From NCBI GenBank assembly GCA_036924285.1, contig JAYKYS010000015.1, forward strand, positions 6,510,001-6,574,000: DNA of 64,000 nt. The letters are read 5' to 3'. This document shows positions 1 to 64,000 of this stretch, piece after piece. Within the stretch, counting starts at the first letter, position 1. Every line of letters begins with the position of its first letter. The notes under the pieces are model-generated. The model made no database searches. It saw only the letters and a program-made list of their open reading frames with translations, and was not told the DNA's origin. The stretch is from Asterella californica (lineage: Eukaryota > Streptophyta > Marchantiopsida > Marchantiales > Aytoniaceae). Both the position numbers and the translations under genes were made by a program.

Positions 1-2630
1 GCCGCAAATAGCTGACAAGGAAAGGAGTTTTCATGTGTGGTGCTTTCCAACGGCCCTACATCTCACCTCGACTACTACTATGAATAGCATGAGATCGACT
101 TTACTGACCATCATCAGATAGTCTACCTCTCGCTGTACAGGAACTTGTAAACCGCAGTGACCGGACCAGACACGTGTGAGTCCGACCAGGTCAAACCGAG
201 GAGATGTCCAGTCAATGCTTCGCGTCTGTCCGTGACCTGGGTTTCCGTCTCTCTTGTCATCCGACCCACTAGGAGCGAAGTTCAGCGAACGACCATCCGT
301 ACGGAGCCATGCGGTCCTTGGCCCTTCGCTGGCTTTGCGGTGGGAATCGATCATGTGAGAACTGAAATGGAGAATTAGCTCCCCGGTCGACTCGAATGAA
401 ATAACGGGGAGGGAGAGGGAAAAGAAAATAAGACCCAAATTAGATTATTGCCAAAGAAATAAACTAATTTCATTTAAATATATCTATAATATGAGTTTTG
501 GGGTGGAGGGAACGAAGAGGAAAAGAGAAAAACTAGAGAGAAAATTCTGGATGCAAATTGGTTATGATCACGATAGGACTGGGTTCTGAAACTGGGTAGT
601 AAATGAAAAATAAATTAATGTTATTTTTTCATATTTGGTTTGTATGATCAACAATATGTAAGTATTCTATATAAATTCTAAACTAAATAAAAATTCAAAA
701 TTCATATTTTGATAACTATTAACAAATAAAAGAAATACGAGAAATCCTGAATGGACCTATAAAGCGAGAGCACACAAACGCACTGCTGAGGATACAAGTG
801 AGTACTTCTGTAATCAAGTATACATTAATACATAGTGTGCACTGATTTATTACCAAACCCATTCTGGCAAAAAAGTCGATAATAAGTTATATTATGCATA
901 TTCCTTATTCCATCCGAAGATGAAAGAGGTGAAGATTAATATTCACGAGTGCTTACTTTTTGTTTTCAACATTCGTCTAGTTGATGAGACAGTTCCCGCA
1001 AGAACATAATAAACAAACAGATTTATGAGACGCACTTCAGAGAAAACGGATGGCAGACAAGGAAAAGAAAGCCAAAAGACCATAAATAAAGGGAAGGAAG
1101 GCGAGGTGGATATCATATCATATATAACACGAACACTAATATTTTAAAATCAAACACTAATTACTTCTAATTTCTTATTAACTCTTTCCCACAGAAACGT
1201 TTGATGATAAATAAAAGTTTAATTTATCATATCGTGGCTCCTAATTGGGTGAGTGCCTAGGAGCCGACTAAAATCGGTAAGGGGCTATGAATAAAAAAAA
1301 GGCTGATGATCTGAGAACTGAAGTAGTGAATTCGGACCTCTTTACACGAGGTTTATTTGCTTCCTTCTTGCTTTCGAACGTAGAAGAAGAACCACCCTCA
1401 GAAATTAAGCTTTGCAAAGAAGTCTAAATATAACTTCCTTGCAGAGCGAGAGGGTTTAAGTTATTACTTAACTCTTCATTTGGGAAAGGTTAACAGCATT
1501 GCGTGCCTTACATGGCTCAATCAAGTCTATACTTGTATAATAATATATATGAATATACGAGAAATTTACGTCACAGTACCTTTAGTACGTTTGTCCGATC
1601 TGATCTCACTCTTTTTAACTTTGTGTTATTTGATTGTATTCTTGACTGGATAAATGTCATGTCATCAGAATGCAAGAAGTGCATATTGATTTTTATTTAA
1701 ATGAAAAAAATAATTTAAAACATTTTATAATAAATTATAGTCCAAATTCTCTCATATTTATTTTAATGCAATATTTTTATAACAATAAACTTGCTGTTGC
1801 CAGTTAAAAATGTAATCTTCGTGCAGTCTTTCAATGTAAACTTGTTGAACATGTTATTGTCAATTAAGGGTGTGATAAATTAACGTAAAGTTAAGAAGGG
1901 GGGATTCAAGTCGAACAAAAGTATTAAGGGTGTGGGAAAGAAAATCTATGAGGAAATACACACTAACATATATTCTCGTGGTAGAGAAGGGAGGACTCCC
2001 GGAGGAGTGCCAAGAGTACACGGTACTCTATGTCGGGCAGGAAGATTTGATTTGTCCACTTGGCAGCAGTAGAGAGGTCAACTTACTAGAACAAGGAAAC
2101 CAACTGGACTACGCCCGTTCAGTATGATCGGCAACCGGACCGATACCGTCACGGGCGACGGTAGGCAGGGAAATGGTGTTGCTAGACGACGCCAGTTTTC
2201 GCAGAGCAAACTGTCTTCTCATGCATGCCTGCATGTGACACTCTGTCATCCCCGTCGTACGGTATTTGTCTTGGACGATGAGTCATGCATACAGTTACAG
2301 ACAGGCTCTGCGCCACCATGCATGCTAGGTCCATGTAGCTCGTGCTCATGGCTCGACTCTGCTCTTTCCCTACCCTCGCATGCATGGACCACAAGTGGGA
2401 ATACGCCAAATTAAGCTTATCTTCGTAACTGTTAGCTGTAGCTTCTCGTTCTTTTGTACTCGGCTTGGCTTGACTTTGCGTTTAGGGTTTGGCTGCGGGG
2501 TGGAACTTTTTCTTTCTAATCAACCTTTTTGTGACGTTAGCGCACGAGAAGAATGGTGCATAATGAGGAAGTCTTCTGCTTCAAGATTTTACCTGCGCTC
2601 CTCGAAGTCATCAGCGGTCAGATAGTTCAT
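1..2630. other. AT-rich stretch without a supported gene
   Basis: No coding region here shows a recognisable domain or a convincing reading frame. The longest open frame, 135 codons on minus at 31-438, has no motif I can name and lies in mixed-composition DNA. The rest is AT-rich with scattered A/T runs. I see no tRNA cloverleaf and no rRNA-like sequence. It is most likely intergenic or old repeat-derived DNA. Confidence 0.4.
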
Positions 2631-2708
2631 TGGAAGAGAAACTTGCAATCCGCCACCCCTTCCATCACTATCTGTGGAAGAGAAACTTGCGACCCGCCAC
2701 CTTCCATC
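2631..2708. repeat. Short tandem duplication, period 44 bp
   Basis: A unit beginning tggaagagaaacttgc occurs at 2631 and again at 2675, followed in both copies by a ccgccacc-ttccatca segment with a few substitutions. It is a local duplication with no coding context. Confidence 0.7.
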
Positions 2709-2740
2709 AAACGAGCATGTGCCGGACTAAAATGATATGA

Positions 2741-3022
2741 CCTCCGAGATTTGAACTCACTCCGCAGTCCGTCCAGGTTAGAAGGAGTGGCTCCGTAATC
2801 AGTCTCGCACTTGTACAAGGTACTCACTCTGTTTGACATTCGTTCACGCTAAAGTGGTTTTTAAGTTGTAATCCCAACGCACCTCCAAGATTAAAACTCA
2901 CTCGCGCAGTCCGTCCAGGATAGAAGGAGTGGGTCCGTAATCAGTCTCGCACTTGTACAAGGTACTCACTCTGTTTGACGTTCGTTCTAAAGTGGTTTTT
3001 CTAAGTTCTACTCCTAACGCGC
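2741..3022. repeat. Imperfect tandem duplication, period about 141 bp
   Basis: Copy 1 begins at 2741 and copy 2 at 2882. They share long near-identical blocks, including gcagtccgtccagg and cgcacttgtacaaggtact, with small indels. Read on minus, copy 1 contains gagttcaaatc, which resembles a pol III B box or tRNA T-arm, so a SINE-like origin is possible. I could not build a tRNA or find a convincing A box. Copy 2 has lost the motif (gagttttaatc). Confidence 0.75.
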
Positions 3023-4071
3023 CGTTCAATTCTTCGACTATTGGTATGGCTGTTCTTATAAGCGACAATCGTGTGGTCTTTTAAAACAAGCACCAACTCC
3101 GGGACCGCAACCATGCCATGTTGTGTTTCTTCTCTTCATGAGCTATGGCGTGTTTTTTCCTGGAAAGAAGATCGAACAATTGGTGCTGTGAAACTGCTTC
3201 TGCCGTTCTGATCTGACCTGACAATTTCCTTGGTATGGGGTTTATCCGGATTCAATCATGAAAAGGGACGGAAAGGAAAGTTTATATTAGAGCGGCGTGC
3301 ATGCTGATGATGGGAACGTTAAATATTCTCTACACTTTCTTCATGTTGAAAGAATGAGGTTGAAACGCATTTGTTTTATGAGGGCGCTTTATTGACAGTC
3401 CTCACCTATTTTGCGAAGAATATAATTGCTGCGTGTAGAGGTTCTGACCAGTCAAACGATGGGGAACCGATGATGCAGAAGAAGCCCTCTCTGACGAAAA
3501 AGGTTGCGGTGCGTTCAACTGTACAAAAGACACAATAGTTCTCTTCACAGTCAAGTCTTCTTTTTCATTTCTTCATCACTCTTGTGAGTATATGAATCTA
3601 GGATTCTAGATCCTAAGCAGGATTAATTTTTGTGAAACACTGCTTGTCAAACTTAGAGTTAACTCTACTCCTCTTAATTGACGTCGTGCGACTCTGCATG
3701 ATTCTTGATCGTCCGATGAAGTGGTAAATCACGATATATCACTATTACACTGCACGGCAGTGTAATTAATATGAGTAGAGTTTACGTGTTGCCTAGTCAA
3801 TCATAGCGACATTGAAGACAAAGTAAAAGTTTGACCAGATTCTTCTTGACCACATTGACCACCAGTTCCTCTGGATCTGTAGTAGAGTCTGTACTGCAGT
3901 GACGGTGTGACACAGACCATTTTAACACTACTGCAACGTAATACATATAGAGATTACTGGGAGCTACATTCATGAACCAAAAAGCTGGGGCACAGCAACA
4001 CGTTGTACACTGGCTTGGCGTGGCACTTTGTCTTGTAGATGCAGAGCAGCCGAAGGTTGGGTTCTACTTAC
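3023..4071. other. No gene seen
   Basis: No reading frame of note, no recognisable protein motif and no structured repeat was found here. The DNA is unique-looking and of moderate AT content. Confidence 0.4.
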
Positions 4072-4074
4072 TTA

Positions 4075-4550
4075 GAACATCTCCACCTGTATAGCGATAA
4101 AGAACTCTTTATCTTGATCTTTAATGTGAAAATTTCCGGTCGTAACCTTTAGAAGTATCTTTAAATAGCATAAACAGAAACTCGAACCTGTACTAAACTT
4201 GTCTGATTTGGGTTCGGAGTGTTTGTTAAATTTTTTATGTTAGAGAAGGGCGGTAATTTATCAGCGGTGTGAGAAGGTTTTTCCCCCTGAACTCGTTAGA
4301 GTAGTGTTTAAAGACCTGTTGTGGAGATGCCTTCCCATTGTTAAAGAAAATATTCCCATCGTTTACCTTATAGCTGCTATTTCGTTCTAACTTAGAGATT
4401 TTTATAAAGACAATCAAATCAATTCTGTGTTCTTAAAGACCTATTTTAGGACTGTGGAAGGAAAATATTACTTTTATAGATTAAAATAGCAACCTGATGA
4501 TTTTTAAATAGAAATAAAGAATTTTTTTCGCTATACAAGTAGAGATGCTC
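4075..4550. mobile_element. MITE, PIF/Harbinger-type
   Basis: A 476-bp non-coding element has terminal inverted repeats. The left end starts gaacatctccacctgtatag; the reverse complement of the right end starts gagcatctctacttgtatag, matching at 17 of these 20 positions and continuing with gcga in both. The element is flanked by TTA on both sides (4072-4074 and 4551-4553), the usual target duplication of PIF/Harbinger elements. A GAGCATCTC-like start is also typical of plant Harbinger MITEs. It has no transposase gene, so it would have been mobilised in trans. What is seen is the TIR pair and TTA flanks; the superfamily call is inferred from those. Confidence 0.8.
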
Positions 4551-4571
4551 TTAAACCACAAGTACCGCTAT

Positions 4572-4599
4572 ATTAGCGGTGGGGATCCCCACCGCTAAT
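4572..4599. repeat. 28-bp perfect palindrome
   Basis: Each half reads attagcggtgggga when followed from its outer end to the central gatc, so the whole block equals its own reverse complement. A further partial inverted copy (accgcta) lies just to the left at 4564-4570. It could extrude a cruciform or form a hairpin in RNA. It lies 22 bp outside the right end of the MITE and is not part of its TIR. Confidence 0.9.
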
Positions 4600-5860
4600 C
4601 ATTTTAAACCTTCGTTAAGTAAGTTCAGCACGGGCGGGGGCCCCTGAGAGATTTGCGCAACGCAGTTACCAACGCAGTATAGCCTCAAACACTGTGATCT
4701 TGGTAGCAAAATGAGCAGAAAAGGAAGAGCTTCAAAATGAGCCCATGATGAGCTCAGGAGGACTACGGATGACTTCAAAATTATCAAGTGAATCCCGGAT
4801 CACTGAGAACCACAGAAATAGAATATTCTGAATTTTGAATTTTGAAATGTTCTCTTATCCAGCATATTTTGTTATTATCACTTACCCTCACGTTACTATG
4901 AACCAACTGCTCTTTTGAGACAAGGAGCTCCACAGAGACCTTGGCCTCCCGCACTCTGACTGAGAAAAAAAAAAGAGCTACAGTGAAAAGAGTCCGCCGC
5001 GTGAGAAGTGAAGGCTTTTATACCCCTACTAGTGGTTTAAGAAATTAGGAGTGGGATTGTAACAAATGCAGTAATCATGATCAGGATTCAGATGCCTACA
5101 CCGACAACGAAGTTTCTCTCTACGTACGAGTCTGTAGACTACCTCAACACATTATGGAGCAGGGTTTTATTTTATTTTTGCCGATAGACTGAACAATAAA
5201 ATGAAGATAAAACGACTATATAATGCTGTCTGGGTACGACCCGGGGGGAGTCCAGTCACCAGGTCCACAGAGGATTGATATGGCACTGTTTAGACTTGAT
5301 TGTCAAACCTAGAACGATCCTAAACAATGGCATATCAATTTCCTGATCCTAAATCTAACCGAAACAATGATTTCTGAAACTGCTGAGCCTGAACCAAACC
5401 TAAACAGTGGCATACAAATTTCCAAACCTAAACCGAATCCAAATTGTGGTTTATAATTTTCAGTGGCGGAAAAAGATCAATCGTTTATCAGAAATAAACC
5501 ACGGAAAGATATAAAAGGGAAAATGCCGAAATGGTTTATGTTTCCGCGATTAGGTTCATGTATTTGATACATCCAGAACTGTCCATACTGTTACCCTTCT
5601 ATTTGGTAAGGGGCTATAGTTTTGTGTCTAACTTTCTTTACTAGCACAATTTGAAACACCTGTGATGTTTTACCATATTTTCATTTATGTATATTGTTAT
5701 TAGATTTTCCGGGGCATCTAAAAGAGAAAAAAAGTACTTACTCCACATTGTATGCTAATTGTAGTGTCTCAGTCTCATGATTTCTCCTTTAGTCCATTGT
5801 AGCATAAAAGATTTCGTTCCTCAAGAAAATTTACACTAGTATCGCTACTCTAAGTTCTAA
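4600..5860. other. No gene seen; weak repeats near 5320-5460
   Basis: No coding region is supported. At about 5318-5425 a phrase like ctaaacaatggcatatcaat recurs roughly 80 bp later as ctaaacagtggcatacaaat, so there is an old imperfect tandem repeat. The remainder is AT-rich and featureless. Confidence 0.4.
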
Positions 5861-6850
5861 GATCTGTCCAAACTCACAAACACTCAGGATTTGTCTAGAA
5901 ATCAAGTCTTCTCACAAAACTTCACGGCTTTTAGATCCTTCAGAAGATGCTCTGGACTTAAAATATAGTTACTGCTTAAAATACCACACAATTATCCACT
6001 GAGAAGTCCTAGAAGACTACTTCTGCTTCCAGATCACGGCTTCCAGTCTTCTCACGACGGTCTTCCAAAAGCAATTCTCGGCTTCTGTGAGTGCAACTCG
6101 GCTTCTGACACCTCCAGAAGACTGTCCGTGCTTCGTAGATGCCAAATTACTACTCCCTATCACACATTGCTCTTATATTTCCAACGGGGTTACACTAATC
6201 ACATGGTGTATGCCCCCTATAGCCTTCCCAAGTTTCTGCTTGCGGAAACGGTCTTCCAGCAGCACTACAACAACATTCACATTCACTGATACTCAATAGA
6301 AGTCTCAGAAATCCAATAGAAGATGAAAGAAGAAGAGAAAATGCAAAAAGAGGAAACAAGAGAAAAGAAAGAAATTAAAATTCCGACAGACTTCTAGTCC
6401 GGATCTTGACTAACAAGCCATCCCTGCTTGTAGTAAATTGAGGAAGAAGACTACAGATATGCTTACAGTTACACTATCTTCTAGTCGAGGATGTCATCTT
6501 CTGCTGTGGAAAGAAGGCTTCCGGCTTCTTCTGTCGTTGCTCCGACTACTCTGACTTATGAGATCAATCTCTCATGAGACAGTCTATACGTGGATCCGTA
6601 GTGCTCCACTGGATGAGATAAGCTTGGACTCTGCACAGCTTCTAACAATCACCGCCACTCAACAAGAAGACTTCTCATGCACATTTGGGTATGAATTCGA
6701 TGAAACCCACTCCTCAGAAAACATAGACAAAGCTTCTGCAATCAAATCTGAAATCCAATCCCCGAGAAGAAGTTACATTGGCTTCTAGAAGCTCACTCCA
6801 TCCACTTTCTATCACTATCTCCAGACACACCAGCTTAGAAGCAGGACTGC
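5860..6850. repeat. GAAGAC/GTCTTC-rich tract, probable retroelement relic
   Basis: This stretch is densely scattered with gaagac, gtcttc, cttctgc and ggcttc. The same unusual composition marks 34760-35560, 43133-43690 and 50080-51500. A phrase near 5874 (cactcaggattt) resembles one near 50534 (cactcaggattcg). It is likely an old, unidentified copy of the LTR or leader of the same family. No open frame with a domain is present. The link rests on composition and short matches only. Confidence 0.35.
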
Positions 6851-7440
6851 ACGATGATGCCGTTCCTTGTCTATGTCGTCGACTACCGTCACATCCTTAC
6901 AATCCCCTGCTGGGAGCGGAGGTGTAGACCTACTCTAAAACTCTACGCATTTAGTGTCTGTGAGTGTGTGCCCACATGTGTGTGTAAAATCTTACGTTGT
7001 CATCTACTTTATACAATTATCTTGAGTCGCAAGAGAGAGATCCCTTCCAATCACAACTCACAACCAAAGAAAGCTGAGGCGCTGTTCTTACCCACGATAT
7101 CTCTACAGCCATAAACGTCATGTTTGCTTGATCAACTTTCACATGCAAATTTGATACGATAATGTTTCATGAGGCACCTCCAAAAGCATCTGCAAGAAAC
7201 GTCCACGAGTATCTCTAATTTATGCTTTCTTCAAATCGATAGTGCGTTTCAACAGTAAGTAAATTTCAATACTTATATAATTTACTATATTTAAATAAAA
7301 TAAAATAAAATAATTATAGTGATCCAAAAACACCATTCTAAGTCATACATGGCTCCAGACAAAGTACCTTTGGAAAAACTTTGAAAATTAGAGAATATTT
7401 TCTTCTGAAAATTAGATAATCTTTTGTTTTATGTTTGATA
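6851..7440. other. No gene seen; AAAAT microsatellite-like run at 7292-7315
   Basis: The stretch is AT-rich. A run of taaaataaaataaaa-type pentamers lies at about 7292-7315. No coding potential with a recognisable domain was found. Confidence 0.4.
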
Positions 7441-7446
7441 TGCCAT

Positions 7447-7670
7447 AATAAGAGGTGTCAAATTTATGAAAGAAAACTCTTTAATGTCACATTGGAGATC
7501 AGCAGTAAGGAATCATCGAGATGTACTAATAAGAGATGTTAATTTTATGAAAGAATATTCTTTAACATCAATGGAGATCAGCAATGATGAATCATCAAGA
7601 CATACTAATAAGAGGTGTCAAATTTATGACAAAAGATTCCTTAATATCACAGTGGAGATCAACAACAAGA
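7447..7670. repeat. Tandem repeat, period about 80 bp, about 2.8 copies
   Basis: Units start with agaggtgtcaaatttatg at 7451, agagatgttaattttatg at 7532 and agaggtgtcaaatttatg at 7611, each followed by a ...tctttaa...ggagatca... segment. Spacings are 81 and 79 bp. The repeat sits about 90 bp left of the E1 insertion. Confidence 0.85.
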
Positions 7671-7758
7671 AAATCGACTAACTGTCAACTTCAAATTTTA
7701 TCAAATTTTATTATGGTCTTTTTAAAAAAACAAAACATAAGAAATGTGATGCATGGCC

Positions 7759-8673
7759 TGTAAACCCTCCGCGGTCCTAACGATCAACTACCCCCCGATC
7801 TCTTAACCTCCACGATCGTCATCCACGAATCTGCAACTGTCGGGTCTGTCTCTCACTCAGGGGTCACCTCTGATGGCTTTGATGGAAGCACACCATGAAT
7901 CTTGAAGGGAAAAATGCTAAGTTCACTCTCATTCATACACCCACAAACTTATCAACTAAAATCTCCATAATCTCATCCACTAAAATCCTCCATTCTAACG
8001 ACGTCTCTCAAGTTCTCACATGCTAAAAATGTCCCACACTCTCTATATTACTCAAGTTGTCATTACGACAATGTGAAAACAAGGATGAGGAGCTCTTCTC
8101 TACTCCTCTATTTATACATTCTAGGTTTTTACTTTGGTACCCTCGGTAACTCAGCCGTAACTACTTTTACCGGGTTTTACTAAGATATTACTTAAGGTAA
8201 AAGCATTGATCACATGGGCTTTTTACCTTTTCACATGGGCTTATTCCTTCAAAGTCAACAACTTCTAGAAGGATTCTGGAATATTCTCAAGGAATCTCGA
8301 ATTTCCACCCCCCCTCTACACTAGGACCCACTAAAAAGGAAACATGTGGAATCTCTTCTTGTTTTTAATGCCCACAAAGTCCACAACTTTAATCCAACCA
8401 CTAATATCAAGTCAAAAAGGAGATAAGAGATACTTTCCACCTCCTTTCTACCTTTTAGACAAGATGACAAGATAGTAGTGCTCACTCTTTAGCAAATATC
8501 TGAATTCTGCCAAAAGTACAGCTAAGTTTAACCATAACTAACTTTTAGCTAGTCATGACTAACTTGATACCTCCTAAAAGTACTTTGGCAGCAAATAAAC
8601 ATTCTCAACCCTTAGTTATAACTAAACACCTTACTAATTGACAAACTTCCTATGTGTAACATAGGTCGTTACA
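7759..8673 (-). repeat. E1 3' LTR
   Basis: This is the left copy of the 915-bp repeat, starting tgtaaaccctcc and ending ggtcgttaca. Relative to transcription on minus it is the 3' LTR. It carries the same TATA-like box (8109-8116) as the right copy. Confidence 0.97.
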
Positions 8674-8684
8674 TTTTACCCCCG
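8674..8684 (-). promoter_or_regulatory. E1 polypurine tract
   Basis: On minus the sequence reads cgggggtaaaa and ends exactly at the start of the 3' LTR. That is the expected place for plus-strand DNA priming in an LTR element. Confidence 0.8.
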
Positions 8685-8686
8685 GA

Positions 8687-11600
8687 CTAAATTTTCGCTC
8701 CGTCCTCGGAGTGAAGAGAGAACTTTCGTTGATGAAACAACTTCAACTTGTCATGATTTACCCGATCGAATCTCCTTCCTCCCAGCTCCTGAAGGTCATA
8801 TGTGAAGTTGCTCCACACCTTATCTACAACAAAAGGACCAAAATATCTCGGAAGAAACTTCTTCCTAGCCCTCTTGAATCTGATAGCATCATACAACATA
8901 ACCCAATCTCCGACTTGAAAAGGTTTTACCTCCCTCTTGCCCAACCTTTTGTCGTAACTCTTCTTTTGATACGCTTGAGCTCGTTCCATCCGGATCATCG
9001 CTATCGCTCGGGTCTCTTCCAACTCCATGAGTTGCTCCCTTCTTGATCTGACCACGTCTTCTCCTCTCGACCTCTTCAACTTTCGTTGAATAGTTTGAAA
9101 AGTATCCAATTCGAATTGGATCGGCAACTTGGACTCCACTCCATAAACCAGTCGAAATGGGGAGTACCCAGTAGAAGTCTTTGTTGTCGTTCGATACTCC
9201 CATAAGATGGCATGTAGTCTCTTATCCCAAGTATGTTTCGCAGTCTCAACACCAGCATCTTTGGCGAGCATCATACAAAGTGTAAGATTGGTCTTCTCCG
9301 CAAGACCATTAGCATTTGGTTTGTATGAGGTCGTTACTCGTGGCTTGATAGAAAAGTGTTGTAGCATAGCAGTAGTCATGCTCCCTACAAACTCTCCTCC
9401 TCTATCTGAGACCAACTCTAACGGACATCCAAATCTTGTGATGATCCTCTCCCATAAGAATCTACCGACTTCTGTTTCATTGGTCTCTCTCAAAGGTCTA
9501 GCCTCTACCCACTTGGTACAATAGTCAGTGGCGACTACAATGTATCTATTGCCTCGAGGTGTCTTATTAAGAGGACCTACAAAGTCAATACCCCACTTCT
9601 CAAATGGTCCTAACACGGGAATTGATCTTAACGGAGGTGTTCTAGTAGACTTCAGAGCAAATGCTTGACATACGTCGCAAGTTTTGCAATAGTCTAAACA
9701 CTCTTTGAAAATCCCTCTCCAGTGATAACCCGCATCCAAAATCTTGAAGGCTGTTATCTTACCAGCAAAGTGACCTCCGCAAACAGTTCCGTCGTGAAAC
9801 TCGTGCATTAGCTTGAATGTCTCCTTCTGACCAACTGCTCTCCTTAGTAACCCATCTGCTCCTTGATGAAACAAAATTCCCTCTACTATGGTGTAAGGTT
9901 TGCATCTCTTGATCAACGCGTTACGTTCTCGGGTATGCATACCTTCCGGAAAAGAGCCATCTGCAAGGAAACTCCAGATTTCCTTATACTCGTCCGGTAT
10001 CTCCTCAATGCTTGTGATGGTCATCAGATGCTCGTCTGGAAACGAATCGTCAAATGGTTCTTCTCCCTCATCATCATAAGCCCTCGACAAAAGATCAGCA
10101 TTCGCATGCTTTTTCCCTGGTCTATCTTCGATCACATAATCGTATTCTGTTAGAAGGATCTTCCAACGAGCAATACGACCTTCGGCATTAGGCTTATTAA
10201 AGATATACTTTAAAGCCTTGTGATCTGTGACTATGGAAAATTTCCCTCCTAGCAAGTAATGTCGGAATTTCTTCAATCCAAAGATCACCGCTAATCCTTC
10301 TCGTTCAGTCACGGAGTAATTCTTCTCCGCTGGAACCATCTGCCTACTAGCATAAGCTATAGGATGATCATGCCCATCTCCATCTAGCTGACTTAATGTA
10401 CATCCGATTGCTACATTGGAGGCATCCGTATACAGAATAAATGCTTTACTCCACTCAGGTTTAGCAAGTATAGGAGCTGTCACCAATGCCTTTTTCAGCT
10501 CCTCAAATGCTTCCTTTGCCTTCTGATCATGCACTATCAAGTCAAAATCAACTCCCTTCTTCATGTACATAGTCAAAGCTATTGCTTTGTTTGAGAAGGA
10601 AAAGACAAACCTACGATAATATCCAACCATGCCAAGAAACTGCCTCAACTTTGTCAAGTTGATCGGAAATGGAAGATCCACAATCTTCTTCACCTTTTCA
10701 GGATCTACCGCAATCCCATTCTTGGAAATGATGTGCCCTAACAGCAGACCTTCTTCGCAGCCAAAGATGCACTTCTCTGGATTCAGAGAAGCGTTAGCTT
10801 GCTCCAACCGCTGCAGAACTTTGATCACATGATCAAAGTGGTCCTCCTTTCTTCCGTACACACAGAAATCATCAATGAAATCACGAACAAACTTTCCTAT
10901 GAATGGTTCGAACACCTTGTTCATGAACCTCTGAAACGTGGCCGGAGCATTACACAGTCCGAATGGCATCACTCGAAATGCAAATGTTCCCCAAGGAGTA
11001 GTGAAAGTAGTCAACTGCTGGTACTCCTGTGCTATCTTGATCTGGTTGTATCCACTATAACCATCACCAAAGCTGTACCACTCATGACCGGCAACTTCCT
11101 CCAAAATCTCATCTATAAATGGTAGAGGATAATAGTCCTTCTTGGTAACTGCATTCAGCTTCTTATAGTCTATGCACACTCGCAGCTTACCATTCTTCTT
11201 CTTGACAATCACAATGGGTGAAACCCATTCTGAGTTCTCCACCTCATAGATGAAACTCGCCTCCTTCAACTTGTCTATCTCCTCCTTGACCATCATTGCC
11301 GTTGTGGGATTGACCCTTCTCTGCTTCTGTCGAACTGGTCTTGCGTGCTCCTCCAATTCGATTCGATGAGTCTCGAGAGTCACCTCCTTCAAATCCTTGT
11401 AGCTGAAAGCAAACACATGGATATATTTTCGAAATATATCTAGGAATCTACTTTTCTCCTCTTGAGTGACATTGATACCAAACTTCAAGGTAGAGAGTCT
11501 TCTCACAATCTCTGCCTCACTCAACTCTTCTTTGTCAGGATCTTTCTCCACTGCTGGTCGAGGCAACAAGTCAATAGCACTAAGCTGATGTAATGATTCA

Positions 11601-13552
11601 TCTCGACCACATCCTTCGTCCTCAGACGAGGATTCTTGATCGTAAGAATCTCCGGTATCTACTTCTGAGACACTCTGATCGTCCTCCGTATCAGATTCCC
11701 AATAGTCACTAGTGGGTCTATCAGAGTCAGAAGTCACAACTCCAACACCCGAGAGAGGAACTATCACTCTATGATCTCTAGGCCCAATCCGTAAGTATCC
11801 CTTGTGCCACCTATCCGTGGTGCGCACAGCTCTCAACCAAGGCCTACCTAGGAGCAAATCATAACTAGAGTCCTTTAACACTTGAAAGGACATCAATGTT
11901 TGAACTCCCATCACAGACACGACCACCTTCTCTAACACGCCAAGAGGTCTTACCCGTTGCTTGTTAGCCATCCCCACGACAATGCTAGCCGGGCGAGTTG
12001 GTTCCATCCCCAACTTCTTCATCAATCTCTCCGATATGGCGTTTACAGCCGACCCTCCATCCACCAATACGTCAGAGACGTAGTGACCATTCAACCGGAC
12101 TTCAATCTTTGAAGCCCTAGTGCATACCTCTGAAGCATGCACATCCACCACACCAACTCCCACAGACTTTGACGTCTTGCTCTTGGGTTTCTTCTTCTTG
12201 CTTCTCTTAGAACTCAGTCCTCCTCTGAGTTCCCTTCGTAAGCTGGGATTAAGTGCGATCAGTTGTCCAACAGTGATGTTGGCTTTCTGAGCACCCACAT
12301 CTTCAACCACATCATATCCCGCTTGGGAAGATGAAATGGTGAAATCCGCCATCCCCAGCTTCCTTCTTGGCTCCCTTGGTGTACTCGAAACATTACTCGA
12401 ACGAGTGCTTCTACTAGCTGATTCCTCCATGAAAACCGGTTCATCAGAAAATCGAGTTCTTTTCCTTTCTTGAGCTAAAAGCTCCACCGGTGCATGAGAA
12501 GAGTTTGAACTCTCTCCTTTCTCGTAGATGGGATCTCGCACGACATCGATAGTAGCCACCCCCTTGTCTCGTCCTTGTGATGGATTTCCTCCACCCACAT
12601 TCATTCTGACAGCTTCGGCACTTCTTGCTCCGTTGTTAGGACAATTTCGCTGAAAATGAGAACCTCCACACGTCCAACAAGTGATTCCTCCAAAGTTACC
12701 TTGATTTCCTCGGTTGGGATTGTTGTCGTAACCTCTTTGACCTCCTCCTCCACCTTTGTTCCTCCATTCTCGTAACTGTACCACGTTTATCTTGAGATCC
12801 GCAAGAGTGTCAGTGATGCTCTTCAGCTCGGCATGAAAATCAGAGGTGGCAGTAGACATCGTTGTTGGGACAAACGGTCTTGGCACCACCGTTGGAGTAG
12901 GAGCTGACGTTGAAGCAATCACCAATTGTGATGGTGCAGGTGCGATCGTTGTGGCTACACCAGGAGTCGGAGTTGACACCAGAGCAGCATGATGAGGTTG
13001 GATGATATCTCCTTCATCCAAACTCTCTTCCATATTTGTCGCTATCTTGATGGCCTCCGCTTTGGTTGCTGGCTTCTCGTACCTCACTTGGGTTCGAATT
13101 GAAGGTCTCAACCCTCCCACCAAGTTCTTGGTCAGCACTGCTCCAATCCCCGCCATCGTTAGTTCCACATTGTCTCCACTCTTCCGTAGGACCGTCCGAA
13201 ACCGTTGCTCCAACTTATCCACCCTTTCGGCATATTGCCGAACTTTCTCGTCGTCACGTTGCTTCAAATGAGTAAGCTCCACCATGAGCTTCTCATAACT
13301 CTCTTCTGGAAGAAATTCTTCGATGAGTGCATTACTCAACGTCTCCCATGTGTCCTCAACTGCACCAGGTGTCTGGCTCTTCACTCGGTCTTCATACCAC
13401 GTAAGAGCAAAATCTTCTAAAAACTCTGGCAGTAACAACACCCATTCTTCCTTCCTTCTCACGTTGTTTCCGATGCAACCCCTTTTGAAGTCTCGAACAA
13501 ACGGTTCTACATCTTCATTGTCCTTCCCATGAAACACGGGTAGCTTTCCCAT
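8687..13552 (-). CDS. E1 Gag-Pol polyprotein (1621 aa)
   Basis: A single open frame carries all retrotransposon functions. The N-terminal capsid-like gag (about residues 1-170) has the typical Trp- and Leu-rich helical region. A CCHC zinc knuckle has C292, C295, H299 and C304, with a short three-residue gap before His. The protease motif is VDGGS with D498, where DTG or DSG is usual. In the RT the catalytic motif is FIDD (D894, D895). RNase H begins near YTDAS (D1043). The integrase has D1323, D1383 and E1419, giving D,D35E spacing. The C-terminus has a GPF motif but no chromodomain. No stop or frameshift interrupts it, so it may still encode active enzymes. The stop codon lies a few bases from the polypurine tract. 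The start Met is the first in frame and fits a gag N-terminus. Confidence 0.95.
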   Translation of the reverse strand: MGKLPVFHGKDNEDVEPFVRDFKRGCIGNNVRRKEEWVLLLPEFLEDFALTWYEDRVKSQTPGAVEDTWETLSNALIEEFLPEESYEKLMVELTHLKQRDDEKVRQYAERVDKLEQRFRTVLRKSGDNVELTMAGIGAVLTKNLVGGLRPSIRTQVRYEKPATKAEAIKIATNMEESLDEGDIIQPHHAALVSTPTPGVATTIAPAPSQLVIASTSAPTPTVVPRPFVPTTMSTATSDFHAELKSITDTLADLKINVVQLREWRNKGGGGGQRGYDNNPNRGNQGNFGGITCWTCGGSHFQRNCPNNGARSAEAVRMNVGGGNPSQGRDKGVATIDVVRDPIYEKGESSNSSHAPVELLAQERKRTRFSDEPVFMEESASRSTRSSNVSSTPREPRRKLGMADFTISSSQAGYDVVEDVGAQKANITVGQLIALNPSLRRELRGGLSSKRSKKKKPKSKTSKSVGVGVVDVHASEVCTRASKIEVRLNGHYVSDVLVDGGSAVNAISERLMKKLGMEPTRPASIVVGMANKQRVRPLGVLEKVVVSVMGVQTLMSFQVLKDSSYDLLLGRPWLRAVRTTDRWHKGYLRIGPRDHRVIVPLSGVGVVTSDSDRPTSDYWESDTEDDQSVSEVDTGDSYDQESSSEDEGCGRDESLHQLSAIDLLPRPAVEKDPDKEELSEAEIVRRLSTLKFGINVTQEEKSRFLDIFRKYIHVFAFSYKDLKEVTLETHRIELEEHARPVRQKQRRVNPTTAMMVKEEIDKLKEASFIYEVENSEWVSPIVIVKKKNGKLRVCIDYKKLNAVTKKDYYPLPFIDEILEEVAGHEWYSFGDGYSGYNQIKIAQEYQQLTTFTTPWGTFAFRVMPFGLCNAPATFQRFMNKVFEPFIGKFVRDFIDDFCVYGRKEDHFDHVIKVLQRLEQANASLNPEKCIFGCEEGLLLGHIISKNGIAVDPEKVKKIVDLPFPINLTKLRQFLGMVGYYRRFVFSFSNKAIALTMYMKKGVDFDLIVHDQKAKEAFEELKKALVTAPILAKPEWSKAFILYTDASNVAIGCTLSQLDGDGHDHPIAYASRQMVPAEKNYSVTEREGLAVIFGLKKFRHYLLGGKFSIVTDHKALKYIFNKPNAEGRIARWKILLTEYDYVIEDRPGKKHANADLLSRAYDDEGEEPFDDSFPDEHLMTITSIEEIPDEYKEIWSFLADGSFPEGMHTRERNALIKRCKPYTIVEGILFHQGADGLLRRAVGQKETFKLMHEFHDGTVCGGHFAGKITAFKILDAGYHWRGIFKECLDYCKTCDVCQAFALKSTRTPPLRSIPVLGPFEKWGIDFVGPLNKTPRGNRYIVVATDYCTKWVEARPLRETNETEVGRFLWERIITRFGCPLELVSDRGGEFVGSMTTAMLQHFSIKPRVTTSYKPNANGLAEKTNLTLCMMLAKDAGVETAKHTWDKRLHAILWEYRTTTKTSTGYSPFRLVYGVESKLPIQFELDTFQTIQRKLKRSRGEDVVRSRREQLMELEETRAIAMIRMERAQAYQKKSYDKRLGKREVKPFQVGDWVMLYDAIRFKRARKKFLPRYFGPFVVDKVWSNFTYDLQELGGRRFDRVNHDKLKLFHQRKFSLHSEDGAKI

Positions 13553-13765
13553 CTTGTAACTACTCTTTCTACTCTTCTAATCGTCGTGCAATAACTACTC
13601 GCTAAAAGAGTACGAACATCACCAATTCCATTCGCGAATAATCTACCATAGGTAAAATGAAAGGAAATGGTTGTAACAACACCTCTTGTGCCATCTCTTC
13701 TCCCAAGGTAATCATGAGTCTGAGTCGCATCACCGCCTTCTCCACCATTCGAATGACGATCTCCA

Positions 13766-14257
13766 TCACAACTCAACCGAGTCCTCTTTTGAAGTCGACA
13801 ACTTCTCCGTCTCAGCTCTTTGAGTCTCGTCCAACTTCTCGACTACTGACGTAAGTAGGGCGGCCACATCGACGCACTTGTGTCCTCTTGATAGATCACC
13901 CACTCCACAACTTGGACAAGGATCTTCGCCTAGAAGATGAATTGGCGCTGGTGACGATGGACCCACTCGAAGACTTAAATCAGTAAACTCCCGCTTCCCT
14001 TTAGCTCTCTCGGTTCTGATTCTAGTTGGACAATTCACTACTTTATGTCCCAACCCTCTACAGAAATAACACCACAAGTCGGTTTCTACTCTTCTCCTCG
14101 GAGATTCTACTTGAGGTTTTGTACTAGGGTTCTCAAACTCAACGATAATCTCTTTCGAGCTCTCTCCGACGCTTACTATGACATCTAAACCTTGAGGAAG
14201 GTTTCTAAGTCTAACTTTCCAATCTTTTGAATTTCCACTCATGTTGCACCTTCTCAA
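13766..14257 (-). CDS. E1 upstream ORF with CCHC zinc knuckle (163 aa)
   Basis: This frame lies between the primer site and gag-pol, about 210 bp upstream of the gag start. It has a canonical CX2CX4HX4C knuckle (CYFCRGLGHKVVNC) and a second Cys/His cluster of the form CPSCGVGDLSRGHKC. The C-terminus is acidic and polar. A CCHC knuckle usually binds RNA, so a nucleocapsid-like or RNA-chaperone role is possible, but gag-pol already has its own knuckle. It is in the same frame as gag-pol but separated by several stops, so it is not a simple read-through extension. A further open frame in another phase (13507-13776) bridges the two and may be chance. Because the element is young, the open frame may be functional. 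I do not recognise the family. Confidence 0.6.
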   Translation of the reverse strand: MRRCNMSGNSKDWKVRLRNLPQGLDVIVSVGESSKEIIVEFENPSTKPQVESPRRRVETDLWCYFCRGLGHKVVNCPTRIRTERAKGKREFTDLSLRVGPSSPAPIHLLGEDPCPSCGVGDLSRGHKCVDVAALLTSVVEKLDETQRAETEKLSTSKEDSVEL

Positions 14258-14380
14258 CCATTAAGTGGACAAAATATCATAGAGGAAAATAATTCTACAT
14301 TACTTTCTTAACTCTTCCGAGCTTTATATTAGAAATCGTGCATTATACATGCTATACACGAAATAAAATCTAATCTAATA

Positions 14381-14698
14381 TTAACTATCAAAGATATGAT
14401 CCTCCTCACCCTCGTTTGTACTCATCACAACAGACATCTTGAACTCACTCTTGTAAGGATCCAACTCTATTTCACCAGGAGCATTCGTGGCCTCCATAGT
14501 GAATGATGCTTTAAACTCGACTTTCTTCAAATCTGTGCCAATTGTCGCGGAAGCTTCTTCGTATAGAGTAAAGAGGGCACCCCAAGTGCTATAGATGCGT
14601 GTTCGTAACTCATCTATACTTAACTTGGGCTTCTCCATCTCTGTTCGAACTCCTAAACGTCTCTTCTTCCACCTCGTCATTCGAACTGGATTCCCCAT
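14381..14698 (-). CDS. E1 first upstream ORF (105 aa), unknown
   Basis: This is the most promoter-proximal open frame of the element on minus, about 870 bp downstream of the primer site and about 120 bp before the 163-codon ORF. The N-terminus is basic (Arg/Lys-rich), followed by a mixed amphipathic middle and an acidic C-terminus. I see no known motif. It could be part of an extended gag-like leader protein, a second small protein, or a chance frame. Its presence in an element with near-identical LTRs makes recent coding use plausible. Confidence 0.4.
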   Translation of the reverse strand: MGNPVRMTRWKKRRLGVRTEMEKPKLSIDELRTRIYSTWGALFTLYEEASATIGTDLKKVEFKASFTMEATNAPGEIELDPYKSEFKMSVVMSTNEGEEDHIFDS

Positions 14699-14913
14699 GA
14701 CGTATCTTCAAGACCTCCTTGTATGCCGAAACGTATCTCTCTTAGTTGGTAAGAGATCTCTCTAAGATTTTTGTGGTCTCCAGTAGCTCAACCTCCAAGC
14801 TACTAAATCATGAAGTTTCAACAGAAACTTCCCTAATCAGAAGAGATGGTGATGACTGTACAAATTTTCAGAGAACTGAAATTTGTATATTTTCACTTCC
14901 CTCATGGTTGTCA

Positions 14914-15293
14914 ACCCCCTCCACTTTGAAAAATCCTTTCTCCCTCTTCAGACCTCATCTTCTCATGATTTCTTTTGTCCTGGATAGCTTATCAGCCACT
15001 CTAAAACACTGGAAAGTTTCTCAGGAAAATAAAATTCACAGAAAATCTGACACTGACTGTAAACTTTTTCCAGAGAACAGAATTCCTCAACTCTCACGAA
15101 TAGACCCCCTCAATTTTGAAAAATCATTGCTCCCTCTCTAGACCACCTTTTCCTATGATTTCTTTTGTCTTAGATAGGTTATCAGCCAATCTAAAACACT
15201 GGAAAGTTTCACAGGAAAATAAAATTCACAGAAAAGTTGACAGCGACTGTACAAATTTTCTAGAGAGCAGAATTTCTAAACTCACAAATTTCT
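14914..15293. repeat. E1 leader tandem duplication, period 190 bp
   Basis: Two copies start at 14914 and 15104 with accccct followed by ttttgaaaaatc-type sequence, and continue through a shared block including ctaaaacactggaaagtttc. A third partial match (gactgtacaaattttc) lies at 14854. The repeat is in the non-coding leader between the 5' LTR and the first small ORF. Confidence 0.9.
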
Positions 15294-15564
15294 CTCCTCT
15301 AATAACTTTTCTCTCCTCCTTTCTCTACAACTCTTGTTGCACCTTCTTTCAACTCTCCTCAAACCCTTTCTAAGTGAACAAGATGTAAAGAATGACTTCG
15401 AACGCGTCATATATCACTACGGGATACACGAAAGGTTCTAACGTTGCTAACATCGCGTTAGCTCTCTCTCCTCCCAACGTTCTCTCCATGTGCTCTCTCA
15501 TAATCTCCTTTTGTCGAATATAGAACTGAACTCTAAACATCGTTCAACGATCCCTTCAAGTGAG

Positions 15565-15582
15565 GTCCCGGCAACGGAACCA
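15565..15582 (-). promoter_or_regulatory. E1 primer-binding site
   Basis: On minus, four bases after the 5' LTR, the sequence reads tggttccgttgccgggac. It begins with the TGG expected opposite a tRNA CCA end. The core ccgttgccggg resembles the tRNA-Asp 3'-end complement used by Athila-like elements, with mismatches in the first bases. The tRNA identity is inferred from memory. Confidence 0.75.
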
Positions 15583-15586
15583 AAAA

Positions 15587-16501
15587 TGTAAACCCTCCGC
15601 GGTCCTAACGATCAACTACCCCCCGATCTCTTAATCTCCACGATCGTCATCCACGAATCTGCAACTGTCGGGTCTGTCTCTCACTCAGGGGTCACCTCTG
15701 ATGGCTTTGATGGAAGCACACCATGAATCTTGAAGGGAAAAATGCTAAGTTCACTCTCATTCATACACCCACAAACTTATCAACTAAAATCTCCATAATC
15801 TCATCCACTAAAATCCTCCATTCTAACGACGTCTCTCAAGTTCTCACATGCTAAAAATGTCCCACACTCTCTATATTACTCAAGTTGTCATTACGACAAT
15901 GTGAAAACAAGGATGAGGAGCTCTTCTCTACTCCTCTATTTATACATTCTAGGTTTTTACTTTGGTACCCTCGGTAACTCAGCCGTAACTACTTTTACCG
16001 GGTTTTACTAAGATATTACTTAAGGTAAAAGCATTGATCACATGGGCTTTTTACCTTTTCACATGGGCTTATTCCTTCAAAGTCAACAACTTCTAGAAGG
16101 ATTCTGGAATATTCTCAAGGAATCTCGAATTTCCACCCCCCCTCTACACTAGGACCCACTAAAAAGGAAACATGTGGAATCTCTTCTTGTTTTTAATGCC
16201 CACAAAGTCCACAACTTTAATCCAACCACTAATATCAAGTCAAAAAGGAGATAAGAGATACTTTCCACCTCCTTTCTACCTTTTAGACAAGATGACAAGA
16301 TAGTAGTGCTCACTCTTTAGCAAATATCTGAATTCTGCCAAAAGTACAGCTAAGTTTAACCATAACTAACTTTTAGCTAGTCATGACTAACTTGATACCT
16401 CCTAAAAGTACTTTGGCAGCAAATAAACATTCTCAACCCTTAGTTATAACTAAACACCTTACTAATTGACAAACTTCCTATGTGTAACATAGGTCGTTAC
16501 A
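15587..16501 (-). repeat. E1 5' LTR
   Basis: This is the right copy of the 915-bp repeat and acts as promoter LTR for the minus-strand element. It is followed by the GGCC target duplication at 16502-16505. Confidence 0.97.
15937..15944 (-). promoter_or_regulatory. E1 LTR TATA box
   Basis: On minus the sequence is TATAAATA in the context gTATAAATAgagg, an excellent match to a plant TATA box, inside the promoter LTR. Transcription would start about 30 bp further toward lower coordinates. Confidence 0.7.
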
Positions 16502-16505
16502 GGCC

Positions 16506-16941
16506 GAAAGGAGAGACACAACAGCAGGTCAAAATGTCATGTCGTATGAATGCAAAATGTGCATGTCAGCAGCCAGCCATGTATCTTCACAAAAAGTTTA
16601 GTTTAAAATATTTTTACAACAGATTATCAGCCTATGCAGTCTTTTATATATCTTGTGCAGTGTCTCCACATGACAATAAACTTGTTGAACTTGATCCCAC
16701 AAAGGACCTTTCCTCATACTTCTTATCCCAGATGAAGACACACGAGACAAGTTAAAATGAGACTGGATGTGACAATAAGATATCGTACAAGGGTTGAATG
16801 TGATAGAGGAGACTGACTTGAAGAAGTTGAGATTGTTCGTCGCTTTTATTTTTTGAATGGGTGAGACCAGAGATAAGAGTGCTCTGACTATCTGTGAAGT
16901 GGTTTGTAACTACAATTTCACTATATGAATGGGTTGTTTCA
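16506..16941. other. No gene seen right of E1
   Basis: A 91-codon open frame at 16480-16755 starts in the LTR and has no domain. The phrase aaatgtcatgtc...gaatgcaa...gtgcat here (about 16531-16566) also occurs diverged at about 1652-1686, so part of this is an old repeat. Confidence 0.35.
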
Positions 16942-17900
16942 TGATATGAATATGTATATATGTTACCTTCGATGTTTATTGTACAAGTTGTCTTTTGTCG
17001 TCAGTTTATACTCTCATATAATGTTGAGACTCACTACGTGAGTGTACGAGGTCAAGTTATCACACTTGACGTGGCTTTAGTGAGAGAAGTCTTTTGTCCT
17101 CCCTATGGGGACTGCTGCTCGTCCTATGCAAGTGAGACGTTCTCGATTGGCAGATTGGTTTCTCATCCGTCACGATAAAAATAAGAGATATTTTTTATGA
17201 GAGTGTGTATATCCGGAGTGGAGGTCAGTGTTGCAGTTGATTAATGCATTTTGCTTTGCGAGGAGGAGATCCAAAGAAGTTCATGGTAAGCTTGCCTTGA
17301 ATGTTAAGACAAAACTGATGGATAAAAATGAGAATTATGACTGAGTAGAGTTCATTGTAGAGTCTGTGGAGCAAGAAGTACTCTCTATCTAGAAGCACAT
17401 CACTCGTGAGCAACCCGTGAGACATCTTGAGACATTGGTGGAGACAATATCCACACATCTCATGTTACACCTTGGTGTGATTCTAGAAGAGCGTGTTATC
17501 CGTAGTCATATGTCTCCACGAGTACCCCTGTAGTGGTTCAAGCCGAAGAGACATCTCCTATTCATGTCGAGGAAGAAGAGACCTCATGTAACTTGCTCTC
17601 TCATTGCATTTGCAGTATTATTTTCTTTTTGTATTTCAAGTTTAGAGATCAGTTTTGACAAACTGTTATTGCTTTTAGATAGAGGAGTCTCGGCTGAGGC
17701 TAGAGATGAGTTTATCAGCTGACGGCTCAGATTGCCGTTAAGAAAAGGAAGGCTCATAAGTTACAAGTGCTTGTTGACATGCAAGATGCGCTCCTCCAAC
17801 AATAGGAGAATGAGCTCACTATGATTAAAGATGAGCTAAAGATCGCATACGTGGATCTAGCTCGCATCTCAACTTCAATCATTTGAGTCGCATCTCCACA
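16942..17900 (+). pseudogene. Decayed coding region with coiled coil, unknown family
   Basis: Protein-like reading appears in several plus-strand pieces in different frames. Positions 16960-17178 read as a globular-looking segment with the phrase VRGQVITLDVALVREVF, which vaguely recalls ORF1 proteins of plant Athila-like elements. From 17234 to about 17560 a second frame continues with polar helical sequence, broken by TGA at a likely Trp and TAG at likely Gln positions. From 17716 to 17886 a Gln/Lys/Leu-rich heptad-like stretch, interrupted by one TAG, looks like a coiled coil. The nonsense changes are of C-to-T type. It may be a retroelement accessory ORF or an old host gene. Confidence 0.45.
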
Positions 17901-18698
17901 CAAAACAAACAAAGTAGTAGCTGTAGTCCAGATTTTTTGAGAAATCTCAACATTGTGATGAGATTTTGGATTGTAAAGAACCCTTTTGACATCTTTGAAT
18001 AATTCTTTTTTTCTTCTTGGCAAAAGTCAAACTCTTTTGTCTCATACTGGTGAATCTGAAAATGAAACTGAAGAAGATGTTGATCTTGGATCTTAATGAT
18101 ATTTTTGTGCTGGTGAGACGAAATGAGTTGGAGCTTGTGCCGACCAAGGAGAGAGGCTATGCAGTGGAGCCTAATCTGATTTGCGGCACGATGTGATGCA
18201 AAACATTTTTTGGAATACTGTGTGTCTCAGTTTCACGTTATATAGCGGACGTCACGTGTCACATATAACACAATTATTCTTCTTAGAGCCATGGAGACTA
18301 CAGATCAGATCCTCGTTGGCATAAAGTAGCCAATGAGAAGGTGAGTTATCACTCTTGGAACATCTCTTTCTTTTCTTTAGTTAGTTGTTGTATAGTTGTT
18401 AGTTGTACAAATGAGTTGATAGTTGTGTGTTGCATTAAATATTGTTAGTTAGTTAGTTTACTTTATGCCATGTATGTTTGTTACACAGAGCAAAACACGA
18501 CGTTTGGCTTTGTCTACACTTTGTAAAGAGCAAAATGCAAGATTTCGCTATGTGAAAGGGCATCACATTCTATTTTGTCGATTTCACAGAGCAAAACAAG
18601 ATGTTTCATCTTTTCTTTTTAACTGATTTTGGACTTATTTCTTGTTTTGTTTTGTTTTTCAGCTATGCAGGGTTTGGATGCAAGACATGTGACGCAAA
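17901..18698. repeat. Non-coding; GTTA-rich run and three diverged short repeats
   Basis: Around 18378-18470 the sequence is rich in gttagtta repeats. Between 18483 and 18616, three copies of a phrase like acagagcaaaacacgacgtttg occur about 45-60 bp apart with changes. No coding potential was found. Confidence 0.5.
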
Positions 18699-19142
18699 GT
18701 GAAGGCCATCAAGGAAGTTGCAGTGGGAAACTACTTGCACCTCAAAGATTTCAGCCGTCTTGAGATTTCCAACTTGTGCACAAGGGATGTGTTACTTGTG
18801 GACGACAGTCTAGTGAAGAACTCCACCAACCATCCCTACAGAGGGATACATCCTCCTCCTTTCACTCTTTTCATTACAGATGCAGATAGAGATAGTTATC
18901 TTGTGAGTGTGTTACTACATATGCTGAATGCTTGGGGAGATAGTCCGGAGGAGACTACCTCCTATGTTAGATCCAAATATACTCAAGTGTTGGCAATTGA
19001 TCCCTTTGTTGCACTTAAGAGATACTGGGATAACGTGGTTGACGAAGAGTTCAACCTGCTAGGGGGATCATGTATACACTCACAGAGAGAGGAGTTTGTC
19101 CATGTACACTCACATCCAGCACCAACTGCTGAGCATGTTTAG
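18699..19142 (+). CDS. Unassigned ORF (147 aa)
   Basis: This open frame has balanced amino-acid use and a foldable-looking hydrophobic pattern, but no motif I can assign. It includes a segment resembling a small alpha/beta domain (LFITDADRDSYLVSVLL) and a His-rich end (VHVHSHPAP). The frame uses an ATG just after a short AT-rich stretch. It lies downstream of the decayed coiled-coil region and could be a surviving part of the same old gene or element. No introns or partners can be inferred. A chance frame is not excluded. Confidence 0.35.
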   Translation: MKAIKEVAVGNYLHLKDFSRLEISNLCTRDVLLVDDSLVKNSTNHPYRGIHPPPFTLFITDADRDSYLVSVLLHMLNAWGDSPEETTSYVRSKYTQVLAIDPFVALKRYWDNVVDEEFNLLGGSCIHSQREEFVHVHSHPAPTAEHV

Positions 19143-22100
19143 CTTCCACTATGTTTCATCATGAGACTCAATGATATATATGAGACATTTTGCAGATAAG
19201 AAAACAACAACACATGTGTATATGGCAATATTTGTAAGTATTTGGTCTACAAAAAATTTCATCGGGAAAGTACACCTCCTTATTTATCATTCATCTCGAA
19301 CATAAGTTCATTACATTATTTCCTTAAGCAGTTCCTGAATTGTTCATATGCATCACATGTTGAGCATACTCTCTATCTCCATCTCTATCATATACTACTT
19401 TCCATCCGCTTCAGTCCAGTCATCATATTTGTTGACGAGGAAGATATGTAGCATAACAAAGCAGCTATTCAACGTACAAATAATCTTTTCTCATCTTTGT
19501 GCTTCAATTGAGTTCTCAACTGCTTTAAAGAATACCGTCGAGATTTCAAAATATCAATACAATGCTCGTTAGCTACCCTAGCATGAATAACACAAGTGTT
19601 GAAGTCTTGCTTTTCTTTATCATGATATGTCATTTTAATGAAGGAACAAGGTGAAGAAGAGAAGAATAATCTGAATCTCCAAGTAATTATTGATCTTTGA
19701 ACTTATTGTTCGATGAGTCCAAATACCTCCACAAATTAGAGCAACAAACACAGTTGAGATATTAGCAAGAACAAGACATTCTTGAGAATAAGAAGATAAT
19801 CCTCTTACGATGATCACAAATAACTTGTGCATTCATCAAATAGTTACACTTTCGGTTGAAAAACATTTCTCCATCATAAAGAGATCTATGAGTCAAGGGT
19901 AAGAAGGTACCATCCACCAAGTCCACACAATTAGGAAATCTCTTCTCAGTAAAGGCTTGGGCTATCTGTGCTCTTTCTACTCGAGAAGGTCACTTGATTT
20001 GATTCTATAATCTAACCTCATGTGCCACCACATTTAGTATATTTCACCATACTGCCATGCCTTATTCCTCATAAAAATTAAGAATGATGAAGACAAGCAC
20101 CATTCTCATTTTGTCCCATTCTATGTAAAGTCACGACGAGTGGTACACTGACAAGGGCTTGCTTCACCTTTACATTGTTGGAGAATATCGGATGATCTCC
20201 TATGAGACCCAAAAGACATAAAAACGAATATCGGTCCATGCAAATTAGTTGTATGAAAGAAGAAATGGAAAGATTCTAAAAATAATTATCTACAAAATTA
20301 TTTCTTTTCGTGATGAGAGATGATCTGTCCAAATAACGAGAACCTTTCAGAGCCAGATTACAAGTTCATTGTATCATCATCGTCTGAGCTTAGACCTTCA
20401 GAAGAATCATTGTCAGTATCAAAAGACTCTAAAGAATGGATTGATTGTTCTCTTGACTCTTCCATAGCTTCTCTCTCGATGATGCACTCTACATCATTGA
20501 GTAAACTCTTTCTTTCTGATAAAAGTGACATTCTCCTTCACAAACAGTCATAGAAAAAGTGATGTTTCCAAAACATTCACACCACGAAGCTCTTAAACTA
20601 TAACATGCTCTTCCGATCAAAAATCAATTCCAATGTTATCATATACAAAGCATAGTCAAGCTATCGAACTCCATGGACAAACTCAATCTGATCAAAACAT
20701 AGCTGAACATCGACTCACGAAAGTCACATCATTCTGGTAGAACATCACGGAGCGTCCGACCCATGAATGTCATGTCGAATTAGCAAGAGCAGTGCAGCAA
20801 AAAGCGATTGTTCTGTCTGAAAGTATGACGGATCTCTCACGAGATCCAAATATTTCTTGTCGTAAAAGAGATGTCATAATTATCATTCACCAAGACGAAC
20901 AATATTTGAACCTACGAGTGATAGAACTCACGGTCAAAACACTTTCATCCGCGAGTGACTCATGTGGGTACCTCAAGAGCTACCTGTAGTATTTTCATCC
21001 AAAGTCGTAACTCGTGCTCGTGAAAGAGGAATCATTCTGAAAGATTATAATGTTGAAACCTCTAATATGCTTGTAACAACAATTAGCTTATCAAGGGATC
21101 AAAACAATGATATGAGATCTTAACAAAAAGGATAGATCTAGGAACCATTCTCTACAATGTGACTGTATTGAAGAAGCTTTTACTTACCATAGCATAAGTT
21201 TAAACCTGAGTATGACTACAAGTGCTCTTGGTGAACGAGAAGACTTTGTTTTGCCGGTTTGCTTTCAGAGAACAGAGAAATTTAACCGTTCTGCAGAAAA
21301 TGCTTTTGGTGATTATTTCTTTATCGGAACTTGGAATTAGTGCAATAAAGAATCAACTTAAACTTGTTCACCACCTTTACAAGTTATGATTCATCTCCAA
21401 ACAAACTACTTAGTATTTACAGAGATATGTTAATGTGAAAATTTCAAGATTTCTTTGACGATTAGAAAGAAGATATAGGAGTTTATATGGGAGATGAATG
21501 AGAAAAGAAGACATAAAATTCCAGCGATAGCATAGAAAAAGTTACAAGAGTGGAAGGGTTCGAAGGCTTTGTTCCCTTGCCTCCACGTCCATCCTTCTAA
21601 CTCTTGTAATTGTATAATCTCTCCTCCTGATACACATCATACAGATGACAACAAAACTGAGTGATTCATGAGAATAATAATTTGATTATCACCTTTGAGA
21701 TTCACTGACAAATGTTCTCTTTATTCTCTTATCGCACACGAATCCCATGATAATAACTGCCACTACGGTAAAGTTGAAGACAGATGCACCTTACTGTATC
21801 TTTATCTTTCCCTTAGCGGAATTCTCCATACCTCTTTGGGGCGGGACTCTCTTTTAAGATAACGGGAAAAAAGAAAAGTAAAAAGGTAGCTCGTGCCAAA
21901 CCAGACGGACTGTTCCCACAGAAATGTATGAATAGTAATTTATCTACCCAAGTATATCCACTTCGAATAATTTAATCAAATCAGCCTATGTTTATCAAAC
22001 ACTGTGGTCTAGACGAGACAATCAGGGTTACAGTAAGATCCAATGGCCTGTATTCACCATCATGTCCAGGCATCAGGAAGATGCAAGACAAGCGTGGGAT

Positions 22101-23745
22101 CTGGAAAGGATAGCTGATCAACACATGGGTCAGTCACAGCGCCAGCTTAGATCCGGCATCCCGTGTAATGTGCCCTGGCAACTTTTCAAAAGATGCAGGA
22201 GAAGTAGAAGATGCGTCGGACAATTTCTTTCTCAAACCGACCAAAAAAGTGCTAAAAGTCGCCGGTGAATTAACAGAGTAGTCCGTCATTGTCAAAAACC
22301 GCCGGCAAATTACAGGTAAGCAGGGAAAACCTGAGCTGGGCATGGTCAGCCCAGGCCCTTGTGTCAGAGGGGTCACATGACAGTCTGACACTCTTTATCC
22401 CTTTGATACGGTACCTTTCTTCCCCTTCGCGTCTTGTCCCTCTTTTCTCCGTTCAACTTTGTGCTCCGTTGGTGGTTTTATCGCAGATGTGCAAAAGAAA
22501 GAAGGAAGAAAAGCCTCTTGGACAGGGAATCTGTTCTTGTACCGAGTTGTTCGTGTGACCTATCCACTATAGTGGGACACCAAGAGGATTTCTGAGCTGG
22601 CAGTTGGTAAAAGATCACGACCAGATCGTAAGAATGACGTGGACAGGTCTGCAACTACAGTAGACCAAGTTGCTTGTGTATACGCAGTACAACATCTTTT
22701 GAGTTGGACTAGCTGACGCGTTTGTGCTTGCCATCCCATCACAAGCATCAATCACAATCATCCTAATCACCAGCATATGCCTGGTCATGCATCAACAATG
22801 TACAGTGTAGGCGTCAAAGTCAAACCCTCTTCTGGAGAGTAGCAGGATATATCACTGTTCTTATAATAATATTAGAATATGCTCGATATTGTAAATCTTG
22901 ATATTCACATTCTTGCTGAAAAGAAGGATTAGCTAATTCTCTGAACTATGTCTGAGGACCTTCGAGGATTTAGAATATAATGACATTATTGAATCAAAGA
23001 AGATAAATAAAAAATGAGTTTAAACTGTAAAATCAGTAGCTTTTGACGCACAAATAGATAAAGATTGTGATGGACTGTCACCTCGTATTTGTTGTGACTT
23101 CTACTGTAGTGCGTACGGAAGATGGATGGGTTCCACAGAACCGCATCTACTACCTTAGACATATACAACGTCGTAATGTAAGCGCCTACACACTTCCAGA
23201 AGAAGTCGCTCAAGCTTGACTGCGTCACTGCGTCGATGCGTCGGGCTGGAGAGGAGACTTCTGGTTCTGTACAGAGTCTCAACTTTGAAGTCACACGACC
23301 GAACAGATCACCAACAGCGAGGACAATGTAAACACTTAGCGGGGATGATCTTGAAACTGATATTGGTGGGGGAGGTTTTGCTTAACCAGCGACTAAATAC
23401 AAAAGATTTGGTTGAAAAGCATCGCAGTGAATTTTCTTGTCTAACTCTCACCCGGCGGTAAGAGGAGGTAAATATGAGGTTCCTATTTACTTTTCACCGT
23501 TTCAAGAACTCAAATTCTTCTTCATGAAATCTAGTTTGCGTGCACTAAGGGATCTTTTCCTTTTTACCGTATGCAATATCTCAGATGTCTCGACGGTGGT
23601 AATATTTTTCATCGAACATTAACTCATCAGATACTGGTTAAAAAATAAATTTCACTACGGTAAATTTCCTTGTATTTGAGTGCTGGTTGTGCCCCCTGTC
23701 GAGGCCTGGACTCAGCTCTGGGAATAGAGTTTGCAGTGTCCAGAA
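19143..23745. other. Gene-poor AT-rich stretch, no supported feature
   Basis: Open frames here are short (at most about 100 codons), have skewed composition and carry no recognisable domains. I see no zinc knuckle, RT or integrase fragment, no tRNA and no clear repeat boundaries. It may hold old transposon debris too diverged to name. Confidence 0.4.
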
Positions 23746-23798
23746 AATTAAACATTCAGTAATTAACTTTTTCTGTTAATTACTGAATGAGTTTAATT
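23746..23798. repeat. Hairpin: 15-bp perfect stem, 7-nt loop, extended
   Basis: cattcagtaattaac (23753-23767) is followed after tttttct by its exact reverse complement (23775-23789). The stem extends by aattaaa/tttaatt on the outside with a two-base bulge. It lies just left of the old LTR fragment. It could be a foldback or MITE tip or a stable RNA hairpin. Confidence 0.85.
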
Positions 23799-23826
23799 AC
23801 AACCCTATTTCAGATCGCAAGCGTTC

Positions 23827-24071
23827 GACGCAAGCGTTTCTCTTCGAGTTAATTTCACTCAGAACTCTCAAACCGTCCGATGAAACTTCGTTTCGTCTTC
23901 AATTTCTTGAAGAACTCGTTGTTCTGATCCTAATGGATCCAAGGACAGCAAGTTTGGACTCCGGAACGGTCTGAACGGTCCAACTCTCCTTCACTGAAGT
24001 TCCTCAAATCTCTCTCTTGCGTCTCAATTTCCCTTAGAACACATCCCCTGATCCGTCTCTTCACGAACCGT
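23827..24071 (-). repeat. Old E2-family LTR, distal piece (interrupted by E2)
   Basis: This is the reverse complement of the interior of the E2 LTRs; compare 24706-24960 read backwards. It ends at 24071 with CCGT, where E2 inserted. The rest of this old LTR continues at 33944. Homology stops near 23827, so its 3' part (about 900 bp) is missing. It gives the order of events: an old antisense LTR first, then E2 inside it. Confidence 0.9.
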
Positions 24072-25927
24072 TGTCGTGTCGTGGACCGGCTCTTATATGA
24101 AATTCAGACTTCGATGCTTGTTGCTCCAAAGACACTCATGAGAAAGACAAGCTAGGCCCCAGCTTACGGGCTTTTGGTATCATTTTGGATCTCCATTTTC
24201 ATCGCATAGATGGGTAGAGCTCCTTGTCAGCTTTCCATATGCACTTCATCTACTTCGTTTGGACGCTTAGTGGAAAAGTTACAAGACTCGAAAGATGGAG
24301 AAAATAAGCTAGGCCCCAGCTTACGATGGTGCAACTTCGGATCTTCACTTTCATCACATAGATGGGTAGAGCTCGTTGTCAGCTTTCCATGGGCATCTTG
24401 TTTATTTTGTTTGGACATCTAGTGAAGAAGTTATGCGACTCGAAAGAAGGTAAAATCAAGCCAAGCCTTAGTTTACTTGCTGACTGGGTATTTGAGGCTT
24501 CAGGCGCTATATCAAAGACGCAAGGGGCCTGCTTCATTATTATTGTGAGAACTTCGTATGTACAGAGATTGTTGCAAGGGGGTTGCTTAAAGGACTTGCT
24601 TGTTCCTGTGACTTGTCGGTGGACGTTTTGGAGAATTGGGAAGTCCAATACACGCGCGCAAGGTGTCATAGGGTTCAGATCTGTGCAGGCTACACACATG
24701 TTAAGACGGTTCTTGAAGAGACGGATCGGAGGTTGTGTTTTGAGAGAAATTGAGACGCAGGAAGCAGATTTGGAGTTTTCAATTACCTGTGAAAGAGAGT
24801 TGGACCGTTCCGGCCGTTCCGGAGTCCAAACTTGATGTCCTTGGATCCATCGAGATCAGAACAACGAGTTCTTCAGGAAATTGAAGACGATACGAGTTTT
24901 CATCGGGCAGTTTGGGAGTTCTGAGTGAAATTGGCTCGCAGGGAAGCGCTTGCGTCAGGTTTTTCATCGCCTGCGACATGAGATCGGATTGTTTTTCGCG
25001 ATCGGTGAGCCAAGCTCTTTGTTCTTGGTGCCTACGCGATCAGGGAGTCCTCGTGTACGCATAGGAGAAGACTGTACGTGAATTGGATTGTTGGTTTGGG
25101 TGTGGTGAGCAAGTTTGAGCCGCAAGGAGCTGATTTACGTCAGTTTTTTACAACCTGCGACCAAATTTCTTGCGTGGTTTTGCAAGGGGAACTCCAAACG
25201 ACTTGTTTGGAGTCTTGTTGGGTTTAGGGTAGCTAGATCTATCTGCCAGGAAAGACGGATATCAGTTTAGACGATCCGTTTGTGCGGTGTGTGCGGTTTT
25301 AAGCCGCAGAGAGGAATTTTTGAAAGTTCGGTCACCTGCGACCAAAAATCGGCGATATCTCGGCTGTTGGGAGTCGGATCTGAAGGTTTCCTGGGTTAAC
25401 AGAGTCAGCGGAGGAGACCTTATCGACATCTGAAGTCCGTTCAGCGAAAGGAGGAAGTCCACAAATAGATCTTTTTCGGTTTCTTCGCTACGGGTTTTGC
25501 TCTTTTGAGTTCGTTAGAGTTCTGATTGACTATATACAGCTTGTGGTAGCTAGCTTTGGCTAAGAGCTTATACATGGATGTGGTTTGGACTTGGGTTTGG
25601 ATCGCGTGATACTGTTGTGGCTCTGTTTGTTAGCAAAGAGAAGTTTCTCTTGCTTTGAGCTACGCTTCGGTGGTTTTGGGTCAGGGTTGTGATTCAAGGG
25701 TTGTTTTCAGGGACTTTTGAAGTAGGTTACAGACTGCTCTGGTCTGGTTCTCAATTCTGTGCTCTTAGGAGAAAGAACCGGCAGTGTACATATATTTGGA
25801 GTGTATATATCGCAGCGTTCGTTTTCGTGGTTGTTTTTCTCGGTCTTGTCTCTGTTTCACACAACATCTCCACAGCCAGGAACCTCGCATTTTCCTGGAC
25901 ATCCTTCACGCAATATCCGACACGATA
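24072..25927 (+). repeat. E2 5' LTR, with internal about 157-bp tandem units
   Basis: It starts tgtcgtgtcgtgga and ends ccgacacgata. Inside, a unit with aagctaggccccagcttacg and gatgggtagagctc starts at about 24149, recurs at 24306, and partly recurs at 24458, a spacing of 152-157 bp. The next internal bases (from 25928) contain tggtgaactcgacgtg at 25931, a possible primer site that I could not match to a named tRNA. Confidence 0.92.
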
Positions 25928-26003
25928 CGGTGGTGAACTCGACGTGAAAGTCTGGGGTGGAGATTTCTTCTGTGTGTGAACTTTGAAGAAGAGATTGGCA
26001 GTC

Positions 26004-28424
26004 ATGAGTGGGGATGGGAAAGGTGATGGAGATGGAGCTAGTGGTTCAGGTGGGTTGCCCAAGGTGTAGTTGGATCTCGCGACTACATCGATGTTCCAAG
26101 CTTTCACTATGTTCTTACGATTGCAACAGTCTGATGAGCAGAAGGAAGCTCTGGCAACAAAGACGTTACAAGCGGTGGTCGGCAGGATTGATCAGTTTGA
26201 TGGGAGAGATGTCTCAAGATATCTGAGGCATTATGTGAAGGAGATGGAGCTGAACCGGATCTCAGAAGATGAGATGATTGAGACGTTTGAGTTAGCAGCA
26301 GCTCCAGAGATTAGAGACCATGTTAAAATGCTAACGAAGCATTTTAACAAGGACTGGGAGACGTTTGCTCGTGCCTTGATGGATGAGTACTTCTTGGAGG
26401 ACTCCGATCGAGTCACCAAGAAGTCATTCTTGGAGTGGGTTGAGCAATCGAGGGAGGGTTTACAAGGTACAGAGTTGCTCAGGGAGTTTGAGAAGCAGTT
26501 TTCACGGCTGACCAGGATGGAGAAGTTGACTCTGCAGTCCAACAAGATAGAATTATTTCTTCGGGCTGCAGATGAGAAGTTGCAGGAGAAGCTAGAGGTA
26601 CTTCTGGAAGACCGGGAGGAGGACGATGGATTGACCAGCAGCTGGAAGAAGGTTGAGGAAGCTGTTGGTCTGCTTACCAAGAGAGAGCAGAGACGAGAGA
26701 AGGTTCCTGTTAGAAGACTGGCGCCAACACCTACAGCTGTAACACCTGTTCATGTAGTCCGACCAGTGGTTCCTGTTGCTAGACAGGTAGTACCAGTTGT
26801 TCCAGTTGTTCCAGTTGTTCATGCACCTATGGTATCTCCGAAGAAGGATGATTCAAACTTTGAGGAGATTTTGCGTGGAATGCGAGATCTGCAGATTAAG
26901 CTCACAAGATTGGAAGAGAACGGATCTACAAGCGGAGCAAGACCGGTTGAGAAGCAAGGCTGGATCCAGCGGTGTATCTGGTGCGATGGTACTGATCATC
27001 CACGCAGAGATTGCAAGGAGTTCACTGATATTCTGCAGCAAGGAGTGATCTTCTGGAAGGATGGGAAGGTAGCGCTGAGAGATACTGGTGCACTTCTTCA
27101 GACCAACTTTGGTAGAGGAGGGATGAAGAAGTTGGTTGAGGACCACCTATCAGCGCAAGCAGTTGCAATGGTGGAAGCTGGAACTTATGGCACAAGGGTT
27201 GAGGATCAAGCTGAGAGAGGTTTTAACGGACAAGTTGAGCCAAGTGGATTGTGGTCATCTGCCATCTCCATGAAACAGAAAGGGAAGATGACACGTGAGA
27301 CGTTGCTGAAAACAGCTGCTACGATCCGGAAGGATACTGGATGGGAGGATCCGATAGAAGCTCTATCGGTGCATGCTTACATCGCCAAGAACCAACACGA
27401 AGTGTTGTTGGAAGAGAAGAGAAGGCGAGATTCAGAGGATTCAGGGGAAGGGACTTCTTCAAAGAGACAGACTCGAGGAGAGAAGGTTCGTCAAGAGCTT
27501 CAAGATGCAGGAGCTCAAGATCTACTGATGGATGATGCTCCTTCTCCATCGAAAGTAAGAGCAAAGGAGTTTCAGAAGGAGAAGGGTAAGCCGGCTGCAT
27601 ACAAACTACAGTCGGACATCGAGGCTTCAACAGACTTGAAGGGAGTCTTGGAAGATCGCATTCTGAATGCAAAGGTGGAGTTTACCTTGAGGGAAGTGTT
27701 GGGTATTGCTAAGCGTGAGTTTCATGATGTCATCATCGATGTCATCAAACGGAAGCGACAGATTATGGGTGAGACTGGTTTATCGCATGCCTTGGATACT
27801 AAGATGTCTGTGGATGAGGAGAGAGAGCTTGCAAAGTGCAGTGTTTATTCTTCAGAGGAAGAAAGAGATCGAAGACGCAGGGTGCATTTTGAGGATGAAG
27901 AGGAGGATGAGAAGCAGAGTTCAAGTCATTACAGCCACAGTCATTGGGCTCGAGCTACAACGGAGACGTTGGTGAGAATAGGAGACTTGGATGAGCCGGT
28001 GGTTGCTCTGATTGATCATGGATCAGAAATCAACATCATGTCGAACGAGTTGTACAAGAGGAAGAAGTGACCGATCGACACAGAGCATGGGTGGGTCATA
28101 AGAGCAGCCAACAACATAAGAGGAGACTTGTATGGAGCTTGTCCAGACATCAGAGTGCGCGTAGGTGATGTTGCTATCGAGCAAAACTTCTTTGTTCAGG
28201 AAGCAACATCATACCCGCTCATTCTTGGTCAACCTTTCATCATAGTGACCCGGATGGAAACAAAGGTATTGGACGACGGATCTGCTTATGCTAGGATCCG
28301 AAGTCAAGATGGGAAGAGAGCGGTACAGTTCTTGACTGTACCGTCCAATCACGAGCGCAACCGAGACCGTTTGAGGGAGAAACCATTTCCAAGGATGAGT
28401 GAAGAGTTCAAGGATTTTTGTTGA
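26004..28424 (+). pseudogene. E2 gag-protease, two in-frame stops
   Basis: The frame opens at the ATG at 26004 (Gly-rich start) and meets a TAG at 26067. The main open part, 26070-28070, is 666 codons. A helical capsid-like gag domain comes first, then a Pro/Val-rich linker, then a CCHC knuckle (CIWCDGTDHPRRDC, first Cys at residue 302 of the 26070 frame), a Lys/Glu-rich spacer, and a retropepsin with IDHGS (Asp at residue 649). A TGA at 28068 sits where Trp is likely, and the same frame continues to 28424 with the second protease half including LILGQPF. The family would make structural Gag and an aspartic protease; this copy would give truncated products. Confidence 0.85.
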
Positions 28425-29821
28425 GTACCACTATAGAGCGGGATTGTGGTGGTGCGCAGGAGAAGGTACTCTCGCTTGATGAAGATAGTGCCTTTTGTAC
28501 ATGGTTTGTTGGGTTTTCAGAATGTGGGATTGCTATCTACAAGAAGGTAGAAGAGCTGAGAAGAAAAGAACAAAAACATTTGCGTGATGTTGAGTTGATG
28601 TTGAAAGAGCTAAATGAGCTAGAAAGGGATGAATGGATTTCTGGTGTTTATGAAGAGGATGAGTTGGAGGATCCTTTGCGAGTGATCATGTCTATTGGAT
28701 GGGAGGATATGGATAAGGTTGTGCAGATTCATTCAAGGGAGGTCTATTCGGTGATTGAATCATTCTGTGTACCGGAGGTTCGAGTTGAGACAAGGTACAA
28801 GACCGTGGATAGGAAGATAAAGTCAGTTGTTGGTCCTTTGCCGAAAGACACTAACCAACAGATGGATCGAGCTTCAAGGGAGAAGAGTTTGAGAGATCCT
28901 ACAATGATAGGACACAAGTTCACAGAGAAGATCCTTGAAGAGCTGAAGATTGGATCTGATGGATCTCTTCTACTAGAAGAGAGGATGTGCTTCGAGGAGA
29001 TGCTTTCACGACATGGGAAAGCATTTGCTTTTGAGCCACATGAGATTCGGTGTGTAGACCCGTACGTTGTTACTCCGATGGTTATCTTCATGGTACCGCA
29101 TGTGTCATGGAACCTGAGACCAATTCCAGTACCGTGGGCTCACTTGTCTAAATTAGTGGAGTTGCTGAAGGAGAAGATGCGGATGAAGATCTTGGAGCTG
29201 TCGTTTGCACCGTATTCGAGCAGATGGTTTACAGTGCCTAAGAAGAATGGGTCGCTGCGGTTCATCCAAGACATGCAACCGGTGAACGCAGTAACAATCA
29301 GAAATGCTGGGGTGGGATCGATTGTGGATGAGTTTGCTGAAGTGTTTACAGGAAGAGCAATTTACTCAATGGGGGATCTTTACTCAGGGTATGATCAGTT
29401 TCAACTAGCGGAGGAGAGCAGAAGCTTCACGACAATGAGGACACCTTTGGGGTTGGTTAGGATGTGTACCTTACCACAGGGAGCTACCAACTCTGTAGCA
29501 CACATGATGAACGGGATGAATCGAGTTCTAAGAGACTTCATCCCTGAAAAGACGATGCCGTTCTTGGGTGACATCCCCATCAAAGGATGTGTGAAAGATG
29601 AGAAGGATGAAGCATTAGATCAAAGAGGGTGTCGGCGATACGTCACTGATCACATCGCAGACTGTGAGAAGATCTTATCTCGACTCGAGGAAGTTCATCT
29701 TACGCTGTCAGGTGCGAAGTCTACATTTGGGGTTAGAGAGGTTTTGATCGGGTTGATCATTTGTGTGGATCGTTTGATCGGAAGCCAGATCCGAACAAGG
29801 TGGATGCGATTGGAAGGATGA
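28418..29821 (+). pseudogene. E2 reverse transcriptase (catalytic Asp lost)
   Basis: This 467-codon open frame lies one base back relative to gag-protease. It contains a leader, then RT with WFTVPKKNGSLRF, the MGDLYSGYDQ region and the thumb. The active-site motif reads FLGDIPIKG (residues G384, D385), where FLDDIPIKG-like sequence is expected, so the first catalytic Asp is Gly. The PIKG context after the active site is unlike ordinary plant gypsy RTs and recalls a group also seen in fungi; that comparison is from memory. The frame ends early by a frameshift near 29765 and continues in the next feature. Confidence 0.85.
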
Positions 29822-31893
29822 AGGAGGTTTGCAACTCGCTGACAGAAGTAAGAAGATTTTTGGGTGCTTGTGTATTCTACCACATTTGGATTCCTCATTA
29901 TGCGCATGTGGGGGATCCGTTGTATGGATTGTTGCGTAAGGGTCATAAGTTCAGATGCGAGGAAGAGCATACTGATGCGGTAAGGAAGCTGAAGTCTTTA
30001 CTATCATCTCCTCCAGTTTTGGGAAGGATTGATTATAGGGGTGCTAGGCCGGTGGTTCTTACTGTGGATACAAGTCCAGTTGTAATTGGATGGGCAGTCG
30101 GACATGATGATGAGGATGGAGACAGGTTTGCGGTTAGGTTTGGAGCAAAGGTGTTAAGTGCTCGACAACGTGCTTATCCGCAAGTGAAGAGAGAACAGTG
30201 GGGTATTGTTTCAGCTATGAAAACTGAGAAAGAGTATTTGATTGGAGCAGTAGTGGTGGTTGAAACTGATTGCTTGCCGTTGTTAGGGATGATCATGAAT
30301 TGTTCAACTCTTGATATTGCGATGTTACGATGGATCGCATATATCAAGTCGTTGAACTCGGAGTTTAGACATATTGCAGGGAAGGATAATCTGATGGCAG
30401 ATATGTTATCTCGGGCTCGATATGATGGAGAGGATGAGATGGTAAAAGACATTGACGACATGGGTTCAGAGTTCTATTCGATTGCACAGACAGGAAGGGA
30501 AGATGAGTTGTTTGTTGAAGGGTTGTATGATGGTGATTTGCTTGATGTCGGGAGGTACCTTAGTACGATGGTTAAGCAGACATGTTGGACAGATGAGAGG
30601 TTTCGGAGAGTTCGAAAGAAGGCATACAACTTCATGTTGCAGGATGGGTTTCTTTGGAAGCGACCGAAGCAGAAAGGTGGGGTACCGCTATGGGTGATTT
30701 GCAACAAAGAAGATCAGCAGAAGTTGCTCAAGGCGTTCCATGAGAGTCTTTGGGCTGAACATCGAGAGATTTGGGCCACTTTTACAAAGATGAAAGAGCG
30801 GTATTGATGGAAAAACATGTACAAGGATGTTGTATTTTTTATGGAGTCTTGTTTGACATGTCAGATGTATTCGAACATCCGACATCGTGACGGATTACAC
30901 CCGACTTATCCGTTGGCAATTCACTTCAAGTGGGTGGTAGACTTGGTGATTATGCCGGTTGGATTGTGGCAGATGAGATACTTGGTACTTGCTAGAGAAG
31001 ATCTTTCAAATCAAGTCGAGGATAGGGCGCTTCGGACGAAGACAACTGAAGGGATATGTAGATTTCTCTTGGAAGAGGTTGTTTGCCGATATGGATGTGT
31101 GGGAAAGATCACTACAGATCGAGGAGAGTTAGATGCACATGAGGCTCGTGAATTCTTTGCAAGGTGTGGGATGAGGTTGTCACTGACAACTGCTTACAAC
31201 CCCGAAGGGAATGCCAAGAGTGAACGTGGTCATCCACCCATTGTGAAAGCTTTGGTGAAGACCTGCAACGGAAGGGTGCGCGAGTGACCTCGACTCTTAC
31301 CATTTGCGTTATGGACAGATCGAACAACATACAGCTCGGTGACAGGTTACATGCCGGTGAAACTCATCACAGGTCAAAAACCTATCACGTCGATTGAAGA
31401 ACACGTTCTGACATGGAGTGTGTTACCTTGGGAGGACAATTTGACTAGAGAAGAGCTTCTTGCTATTCGAATTAGGCAGTTAGAGAGAAGACCAGAGGAT
31501 ATCCAAACTGCTTTGGATAGGCTGCGAGAAGCACGGTTGAAGAACAAGGTCAGATTTGATCAGGGACATCGTTTGAGACCTAGGGAAATCAAGGAAGGTG
31601 ATTGGGTGTTAGTCTATGACAACAGTCTAGACAACCAACATAGTGCACTCCGGAAGTTTTCTAGGCGATGGTTTGGTCCGTATGTGGTGAAGAAGGTTCA
31701 TGACAACGCAACTTACACCCTGCAAGAGTTGGATGGAGCGAGCTTGAAGATACCAGTGGCAGGTAAACGTGTCAAGATTTTCAAAAAGAGAGATGAGGAG
31801 GTCGATCTAGCAGATATCTTGACGGAGTTTCCGTTTGAAGATGAGGGTTATGCAGAAGACCTTGAAGGTGAGGTTGGCTACGATGGGAAGTAG
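29761..31893 (+). pseudogene. E2 RNase H, integrase and acidic tail, two TGA stops
   Basis: One frame runs through 29761-30807, 30817-31287 and 31339-31893, interrupted by TGA at 30805 (after ERY, before W) and TGA at 31285 (after VRE), both at likely Trp positions. RNase H carries TVDTS. The integrase shows a His-His-Cys-Cys zinc-binding region (CLTCQ near 30850-30860), then core Asp (VVDLV), Asp (TTDRGE) and Glu (KSERGHP), and a GPYVV motif in the C-terminal domain. The protein ends in a Glu/Asp-rich tail. The polypurine tract and 3' LTR follow within 75 bp. E7 (54774-55976) is a relative. Confidence 0.85.
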
Positions 31894-31956
31894 GACGATA
31901 AGCCGGTCCACTCTTTGGTTGGTATCTCTGGTGCATACCGGAGGATGCACAGGTTC

Positions 31957-31968
31957 AGAGGGGATGGA
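31957..31968 (+). promoter_or_regulatory. E2 polypurine tract
   Basis: agaggggatgga lies directly before the 3' LTR start at 31969. The related E7 fragment has a matching tract (tttggagggggtgaa on minus at 54742-54756) before TGTCGTAG. Confidence 0.8.
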
Positions 31969-33939
31969 TGTCGTGTCGTGGACCGGCTCCTATATGAAAT
32001 TCAGACTTCGATGCTTGTCACTCCAAAAACACTCATGAGAAAGACAAGCTAGGCCCCAGCTTACGGACTTTTGACATCATTTTGGATCTCCATTTTCATC
32101 GTATAGATGGGTAGAGCTCCTTGTCAGCTTTCCATAGGCACTTCATCTACTTCGTTTGGCTGGTAGCTTTGGATTTCATCACCAAAGCAAGCCAATAGAA
32201 GTGAGAAAGCTTGCTAGGACGCTACGCGCCTCGCAAGCATTAGAATTTTTGATTAATCTGGCTTGGACGCCTAGTGGAAAAGTTACAAGACTCGAAAGAT
32301 GGAGAAAACAAGCCAGGCTCCAGCTTACAGGCTTTTGGCGCAATTTCGAATCGTCACTTTCATCACATAGATGGGTAGAGCTCGTTGTCAACTTTCCATG
32401 GGCATCTTGTTTACTTTGTTTGGACATCTAGTGAAGAAGTTATGCGACTCGAAAGAAGACAAAATCAAGCTAGGCCTTAGTTTACTTGCTGACTGGGTAT
32501 TTGAGGCTTCAGGCGCTATATCAAAGACGCAAGGGGTCTGCTTCATTATTATTGTGAGAACTTCGTACGTACAAAGACAGTTGCAAGGGGGCTGCTTAAG
32601 GGGCTTGCTTGTTCCTGCGACTTGTCGATGGACGTTTTGGAGAATTGGGAAGTCCAATACACGCGCGCAAGGTGTTATCAGGTTCAGATCTGTGCAGGCT
32701 AGGCACAGGTTAAGACGGTTCTTGAAGAGACGGATCGGGGGTTGTGTTCTGAGAGAAATTGAGATGCAAGAAGCAGATTTGGAGTTTTCAGTTATCTGTG
32801 AAGGAGAGTTGGACCGTTCGGGCCGTTCCGGAGTCCAAACTTGATGTCCTTGGATCCATCGGGATCAGACCAACGAGTTCTTCAGGAAATTGAAGACGAT
32901 ACGAGTTTTCATCGGGCGGTTTGAGAGTTCTGAGTGAAATTGGCTCGCAGGGAAGCGCTTGCGTCAGGTTTTTCATCGCCTTCGACCTGAGATTGGATTG
33001 TTCTTCGCGATCAGTGAGCCAAGCTCTTTGTTCTTGGTGCCTACGCGATCAGGGAGTCCTCATGTACGCATAGGAGAAGACTGTACGTGAATTGGATTGT
33101 TGGTTTGGGTGTGGTGAGCAAGTTTGAGCCGCAGGGAGCTGATTTACGTCAGTTTTTTGCAACCTGTGACCAAATTTCTTGCGTGGTTTTGCAAGGGGAA
33201 CTCCAAACGACTTATTTGGAGTCTTGTTGGGTTTAGGGTAGCTAGATCTATCTGTCTGGGAAGACGGATATCAGTTTAGACGATCCGTTTGTGCGGTGTG
33301 TGCGGTTTTAAGCTGCAGGGAGGAATTTTTGAAAGTTCGATCACTTGCGACCAAAAATCGGCGATATCTTGGCTGTTGGGAGTCGGATCTGAAGGTTTCC
33401 TGGGTTAATGGAATCAGCGGAGAGACCCTATCGATATCTGAAGTCCGTTCAGCAAAAGGAGGAAGTCCACAAATAGATCTTTTTCGGTTTCTTCGCTACG
33501 GGTTTTGCTCTTTTGAGTTCGTTAGAGTTCTGGTTGGCTGTATACAGCTTGTGGTAGCTAGCTTTAGCTAAGAGCTTATAAATGGATGTGGTTTGGACTT
33601 GGGTTTGGATCGCGTGATACTGTTGTGGCTCTTTTTGTTAGCAAAGGGAAGTTTCTCTTGCTTTGAGCTACGCTTTGGTGGTTTTGGGTCAAGGTTGTGA
33701 TTCAAGGGTTGTTTTCAGGAGCTTTCCGAAGCAGATTACAGACTGCTCTGGTCTGGTTCTCAGTTCTGTGCTCTTAGGAGAAAGAACCGGCAGAGTACAT
33801 ATATTTGGAGTGTATATATCGCAGCGTTCATTTTTGTGGTTGTTTTTCTCTGTCTTGTCTCTGTTTCAGCACACAACATCTCCACAGCCAGGAAACTCGC
33901 GTTTTCTTGGACATCCTTCACGCAATATCCGACACGATA
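31969..33939 (+). repeat. E2 3' LTR with a 103-bp insertion
   Basis: It is the same repeat as 24072-25927 but 115 bp longer, mainly because of an insert at 32160-32262. A TATAAA (33577-33582) is present here where the 5' LTR has tataca. It ends at cgacacgata followed by the CCGT target duplication. Confidence 0.92.
32160..32262. mobile_element. 103-bp insertion in E2 3' LTR, TTGG flanks
   Basis: The 5' LTR reads cgtttggacg. Here 103 bp are added between two copies of ttgg (32156-32159 and 32263-32266). The insert contains a short inverted pair (cttgc...gcaag) but no clear terminal inverted repeats. It may be a very small non-autonomous element or a filler insertion. Confidence 0.6.
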
Positions 33940-33943
33940 CCGT

Positions 33944-34740
33944 CTTAACCAATGCGTAGCCTGCATAGATCTGAACCCAACGACGCCTTGCGCGCTTGCA
34001 TTGGATCTCCAAATCTCCTGAACCGTCCGCTTACAGGTTACAGGTGCAAGCTAGCCATTTAAGCAACCCCCTTATGTCAGTCACAGTACGTGTCAGTTTT
34101 CTACCATTATGAAGAAGTAAGCCCCTTGCGTCCTTAGTATAGCGCCTGGAGCTGCAAATACCAAGTCAGCAAGTAAACTAAGATCCAGCTTGATTTTTTC
34201 ATCTTCCGAATCACGTAACTTCTCCACTAAACGTCCAAATGAAGTAGACGAAGTGCATATGGAGAGCTGACAACGAGCTCTACCCATCGATGCGATGAAA
34301 GTGAGGATCCAAAGTCATGCCAAAAGCCCGTAAGCTGAGGCCTAGTTTGTTTTACCCACCTTTTGAGTCTCATAACTTTTCCACTAGGCGTCCAAATGAA
34401 GTAGACAAAGTGCATATGGAAAGCTGACAACGAGCTCTACCCATTGATGCGATGAAAGTGAAGATCCGAAGTCGTGCCAAAAGCCCATAAGCTGGAGCTT
34501 AGCTTGTTTTACCCATCTTTCGAGTCTTGTAACTTCTCCACTAGGCCTCCAAATGAAATAGACAAAGTGTCCATGGGAAGCTGACAAGGAGCTCTATCCA
34601 TCGATGTAATGAAAGTGAAGATCAGAGGTTGTGTCCAAAAGCCTGTAAGCTAGGGCCTAGCTTGTTTTACCAATGAGTGTCTTTGGAGCGATAACTGTCA
34701 AAATTTGATTTTCATGTAGGAGCCAATCCACGACACGACA
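33944..34740 (-). repeat. Old E2-family LTR, proximal piece, three tandem units
   Basis: This continues the LTR interrupted at 24071, from its interior to an intact 5' end (TGTCGTGTCGTGGA on minus, starting at 34740). The phrase tccaaatg recurs at 34234, 34391 and 34548, exactly 157 bp apart, so this copy has three internal units where the others have about two. Confidence 0.9.
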
Positions 34741-34798
34741 CCGGGGTTGAAGATCTCTTCTCACTATAGGAGCGGGTTCTCTTCGCTGCGCTTTCTCG

Positions 34799-35440
34799 AG
34801 TCGCAGTCAGAATGTCAATCTATACTTCGGCTTCTGGAGTCTTCGGAAGACTCCCTGTAGTTGCAAAAGCGGTCTTCTGCGCAGTTCTAGTGCTCAACGT
34901 CTCCTCCTGAGAATCTGACTCTGATCCAGAATGAATGATCGATAAAGAGACGCTCTTCCTAGGCACACTCCTAGGCCCCATCTTCCTCGGCGGTGAAGCG
35001 TCGTCCATACCGCTGGAGTCGTCTTCTCACATCAGAGCGTCTTCTGATGAATACTCGGTCTCGTCTGAGACACTACAGTGAGAGAGAGTTATAGCTGCTG
35101 CTCGGTCATCTTCTCCCGAGGTTTTTTCCTTCACCTCGCACTGTCCTGTTGACCCATACCTTGCCAACTGGTCTTCTATCAAGTCCTCCTTGGACACGTA
35201 CAGATAACAGAAGAACGGGGTGAGGTGTCCTCTTGCTGGGGTGCCCAAGTACACCAACTCTGCATGAACGTAAGCGTGGAAAAAGGGGCTTCATTTGATG
35301 GGCAGTCCCTCCAAGACGGCTTCCAGGAACTCCACGTCCTGATCTTCAAGATATCTCGTCTTCTGTGCTTTCTCCTTGGGAAAGAGGTGAAGAAATAGCT
35401 TCGCCAAAAGACGCTTCTACGGCTTCCGGTAAGCTTCTAC
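34799..35440 (-). pseudogene. Gag-like acidic/serine-rich coding remnant, unknown family
   Basis: One minus frame stays open over most of this span, with TGA stops at about 35279 and 35024. It reads as a helical N-terminal part, then a Tyr/Leu-rich segment (YLGTPARGHLTPFFCYLY), then a Ser/Glu-rich acidic tail. The style fits a retroelement gag or capsid protein, and the surrounding DNA has the GTCTTC-rich signature of E5. It is cut at 34740 by the old E2-family LTR. No zinc knuckle remains. I do not recognise the protein. Confidence 0.4.
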
Positions 35441-35600
35441 CTTCCACCCATTACTTCTTTGTCTATCTTCCAGGAAGAGACAAGTCGTGCTTCCAAACAC
35501 ATGCCACTTCTATGAGATCATAGATAAGATCTTCTTCTCGAGCTCGTACCCTCGGTTCTCATATTCTGATCTGTGAAAGGCCCTGTGCCACCACTCCGTC

Positions 35601-36726
35601 TTTCGCGCACCTACCGCCTTGTTGCGCCAGCGGAAGCTCTAGCTCAGTAGGTCGCAAACTTTACACGCTAACCTGCAAACACAATCACAAGTTAGCGTCC
35701 ATGCACCACTTACCTTAGTTCTGTTTGGTCCGGACCGGAGCCTGACCGTCTCCCTAATCATCAAGCTCAGCAATCCTACTTCCCGACTTGGATCCGCCTA
35801 AGTCGGTCCCAAACATGAGCAAGTCACAATATGACTTGGGGCGGACTTCCCATAAAGTCCAGGGTCCTAAACGGTGCCTCCAGCACACCTAGCGGCCCAA
35901 CCGCCCGTGATGTCCGCCTGGGTCTAGGCTCCCGAACGGTGGTCTAACCCGCCGACTCGTTCCCTAGTCTTGCCCCAGCCCTTGCATCGTTCCTAAGTCC
36001 AGACATCCAAGTCTGGATCGGAACGTGCCTTGGAACCGGCCCAGCCATCACCTCATGCCCCCAGAGTCCGTCCGCCGAACCCTGCGGTCGGGTGACTCGT
36101 CCTGGCCCACCCAGGCATCGAGCCCCCCTCTTATATACTTCTGGGGATCGGCGGCCCCACCCTCCTCTTTGGTCCCTGAAAATTATACCACAACCCGATT
36201 GTGGTTCGGCCATAACTTCCAGCTCGGAGGTCAGATCGAGAAGTGTTATATATCACTGGAAAGCTCTCGACGAGACCTTTCCAATGATACCTCACTCGCC
36301 TCGAGATCTTACGTGGAGCTCCTTCCACGACCTAAAACATCCCTGGAGCTCCAACACTTAGCAGTTTTTCCGAAAACCTGTGGTCCAGACCCAGGGTCGA
36401 ACCCTGTGGTTCGTCTGCGTCTTGGACCCACGTCTCGGTCCCACGTTTCGGACCCACGTCTCAGACCTATGTCTGAGACTCATGTTTCAGCCCGTTCCCA
36501 GACTCGCCCCCTTAGGTCAGCGTTCGTCTGGGGCCCTCTTGGGGTAGGCCCTTATGTCCTAACCCAAGGTTCTCACCTTGGTTCAGAGAACCACTTAGGG
36601 TTCTTCTGATCCCGACTTCCCGGCCAAGCCGTTAAGTCCTACTCGCAGCGTTCAAAACCTAGCGCAAGTCCGCTAGGGTTCTGTTGTTCGTGTCTGCGCC
36701 CGATCTTGAGAATGAGAGGCGCGACA
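35601..36726 (-). repeat. E3 3' LTR
   Basis: It starts tttcgcgcacctaccgcc and ends gaggcgcgaca on plus, so its termini TTTCGCG and CGCGACA form an imperfect 7-bp inverted repeat. Long open frames seen inside (for example 36025-36609 on plus) recur in every copy of the LTR and have no domain; they are composition effects. Confidence 0.93.
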
Positions 36727-36738
36727 CTCACCCCCACT
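36727..36738 (-). promoter_or_regulatory. E3 polypurine tract
   Basis: On minus the bases before the 3' LTR read aagtgggggtgag-like sequence (complement of ctcacccccact). The same tract occurs in E4 at 44819-44830. Confidence 0.8.
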
Positions 36739-37453
36739 TTGGAGGTTGATGCCCTAACCAACAATGATCCTTTAAGTTAACACCAAGTTCAAAATGGGTA
36801 GCCAACCCCTTGGCGTCAGAATTGCGTTCTGGTAGCTAACCCGCAATTCTCTTCTTGGCTTGAGTCTTAAGTTGTCGCTAGAACACTTAGAAAATTCCAA
36901 CTAGTCTCGAGAAAAGTCTTACCTTTTTGGCTTACCCTAAACAAAACTAGTTGGCAACTTCTAAACATTCTACTTAAGACTCTAACTTGCTAACTATAAG
37001 TATTCACACCTACTTACAAGGTCCCCCGAAACTCACTTTCCGGTCGCAATCTGATTTGACTTAGACGCGAGACTAAGTTTACTTTGTAGAAAACCACAAA
37101 GCAAGATCACCCCAAGCCCCAAGACAAGTATGAAGGTTCATACTTGCTTTGCCAACGCTACGGCAAACCTAAGTCTTGACATCAAGACTTAGTCTTGATT
37201 TAGATGCTTATCCAAACCAGCTCGCTTCCTTTGAGTGTGCTTCGTTCCTCCTCTTGACAACATCCTAGGCATCTGATCAGAACTAGTCATAGCCATGCAC
37301 TACCAATACACTTAGACAATTTTTCAAGAAACAAAATCTTTATTTCCAAACACAAATAAAGTACAAAGTCCATCGGCCCAAATCGCCTCAAGTTGCTACT
37401 CGTATGGTCCGTCGTTTCTTCACCCCTCGCTGGAAGGAGATGTCCTCATCTTG
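36739..37453 (-). other. E3 3' internal non-coding region
   Basis: About 715 bp lie between the end of the integrase-chromodomain frame and the polypurine tract. No open frame is supported. The homologous stretch in E4 (44831-45547) is well conserved, so it is a standard part of the element. Confidence 0.6.
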
Positions 37454-38845
37454 CTAACGCCCTTGTTGTCCTTGTCTCCGTTTGAACAGGTCCAATACTT
37501 CGCTCGCATGTGCGAGATCTTCCTCTGGCACCCAAGTTGCTTCTTTCAAATGGTAACCACGCCATTTGACCAAGTACTCCATCCGGTTTGATTTGCGCCG
37601 AGATCGCAAAATGGACTCCACCTCATATTCTGCTTCGCCTTGCACGACATCAGGTTGAGGCCTAAGAACTTGTTTGCGCTCCGGTCGCAAATCATCCTTG
37701 AAGTGTTTCTTTAGTAAGGAAACATGGAAAGTTGGATGCAACTGCCACTCGCGAGGAAGGTCTAAGGTATAGACGTCTTCGTGCGGATTCTTGACAATGA
37801 CAAAAGGTCCCGCGAACTTTGATGAGAACTTCGCCGATATATCCTTCGGAAGTGTGAAGTTTTTCGCACTTAACCATACTTCTTCGCCCACTTGAAACTT
37901 CACTTGCCGCCGATGTTTGTTTACCTGCTTCGTGTACCGTTGCTGCGCCTTCTCGAGGTTCTTCTTAACTTGCTCCTCGCGCCGCTGCATTGCCGTCACC
38001 AACTCTTCAGCTGATGTTTGCCTTGTTCTTGGTCGTGCCGATGTAGAACTCCCTGCAAGAGTCAAGTCAAGAGGCCCTTCTGGCTCACGTCCGTAAGCCA
38101 GCAAGAAAGGCGATTCGCCGGTTGCCGAATGCTTCGTGGAATTGTAGCAATACTCCGCAAGACTGAGCCACTCCGCCCAATCACTTTGGTCCGCGCTCAC
38201 ATAATTCCTCAAGTATTGATTCAGAACCGAGTTAACTCGTTCCGTTTGCCCATCTGTTTCCGGATGAAAGGCGGTACTAAATTTTAACTTAGTCCCCAAT
38301 TTTTGGAATAAGTGTTTCCAAAAGGCACTTGTGAACTTAGAGTCTCTATCTGAAATAATACTCCGGGGTAATCCATGTGAACGCCACCAAGTATCTAGGA
38401 ACAACCGAGAAGTCGTGAACGCTGTTGCAGTGTCCAAGGTCGGAGCAAACTTCGCTAGTTTGCTAAACCGATCAACTATCACAAAAATTGCGTTGTATCC
38501 ATTCGAGTCAGGCAGAGAGGTAATGAAGTCCATGCTAATGCTTTCCCAAGGTCTGGCTGGAATCGGCAAAGGATGAAGCAATCCTTGTTTCTTCTCATAA
38601 GAAACACGATTCGCTTGACAGGTTACGCATGTTTTCACAAAGTGGGAAACATCGTCTTTCATGTGGGGCCAATAAAACTTTTTAGCGATTACCGCTAAAG
38701 TGGACTTTTCTCCTTTATGGCCTGATAAGGGCACATCATGAGATTCTTTTAACAACTTGGTCCTAAGTTTTCCTTGTCCCACATAAACCCGACTTTGCTT
38801 GAACATGAGTAAACCATGTCTTAGCTGCATGTTCTGCAACTTCAC
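37454..38845 (-). CDS. E3 integrase with C-terminal chromodomain (463 aa)
   Basis: This frame carries the integrase part of Pol, separated from RT by a frameshift. The N-terminal zinc-binding domain has H-x-H (LSGHKG and before) and CVTC. The catalytic core has D106, D166 and E202 with D,D35E spacing, followed by a GPFVIV motif. A chromodomain spans about residues 405-455 and keeps the three aromatic cage positions as Tyr (YEVE), Trp and Tyr (VKWRGY). In chromoviruses this domain is thought to direct insertion to marked chromatin, typically H3K9-methylated; that role is family knowledge. As it stands it lacks a start linked to the upstream pol, so expression would need the frameshift to be bypassed. 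Confidence 0.88.
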   Translation of the reverse strand: MKLQNMQLRHGLLMFKQSRVYVGQGKLRTKLLKESHDVPLSGHKGEKSTLAVIAKKFYWPHMKDDVSHFVKTCVTCQANRVSYEKKQGLLHPLPIPARPWESISMDFITSLPDSNGYNAIFVIVDRFSKLAKFAPTLDTATAFTTSRLFLDTWWRSHGLPRSIISDRDSKFTSAFWKHLFQKLGTKLKFSTAFHPETDGQTERVNSVLNQYLRNYVSADQSDWAEWLSLAEYCYNSTKHSATGESPFLLAYGREPEGPLDLTLAGSSTSARPRTRQTSAEELVTAMQRREEQVKKNLEKAQQRYTKQVNKHRRQVKFQVGEEVWLSAKNFTLPKDISAKFSSKFAGPFVIVKNPHEDVYTLDLPREWQLHPTFHVSLLKKHFKDDLRPERKQVLRPQPDVVQGEAEYEVESILRSRRKSNRMEYLVKWRGYHLKEATWVPEEDLAHASEVLDLFKRRQGQQGR

Positions 38846-39189
38846 CCCTCGCTTGAGTGTTCCAAGTATTCCTTCGCTTGGTCATCGCCCATGTAACCTT
38901 CACGTATTCGCCTCTCCAAGTCTGACTCCTTAGGATACATAGCTCGCAAAATCTGTGTTGACGATGGAAGATATTCCTCCTTGCGACTCAAGGCGTCAGG
39001 AACCACATTGTCCTTTCCCGCTTTGTGGATTAATTCCACGTTCATGAGCGCCAAGGTATCATGCCATCGTAGTTGCTTTGGCGTCACCCGATCTTGCGTC
39101 TCAAAGTACTTGAGCGAAATGTTATCAGTATACACTTGGGTTTTGTGAAGTCCCAAGTAATGACGCCATTTCCTCAAGCAATGAACCAC
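38842..39189 (-). pseudogene. E3 RNase H end and linker, between stop and frameshift
   Basis: This is in the same frame as the protease-RT ORF but after a TGA (39217-39219) that sits between R and PTHEKEL, where Trp is likely. It holds the RNase H region YTDNISLKYFE and the linker to integrase. The frame closes at 38842 and the integrase continues one base out of phase from about 38845, so a one-base indel separates them. Confidence 0.85.
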
Positions 39190-39216
39190 CGCGAACAGTT
39201 CCTTCTCGTGAGTCGG

Positions 39217-41061
39217 TCATCGACTCTCTGTCCCAGATAACTTCTTGCTTTCGTATGCTACAGGTTTTCCATCCTGCACCAACACTCCGCCAATCGCATA
39301 GTCGCTCGCGTCCGTGTGCACTTCGAATGGTTTGTCGAACTCCGGCAGCTTCAAAACTGGTGCCTTTGACAAAATAGCTTTGATCGTCTGAAACGCATCA
39401 TCCACCTCCTTGGTCCAACTTACCTGTGCGTCTTTGCTCGTCCAGTCCGTCAGCGGCTTCGCGATCTTTGAAAACCCCTTCACATACTTGCGGTAGAACT
39501 GCGCCAATCCTAAGAATCGCCGCATCCCCTTCACTGTAGTCGGAGGCTCCCAAGTCACAATCGCATCCACCTTCTGCATATCCGGGCCGACTCCTTCTGC
39601 ACTAATTACATGTCCCAAGAAGTTAATGCGCTCCAAACCAAACTCACTCTTGTCAATGTTGGCAAACAGCTTATGCTCCCGCAGCTTCGTCAACACCACC
39701 CGTAGCTGCTCCGCGTGCGACTCCAAGGTTTTGGAGTAGATCAAGATGTCGTCGATGTAAACGATGACAAACTCATCCATCTCCTCGCGAAAAATTGTGT
39801 TCATCAATGTAGTGAACGTCGAAGGGGCGTTGCAGAGTCCAAATGGCATCACCACGAATTCAAACGATCCGTATCTTGTTCGACAAGCGGTCTTCTCAAC
39901 ATCTGGGTCAGCTATCCGGATCTGGTAATATCCTGACTTCAAGTCTATCCTGCTGAAGTACTTCGCACCCGCTAACCTATCAAAGAGGTCATCTATCCTT
40001 GGCAAGGGATAATTATTCTTCACCGTCACCTTATTGAGTGCACGATAATCTACGCAGAGTCGTAACTTCCCATCCTTCTTCTTTGCGAAAAGAACTGGGG
40101 CTCCATAAGGTGACTTGCTGGTTCGAATATATCCCCGCGCTAATAGCTCGCCGAGTTGTCTTTTCAACTCAAGGAGTTCCACCTGATTGAGTCGATAAGG
40201 GGCTTTGGAAGGTGGTTCTGATCGTGGCAAGACCTCGATCTTGTGATCCACCACCCGCCTTGGAGGTAACTCAGCAGGTAACTCGTCCGTCAAGACATCC
40301 TCAAACTCCTTAATCACTTCGCGAAGCACCTCCGGAAGTTTAGTCGCGTCTCTTGATGTTTCCTCTTGTCCGTCACCCGTCATCAAATCTGCAACCCGCA
40401 TCAAACACATGACTCCGTCGTTGAAGTCCATCTGTTTGCCTTTGATCAAATTCACCGCAAAGTCATCAATCTTCCGCGCCTTCCGGATCAGCCTCACTCC
40501 CAGCTTCCGCCCTTTAACTCTGACATTCAACCTCAAAGGTCTCCGTCTAAGTTCCACGTCGAACCTATCTAAGAAAGTGTTCCCCAAAACCGCATGGATA
40601 TCATCCATCTCGCACACCGTGAAGTTCTCTGTGAACTCCAACTTCCCACACACAAATCGTACGTCCAAGGCTACTTCAGAAGTTTGGTACGTCTTGTCCT
40701 TGACAAAGCGCACCTGAATAGGCTTGTCTGCCTTGGAGGTAGACAAGCCCAACTTCTTCACCAACTTCGGACTTATGAAGGAGTGAGTCGCTCCTGTGTC
40801 CACAAGAAAAGTAACATCACGGTTAGCAACCTTGGCTTGTAGAAACATCAATCCCGGCGTCTTCTTCGTGGTTCTCAAGGTCACAGTCATCTGGCCCTCC
40901 AACAAGTCCTTTGCAACAAACACACTCATGCTACAGTTACTAACCTTAGGTTTCGTACACCCCTTAGCAATATGGCCTGCCTCGCCACAGTTGTAGCAAG
41001 TAAACTTAGCGCCATTGCCCTTCTGAGGTGTTTGCCCCTTGCTGGACTTCGTCGTCTCCAA
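39217..41061 (-). CDS. E3 nucleocapsid-protease-RT-RNase H (614 aa), truncated by TGA
   Basis: Near the N-terminus is a CCHC knuckle ([14 protein letters not shown], first Cys about residue 22). The protease follows with VDTGATHSF (D88). RT has the canonical VCLVDY-like region, [12 protein letters not shown], and YIDD at residues 435-438 with both Asp intact. RNase H begins with HTDAS. The open frame begins with a TTG-like codon inside the end of gag and is +1 relative to gag, in E4 as well as here, so a programmed +1 shift or a lineage-wide frame change is likely. It ends at a TGA nonsense within RNase H. Confidence 0.88.
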
Positions 41062-41884
41062 TTCGCTCCGCTAGTTTCAAAAGTTCGGCACTTGTCTCTG
41101 GTAGCTTTGGCATCCGAAAGAGAGCCTTCTCCGAGCTAGACTTGAGTCCGCCAATGAATATACATATCTTGGTCTCCTCAGTCCACTTGGAGAACGAATC
41201 CAGCTTGGCACTGAACTCGCGCACGTAAGCGCTTAAGGTCCCCGTCTGCTTCAGTCTCACCAACTCGACACCGTCCCGAATCCTTTGATATTCCGGAGTG
41301 AATCGTCCTGCAAGCAACTCCTTGAACTCCTTCCAACTAAGCGCCGAGACAGTCAAGGCATGCTCATCTCGGTATGCAGTCCACCAGAGAAGCGCATGGT
41401 CCTTCAGGAACGTAACCGCCGCTCTCACCTTGTCAGATTCCTTAGCCTGTTGCGCCTCAAAGTATAGATCCAACTCAGTTAAGAAATCCTTAACCTTGCG
41501 AGCCCGTCCTATACCTGAAAACGGGGTCGGCAAATTCGTCTTACAAAGCTTCCTGGTAGACGAGGAACTTCCTTGGCCTGCCTCAAGCTCGGCGATACGT
41601 TTATCCCTGGAGGCCATGCCTTCCTGCATGGTCTTCATCATCTTAATGAGTTCCGCATACAAGGCTCCTTGACTGTCCGTGCCCGAATCGTTGGGTACCG
41701 CTGGCAAGACTCCATCTTGCTGCACCGATACCGCAGCTGGTACAGGGCTCCCTTGACGTTGGGGCGAAGGTTGTCGGTTGTCGTCCCCTGACTGTGCCTC
41801 GGGGCTAGCTCGAGTCGATCTGTTCCCGTTAGCCGCTCCTCGTTTCTTGGTCTTCCTCCTGGAACTCTGTCCGTCCTCGGCCAT
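41006..41884 (-). CDS. E3 Gag (292 aa)
   Basis: A Lys/Arg- and Ser/Gln-rich N-terminus is followed by the conserved capsid helices, including a [17 protein letters not shown] start and [11 protein letters not shown]. The frame ends about 55 bp into the protease frame without a zinc knuckle; the knuckle is in the overlapping +1 frame. Relative to E4, 144 bp (48 codons) between capsid and knuckle are missing (E4 49083-49226), so this copy may make a shortened nucleocapsid linker. The ATG lies about 107 bp from the primer site. Confidence 0.88.
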
Positions 41885-41991
41885 CGCTCCAAGTGTTCAC
41901 CTAGAAACGCTGATCCGCTTCGTGTCTCGCGTCCCTCCTCAAGCGTCCAGCCTTCAGCCGCTACCTCAAGTTCTCGCTCACTGAAGCGTCG

Positions 41992-42003
41992 GCTCTGATA
42001 CCA
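41992..42003 (-). promoter_or_regulatory. E3 primer-binding site, initiator Met tRNA
   Basis: On minus the sequence is TGGTATCAGAGC, the classical complement of the plant initiator-methionine tRNA 3' end, placed directly after the 5' LTR. Confidence 0.95.
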
Positions 42004-42005
42004 CT

Positions 42006-43132
42006 TTTTGCGCACCTACCGCCTTGTTGCGCCAGCGGAAGCTCTAGCTCAGTAGGTCGCAAACTTTACACCGCTAACCTGCAAACACAATCACAAGTTA
42101 GCGTCCATGCACCACTTACCTTAGTTCTGTTTGGTCCGGACCGGAGCCTGACCGTCTACCTAATCATCAAGCTCAGCAATCCTACTTCCCGACTTGGATC
42201 CGCCTAAGTCGGTCCCAAACATGAGCAAGTCACAATATGACTTGGGGCGGACTTCCCATAAAGTCCAGGGTCCTAAACGGTGCCTCCAGCACACCTAGCG
42301 GCCCAACCGCCCGTGATGTCTGTCTGGGTCTAGGCTCCCGAACGGTGGTCTAACCCGCCGACTCGTTCCCTAGTCTTGCCCCAGCCCTTGCATCGTTCCT
42401 AAGTCCAGACATCCAAGTCTGGATCGGAACGTGCCTTGGAACCGGCCCAGCCATCACCTCATGCCCCCAGAGTTCGCCCGCCGAACCCTGCGGTCGGGTG
42501 ACTCGTCCTGGCCCACCCAGGCATCGAGCCCCCCTCTTATATACTTCTGGGGATCGGCGGCCCCACCCTCCTCTTTGGTCCCTGAAAATTATACCACAAC
42601 CCGATTGTGGTTCGGCCATAACTTCCAGCTCGGAGGTCAGATCGAGAAGTGTTATATATCACTGGAAAGCTCTCGACGAGTCCTTTCCAATGATACCTCA
42701 CTCGCCTCGAGATCTTACGTGGAGCTCCTTCCACGACCTAAAACATCCCTGGAGCTCCAACACTTAGCAGTTTTTCCGAAAACCTGTGGTCCAGACCCAG
42801 GGTCGAACCCTGTGGTTCGTCTGCGTCTTGGACCCACGTCTCGGTCCCACGTTTCGGACCCACGTCTCAGACCTATGTCTGAGACTCATGTTTCAGCCCG
42901 TTCCCAGACTCGCCCCCTTAGGTCAGCGTTCGTCTGGGGCCCTCTTGGGGTAGGCCCTTATGTCCTAACCCAAGGTTCTCACCTTGGTTCAGAGAACCAC
43001 TTAGGGTTCTTCTGATCCCGACTTCCCGGCCAAGCCGTTAAGTCCTACTCGCAGCGTTCACAACCTAGCGCAAGTCCGCTAGGGTTCTGTTGTTCGCGTC
43101 TGCGCTCGATCTTGAGAATGAGAGGCGCGACA
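42006..43132 (-). repeat. E3 5' LTR
   Basis: This is the right LTR and promoter end of the minus-strand element. Its outer edge is gaggcgcgaca followed by the CCGTC target duplication. Confidence 0.93.
42536..42543 (-). promoter_or_regulatory. E3 LTR TATA box
   Basis: On minus the sequence is TATATAAG, within gTATATAAGaggggg, in the promoter LTR and conserved in the other LTR copies. Confidence 0.65.
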
Positions 43133-43137
43133 CCGTC

Positions 43138-43685
43138 GTCCAAGAAGATGGTCTTCCACGAGCAACTTCTACCTTCGCAGGTACAAGGTTGCGAGGAGGC
43201 AGTGCTGTCCAAACCTCCTCCAGAAGACCATGGTCCACGAGGTTCTAGTCCCACAGGAAGAAGTCGAGACCCAACTCCTTGATGAAGGATTTGGTCTCTA
43301 CCAACTCTGCTGCTGGCAACACCAACCCTCGAGGATGCATCGATATGCTTCGAGCCTCTGTTACAGTAAGCCACACGTACTTGCTGTAAGCCGAAGGCTC
43401 AGTCCTTCCCAAGTCTTCACAGTCTAGCTTCCACTCTCAGAAGACGAATCTAGTCTTCTAGAAGACAACTATTCCGTCTTCTGGGATTCTAACAGTGCTT
43501 CCTAAGTACCTCTTGTCTTCCGAGCTATATCTAAACAATCCTAACTAAGCAAGGCATCGCATGGATTCCCAAGAAAACAATCCACCATGCATTTCATCCT
43601 ACTTCCTAACAGAAGATACAAGATATGTGAGAAGCAGAGTGTACGAAAAGTTCAGAAGATGGTCACGGGCTCCTGCTGTGACAGT
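43138..43685. other. Host-element segment between E3 and E4, GTCTTC-rich
   Basis: These 548 bp lie between two independent insertions. They are rich in gtcttc, gaagac and agaagac. With both elements removed, they join 34741-35600 to 50077 onward. No domain is seen. Confidence 0.6.
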
Positions 43686-43690
43686 GGCCT

Positions 43691-44818
43691 TTTTATGCAC
43701 CTACCGCCTTGTTGCATCAGCGGAAGCTCTTGCTCGGTAGGTCACGAAACTTACACCGCTAACCTGCAAATCACCATCACATATTAGCGTCCATGCACCA
43801 CTTACCTTATCTCACTTTGGTCCGAACCGGAGCCGGACCGTCTCTCTAATCATCAAGCTCCGCATTCCCTAAGTCCCGACCTAGATCCGCCTAGGTCGGT
43901 CTCAAAACATGAGCAAGTCACAAGATGACTTGGGGCGGACTTTCCATAAAGTCCAAGGTCTTAAATGGTGTCTCCAACACACCTAACGGCCCAACCGCCC
44001 ATGATGTTCATCTGGGTCTAGGCTCCTGAACGGTGGTCTAACCCGCCGACTCGTTCCTTAGTCTTGCTCCAGCCCTTACATTGTTTCTAAGTCCAGACGT
44101 CCAAGTCTGGACCGGAACGTGCCTCGGAACCGGTCCGGCCATCACCTCATGTCCCCAGAGTCTGCCCGCAGAACCTTGGGGTCGGGTGACTCGTCATGGT
44201 CCACCCAGGCATCGAGCCCCCCCTCATATATACTTCTGGGGATCGGCGGCCCCGCCCTCCTCTTTGATCCTTGAAAATTATACCACAACCCGATCATGGT
44301 TCGGCCATAATTCTCAGCTCGGAGGTCAGATCAAGGATTGCTACATATCACTGGAAAGCTCTCGTCGAGATCTTTCCAATTATATCTCACTCGTCCTGAG
44401 ACCTTTTGTGGAGCTCCGTCCACAACCTAAAACGTCCCTGGAGCTCCAACACTTAGTCACTTTTCGGAAAGCTGTGGTCCAGACCCAGACTCGAACCTTG
44501 TGGTTCGGACCAGCGTCCGAACCACGATCCGTCTGCGTCTCGGACCCACGTCTCAGACCTATGTCTCAGATCTATGTTTCGGTCCGTTTCCAGACTTGCC
44601 CCCTTAGGTCAGCGTTCGTCCGGGGTTGTCTTGGGGTAGGCCCTTATGTCCTAACCCAAGGTTCCAACCTTGGTTCAGAGAACCACTTAGGGTTCGTCTG
44701 ATCTCGAATTCATGATCAAGCCGCTCAGTCCTACTCGCAGCGTTCACAACCTAGCGCAAGTCCACTAGGGTTCCATTGTTCGCGTCTACGCCCGATCTTG
44801 AGACTGAGAGTCGCGACA
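43691..44818 (-). repeat. E4 3' LTR
   Basis: 1128 bp, homologous to the E3 LTRs, starting ttttatgcacctaccgcc and ending agtcgcgaca, followed by the family polypurine tract. Confidence 0.92.
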
Positions 44819-45547
44819 CTCACCCCCACTTTGGAGGTTGATGCTCTCATCAACAATGATCCTTTAAGTTAACACCAAGTTCAAAATGGGTAGCCAACCC
44901 CTTGGCGTCAGAATTGCGTTCTGGTAGCTAACCCGCAATTCTCTTCTTGGCTTGAGTCTTAAGTTGTCGCTAGAACACTTAGAAAATTTCAACTAGTCTC
45001 GGAAAAAGCCTTATCTTTTTGGCCCACCCTAAACAAAACTAGTTGGCAACTTCTAAACATTCTACTTAAGACTCTAACTTGCTAACTATAAATATTCACA
45101 CCTACTTCTAAGGTCCCTCGAAACTCACTTTCTGGTCGCAACCTGATTAGACTTAGATGCGCGACTAAGTTTACTTTGGAGAAAACCACAAAGCAAGATC
45201 ACTCCAAGCCCCAATACAAGTATGAAAGTTCATACTTGCTTTGCCAACGCTACGGCAAACCTAAGTCTTGACATCAAGACTTAGTCTTGATTTAGATGCT
45301 TATCCAAACCAGCTCGCTTTCTTTGAGTGTGCTTCGTTCCTCCTCTTGACAATATCTTAGGCATCTGATCAGAACTAGTCATAGCCATGCAGTACCAATA
45401 CACTTAGACAAAATTTCAAGAAACAAAGTCTTTATTTCCAAATACAAGACAAAGCTACAAAATCCATCGGCCCAAATCGCTTCAAGTTGCTACTCGTATG
45501 GTTCGTCGTTTCTTCACTCCTCGCTGGAAGGAGATGTCCTCATCTTG

Positions 45548-46404
45548 CTAACGCCCTTGTTGTCCTTGTCTCTGTTTGAATATATCCAATACTTCACTTA
45601 CATGTGTTAGCTCCTCCTCTGACACCCAAGTTGCTTCTTTCAAATGATAGCCACGCCATTTGATCAAGTACTCCATCCGGTTAGACTTACGCCGCGATCG
45701 CAAAATGATCTCTACCTCATATTTTGCTTCGCCTTGCACGACTTCAGGTTGAGGCCTGAGTACCTGTTTGCGCTCCGGTCGCAAATCGTCCTTGAAGTAT
45801 TTCTTTAATAAAGAAACATGGAAAGTCGGATGCAACTGCCACTCGCGAGGAAGGTCTAATGTATAGACATCTTCATGCGGATTCTTGACAATGACAAAAG
45901 GTCCGGCAAACTTCGATGAAAACTTCACCGATATTTCTCCGGAAGAGTGAAGTTTTTTGCACTTAACCATACTTCTTCGTCCACTTGAAACTTCACTTGC
46001 CACCGATGCTTGTTTACTTGCTTCGTGTACCGTTGCTGCGCTTTCTCGAGGTTCTTTTTTACTTGTTCCTCGCGCCGCTGCATTTCCGTCATCAACTCTT
46101 CAGCTGATATTTGCCGTGTTCTTGGTTGTGCTGATGTAGAACTCCCTGCAAGAGTCATGTCAAAAGGCCCTTCTGGCTCACGTCCGTAAGCTAGTAAGAA
46201 AGACGATTCGCCGGTTGCCGAATGCTTCATGGGATTGTAGTAATACTCCGCAAGACTGAGCCACTTCGTCCAATCACTTTGGTCCACGCTCACATAATTC
46301 CTCAAGTATTGATTCAGAATCGAGTTAACTCGTTCCGTTTGTCCATCCGTTTCTGGATGAAAGGCGGTACTAAATTTTAACTTAGTCCCCAATTTTTGGA
46401 ACAA
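45548..46404 (-). pseudogene. E4 integrase C-terminal half with chromodomain
   Basis: Two overlapping minus frames (45548-46003 and 45925-46404) together give the end of the catalytic core (DGQTERVN), the GPFVIV motif and a chromodomain with YLIKWRGYH. A frameshift near 45930 divides them. The homology to E3 is continuous. Confidence 0.88.
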
Positions 46405-46423
46405 GTGTTTCCAAAAGACAGTT

Positions 46424-47254
46424 GTGAACTTAGAGTCTCTATCTGAAATAATACTCCGAGGTAATCCATGTGAACGCCATCAAGTATCTAGGAACAACCG
46501 AGAAGTCGTGAACGCTGTTGCAGTATCCAAGGTCGGTGCAAATTGCGCTAGTTTGTTAAATCGGTCGACAATCACAAAGATTGCATTGTATCTCTTCGAG
46601 TCAGGCAGAGAGGTAATGAAGTCCATGTTTATGCTTTCCCAAGGTCTGGCTGGAATTGACAAAGGACGAAGTAATCCTTGTTTCTTCTCATAAGAAACAC
46701 GATTCGCTTGACAGGTTATGCATGTTTTCACAAAGTGGGCAACATCGTCTCATGTGGGGCCAATAAAACTTTTTAGCTATCACTGCTAAATGTACTTTTC
46801 TCCTTTATGGCCTGATAAGGGCGCATCATGACATTCTTTGAGTAACTTCGTCTTAAGTTTTCCTTGTCCCACATAAACTTGACTTTGTTTGAACATGAGT
46901 AAGCCATGTCTCAGCTACATGTTCTGCAACTTCACTCCTCGCTTGGTCGTCGCCCATGTAACCTTCACGTATTTACCTCTCCAAGTCTGACTCCTTAAGA
47001 TACATAGCTCGCAAAATCTATGTTGACAATGGAAGATCTTATTCCTTGCGACTCAAGACGTCAGGAACCACATTGTCCTTTCCCGCTTTGTGGATTAATT
47101 CCACATTCATGAGCGCCAATGTATCATGCCACCGTAGTTGCTTTGGCGTCAACTGACCTTGTGTCTCAAAGTACTTGAGCAAAATATTATGAGTATACAC
47201 TTGAGTTTTGTGAAGTCTCAAGTAATGCCGCCATTTCTTCAAGCAATGAATCAC
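46424..47254 (-). pseudogene. E4 integrase N-terminal and RNase H end fragments
   Basis: The minus frame 46480-46731 carries the integrase zinc region (CITCQANRVSYEKK) and core start (MDFITSLP). 47039-47254 carries the end of RNase H (KWRHYLRLHK, LIHKAGKDN). Frameshifts lie between. The catalytic D corresponding to E3 D106 is retained. Confidence 0.85.
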
Positions 47255-48974
47255 CTCAAACAGTTCCTTCTCGTGAGTCGATCATCGACTCTCCGTCCTA
47301 GATAACTTCTTGTTTTCGTACGCTACAGGTTTTCCATCATGCACCAACACTCCGTCAATCGCATAGTCGCTCGCGTCCGTGTGCACCTCGAATGGTTTGT
47401 CGAACTCCGGCAGCTTCAAAACTGGCATCTTTGACAAAATAGCTTTGATCGTTTGAAACGCATCATCTACCTCCTTGGTCTAACTTACCTGTGCGTCTTT
47501 GCCCGTCCAGTCCGTCTGCGGCTTCACGATCTTTGAAAACTCTTTCACATACTTGCGGTAGAACTGCGCCAATCCTAAGAATCGCCGCATCCTTTTCACT
47601 GTAATCGGAGGCTCCCAAGTCACAATCGCGTCCACCTTCTACATATCCGAGGCGACTCCTTCTACACTAATAACATGTCCCAAGAAGTTAATGCGCTCCA
47701 AACCAAACTCACTCTTGTCACGTTGGCAAACAGCTTATGCTCTCACAGCTTCGTCAACACCACCCTTAGCTGCTCCGCGTCCGACTCCAAGGTTTTGGAG
47801 TAGATCAAGATGTCGTCGATGTAAACGATGACAAACTCATCCATCTCCTCGTGAAAAATTGTGTTCATCAATGTAGTGAACGTCGAAGGGACGTTGCAGA
47901 GTCCAAATGACATCACCACGAATTCAAACGATCCGTATCAGGTTCGACAAGCGGTCTTCTCAACATCTGGATCAGCTATCCGGATCTGGTAATATCCTAA
48001 CTTCAAGTCGATCCTGCTGAAGTACTTTGCCCCCGCTAGTCTATCAAAGAGATCGTCTATCCTTGGCAAAGGATAATTATTCTTCACCGTCATCTTATTG
48101 AGTGCACGATAATCTACGCAGAGTCGTAGCTTCCCATCCTTCTTCTTCGCAAAAAGAACTGAGGCTCCATAATGTGACTTACTGGTTCGAATATATCCTC
48201 GCGCTAATAGCTCACTGAGTTGCCTTTTCAACTCAAGGAGTTCCATCTGGTTGAGTCGGTAAGGGGTTTTAGAAGGTGGTTCTGATCATGGTAAGACTTC
48301 AATCTTGTGATCCACCACCCGCCTTGGAGGTAACTTAGCAAGTAACTCATCCGTCAAGACATCTTCAAACTCCTTAATCACTTCGCGAAGCATCTTCGGA
48401 AATTTAGTCACCTCTCCTGATGTTTCCTCTTGTCTGTCACCCATCATCAAATCTACAACCCGCATTAAACACATGACTCCGTCATTGAAGTCCATTTGTT
48501 TATCTTTGATCAAATGCAAACTCGTCAATTTTTCGCGCCTTTCGATCAGCCTCACTCCCAGCTTCCGCCCTTTAACCTTAAAGGTTTCCGCCTAAGTTCC
48601 ACTTCAAACTTGTCCAAGAAAATGTTCTCTCAAACCGCATGGATATCATCCATCTCGCACACCGTGAAATTCTCTGTGAATTCCAACTTCCCACACGCAA
48701 ATCGTATATTCAAGGCTACTTCGGAAGTTTGATACATCTTGCCCTTGGCAAAGCGTACCTGAATAGGCTTGTCTGCCTTGGAGATAGACAAGCCCAACTT
48801 CTTCACCAACTTCAGACTTATGAAGGAGTGAGTCGCTCCTGTGTCCACAAGAAAAGTAACATCACGGTTAGCAACCTTGGCTTGTAGAAACATCAATCCC
48901 GACGTCTTCTTCGTGGTTCTCAAGGTCACAGTCATCTGGCCCTCCAACAAGTCCTTTGCAACAAACGCATTCAT
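47255..48974 (-). pseudogene. E4 protease-RT fragments
   Basis: RT is recognisable in 47938-48246 ([22 protein letters not shown]) and continues with changes toward 47255. 48286-48555 is the region between protease and RT. 48630-48974 holds the protease (VDTGATHSF). Each is split by stops or frameshifts relative to E3. Confidence 0.85.
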
Positions 48975-49515
48975 GCTATAGTTACTAACCTTAGGTTTCG
49001 TGCACCCCTTAGCAATATGACTGCCTCGTCACAGTTGTAGCAAGTAAACTTAGCGTCATTGCCCTTCTGAGGTGTTTGCCCCTTAGGTTTTATTCCTGTT
49101 TGCTGCCGCTTTGCTGTCGGGGCAGAAGAATCCTTCTGAATCCTTCTCACCTCCATCCCACTATCGCTTGAAGCCCTTGTTCTTCTTCCGGACCTTGTCC
49201 GTGCTGCGTGGTTCAAAAGATTTCTGTTGCTGGACTTCATCGTCTCCAATTCGCTCCGCTAGCTTCAAAAGTTCGGCACTGGTCGATGATAGCTCCGGCA
49301 TCCGAAAGAGAGCCTTCTCCGAGCTAGACTTGAGTCTCCCAATGACTATACATATTTTGGTCTCCTCAGTCCACTTGGAGAACGAATCCAGCTTAGCACT
49401 GAACTCTCGTACATAAGCACTTATCATCCCCGTAGGCTTCAGCCTAACTAGCTCGACACCATCTCAAATCCTTTGATACTCCGGAGTGAATCGTTCCACG
49501 AGCAACACCTTGAAC
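48971..49515 (-). pseudogene. E4 gag C-terminal part and zinc knuckle
   Basis: 49161-49427 gives the end of the capsid ([19 protein letters not shown]). 48971-49249 in the +1 frame gives a basic linker and the CCHC knuckle start (CYNCDEA). The knuckle has lost its His spacing through a frameshift. The linker is 48 codons longer than in E3. The gag N-terminus is deleted. Confidence 0.82.
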
Positions 49516-49528
49516 TTAGGCACCTGAC

Positions 49529-50071
49529 CCACCCAGGCATCGAGCCCTCCCTCATATATACTTCTGGGGATCGGCGGCCCCGCCCTCCTCTTTGGTCCTT
49601 GAAAATTATACCACAATCCGATTGTGGTTCGGTCATAATTCTCAGCTCAGAGGTCAGATCGAGGAGTGCTACATATCACTGGAAAGCTCTCGTCGAGATC
49701 TTTTCAATCATACCTCACTCGCCTCGAGATCTTATATGGAGCTCCGTCCACGACCTAAAACGTCCATGGAGCTCCAACACTTAGTCATTTTTCGAAAACC
49801 AGATCTCAAACCTATGTCTTAGATCTATGTTTCGGTCCGTTTCCAGACTTGCCCCCTTAGGTCAGCGTTCGTCCGGGGTTGTCTTGAGGTAGGCCCTTAT
49901 GTCCTAACCCAAGGTTCCAACCTTGGTTCAAAGAACCACTCAGGGTTCATCTGATCCTGACTTCGCGGTCAAGCCGCTCAGTCCTACTCACAGCGTTCAC
50001 AATCTAGCGCAAGTCCACTAGGGTTCTATTGTTCGCGTCTGCGCTCGATCTTAAGACTGAGGGTCGCGACA
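49529..50071 (-). repeat. E4 5' LTR, partial
   Basis: It corresponds to 44201-44818 of the left LTR, with about 75 bp missing near 49800. Its outer end ggtcgcgaca is followed by GGCCT. Confidence 0.88.
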
Positions 50072-50076
50072 GGCCT

Positions 50077-51640
50077 CCAGAAAGACTCTTGGGACAGCTT
50101 CCGATTAATTAACGTACTCGGAAGACTTCCCGTAGCCAAGCTTCCCATCACTGGTCTCACATATCTTCGACTTCTGACACGCAATCTAGCCTTACAACAG
50201 ACACAAAACATTCATACTTTGTTCTTCTGACTCCTTACATACACGCTCAGACGAAAAGACATGACCCTCGACCATTCTCTCCAGATTCTGCTAGCAAGGC
50301 TTCTCACAACTCTCTTCTAAGTTCGAGAAGAAGAAGGAATAGGCTGCTATGGGTCAGACAGAATAGATCCATAAAGGACTCTCACGTCTTCTTGCGCATT
50401 CTGCTAGTCTTTCCAATCTTCTAGTCTCTCTAGGAAGATGTGGATTTGAGAAGCTAGGAAGATCGGGAGGCACAGGCCTAGTTCCCAACTTCCAGCTTCT
50501 CGAAACAACAATCAACTCACCAAGTCACTCAGGATTCGTACCAAGCCTCTCTCAACACAAAACCCAATCCAATCTAATCTTGATACGAATTGAACACAGT
50601 CGTCTTCCGAAGACGTGCAGACATTCAGAAGCGTCTTTCGAAGATGTTCAGATCTTCAGATGCGTCCTCTATCCATGGGTTCAAGAACAAAGATAGAGAA
50701 ATCGATCGATGGGCTTCCTGCAAACGAACGGAGAAGCGCGGGAGATATCAACTCAGAGGTGAAAAGCGATGGGAAGTGGAAAGAACACGAAAAGAACCTC
50801 AGTACAGCTTCTGGCTACTTCTGGTGCACCTTTAGTCTTCTGTGCGCTTCCGCTCGTCAATCCGAGCTCCAATGTGATCCCGCGAATCTGCTCCTGTCGT
50901 CAATCTTGAAATGCGCCCCTCGGCTGCTACAACCGATCCTTCTTCCTCCTTCAGAACCTCTCTAATTGATCCTCAATGTCTGCTTCCTGAAATCCACAAG
51001 GATTCCTTCAGCTCGACTGTGTTTCCAATTTTTTTAGAATCGATCTCGCTCATTCTCTAGCCTCAATTCGATCTTATGTTCCCAATTTCACTCTCTTTGC
51101 TTCCACAACTCAATTCTGCTACCCCGATTGCAGTCGACCTTCAAAGCGCAGTTGTCCTTCAGTGCGGGAAGCAGACGACTGATCTCATGCTAATGTGCCT
51201 TCTCCCGTATCTTCCTTATGCGATTAGGTGTTCAACTACCTTAACCTATCTATCACTACCATGGTGGCTACCTAGTAGGTACACCTACCCCTCGCCTAGG
51301 TAGTGCATGGTTGGTGCCCATGCAGTCGCGGTTGCTGTCTTCTGTAAGACAGCCGTCTTCTGTCTTCTGTCTTCCGTCTTCTGTCTTCCGGAAGACACAT
51401 CCGAGAAGACGTCTCTCCGGAAGATGTCCGTCTTCCGTCTTTCGAAGAAGTCGACTTCTCCTTACAAAAAGACCTTAAGATCATCTTCCCTCTAAACAAG
51501 GTATAATCTTAAGTGACCAAGTTATTTCAATTGCATAGACATCTTATTAACTTAAAAAAATTAAAAAAATCATAAATCTTGTAAATTGTGGGCACCACAT
51601 ACGCCCACCCTCACATGTTTGCGTCCCCGTAAACATCAAC
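50077..51640 (-). repeat. E5 LTR-like host sequence, GTCTTC-rich
   Basis: This is non-coding sequence left of the E5 integrase on minus, where a 3' LTR is expected. It contains a dense run of gtcttctgtcttccgtcttc-type hexamers at about 51347-51395. A G-rich tract (gtgagggtgggcgtatg on minus, near 51600-51620) may be the polypurine tract. No second copy of this LTR is complete in the window, so the LTR borders are not defined. Confidence 0.45.
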
Positions 51641-51648
51641 GCTTTTGT

Positions 51649-52821
51649 TTACGCCCAATATTTCTTGACACGCCACCCATTAATACGAGTGGTCATCAAG
51701 GTACCATCTAGCTTTTCCAGCTGTAAGGAGCCATTGTTGAAGACCTCCAAGACGCGATAAGGACCCATCCAACGAAGATGAAGCTTCCCAGAGAATTTCA
51801 GATGCATGTTGTCGTATAGAAGAACCAAGTCTCCATCCGCGACAGTCGTCTTCTTCAGCTTGCCATCATAGTTAACCTTGCGTTGTGCTTGTATCTCGTA
51901 AGTCTTCTCCAGAGCTGCGTTCTTGTCTTCTTTGAACTCCACAAAGTTCAGAAGACGATGCTCATGGCTTTCCTCTTCTTCCATGCGTTCGGTAACAACT
52001 AATCTGTAAGTAGGGACCTCTAACTCAATGGGAACAACATGTGTCATCTCATAAGTTAGGTAGAAGGGTGTCTTCTGGGTGGTGACCTTAGGTGAAATCC
52101 TAAAAGTCCACAACACAGATGGCAGCTTCGTGTCTCAATCATATGCATGGTTAACAATTATCTTATTCAGAATATTACAAAGAAGACCATTCGACTTCTC
52201 TGTCAATCCGTTAGTTTTTGGGTTGTACGGTGTCGTCTTCCGATGCTTGATCTTGAAGTACTGGATCAGGAGGAAAATAGTCTCATTTAGAAAATGAGTA
52301 CTCCTATCTGATACTAGTTCCAGCGGGCATCCGTATCGGGTGATGATGTTGTGCCAAAGAAACCTGGCCACCACTGCAGCGTCGTTCTTTCTTGTGGCTT
52401 TACCCTCTACCATCTTCGTGGCATAATCTGTAGCTATCAAGATGTACCGTGCTCGTGTTCTTCTAGCTACCGGGGCGATTGATCCAACAAAGTCTATTCT
52501 CCACTTTTCAAAAGCAGCAAGCGGTAGAATGGGAGTAAGAGGCGACCTAGTAGTAGCTGTTGGTCTTCCCACTCTCTAGCACGCATCACATTTTCTGATC
52601 TCCTGAAAAGTGTCTCTGTACATGGTCGGCCACTAGTAGCCGACGTCCAACATCTTCTTCATCGTTGTCTTCAGTCCATAGTGTCCCCCAGCATCTTCGT
52701 TGTCGAGGAGAGTCCTTCTCAGGAAGGACGAGCCTTCTGACTGTGATAGATCGCGAGGTAGAAGTAGAGATTGAATATCAAGACACGAGTCAAGCTGGTA
52801 GTCCACAACGGCTGAAGTCAC
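51649..52821 (-). pseudogene. E5 integrase, Tat-like gypsy family
   Basis: Minus frames 52633-52821, 52135-52572 and 51649-52116 form one integrase with stops between: TAG after DVGY, TAG after CDAC and TGA after HAYD. It has the zinc region (GGHYG, CDAC), catalytic core (RIDFVGS, VSDRS, LTEKSNG) and C-terminal GPYRV. At the second core Asp the usual G-E-F is STHF, so the core has drifted. At least two of the three stops fall where Trp or Gln is expected. The core style (ATDYATK, RYGCPLELVSDR) resembles that of E1. RT and gag of this copy are not present to the right. Confidence 0.85.
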
Positions 52822-53640
52822 TCACAGAGACTATATTCTGACTATGGGTCACTTACTACTTAACAGATCAAGTCTCAGTCATCAAGAGACAGATCCACCT
52901 CCGGACACACAAATAGAAGAAACTCGAATTCAAGATGCTTTATTTCTCTTCCAAAGACACTCAATAGTCCTCCACAGACATCAATTTTACAAGAAAACTC
53001 TACTCAACAAGACCTCCTTACGCTGATCACCGCAGATCACTCCCAAACAGTCAATTTTCACTCAACTAATCTTCTCTCGCTCTTCAGATAGCAGATCACT
53101 CCCCAAATTCTACAACTGATGAAGATCTGAAATCCCAACGCCTTATATCCCTTCTTGCAACAGCTTCATCACTGAAATCCTTCAGAAAACTCGACCTTCT
53201 CAGTCCTTGTCTTCTCCTCCGCTCAAATAGATGTTTCATGCTCACCAGATTCACCTCCAGGTAGCCTAATAGGTAAATTCAAGCTCCTCTAACTCTTAAT
53301 CCTCTCTCTGTGTCAACCTCCCAACTGAAAACCTTCAGAAATTTGATCCCGTGACAATCAGAAGTACTCCGCAGATTATCAAATAGATCTCTCTCAATAA
53401 AACTGCCTCTTGTCCATTCAGAAGGTAATTCTGCCTCCCAACTGTATAATAGACAAAGCTTAAGCTTCTAAACACTTATCTCCCCCTTTGCGTCGACCTC
53501 CCAACTCAATTCTTTCAGAAATCTGATCTCCTCAGCCCCCAAGCTTCTCCTGCGCGTCCCGATGGCTTCTCTCCCCGTTCTCTGTAAAAAGTGTCCTCGA
53601 AAAAACGTCGCAGGTTGATTAATCTAAAAGGTAAGTCCTC
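52822..53640. other. Non-coding, no feature recognised
   Basis: This is pyrimidine-rich sequence with many short ctcctc and cttcag phrases. No open frame with a domain was found. It may be leader or LTR of an unrecognised element, since the E5 integrase is cut off at about 52822. Confidence 0.35.
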
Positions 53641-53885
53641 AGCTAAGCTGCCCCTACTGTCCTTATAAGCACAACTACTTATCAGAAGCAGCCACCTAGC
53701 TAAGCTGCCCTCTGCTGTCCTTATGTGTAGACAGCCTTATTTGCTAAGCTGGCCCCTTTTTTAATAAAGGTTTCACAGCTTCCTAAGCCGACTCCTTTAA
53801 AGATTTCACAGTTTTCATTGACTCCTTGATTACTTGGCCTGACTTAACAAAAGACTCCTTGATTACTTGGCTTGATTTAACAAAA
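53640..53885. repeat. Short tandem repeats (about 56 bp and 33 bp)
   Basis: agctaagctgcccc...ctgtccttat occurs at about 53641 and 53697. gactccttgattacttggc-tga-ttaacaaaa occurs at 53820 and 53853 (33-bp period). Confidence 0.75.
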
Positions 53886-53929
53886 GTTTCCCGTGCTCTT
53901 GATGTCATCTTGATGCCACCTTGAATATA

Positions 53930-54700
53930 CCACAAGCCATCCAATGTGGCCGAAGCCCCCTACACTTATGGGGCTGCCTCACTGGGCTTACATGCCCCTC
54001 ATATGTGCACCAAGTATCTCTCATGGTATATTCACAGTGGCATGCGGAGGCTTAGGTCAGGAAGCCCACGATTAAGAGAGATATCGGTCTCCCGTCCCTA
54101 GATATGCAAGACGTGGCTGCATATCCAACATATACTCCCTTCCAGGAGGCCAACATGCCGGAATAGAAACTAGAGGCCATGAGGAATTGATCTTGAGAAC
54201 ATTTTCCTCCTAGGCAGGCGCCCTATCACTAGGATGGCCTCTGTTTCCGTTATAAAAGCAAACAAAGTCTGTACATATGCCTATTACTGAAGAAATTTTC
54301 CTGTAAAGTCTTTACTAGCTTTTTCTACACTAACTTCTCTATACAACTCCATTTTTAGTGAATAAAGAGTCAAAACTATAATACTCGTGAACACCTACAC
54401 ACTCACGCCGTCAGATCATAAGTCTGAGTCACGAGCTGGAATCGACGGATTTCCCTCTTTCGTATATTTCTTAGCCTAAAACCTATACTAACTATCACTT
54501 AGAACACTTTTTGTCAAATCAGGAAGTACGAAGTCGCTCTCCTCGACGAGCTCTGCATTCTGGAAACTTTCGCCCCCTTCAGGATGATATTTCAACCCAA
54601 GCTAGGGGGCAGCTTGCCAAGCATAGCCCCAGCATAGCTCCTGCCCAGCTTGATAAGCTAGGGTGCAACTTCTTGAACAAATGCTGGTTGAGTGTCTTCT
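53930..54700 (+). repeat. Possible LTR and leader of an unidentified plus-strand element
   Basis: TATAAAAG lies at about 54251-54258 and AATAAAG at about 54360-54366, the order expected for a promoter and polyadenylation signal in an LTR. A short plus-strand frame (54511-54702) with an Arg/Ser-rich start follows. No matching second LTR and no pol is visible, so the identification is tentative. Confidence 0.3.
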
Positions 54701-54741
54701 GAAGCTCCGTTTCATCATCTTGAACGTCACGCACTACGACA

Positions 54742-54756
54742 TTCACCCCCTCCAAA
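54742..54756 (-). promoter_or_regulatory. E7 polypurine tract and LTR start
   Basis: On minus, tttggagggggtgaa is followed at 54741 by TGTCGTAGTGCG. The arrangement aligns with the E2 tract and its TGTCGTGTCG LTR start, marking the beginning of the E7 3' LTR. How far that LTR extends to the left is unclear. Confidence 0.7.
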
Positions 54757-54773
54757 CCTGCACAACCTTTCCA

Positions 54774-55976
54774 CTAGTCTCCAAGGTTCTCTAAATTGCC
54801 ATCGTCCTCTTCAACGTCCCCTGCGTCTTCTTCTGATAACAGATCTGCACCGGCATCCATCATCTGATCTGACTCCAAAAATTCATCTAGCTCAAAGGAT
54901 TCTCTCTTTTTTCTAACAACTTGATACGTTTACCAGCAACAAGAAGCCTTTGAGGTGTACCATCGAGCTCCCTAAAGAGTAAGTAGCATTCTGATTCACT
55001 TCTAAGACAACATATGGACCAAACCACCTCCTAGAAAATTTCCGAACCGTAGAGTGCTGATTCTCTAACATACTGTCATACACCAAAACCCAATCTCCAA
55101 CATGGATGGGCTTCGGTCGGAGCTGGTAGATCTTGTCAAACTTGTCCTTGTTCTTGAGACGGGCCTCTTTCAGTTTCTGTTGTGCCTCTATAAGATCCTC
55201 CTCTCTATGTTCCAACTGTCTGATTCAAAGTGCAAGAAGTTGTACATGATCCATTTCGTCTTCCCACGGTAAAGTAGCCCATGTAGGAAAGTCCTCCTCT
55301 GCTGGCATAATCGGTTTTTGACCCAGCATCAGTTCAATGGGCATATACCCAGTAGTAGTGCAATGAGTCGACCTGTCAGCCTACAGAGCAAAAAGGAGCA
55401 ACCTAGGCCACTGTCTATGTCTACCATCGCATGTCTTTACCAGAGCTTGAACAATTGATGGATGCCCTCTCTCACTATTACCGATCCCTTCCGGATTCAT
55501 GGCAGTAGTGAGTCTAAGTTTCACCCCGTGTTGGACGAAGAACTCATTCACTCTCGTATCACGTAACTCTCCTCTGTCTGCAAGTAATCTCCCTATAGAT
55601 CTATATCTACAGATAATATCCTCAAGAACAAACCTACATATCTTTTTTATGATCTTCGTCCTCAGAACTCGTCCTTCCACAAAGTTGGAGAGGTCTTCTC
55701 GAGCCAACACCAAATACCTCATACCTCATAATCCAGGAGGCATCACTATCAAATCAAGAACCCATTGAAAATCGATACTAGACGGATAGGTTGGTATCAG
55801 GTCATCTCTGTAACGTACCTTTGAATAAAATTGACAGTGCAAGCATGAACTCACAAAGTTCATCACATCTTGATACAGTCCTCTCCATTAGTATCTCTCC
55901 TTCAATTTTGTGTAGGTAACCCAAGCTCCTCGATGTCCAGCCCACAAGGTGTCATGAAACTCCTTCATCAACTGTT
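54774..55976 (-). pseudogene. E7 integrase remnant, relative of E2
   Basis: The minus frames 55381-55722 and 54913-55215 plus flanking sequence align to the E2 integrase over its full length. They cover the zinc region (HDTLWAGHRG, CLHCQ), the core with WVLDL, LADRGEL and NSERGHPS, GPYVV, and an acidic tail ending at a TAG at 54774. A TAA follows KERY, the same place as a TGA in E2, where Trp is expected. There are frameshifts near 54900 and in the core. Confidence 0.85.
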
Positions 55977-56650
55977 ATAGATAGATGTGGATCTCGGCCA
56001 TACAATAGAAAATATGATGAGAAGGAAGCCAAAGACGCTTGTCGGCTAAAACGGTAGCTTATAGTCAACCATGATAACTGCACATCCCAGTCTCCCAAGT
56101 GACCCTTCTGCAAGCCATACTTGTGCAATCTTCTCTTCACCGTCTGAACTACCCTCTTCACCAAACCATCCGCCTCAAGATGATCTCGAGATGTAGTCCG
56201 ATGATCAATCAGCGCCTGATCACACAAGGTCTGAAACTCACCAAGGAACTCTGTACCTTGATCTGTCAACCTTCAACTGGTGCTCCAAAATGACTCAGCA
56301 CTTGATGTAAGAACGCATACGTCGTCTCTTCACTCGCCTTGTCCGATAATGTCACCAACTCAATCCACTTGGAGAAGTGCTCCACCATCACCAACATATA
56401 TCGGTGGTGACGTACGGTCAATGATAAAGGTCCCACAAAATCCAAACTCCAACGGTAACCCAACTCTATAATCGGTAAGGGGTGTAACTATAGAATAGGA
56501 GCATTAAACGATGCTCGTACTCGATCATAAACCACACATCGTGCGACAAACTACTGCACATCGACGTGCATACCACACCACCAATATTGTCCTTGGAGTA
56601 AGCTATGCGTCCGCTTCACTCCAAATGTCTCAACTCTTCATGGACATGTT
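55976..56650 (-). pseudogene. E6 integrase
   Basis: The zinc region at about 56560-56640 has H-x-H and a GQYWW motif. The core starts with SLDFVGPLS (about 56440), has TDQGTEF (about 56255) and a Glu in EADGLVKR, consistent with D,D35E. A frameshift at about 56266 separates the first and second Asp. The end reads FLLYGRDP before the junction with E7. The core phrases HFSKWIEL and EFQTLCDQALIDHR set it apart from all other integrases in this window. Confidence 0.85.
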
Positions 56651-56899
56651 GTACTAACTTTGCCCTTTGAGATGGATGTGGTACTATCCGTACTCTCTCA
56701 TCATCCCACACTGGAAGTACATGTCGTCCTTCTCGTCGAAATCTCTTCGCTTGTTGAAAGACACGATCTCGCTCCTTGGCACTGTGCTTATCACCACGTC
56801 AGTACATAGATACTCCATTACGGAGTTCATGACAAACACACAAAGAAAGGCAGATGCATGCCACCCTGGCACTATCTCCTCATCAACCTCGTCATGTCA

Positions 56900-57460
56900 T
56901 CAAGTCCCAGTCTGATCCTGTGACCCGTGCATGAGTTGCGACTCAACCCATCGGTATCTAGATTTGCAACTCCAGGTCTATGTACTATCTGGAAGTCATA
57001 CTCCTGTAAGATAAGAGCTCATCGTGCAAGCTTCCCTGTAAGCTTGTCGAACTCCATCAACCACTTGAGCGGCTGGTGATCAGTGATGAGAGTAAAAGGG
57101 TTTTCAAACAGATAACATCAGAAGCGTGCAACAACCCACATTGCAGCTAAACACTCCCCCTCGTACAAACTGTATCTCGTCTCTGTCGAATTGTTGGAAC
57201 GACTGACATACGTCATCACAAACTCCGTTTTCTCATCATGATGCTGAGTCAGCACTGCTCCAAGTCTCAACATACTCCAATCAGTATGCAGTTGGAAAGG
57301 ACGTCCTCTAACAGGTCTCCTCAAGATGAGAGCAGATGTCAACCTATCCTTGAGCTCTACAAAAGCTCGCTCCTGCTCATCTCCCCACTATCACTCTTGG
57401 TCCACCTTCATCAGCTTGGTCATGGGTTCGCAATTGCACTAAACTCTTTCACGAATCGAC
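56900..57460 (-). pseudogene. E6 RNase H
   Basis: 57118-57342 holds the first RNase H Asp region (QLHTDWS) and the YSLYEGECLAAMW helix. Further along minus, after a stop at 57118, ITDHQPLKW-like sequence appears (about 57090). Stops interrupt it. It follows the RT in the normal pol order. Confidence 0.8.
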
Positions 57461-57599
57461 GATAGAAGTTCATCAAACCAACAAATGTCCGAACTCGACT
57501 CACATCTATGAGGCGTGAGATACGTGCAATAGCCTCAACCTTTGTCTGTTGAACACCCAACCCACCTGGGTAAATGGTGTGACCTAGATATTCTACCAA

Positions 57600-58374
57600 C
57601 TTCTAGAAGAACTTACACTTCCCAAGGTGTAACTTCAACCCATGAGCTCTCAACCGCTCAAACACATCTCGTAAGTGTCTCTCGTGCTCCTCCATTATAG
57701 CACTAGAGACTAAGATATTGTCAATATAACATTTGATAAAATCCAATCCTGCTAGGATCCTGTCCATCACCCTCTGGAACTCAGCAGAGGCGTTCTTCAA
57801 CCCAAATGGTAAGAACCGCCACTGATACAAACAATCTTTGCCGTGAGAGTCGATTCCTCAAAATGTTGTCTTGGATTTATCTTCTCACCGGCAACTGATG
57901 ATACCTTGCTCGAAGATCCAAAGTACTGAAGATCATCACATGCTCCACTGCATCAAAGAGCTCCTCAGGTGGCGGTATGACATACTTATCAGACTTTGTC
58001 GGCCGATTGATAAGACGATAGTCTCCACACATCCGTCTATCTGTGTAGTTGCCATACATATCCTTCTTTGCTAGTATAACTGTGACAGATGCATACTCTC
58101 CATGCGACATCTCCACCAATCCAACCTCCAACAAGTCTTGAGTCCTACTCTAGATCAAGGCTCTCTCCATGTCACTATATCTGTAAGGACGTCGAAAGAT
58201 TGGTGTGTCATTAGCCAAGTCGATCCGTATACCAGGTCCCTTCAAGGTACCCAAATCCTTCATACTTAAGGCAAACCAATTCCTGCAGCTCTTTAAGAAT
58301 CTCTGAACTCTTTGTCTCTCCTCTCTTATAAGCTTGGGTCTAATCTCCGGCTCCCAAGTATCCTCTATCACCAT
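57600..58374 (-). pseudogene. E6 reverse transcriptase (YIDN active site)
   Basis: 58150-58374 is the region before RT. 57877-58134 carries RMCGDYRLINRPT and STLDLRARYHQ. 57603-57830 carries FLPFGLKNA and the active site. The latter reads YIDN where YIDD is expected, so the second catalytic Asp is changed to Asn. The thumb continues with HGLKLHLGKCKFF. Confidence 0.87.
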
Positions 58375-58517
58375 GCTAGAGGTAGAAGACGAAGTCGTTG
58401 AGCCTCTGGAGCAGTTTCCTTCTACTCACCACCAATAACCTCCACCGCCACTGGGCAAAAAACTCCTACAATCCTAGCTGCAAGCTCCACACTCTCTTTT
58501 ATGACATCTCATGATGT

Positions 58518-59660
58518 CTAAGGATGATGAACTTCACATGCCTCGCCTCCAGCTTTTGTCTCCACCGACTCAATAGACAAAGAGCTCAGAAGTGTCCGAG
58601 CAGCAACACCTGTCGATCGCATCCGACGCTGCTCAACGAATCCAATGTTAACAATCCACGTCAAGCAATTCAAGTCCATTGCTTGACCCAACACTTGACG
58701 ACATGAAGTCTCCAATACAGAAGTTACTGTCTTTGTACTCGTAGTGAAACCCATCGCTCGCTCTCTCTTATCTGCATTGAGCTCCATCAACTACCGTAAC
58801 TGAGCATCCCACACAAACCCAAGTCCTCCATCTCCGTAAGCATGTGACGCTGGAAAGCTCACCAAAGTGAGCAACGCTGCCGTGGACCATCCCACTAGAT
58901 TCACCATTGTCATGGGTGACCTATCGACGACTCTCACTACTTGAGATCGTTGTCCTGCATCCAAGATGCCATAAATCGTGCTTGAGCACCTCCTTTGGTA
59001 ACAAGTTCGTCCACCACAAATGTGGATGATGTGCACAAGATCTCTCTCTCGCTACATCCAACAGCACTTACGGTCCAACCCAAGACCGCACCTGGTGCAC
59101 ACTCGTCATCATCTGTGTACGAGCATCACCCAACAAAGGAACGTTCTCCAAGATGTACGTTAGAGAATCCACCCGATGCATCTGGAGATGTCGTAAGATT
59201 CATAACATCTCCTAGAACATCTTAGATCGCGGGTCATGTAAACCCTGATCCCTCCCAGCACGTGTGTGATCTTGACATGGCCACCCAGCTATCATCAAGT
59301 GAATGATGCCAACAAACGTGAGATCCTGCGCCCTCAGCAGCAAAATATCCGACGGTAATGCTTGCTGGTATCCTCTAACGGTTGATATGAGACAACAACT
59401 CAAGATATCTTTGCACCAAATGTGCCACATGACGCAATGAGATGCGTCTCACAACCTCATCTCTCTCCACATACAAGTATCCTGTATTTGTATGTCTGTC
59501 TGCAATACCGCAGTCAAACCTGTGTTGATCTCTCCAAACAGCTCCAACACACATATACCCTCCTTTGGATACTGCCACACAATGAAAGTCTTATCCACGG
59601 TGATAAGGTCACGAGGTCAGTAGTAGGAACAACCCGCTGTTCCTCTACTGACGGTACAAA
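58518..59660 (-). pseudogene. E6 C5 cytosine DNA methyltransferase (retrotransposon-borne)
   Basis: The family transfers a methyl group from S-adenosylmethionine to cytosine C5. Motif I (SAM binding) reads VLELFGEINTGL at 59550-59515, against an expected F-x-G-x-G-type loop, so one Gly may be Glu. A motif II-like YVERDE follows at 59473-59456. Motif IV reads GWPCQ at 59286-59272, with the catalytic Cys codon at 59277-59275. Motif VI reads ILENVPLL, with Glu at 59148-59146. A SFPASHAY segment lies at about 58835. Motifs IX-X resemble ELNADKRERAMGF and RQVLGQAMDLN (about 58785-58660). At least three frame changes and stops (TAG, TGA after MF; TAG before MELN) disable it. It lies between protease and RT, so it was part of the polyprotein. 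Confidence 0.85.
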
Positions 59661-59783
59661 GGCTTCATTCCAAGCCTGCTGCACCAACCGATCAGCATAC
59701 TACTGCAACTCTCCACTCGAACTCTAGAGTGGAACACCCAAGGTAGATGGTACTACCATAGTCATGTTAGGCATGTCCTCCAT

Positions 59784-60636
59784 CTATTCAAAGACCGGAG
59801 TATCCTCCGCATGGGCATTGTCTTCTAACAACTCGTCTGGCCAAGTGATGACCAAACTGAATCTTGCAACGGATGCTATCGTCCTTGGTGTAGGCTCCGT
59901 TGTCCCAACTCTAGCACTGAACCGCATTGGTAAGCAGCTCACTCGTCCCTCACCGGACTGCCAACCTGGTCTGTAAGATGTTGTCTCCGTCCAATAGTCG
60001 ATCACAAACCTCATAAGATATAACACAACACCTCCAATCAATACATCATAGGACTCCGCGGCTGTAACGATGGCCTTGACCTTCACCATGGAGCCATCCA
60101 TGGGATGATCTGGTCGAACTCTCACCGTCAGCATCTCGTGTGTCATGTGTAGAGCTATACCTCCTGATCCCTAGAGATGTTTGTAGCTAGAATGGATATC
60201 TCTCCACCTCAAACTTCCTCAGCCTCAAACTAATACACGTCGCCTTCCTCAACATCAACGGTTGGACTCCAAAATGTAACAAGACTTTCTGTGGTCGATA
60301 CACCTTCCCTGAAAGTGCCACCAAATAGAATATGTCACTTCTGTTGGCCAACAACACCACACCTGGTGCTAAACCAGCATGGTCAATCGTCAGCCTAGCT
60401 GGTAACTCATCTAATCTGTCAGTCGCCCCTTGCCAAGTATCACTAGTAGCTGTCTTGATCTTCAACTCCATGGATACATCTACCGCCTCTCGCTGAACCA
60501 TCTCAACACTAGAGGTAACAACATCCTCGCTCTCACTCAGCGTGACCGTCAGTTGGAACATTGGAGCCAAGCTGACTCCCAATGTCCTCATATCCGTGGC
60601 TGAAAATAATGGAGCTCGCAAAACTGCTGTAGCCGC
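59784..60636 (-). pseudogene. E6 retropepsin-like protease region
   Basis: One minus frame (60187-60810, whose first part lies in the adjoining LTR) ends with GVQPLML, where D-x-G is expected before GVQ; here it is HFGVQPLML. A second frame (59784-60146) continues with VRVKAIV-like and ESYDVLIGGVVLY, followed by YRPGWQ. This matches the second half of a retropepsin and its linker. A frameshift at about 60180-60146 separates them. The linker to the methyltransferase is Glu/Pro-rich with TAG stops at 59730-59690. Confidence 0.7.
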
Positions 60637-62471
60637 TATCGTGTCGGATATTGCATGAAGGATGTCAAGGAAAACGCGAGGTTCCTGACTGTAGAGATGC
60701 TTTGTGCTGAACAAAGACAAGACAGAGAAAAACAACCACGAAAATGAATGCTGCAATATATACCAACTCCAAATGTATCTACACTGCCGGTTCTTTTTTC
60801 CTAAGAACACAAAACTGAGAAACAGACTAGAGCGGTCTTTAATATGCTACAAAGCCCCTAAAACGAACCCCTAAATCTCAACCCTGATCCAAAACCATCG
60901 AAGCGTAGCTCAAAGCAAGAGAAACTTCTCTTTGCTAACAAACAGAGCTGCACCAGTATCACACGATTGAAACCCAAGTCCAAACCATCCATGTATAAGC
61001 TCTTAGCTAAAGCTCGCTACCACAAGCCGTACACAACCAACTAAGTCCCTAGCGAACTCAAAAGGACGAAATCCGTAGCGAAGGGACCAAAAAAGATCTA
61101 TCTAAGAACTTTCTCCTTTTGCCAAACAATCTTTAGATGTCGATAGGGTCTTCTTCCTTAACTCCGTTGGCCTCAAGAACTATCAAATCTGACTCTCGAT
61201 AGCCGAGATATCGCCAGTTTTTGGTCGTAGGTGACCAAACCTTCAAAAACTCTTCCATGCGGCTTAAAACCACACACATTGCACAAACGGATCGTCTAAA
61301 CTGATATTCGTCTTCTCTGGTAGGTAGATCTAGCTATCTTGAACCCAACAAGACTCCAAACAAGCCGTTTGGAGTTTTTCTTGCAAAACCGTGCAAGAAA
61401 TTTAGTCGCATGTTGCAAAAAATTGACGTAAATTGACTCCTTGCGGCTCAAAATCGCTCACCACACCCAAACCAACAATCCAATCCACACATGATCTTCT
61501 CCTATGCGTAGATGAGGACTCCCTGATCACATAGGCACCAAGAACGAAGAGCTTCGCTCGCCGATCGCGAAGAAGAACCCAATCTCAAGTCGCAGGCGAA
61601 CAAAAATCTGACATAAGCACTTCTATGCGAGCCAATTTCACTCAGAACTCCTAAACCGCCCAATGAAACTTCGTATCGTCTTCAATTTCTTGTAGAACTC
61701 GGTGTTTTGATCCCGATGGATCCAATGACAGCAAGTTTAGACTCTAGAACGATCTGAACGGTCCAACTCTTTTTCACAGACAACTGAAATCTCTAAATCT
61801 CCTTCCTGCGTCTCAATTTCTCCCAGTACACACTCCTCGATCCGTCTCTTCACAAACCGTCTTATTCGGTGCGTAGCCTGCACAGATCTGAACCTAACGA
61901 CGCCTTACGCGTTTGCATTGGACCTCCAAATCTCTCGAATCGTCTGTTGACAGGTCACAGGTGCAAGCTAGTCCCTTAAGCTGCCCCCTTATGTCAATCT
62001 CTCTACGTACAAGGTTTCTGTGATAATGAGGAAGCAGGTGCTTGCGTCCTTAGTATAGCGCTTAGAGCCGCAAATACCCAGTCAGCAAGTAAACTAGGAC
62101 CTAACTTGATTTTTTCTTTTTTCGAGTTGCATAACTTCTCCACTAGGCGTCCAAATGAAGTAGACGAAGTGCCCATGGAAAGCTGACAACGAGCTCTACC
62201 CATTGATGCGATGAAGATCCGAAGTCGTGCCAAAAGTCCGTAAGCTGGGCCCTAGCTTGCTTTCTCCATCTTTCGAGTCTTGTAACTTCTCCACTAAACG
62301 TACAAATGAAGTAGACAAAGTGCCCATGGGAAGCTGACAAGGAGCTCTATCCACTGATGCAATGAAAGCGGAGATCCGAAATTATGCCAAAAGCTCATAA
62401 GCTAAGGCCTAGCTTGCTTTTCTCATGAGTGTCTTTGGAGCGACAAGCATCGAAGTCTGAATTTCAGATAG
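60637..62471 (-). repeat. E2-family LTR, 5' end truncated
   Basis: On minus it runs from 62471 to an intact end CGACACGATA at 60637, and matches the E2 LTRs with two internal 157-bp-type units (tccaaatg near 62147 and a changed copy near 62302). The first about 25 bp of the LTR (TGTCGTGTCG...) are missing, the break lying where E8 begins. It is diverged from the E2 LTRs. Confidence 0.9.
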
Positions 62472-64000
62472 GTTCTGAAGTAGTTTGCCGACCTGAAAGT
62501 TCATCTTCTGAACCAGAAGGACAAGCGGAAGCAACCTACGGCTTCCCGGCCAAACCTTTGGTGCAACCTTTGCAACTCTTCCGGACACACCAGAGATCAG
62601 TGTACCCAAGCTGTCAACTGGGCAAGATGGGAAGAAGACGATGAGGGATATCTAAACGATCCCAGTGGGGAAACTTGCTATAGAATCGAGACGATAGAAC
62701 CCTTCACTCTTACGCCTCCCGCCCAATATAATCGTTATGTACCGAGGGATAGAGCTAGCAATGTACAGACCAGGACACCCTGGCAGCCTTCTTCATCACA
62801 ACGACCTCTCAACCCTCTTCCTGGAGCGTGCAATAATTGTGGAGAGACAGGACACTGGTGGTCCACCTGTCCTCATCCGAGAAGACAGATTGGGCAAGTG
62901 CCTTGTGTGGGAACTGTAAGGAAGCCGGTCATTTCATAGGGAATTGTCCTCAGACCTTACGACCGCGACAAATGGTTAGATTTGCAGATAACACGTCTCT
63001 TGCAGAAGCAGCATCAACTTCTAAGCTCGAGTTAGCAGTGGTACAGCACATCACGGTAGAAGAAGAAGATCCTGGGGATTGTACGGATTGTCTCCATATC
63101 GAGGAAGACGAACCAGACCCCGGGAAGCGCGAAGGAAAGGAACCTCAGCTGCAGACGACGACTGCAGCTCAGAAGACGGAGACACCTGAAGAAACGTCAT
63201 CTTTCACTTTGACGGATGGTACTGTTTGGAATCCTGACCCGAATTCAGATAGTTGGCCTCCGGAGGAAGTCTTGGATGAAGCTATGTTCAAGGTAAGTAC
63301 CAGAAGCAAAGGGAAGTCAGAATCTCGTCAGAAGGACGTCAAGAAGAAGAAGCAGCGAAAGGAGAGGTCATCTTCTCCTGAGCGGCCGTCTTCTCCTACT
63401 TACGACCGAGAAGATCCGAAGTACTTTGCAGCGAAAGGAGAGGTCATCTTCCCTTGAGCGACCTTCTTCTCCTACTTACGACCGAGAAGATCCAAAGTAC
63501 TTTGCTCCTGACATTAGACAAGAAGTTGAAGCGATCATGCAAGAAGAGCTGGAGAAGCGACAGAAGATAGTACAGCAGCTTCCTCCACCGACTACGACAG
63601 CCCCTGTCTCATGGGAGCAACCCCCAGTCGAGGGAAGACCCCATCCTGGTCTTCCACCCAAGGGAGCAGCTACTACATCTTCTCTGTTGGAAACACCAGT
63701 CACTCTTCTGAAGCGATCCCCTTACGACTTCTACGGGACTTGTGGAATCAGAAGGCGGATGTAACCTTCCAACAGCTGTTGGATGACAACGCTGGTTATA
63801 GGAAGTTGTTACAATCCGTGCTTCGAGGATCGAGGAAGAGGAGGATAGCTAAACTTCCCAAGAGCACCCCGATCCTAAGGATAGAGCATGAGGACTTGGG
63901 AGCTCCAGAACTTGATATGGAGATCCATGGTTGTCTTTTGAAGAAGGTACCCATTGATTCTGGTTAACATCATGACTGAAGAAACGACGCATGCCCTAGG
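62472..64000 (+). pseudogene. E8 gag-protease start, three zinc knuckles, broken; runs off the window
   Basis: One plus frame (from about 62475) contains CNLCNSSGHTRDQC (62563-62604) and CNNCGETGHWWSTC (62826-62867). A third knuckle, CGNCKEAGHFIGNC, is one frame over at 62906, so a one-base change lies between them. All are CX2CX4HX4C. The protein then becomes acidic and Ser/Lys-rich with coiled-coil-like DIRQEVEAIMQEELEKR (about 63511). A 76-bp duplication shifts the frame again at 63431. At 63951 the retropepsin start IDSG appears, followed by a frameshift (TAA), then NIMTEET. Gag packages RNA and protease matures it. RT and later parts are outside the window. Confidence 0.8.
63355..63506. 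repeat. E8 tandem duplication, 76 bp
   Basis: gcgaaaggagaggtcatctt begins at 63355 and again at 63431, and both copies continue with a similar clause ending gatcc-aagtactttgc. The 76-bp length is not a multiple of three, so the duplication causes the frame change seen at 63457. Confidence 0.9.

Follow-up and report, generated by a model that had tools for sequence, protein, structure and literature searches.

A decayed Ty3/gypsy copy with a DNMT3-like methyltransferase in Asterella californica, and the young, partly intact retrotransposon family to which it belongs

The window analysed here is a 64,000-nucleotide stretch of the Asterella californica genome (contig JAYKYS010000015.1, positions 6,510,001 to 6,574,000). 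Its minus strand holds a truncated, decayed copy of a Ty3/gypsy retrotransposon in which a C5 cytosine DNA methyltransferase (DNMT) domain lies between the protease and the reverse transcriptase (RT) (Table 1). An earlier note, made from the letters alone, had quoted five methyltransferase motifs and proposed a fossil methyltransferase inside a gypsy retroelement. All five are present on the minus strand in the order it gave (59550-58668), in three frames, and are joined by a sixth, a motif VIII/TRD-like segment; the motifs are spread over three frames because the copy is broken. The order stood, and the extent needed correction: the domain runs from 59565 to 58626, and the copy lacks both its ends, breaking off at 60636 and 55979. 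When the three minus frames were compared with PF00145, with X entered at stops, one matched (30.6 bits against a cut-off of 22) and the remaining two did not. The matching frame retrieved 47 proteins at E ≤ 1e-3, the best at 1.1e-69, and chance motif matches are ruled out by these two results. L021, an intact copy elsewhere in this genome, matches the window copy at 87-91% nucleotide identity over the part that extends from the protease to the integrase; with the Pfam and protein matches, this places the identification far beyond chance. In blastn, nt 1831-4104 of L021 ORF1 match 60636-58401 at 86.8%, and nt 4-1599 and 1703-2553 of ORF2 match 58401-56813 and 56823-55979, both at 91.0%. By tblastn, the methyltransferase shares its element with the protease (81% and 67% amino acid identity), RT (85-87%) and integrase (81-89%), and its own domain aligns with the intact one in pieces of 67.0% and 72.6% identity.

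Table 1. Positions of the element copy and its parts within the window
Feature	Position	Strand	Basis
Truncated, decayed DNMT-carrying Ty3/gypsy copy	55979..60636	-	blastn with intact copy L021
Aspartic protease region	59739..60357	-	tblastn, pieces of 81.3% and 66.7% identity
C5 cytosine methyltransferase domain, DNMT3-like, frame-broken	58626..59565	-	PF00145, E = 3.1e-7; tblastn
Methyltransferase motif VLELFGEINTGL	59550-59515	-	read from sequence
Motif YVERDE	59473-59456	-	read from sequence
Motif IV with catalytic cysteine, GWPCQ	59272..59286	-	read from sequence
Motif VI, ILENVPLL	59131..59154	-	read from sequence
Motif VIII/TRD-like segment, sixth motif, CAHHPHLWWTNL (L021: RAHRPRLWWTNL)	59002..59037	-	
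Motif X-like end, RQVLGQAMDLN	58668..58700	-	read from sequence
Reverse transcriptase	57429..58314	-	tblastn, pieces of 86.8% and 85.4% identity
Integrase (zinc-binding part and core), broken	56132..56729	-	tblastn, pieces of 80.6%, 83.1% and 89.1% identity

Of ORF1, the window copy retains the half with protease and DNMT, and of ORF2 the greater part as far as the integrase; gag, the 5' end, the integrase C-terminus, the PHD finger and the 3' end are missing, and the terminal repeats of L021 have no blastn match within the window. In all, 12 indels change the frame of the copy and 22 of its codons have become stops; the copy is dead, and the methyltransferase is the fossil that it had been taken for. 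The protease motif LDSGAQ of L021 has become LHFGVQ (60276-60253), and YIDD of the RT has become YIDN (57728-57717). About 5 bases from the 3' break, a piece of an integrase core from another gypsy element (27% identity) lies at 55974-55468 on the same strand.

Relative to L021, 317 of 468 substitutions in the window copy are C>T or G>A, at per-site rates (C>T/G>A) of 0.158/0.144 at CG, 0.201/0.190 at CHG and 0.100/0.109 at CHH. Decay of this kind would be expected for a copy long methylated and silenced by the host, L021 being a relative and not the ancestor; host silencing explains the changes at CG and CHG without the element's own enzyme. The observed/expected CpG ratio is 0.72-0.75 in four copies, 0.67 in the window copy and 0.75 in the whole window. 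The element bodies are therefore not strongly CG-poor, and in these copies CG depletion gives no clear signal as a mark of self-methylation.

We searched the genome assembly (516.7 Mb, 773 contigs) for relatives of the copy. A pattern for the catalytic motif with synonymous positions left free had 662 exact matches in the whole assembly (reversed control, 0), and a PF00145 search gave at least 123 matches (123 of 1250 candidates were scored, and all matched), at least two of which are host genes. Twenty family copies were fetched and, since they were picked for long open frames, the figures for intactness are biased upward: ORF1 is open over at least 1367 aa in 16 of the 20 and both ORFs are open in 10, which answers in the affirmative the question of the earlier note whether intact relatives exist. 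The segment between protease and RT is kept in the fetched copies, the other 19 being collinear with L021 across the DNMT and on into ORF2. The two A repeats (described below) are identical in three of the eight copies compared across the whole repeat. The genome holds a large family of these elements, part of it intact and inserted recently.

The element DNMT is under purifying selection, with a dN/dS of 0.168 among pairs that are not independent and copies chosen for open frames. Motifs I, IV, VI, VIII and X follow one another unpermuted, with the catalytic Cys in 45 of 46 aligned rows and the motif VI Glu in all 46; some relatives have GWECQ or GWPCE at motif IV. Both fold and phylogeny place the domain nearest to DNMT3. 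A fragment of a host gene is ruled out, because the host DNMT3-like gene (L001) and DRM-like gene (L002, with permuted motif order) are separate genes. L001 (C1:40145511-40145831 plus an exon downstream) comprises two or more exons and carries FPCQ at motif IV, and its best match in the search was a lycophyte protein (45% over half of the query). With P0003 as query, a search of viral_contigs returned no loci; a plasmid search gave four matches at 27-41%.

In L021, ORF1 encodes Gag, two CCHC-like knuckles, the protease (LDSGAQ) and the DNMT (about 1370 aa in intact copies), and ORF2 encodes RT, RNase H, H2C2, rve and a PHD finger (1041 aa in intact copies; PHD at residues 996-1040 by Pfam). 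Pfam matched RVT_1, RT_RNaseH, Integrase_H2C2 and rve; gag and protease of L021 had no Pfam match, and the protease motif and zinc knuckles were identified by reading the sequence. Gag-CCHC, aspartic protease, RT, RNase H and DDE integrase stand in gypsy order, with the integrase last. The chromodomain that marks chromoviruses was not found in ORF2 of L021 by Pfam at E ≤ 0.01.

ORF1 ends with UAG followed by CAG-UCA, and ORF2 continues in the same frame, in 17 of 17 copies that reach this point. UAG-CARYYA is the readthrough rule from tobacco mosaic virus; CAG-UCA fits it, and this context suggests that the UAG is leaky. A dedicated readthrough hairpin was considered and set aside: the RNA around the UAG folds with modest stability (z -1.98; 6 of 200 shuffles did equally well), a weak signal. 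Among database proteins, P0048, P0052 and P0051 (partial) from Marchantia and P0050 from a metagenome stop at about the same place as ORF1. P0049, P0055, P0056, P0063 and P0064 (Marchantia, Sphagnum) speak against a stop there, as they extend from the DNMT into the RT; these are gene models and may be spliced or come from copies without the stop.

The ends of the insertions are unusual. The left end is a repeat A of 294 nt (TGTCACG...CAGATTA), found in 16 of 17 copies followed (the L009 piece matched nothing), and the right end is B-A-B, with a B of 108 nt ending in CACGACA. Of the 20 copies, 17 have this B-A-B, and an exact pattern for it has 351 matches across the genome (control, 0). Two identical full LTRs are not present at the ends, the 5' end having A only and the 3' end B-A-B; the resulting A-body-B-A-B order is that of DIRS-type split direct repeats. 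Exact 4-bp target duplications flank 13 of 16 copies, and the other three agree in three of four bases. Pfam found an rve integrase and no tyrosine recombinase in L021, so the two marks of DIRS elements, a tyrosine recombinase and the lack of a target duplication, are not those of this family. Directly after A, CTCAAAGAACT is complementary over 11 nt to A:140-150 in 15 of 16 copies (the L026 piece is too short), a complementarity matched in 1 of 20,000 mononucleotide shuffles. Tf1 and other self-priming Ty3 elements are arranged in the same way. Directly before B, 16 of 18 copies have the G-rich tract GGGGGGCG, which is likely the equivalent of a polypurine tract. The B|A junction has CA-GC-TG inside the palindrome GACAGCTGTC in all 14 copies compared, 13 of which have the longer CACGACAGCTGTCACG.

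An A-body-B-A-B insertion equals B-A-body-B-A with one B shifted from front to back, and a circular intermediate could produce this shift. Self-priming at the RNA 5' end and the G-rich tract would lead, through ordinary reverse transcription, to a B-A-body-B-A cDNA; its ends would join into a circle, and the DDE integrase would open this circle at B|A, where the junction is palindromic (CA-GC-TG), to yield A-body-B-A-B with 4-bp duplications. These steps are less sure than those proposed below for the DNMT. Four of 17 copies have an uneven A|B joint, with a single additional A in two of them and about 10 and about 22 extra bases in the other two, and in a fifth copy the joint is divergent; uneven joints are the pattern of joined cDNA ends. 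The extra bases of the longest joint, in L022, are a repeated 7-mer, as if added during cDNA end joining. What counts against the circle is that, of the two equal B|A junctions in a two-repeat circle, a single one accounts for nearly all insertions: 351 normal ends stand against one candidate for the alternative opening. This candidate came from the six genome matches to B-GC-A-PBS, which comprise L056, three head-to-tail tandems and two rearranged places. On the minus strand of C102 (G000), L056 has A-B-A-body on the left and L059 a lone B with GC on the right, the middle being read only in L058. The pair may represent the opening A-B-A-body-B, as a lead and not a proof: about 3.6 kb more than expected lies between the ends, which may therefore belong to different insertions, and the target duplication is not clear. 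Another copy, L017, is A-body-B with the duplication CCTC, a form that would fit a one-repeat circle and that B1/B2 recombination would give as well. The three head-to-tail tandem joints, body-B-GC-A-body, are at three places (L052, L053 and L057).

The same bias lends some weight to a DIRS-like origin of the ends, in which the internal B1-A2 would template the joining of cDNA ends during reverse transcription and no circle would be opened by integrase. Such a route would account for the constant B1|A2 junction, and A-body-B-A-B is the order of both DIRS elements and KnitGypsy-Dnmt3 (PMC5890265). We regard it as possible but doubtful, given the DDE integrase without a tyrosine recombinase in L021, the exact duplications in 13 of 16 copies, and the fit of the PBS-like site after A and the G-rich tract before B to an LTR cDNA with the repeat B-A. 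Opening of a circle by the integrase is the route retained below.

Relatives of the element were found under the names Marchantia polymorpha (for example Mp_4g09160, P0048), M. paleacea, Calypogeia fissa, Sphagnum tenellum, S. fallax, Closterium sp. NIES-53 and NIES-54, and Klebsormidium nitens. Of 61 alignment rows, 15 were left out of the tree, P0077 and P0098 as long branches and the others to reduce redundancy among close relatives. In the tree of 54 rows, all 36 DNMTs from elements group together as one clade (100/100) on a long branch. Seven DNMT1-like and bacterial rows are split off from it (99/94), so that it lies on the DNMT3 side, away from the host DNMT3; an eighth such row, P0195, falls among the DNMT3s, and the outgroup rows come from a single search with the host gene and may bias the one-clade result. 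The copies from this genome group with Marchantia and unnamed rows (100/100). Going by the relatives of its elements, the host would be taken for a liverwort or a plant close to one. Independent capture of a DNMT in each host group is not favoured by the single clade. The order protease-DNMT-RT is common to the K. nitens, Closterium and Marchantia proteins. A second order, with the RT before the DNMT, occurs in ten proteins (P0083-P0085, P0089, P0090, P0093-P0096 and P0101), nine of which have the integrase after the DNMT; the fragments P0091, P0100 and P0104 have DNMT, integrase and PHD only. Seven of the ten and all three fragments also have the PHD finger. Second-order elements form one clade in both the DNMT tree (98/90, 12 rows) and an RT tree (97/97, 10 rows), so a single relocation of the domain is likeliest. 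The most economical account has a DNMT3 captured once, before the streptophytes arose or early in their history, and the domain moved once; the family may also have spread horizontally. A chance chimera, in which a single element picked up a piece of a host DNMT3, might be suspected from the broken and truncated window copy. The 19 collinear copies, the same order in Marchantia, Closterium and K. nitens proteins and the 100/100 clade refute it, leaving it a vanishingly small chance.

The element type is known, and the present family is a branch of it in land plants. De Mendoza et al. (2018; PMC5890265) described KnitGypsy-Dnmt3 in Klebsormidium nitens, which likewise combines a gypsy pol and a Dnmt3-type domain with a DIRS-like repeat order (the K. 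nitens repeats being taken from that paper) and has a Ka/Ks below 0.2, against 0.168 here. The window's family differs in its land-plant host and its hundreds of motif matches. The K. nitens protein P0088 (KFL_009030040, a partial gene model that may not be the published copy) has protease, DNMT, RT, RNase H and integrase and falls in the same DNMT clade; its DNMT and RT lie in one predicted protein, whereas here a UAG separates them and the DNMT goes with Gag and protease. The words PHD and protease are absent from the main text of PMC5890265. SymbioDIRS-Dnmt3 of Symbiodinium is likewise a retroelement with a DNMT3 and A-body-B-A-B, but has a tyrosine recombinase (PMC5890265) where the present family has a DDE integrase. 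The catalytic domains of human DNMT3A and DNMT3B are 21-26% identical to the element domain, which has PCQ and not PCN at motif IV and ends in GQAMDLN; plant DRMs are DNMT3 kin with a permuted motif order, as in L002, unlike the unpermuted element DNMT. With self-priming Ty3 elements of the Tf1/sushi type the family shares the 11-nt complementarity between a site in the 5' repeat of the transcript, whose start is inferred, and the PBS; it differs from them in its split repeats, DNMT and PHD finger.

In the literature covered, including PMC5890265, PMC6338049, PMC5784723, PMC12344493, PMC9033089, PMC9985172 and PMC12885004, we found no bryophyte report, although supplementary trees may hold bryophyte rows. 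Nor did we find mention there of many land-plant copies, a DNMT upstream of a leaky-type stop, the PHD finger, the self-priming site, the target duplications or the second domain order. The available text of a Lunularia paper credits a larger genome to Ty3/gypsy bursts and does not contain the word methyltransferase. A 2019 opinion paper stated that methylase-bearing transposons are absent from land plants 'such as tracheophytes' and built an argument on this (PMC6338049); the proteins filed under Marchantia, Calypogeia and Sphagnum and the young, partly intact copies described here bear on that statement.

Taken together, we give a probability of roughly 0.6 to the following reading: the window holds a decayed DNMT3-type copy of a young family whose members have a leaky UAG, pack the DNMT at Gag level, methylate their cDNA and integrate by opening of a circle, the last being less sure. 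Readthrough would yield mostly Gag-PR-DNMT and little full polyprotein and, with Gag-PR-DNMT as the main product, the DNMT would be packed in particles at the level of Gag. The position of the DNMT before a probable leaky stop hence carries a concrete expectation, that the enzyme is made in Gag amounts. In particles it would meet mainly element RNA and cDNA, and the cDNA would be the likely substrate, double-stranded DNA being what DNMT3s act on. The likeliest role of the DNMT would be to methylate the cDNA of its own element before this integrates. Self-methylated cDNA would enter the genome resembling host heterochromatin and not foreign DNA, and the element may gain either escape from host sensing of bare cDNA or a silent arrival that spares the host. 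In its fullest form, the reading would combine Gag-level packing of a DNMT3 with self-primed cDNA and a circle methylated in the particle and opened at CA-GC-TG, so that insertions arrive pre-methylated and permuted. We know of no life cycle like this among LTR elements, and that all its parts hold together is rather unlikely. Integration from circular DNA is an idea long set aside for retroviruses, and the split repeats together with the target duplications allow a test of it. Marchantia polymorpha is a transformable model and has members of the family, so experiments in a model plant could address why a retrotransposon retains a DNA methyltransferase. Methylation of cDNA had been proposed for the relatives in 2018 (PMC5890265).

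Two other roles for the DNMT were weighed. The enzyme could act in trans, methylating host chromatin or rival elements and altering silencing, with cDNA not the main target: hundreds of copies could yield much enzyme, the PHD finger at the integrase end hints at contact with chromatin, and effects on the host methylome were considered for Symbiodinium (PMC5890265). We hold this to be unlikely, as an enzyme fused to Gag would be expected in particles, and K. nitens, which carries a related element, shows a methylome of the usual plant-like kind, although the authors note that it has fewer copies (PMC5890265). Alternatively, the domain may be kept for binding of DNA or RNA, particle structure or RNA methylation. 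The K. nitens element DNMT gave no methylation in yeast, a result its authors called inconclusive (PMC5890265), and the motif IV variants GWECQ and GWPCE point the same way; against these stand the DNMT3 fold, the conservation of the catalytic Cys and motif VI Glu given above, and the methylation of CG in yeast by SymbioDIRS DNMT3s (PMC5890265), which make a role apart from DNA cytosine methylation distinctly improbable. Methylation of the element's own cDNA is the role we prefer.

The window contains further elements apart from the DNMT-carrying copy. On the minus strand at 8687-13576, an open frame of 1629 aa encodes a seemingly intact gypsy gag-pol of another family. Overlapping open frames at 62484-63967 on the plus strand, opposite to the DNMT element, have three CCHC-type knuckles and are likely the gag of another element; they adjoin two direct repeats of 127 nt (83% identical) at 62089-62366.
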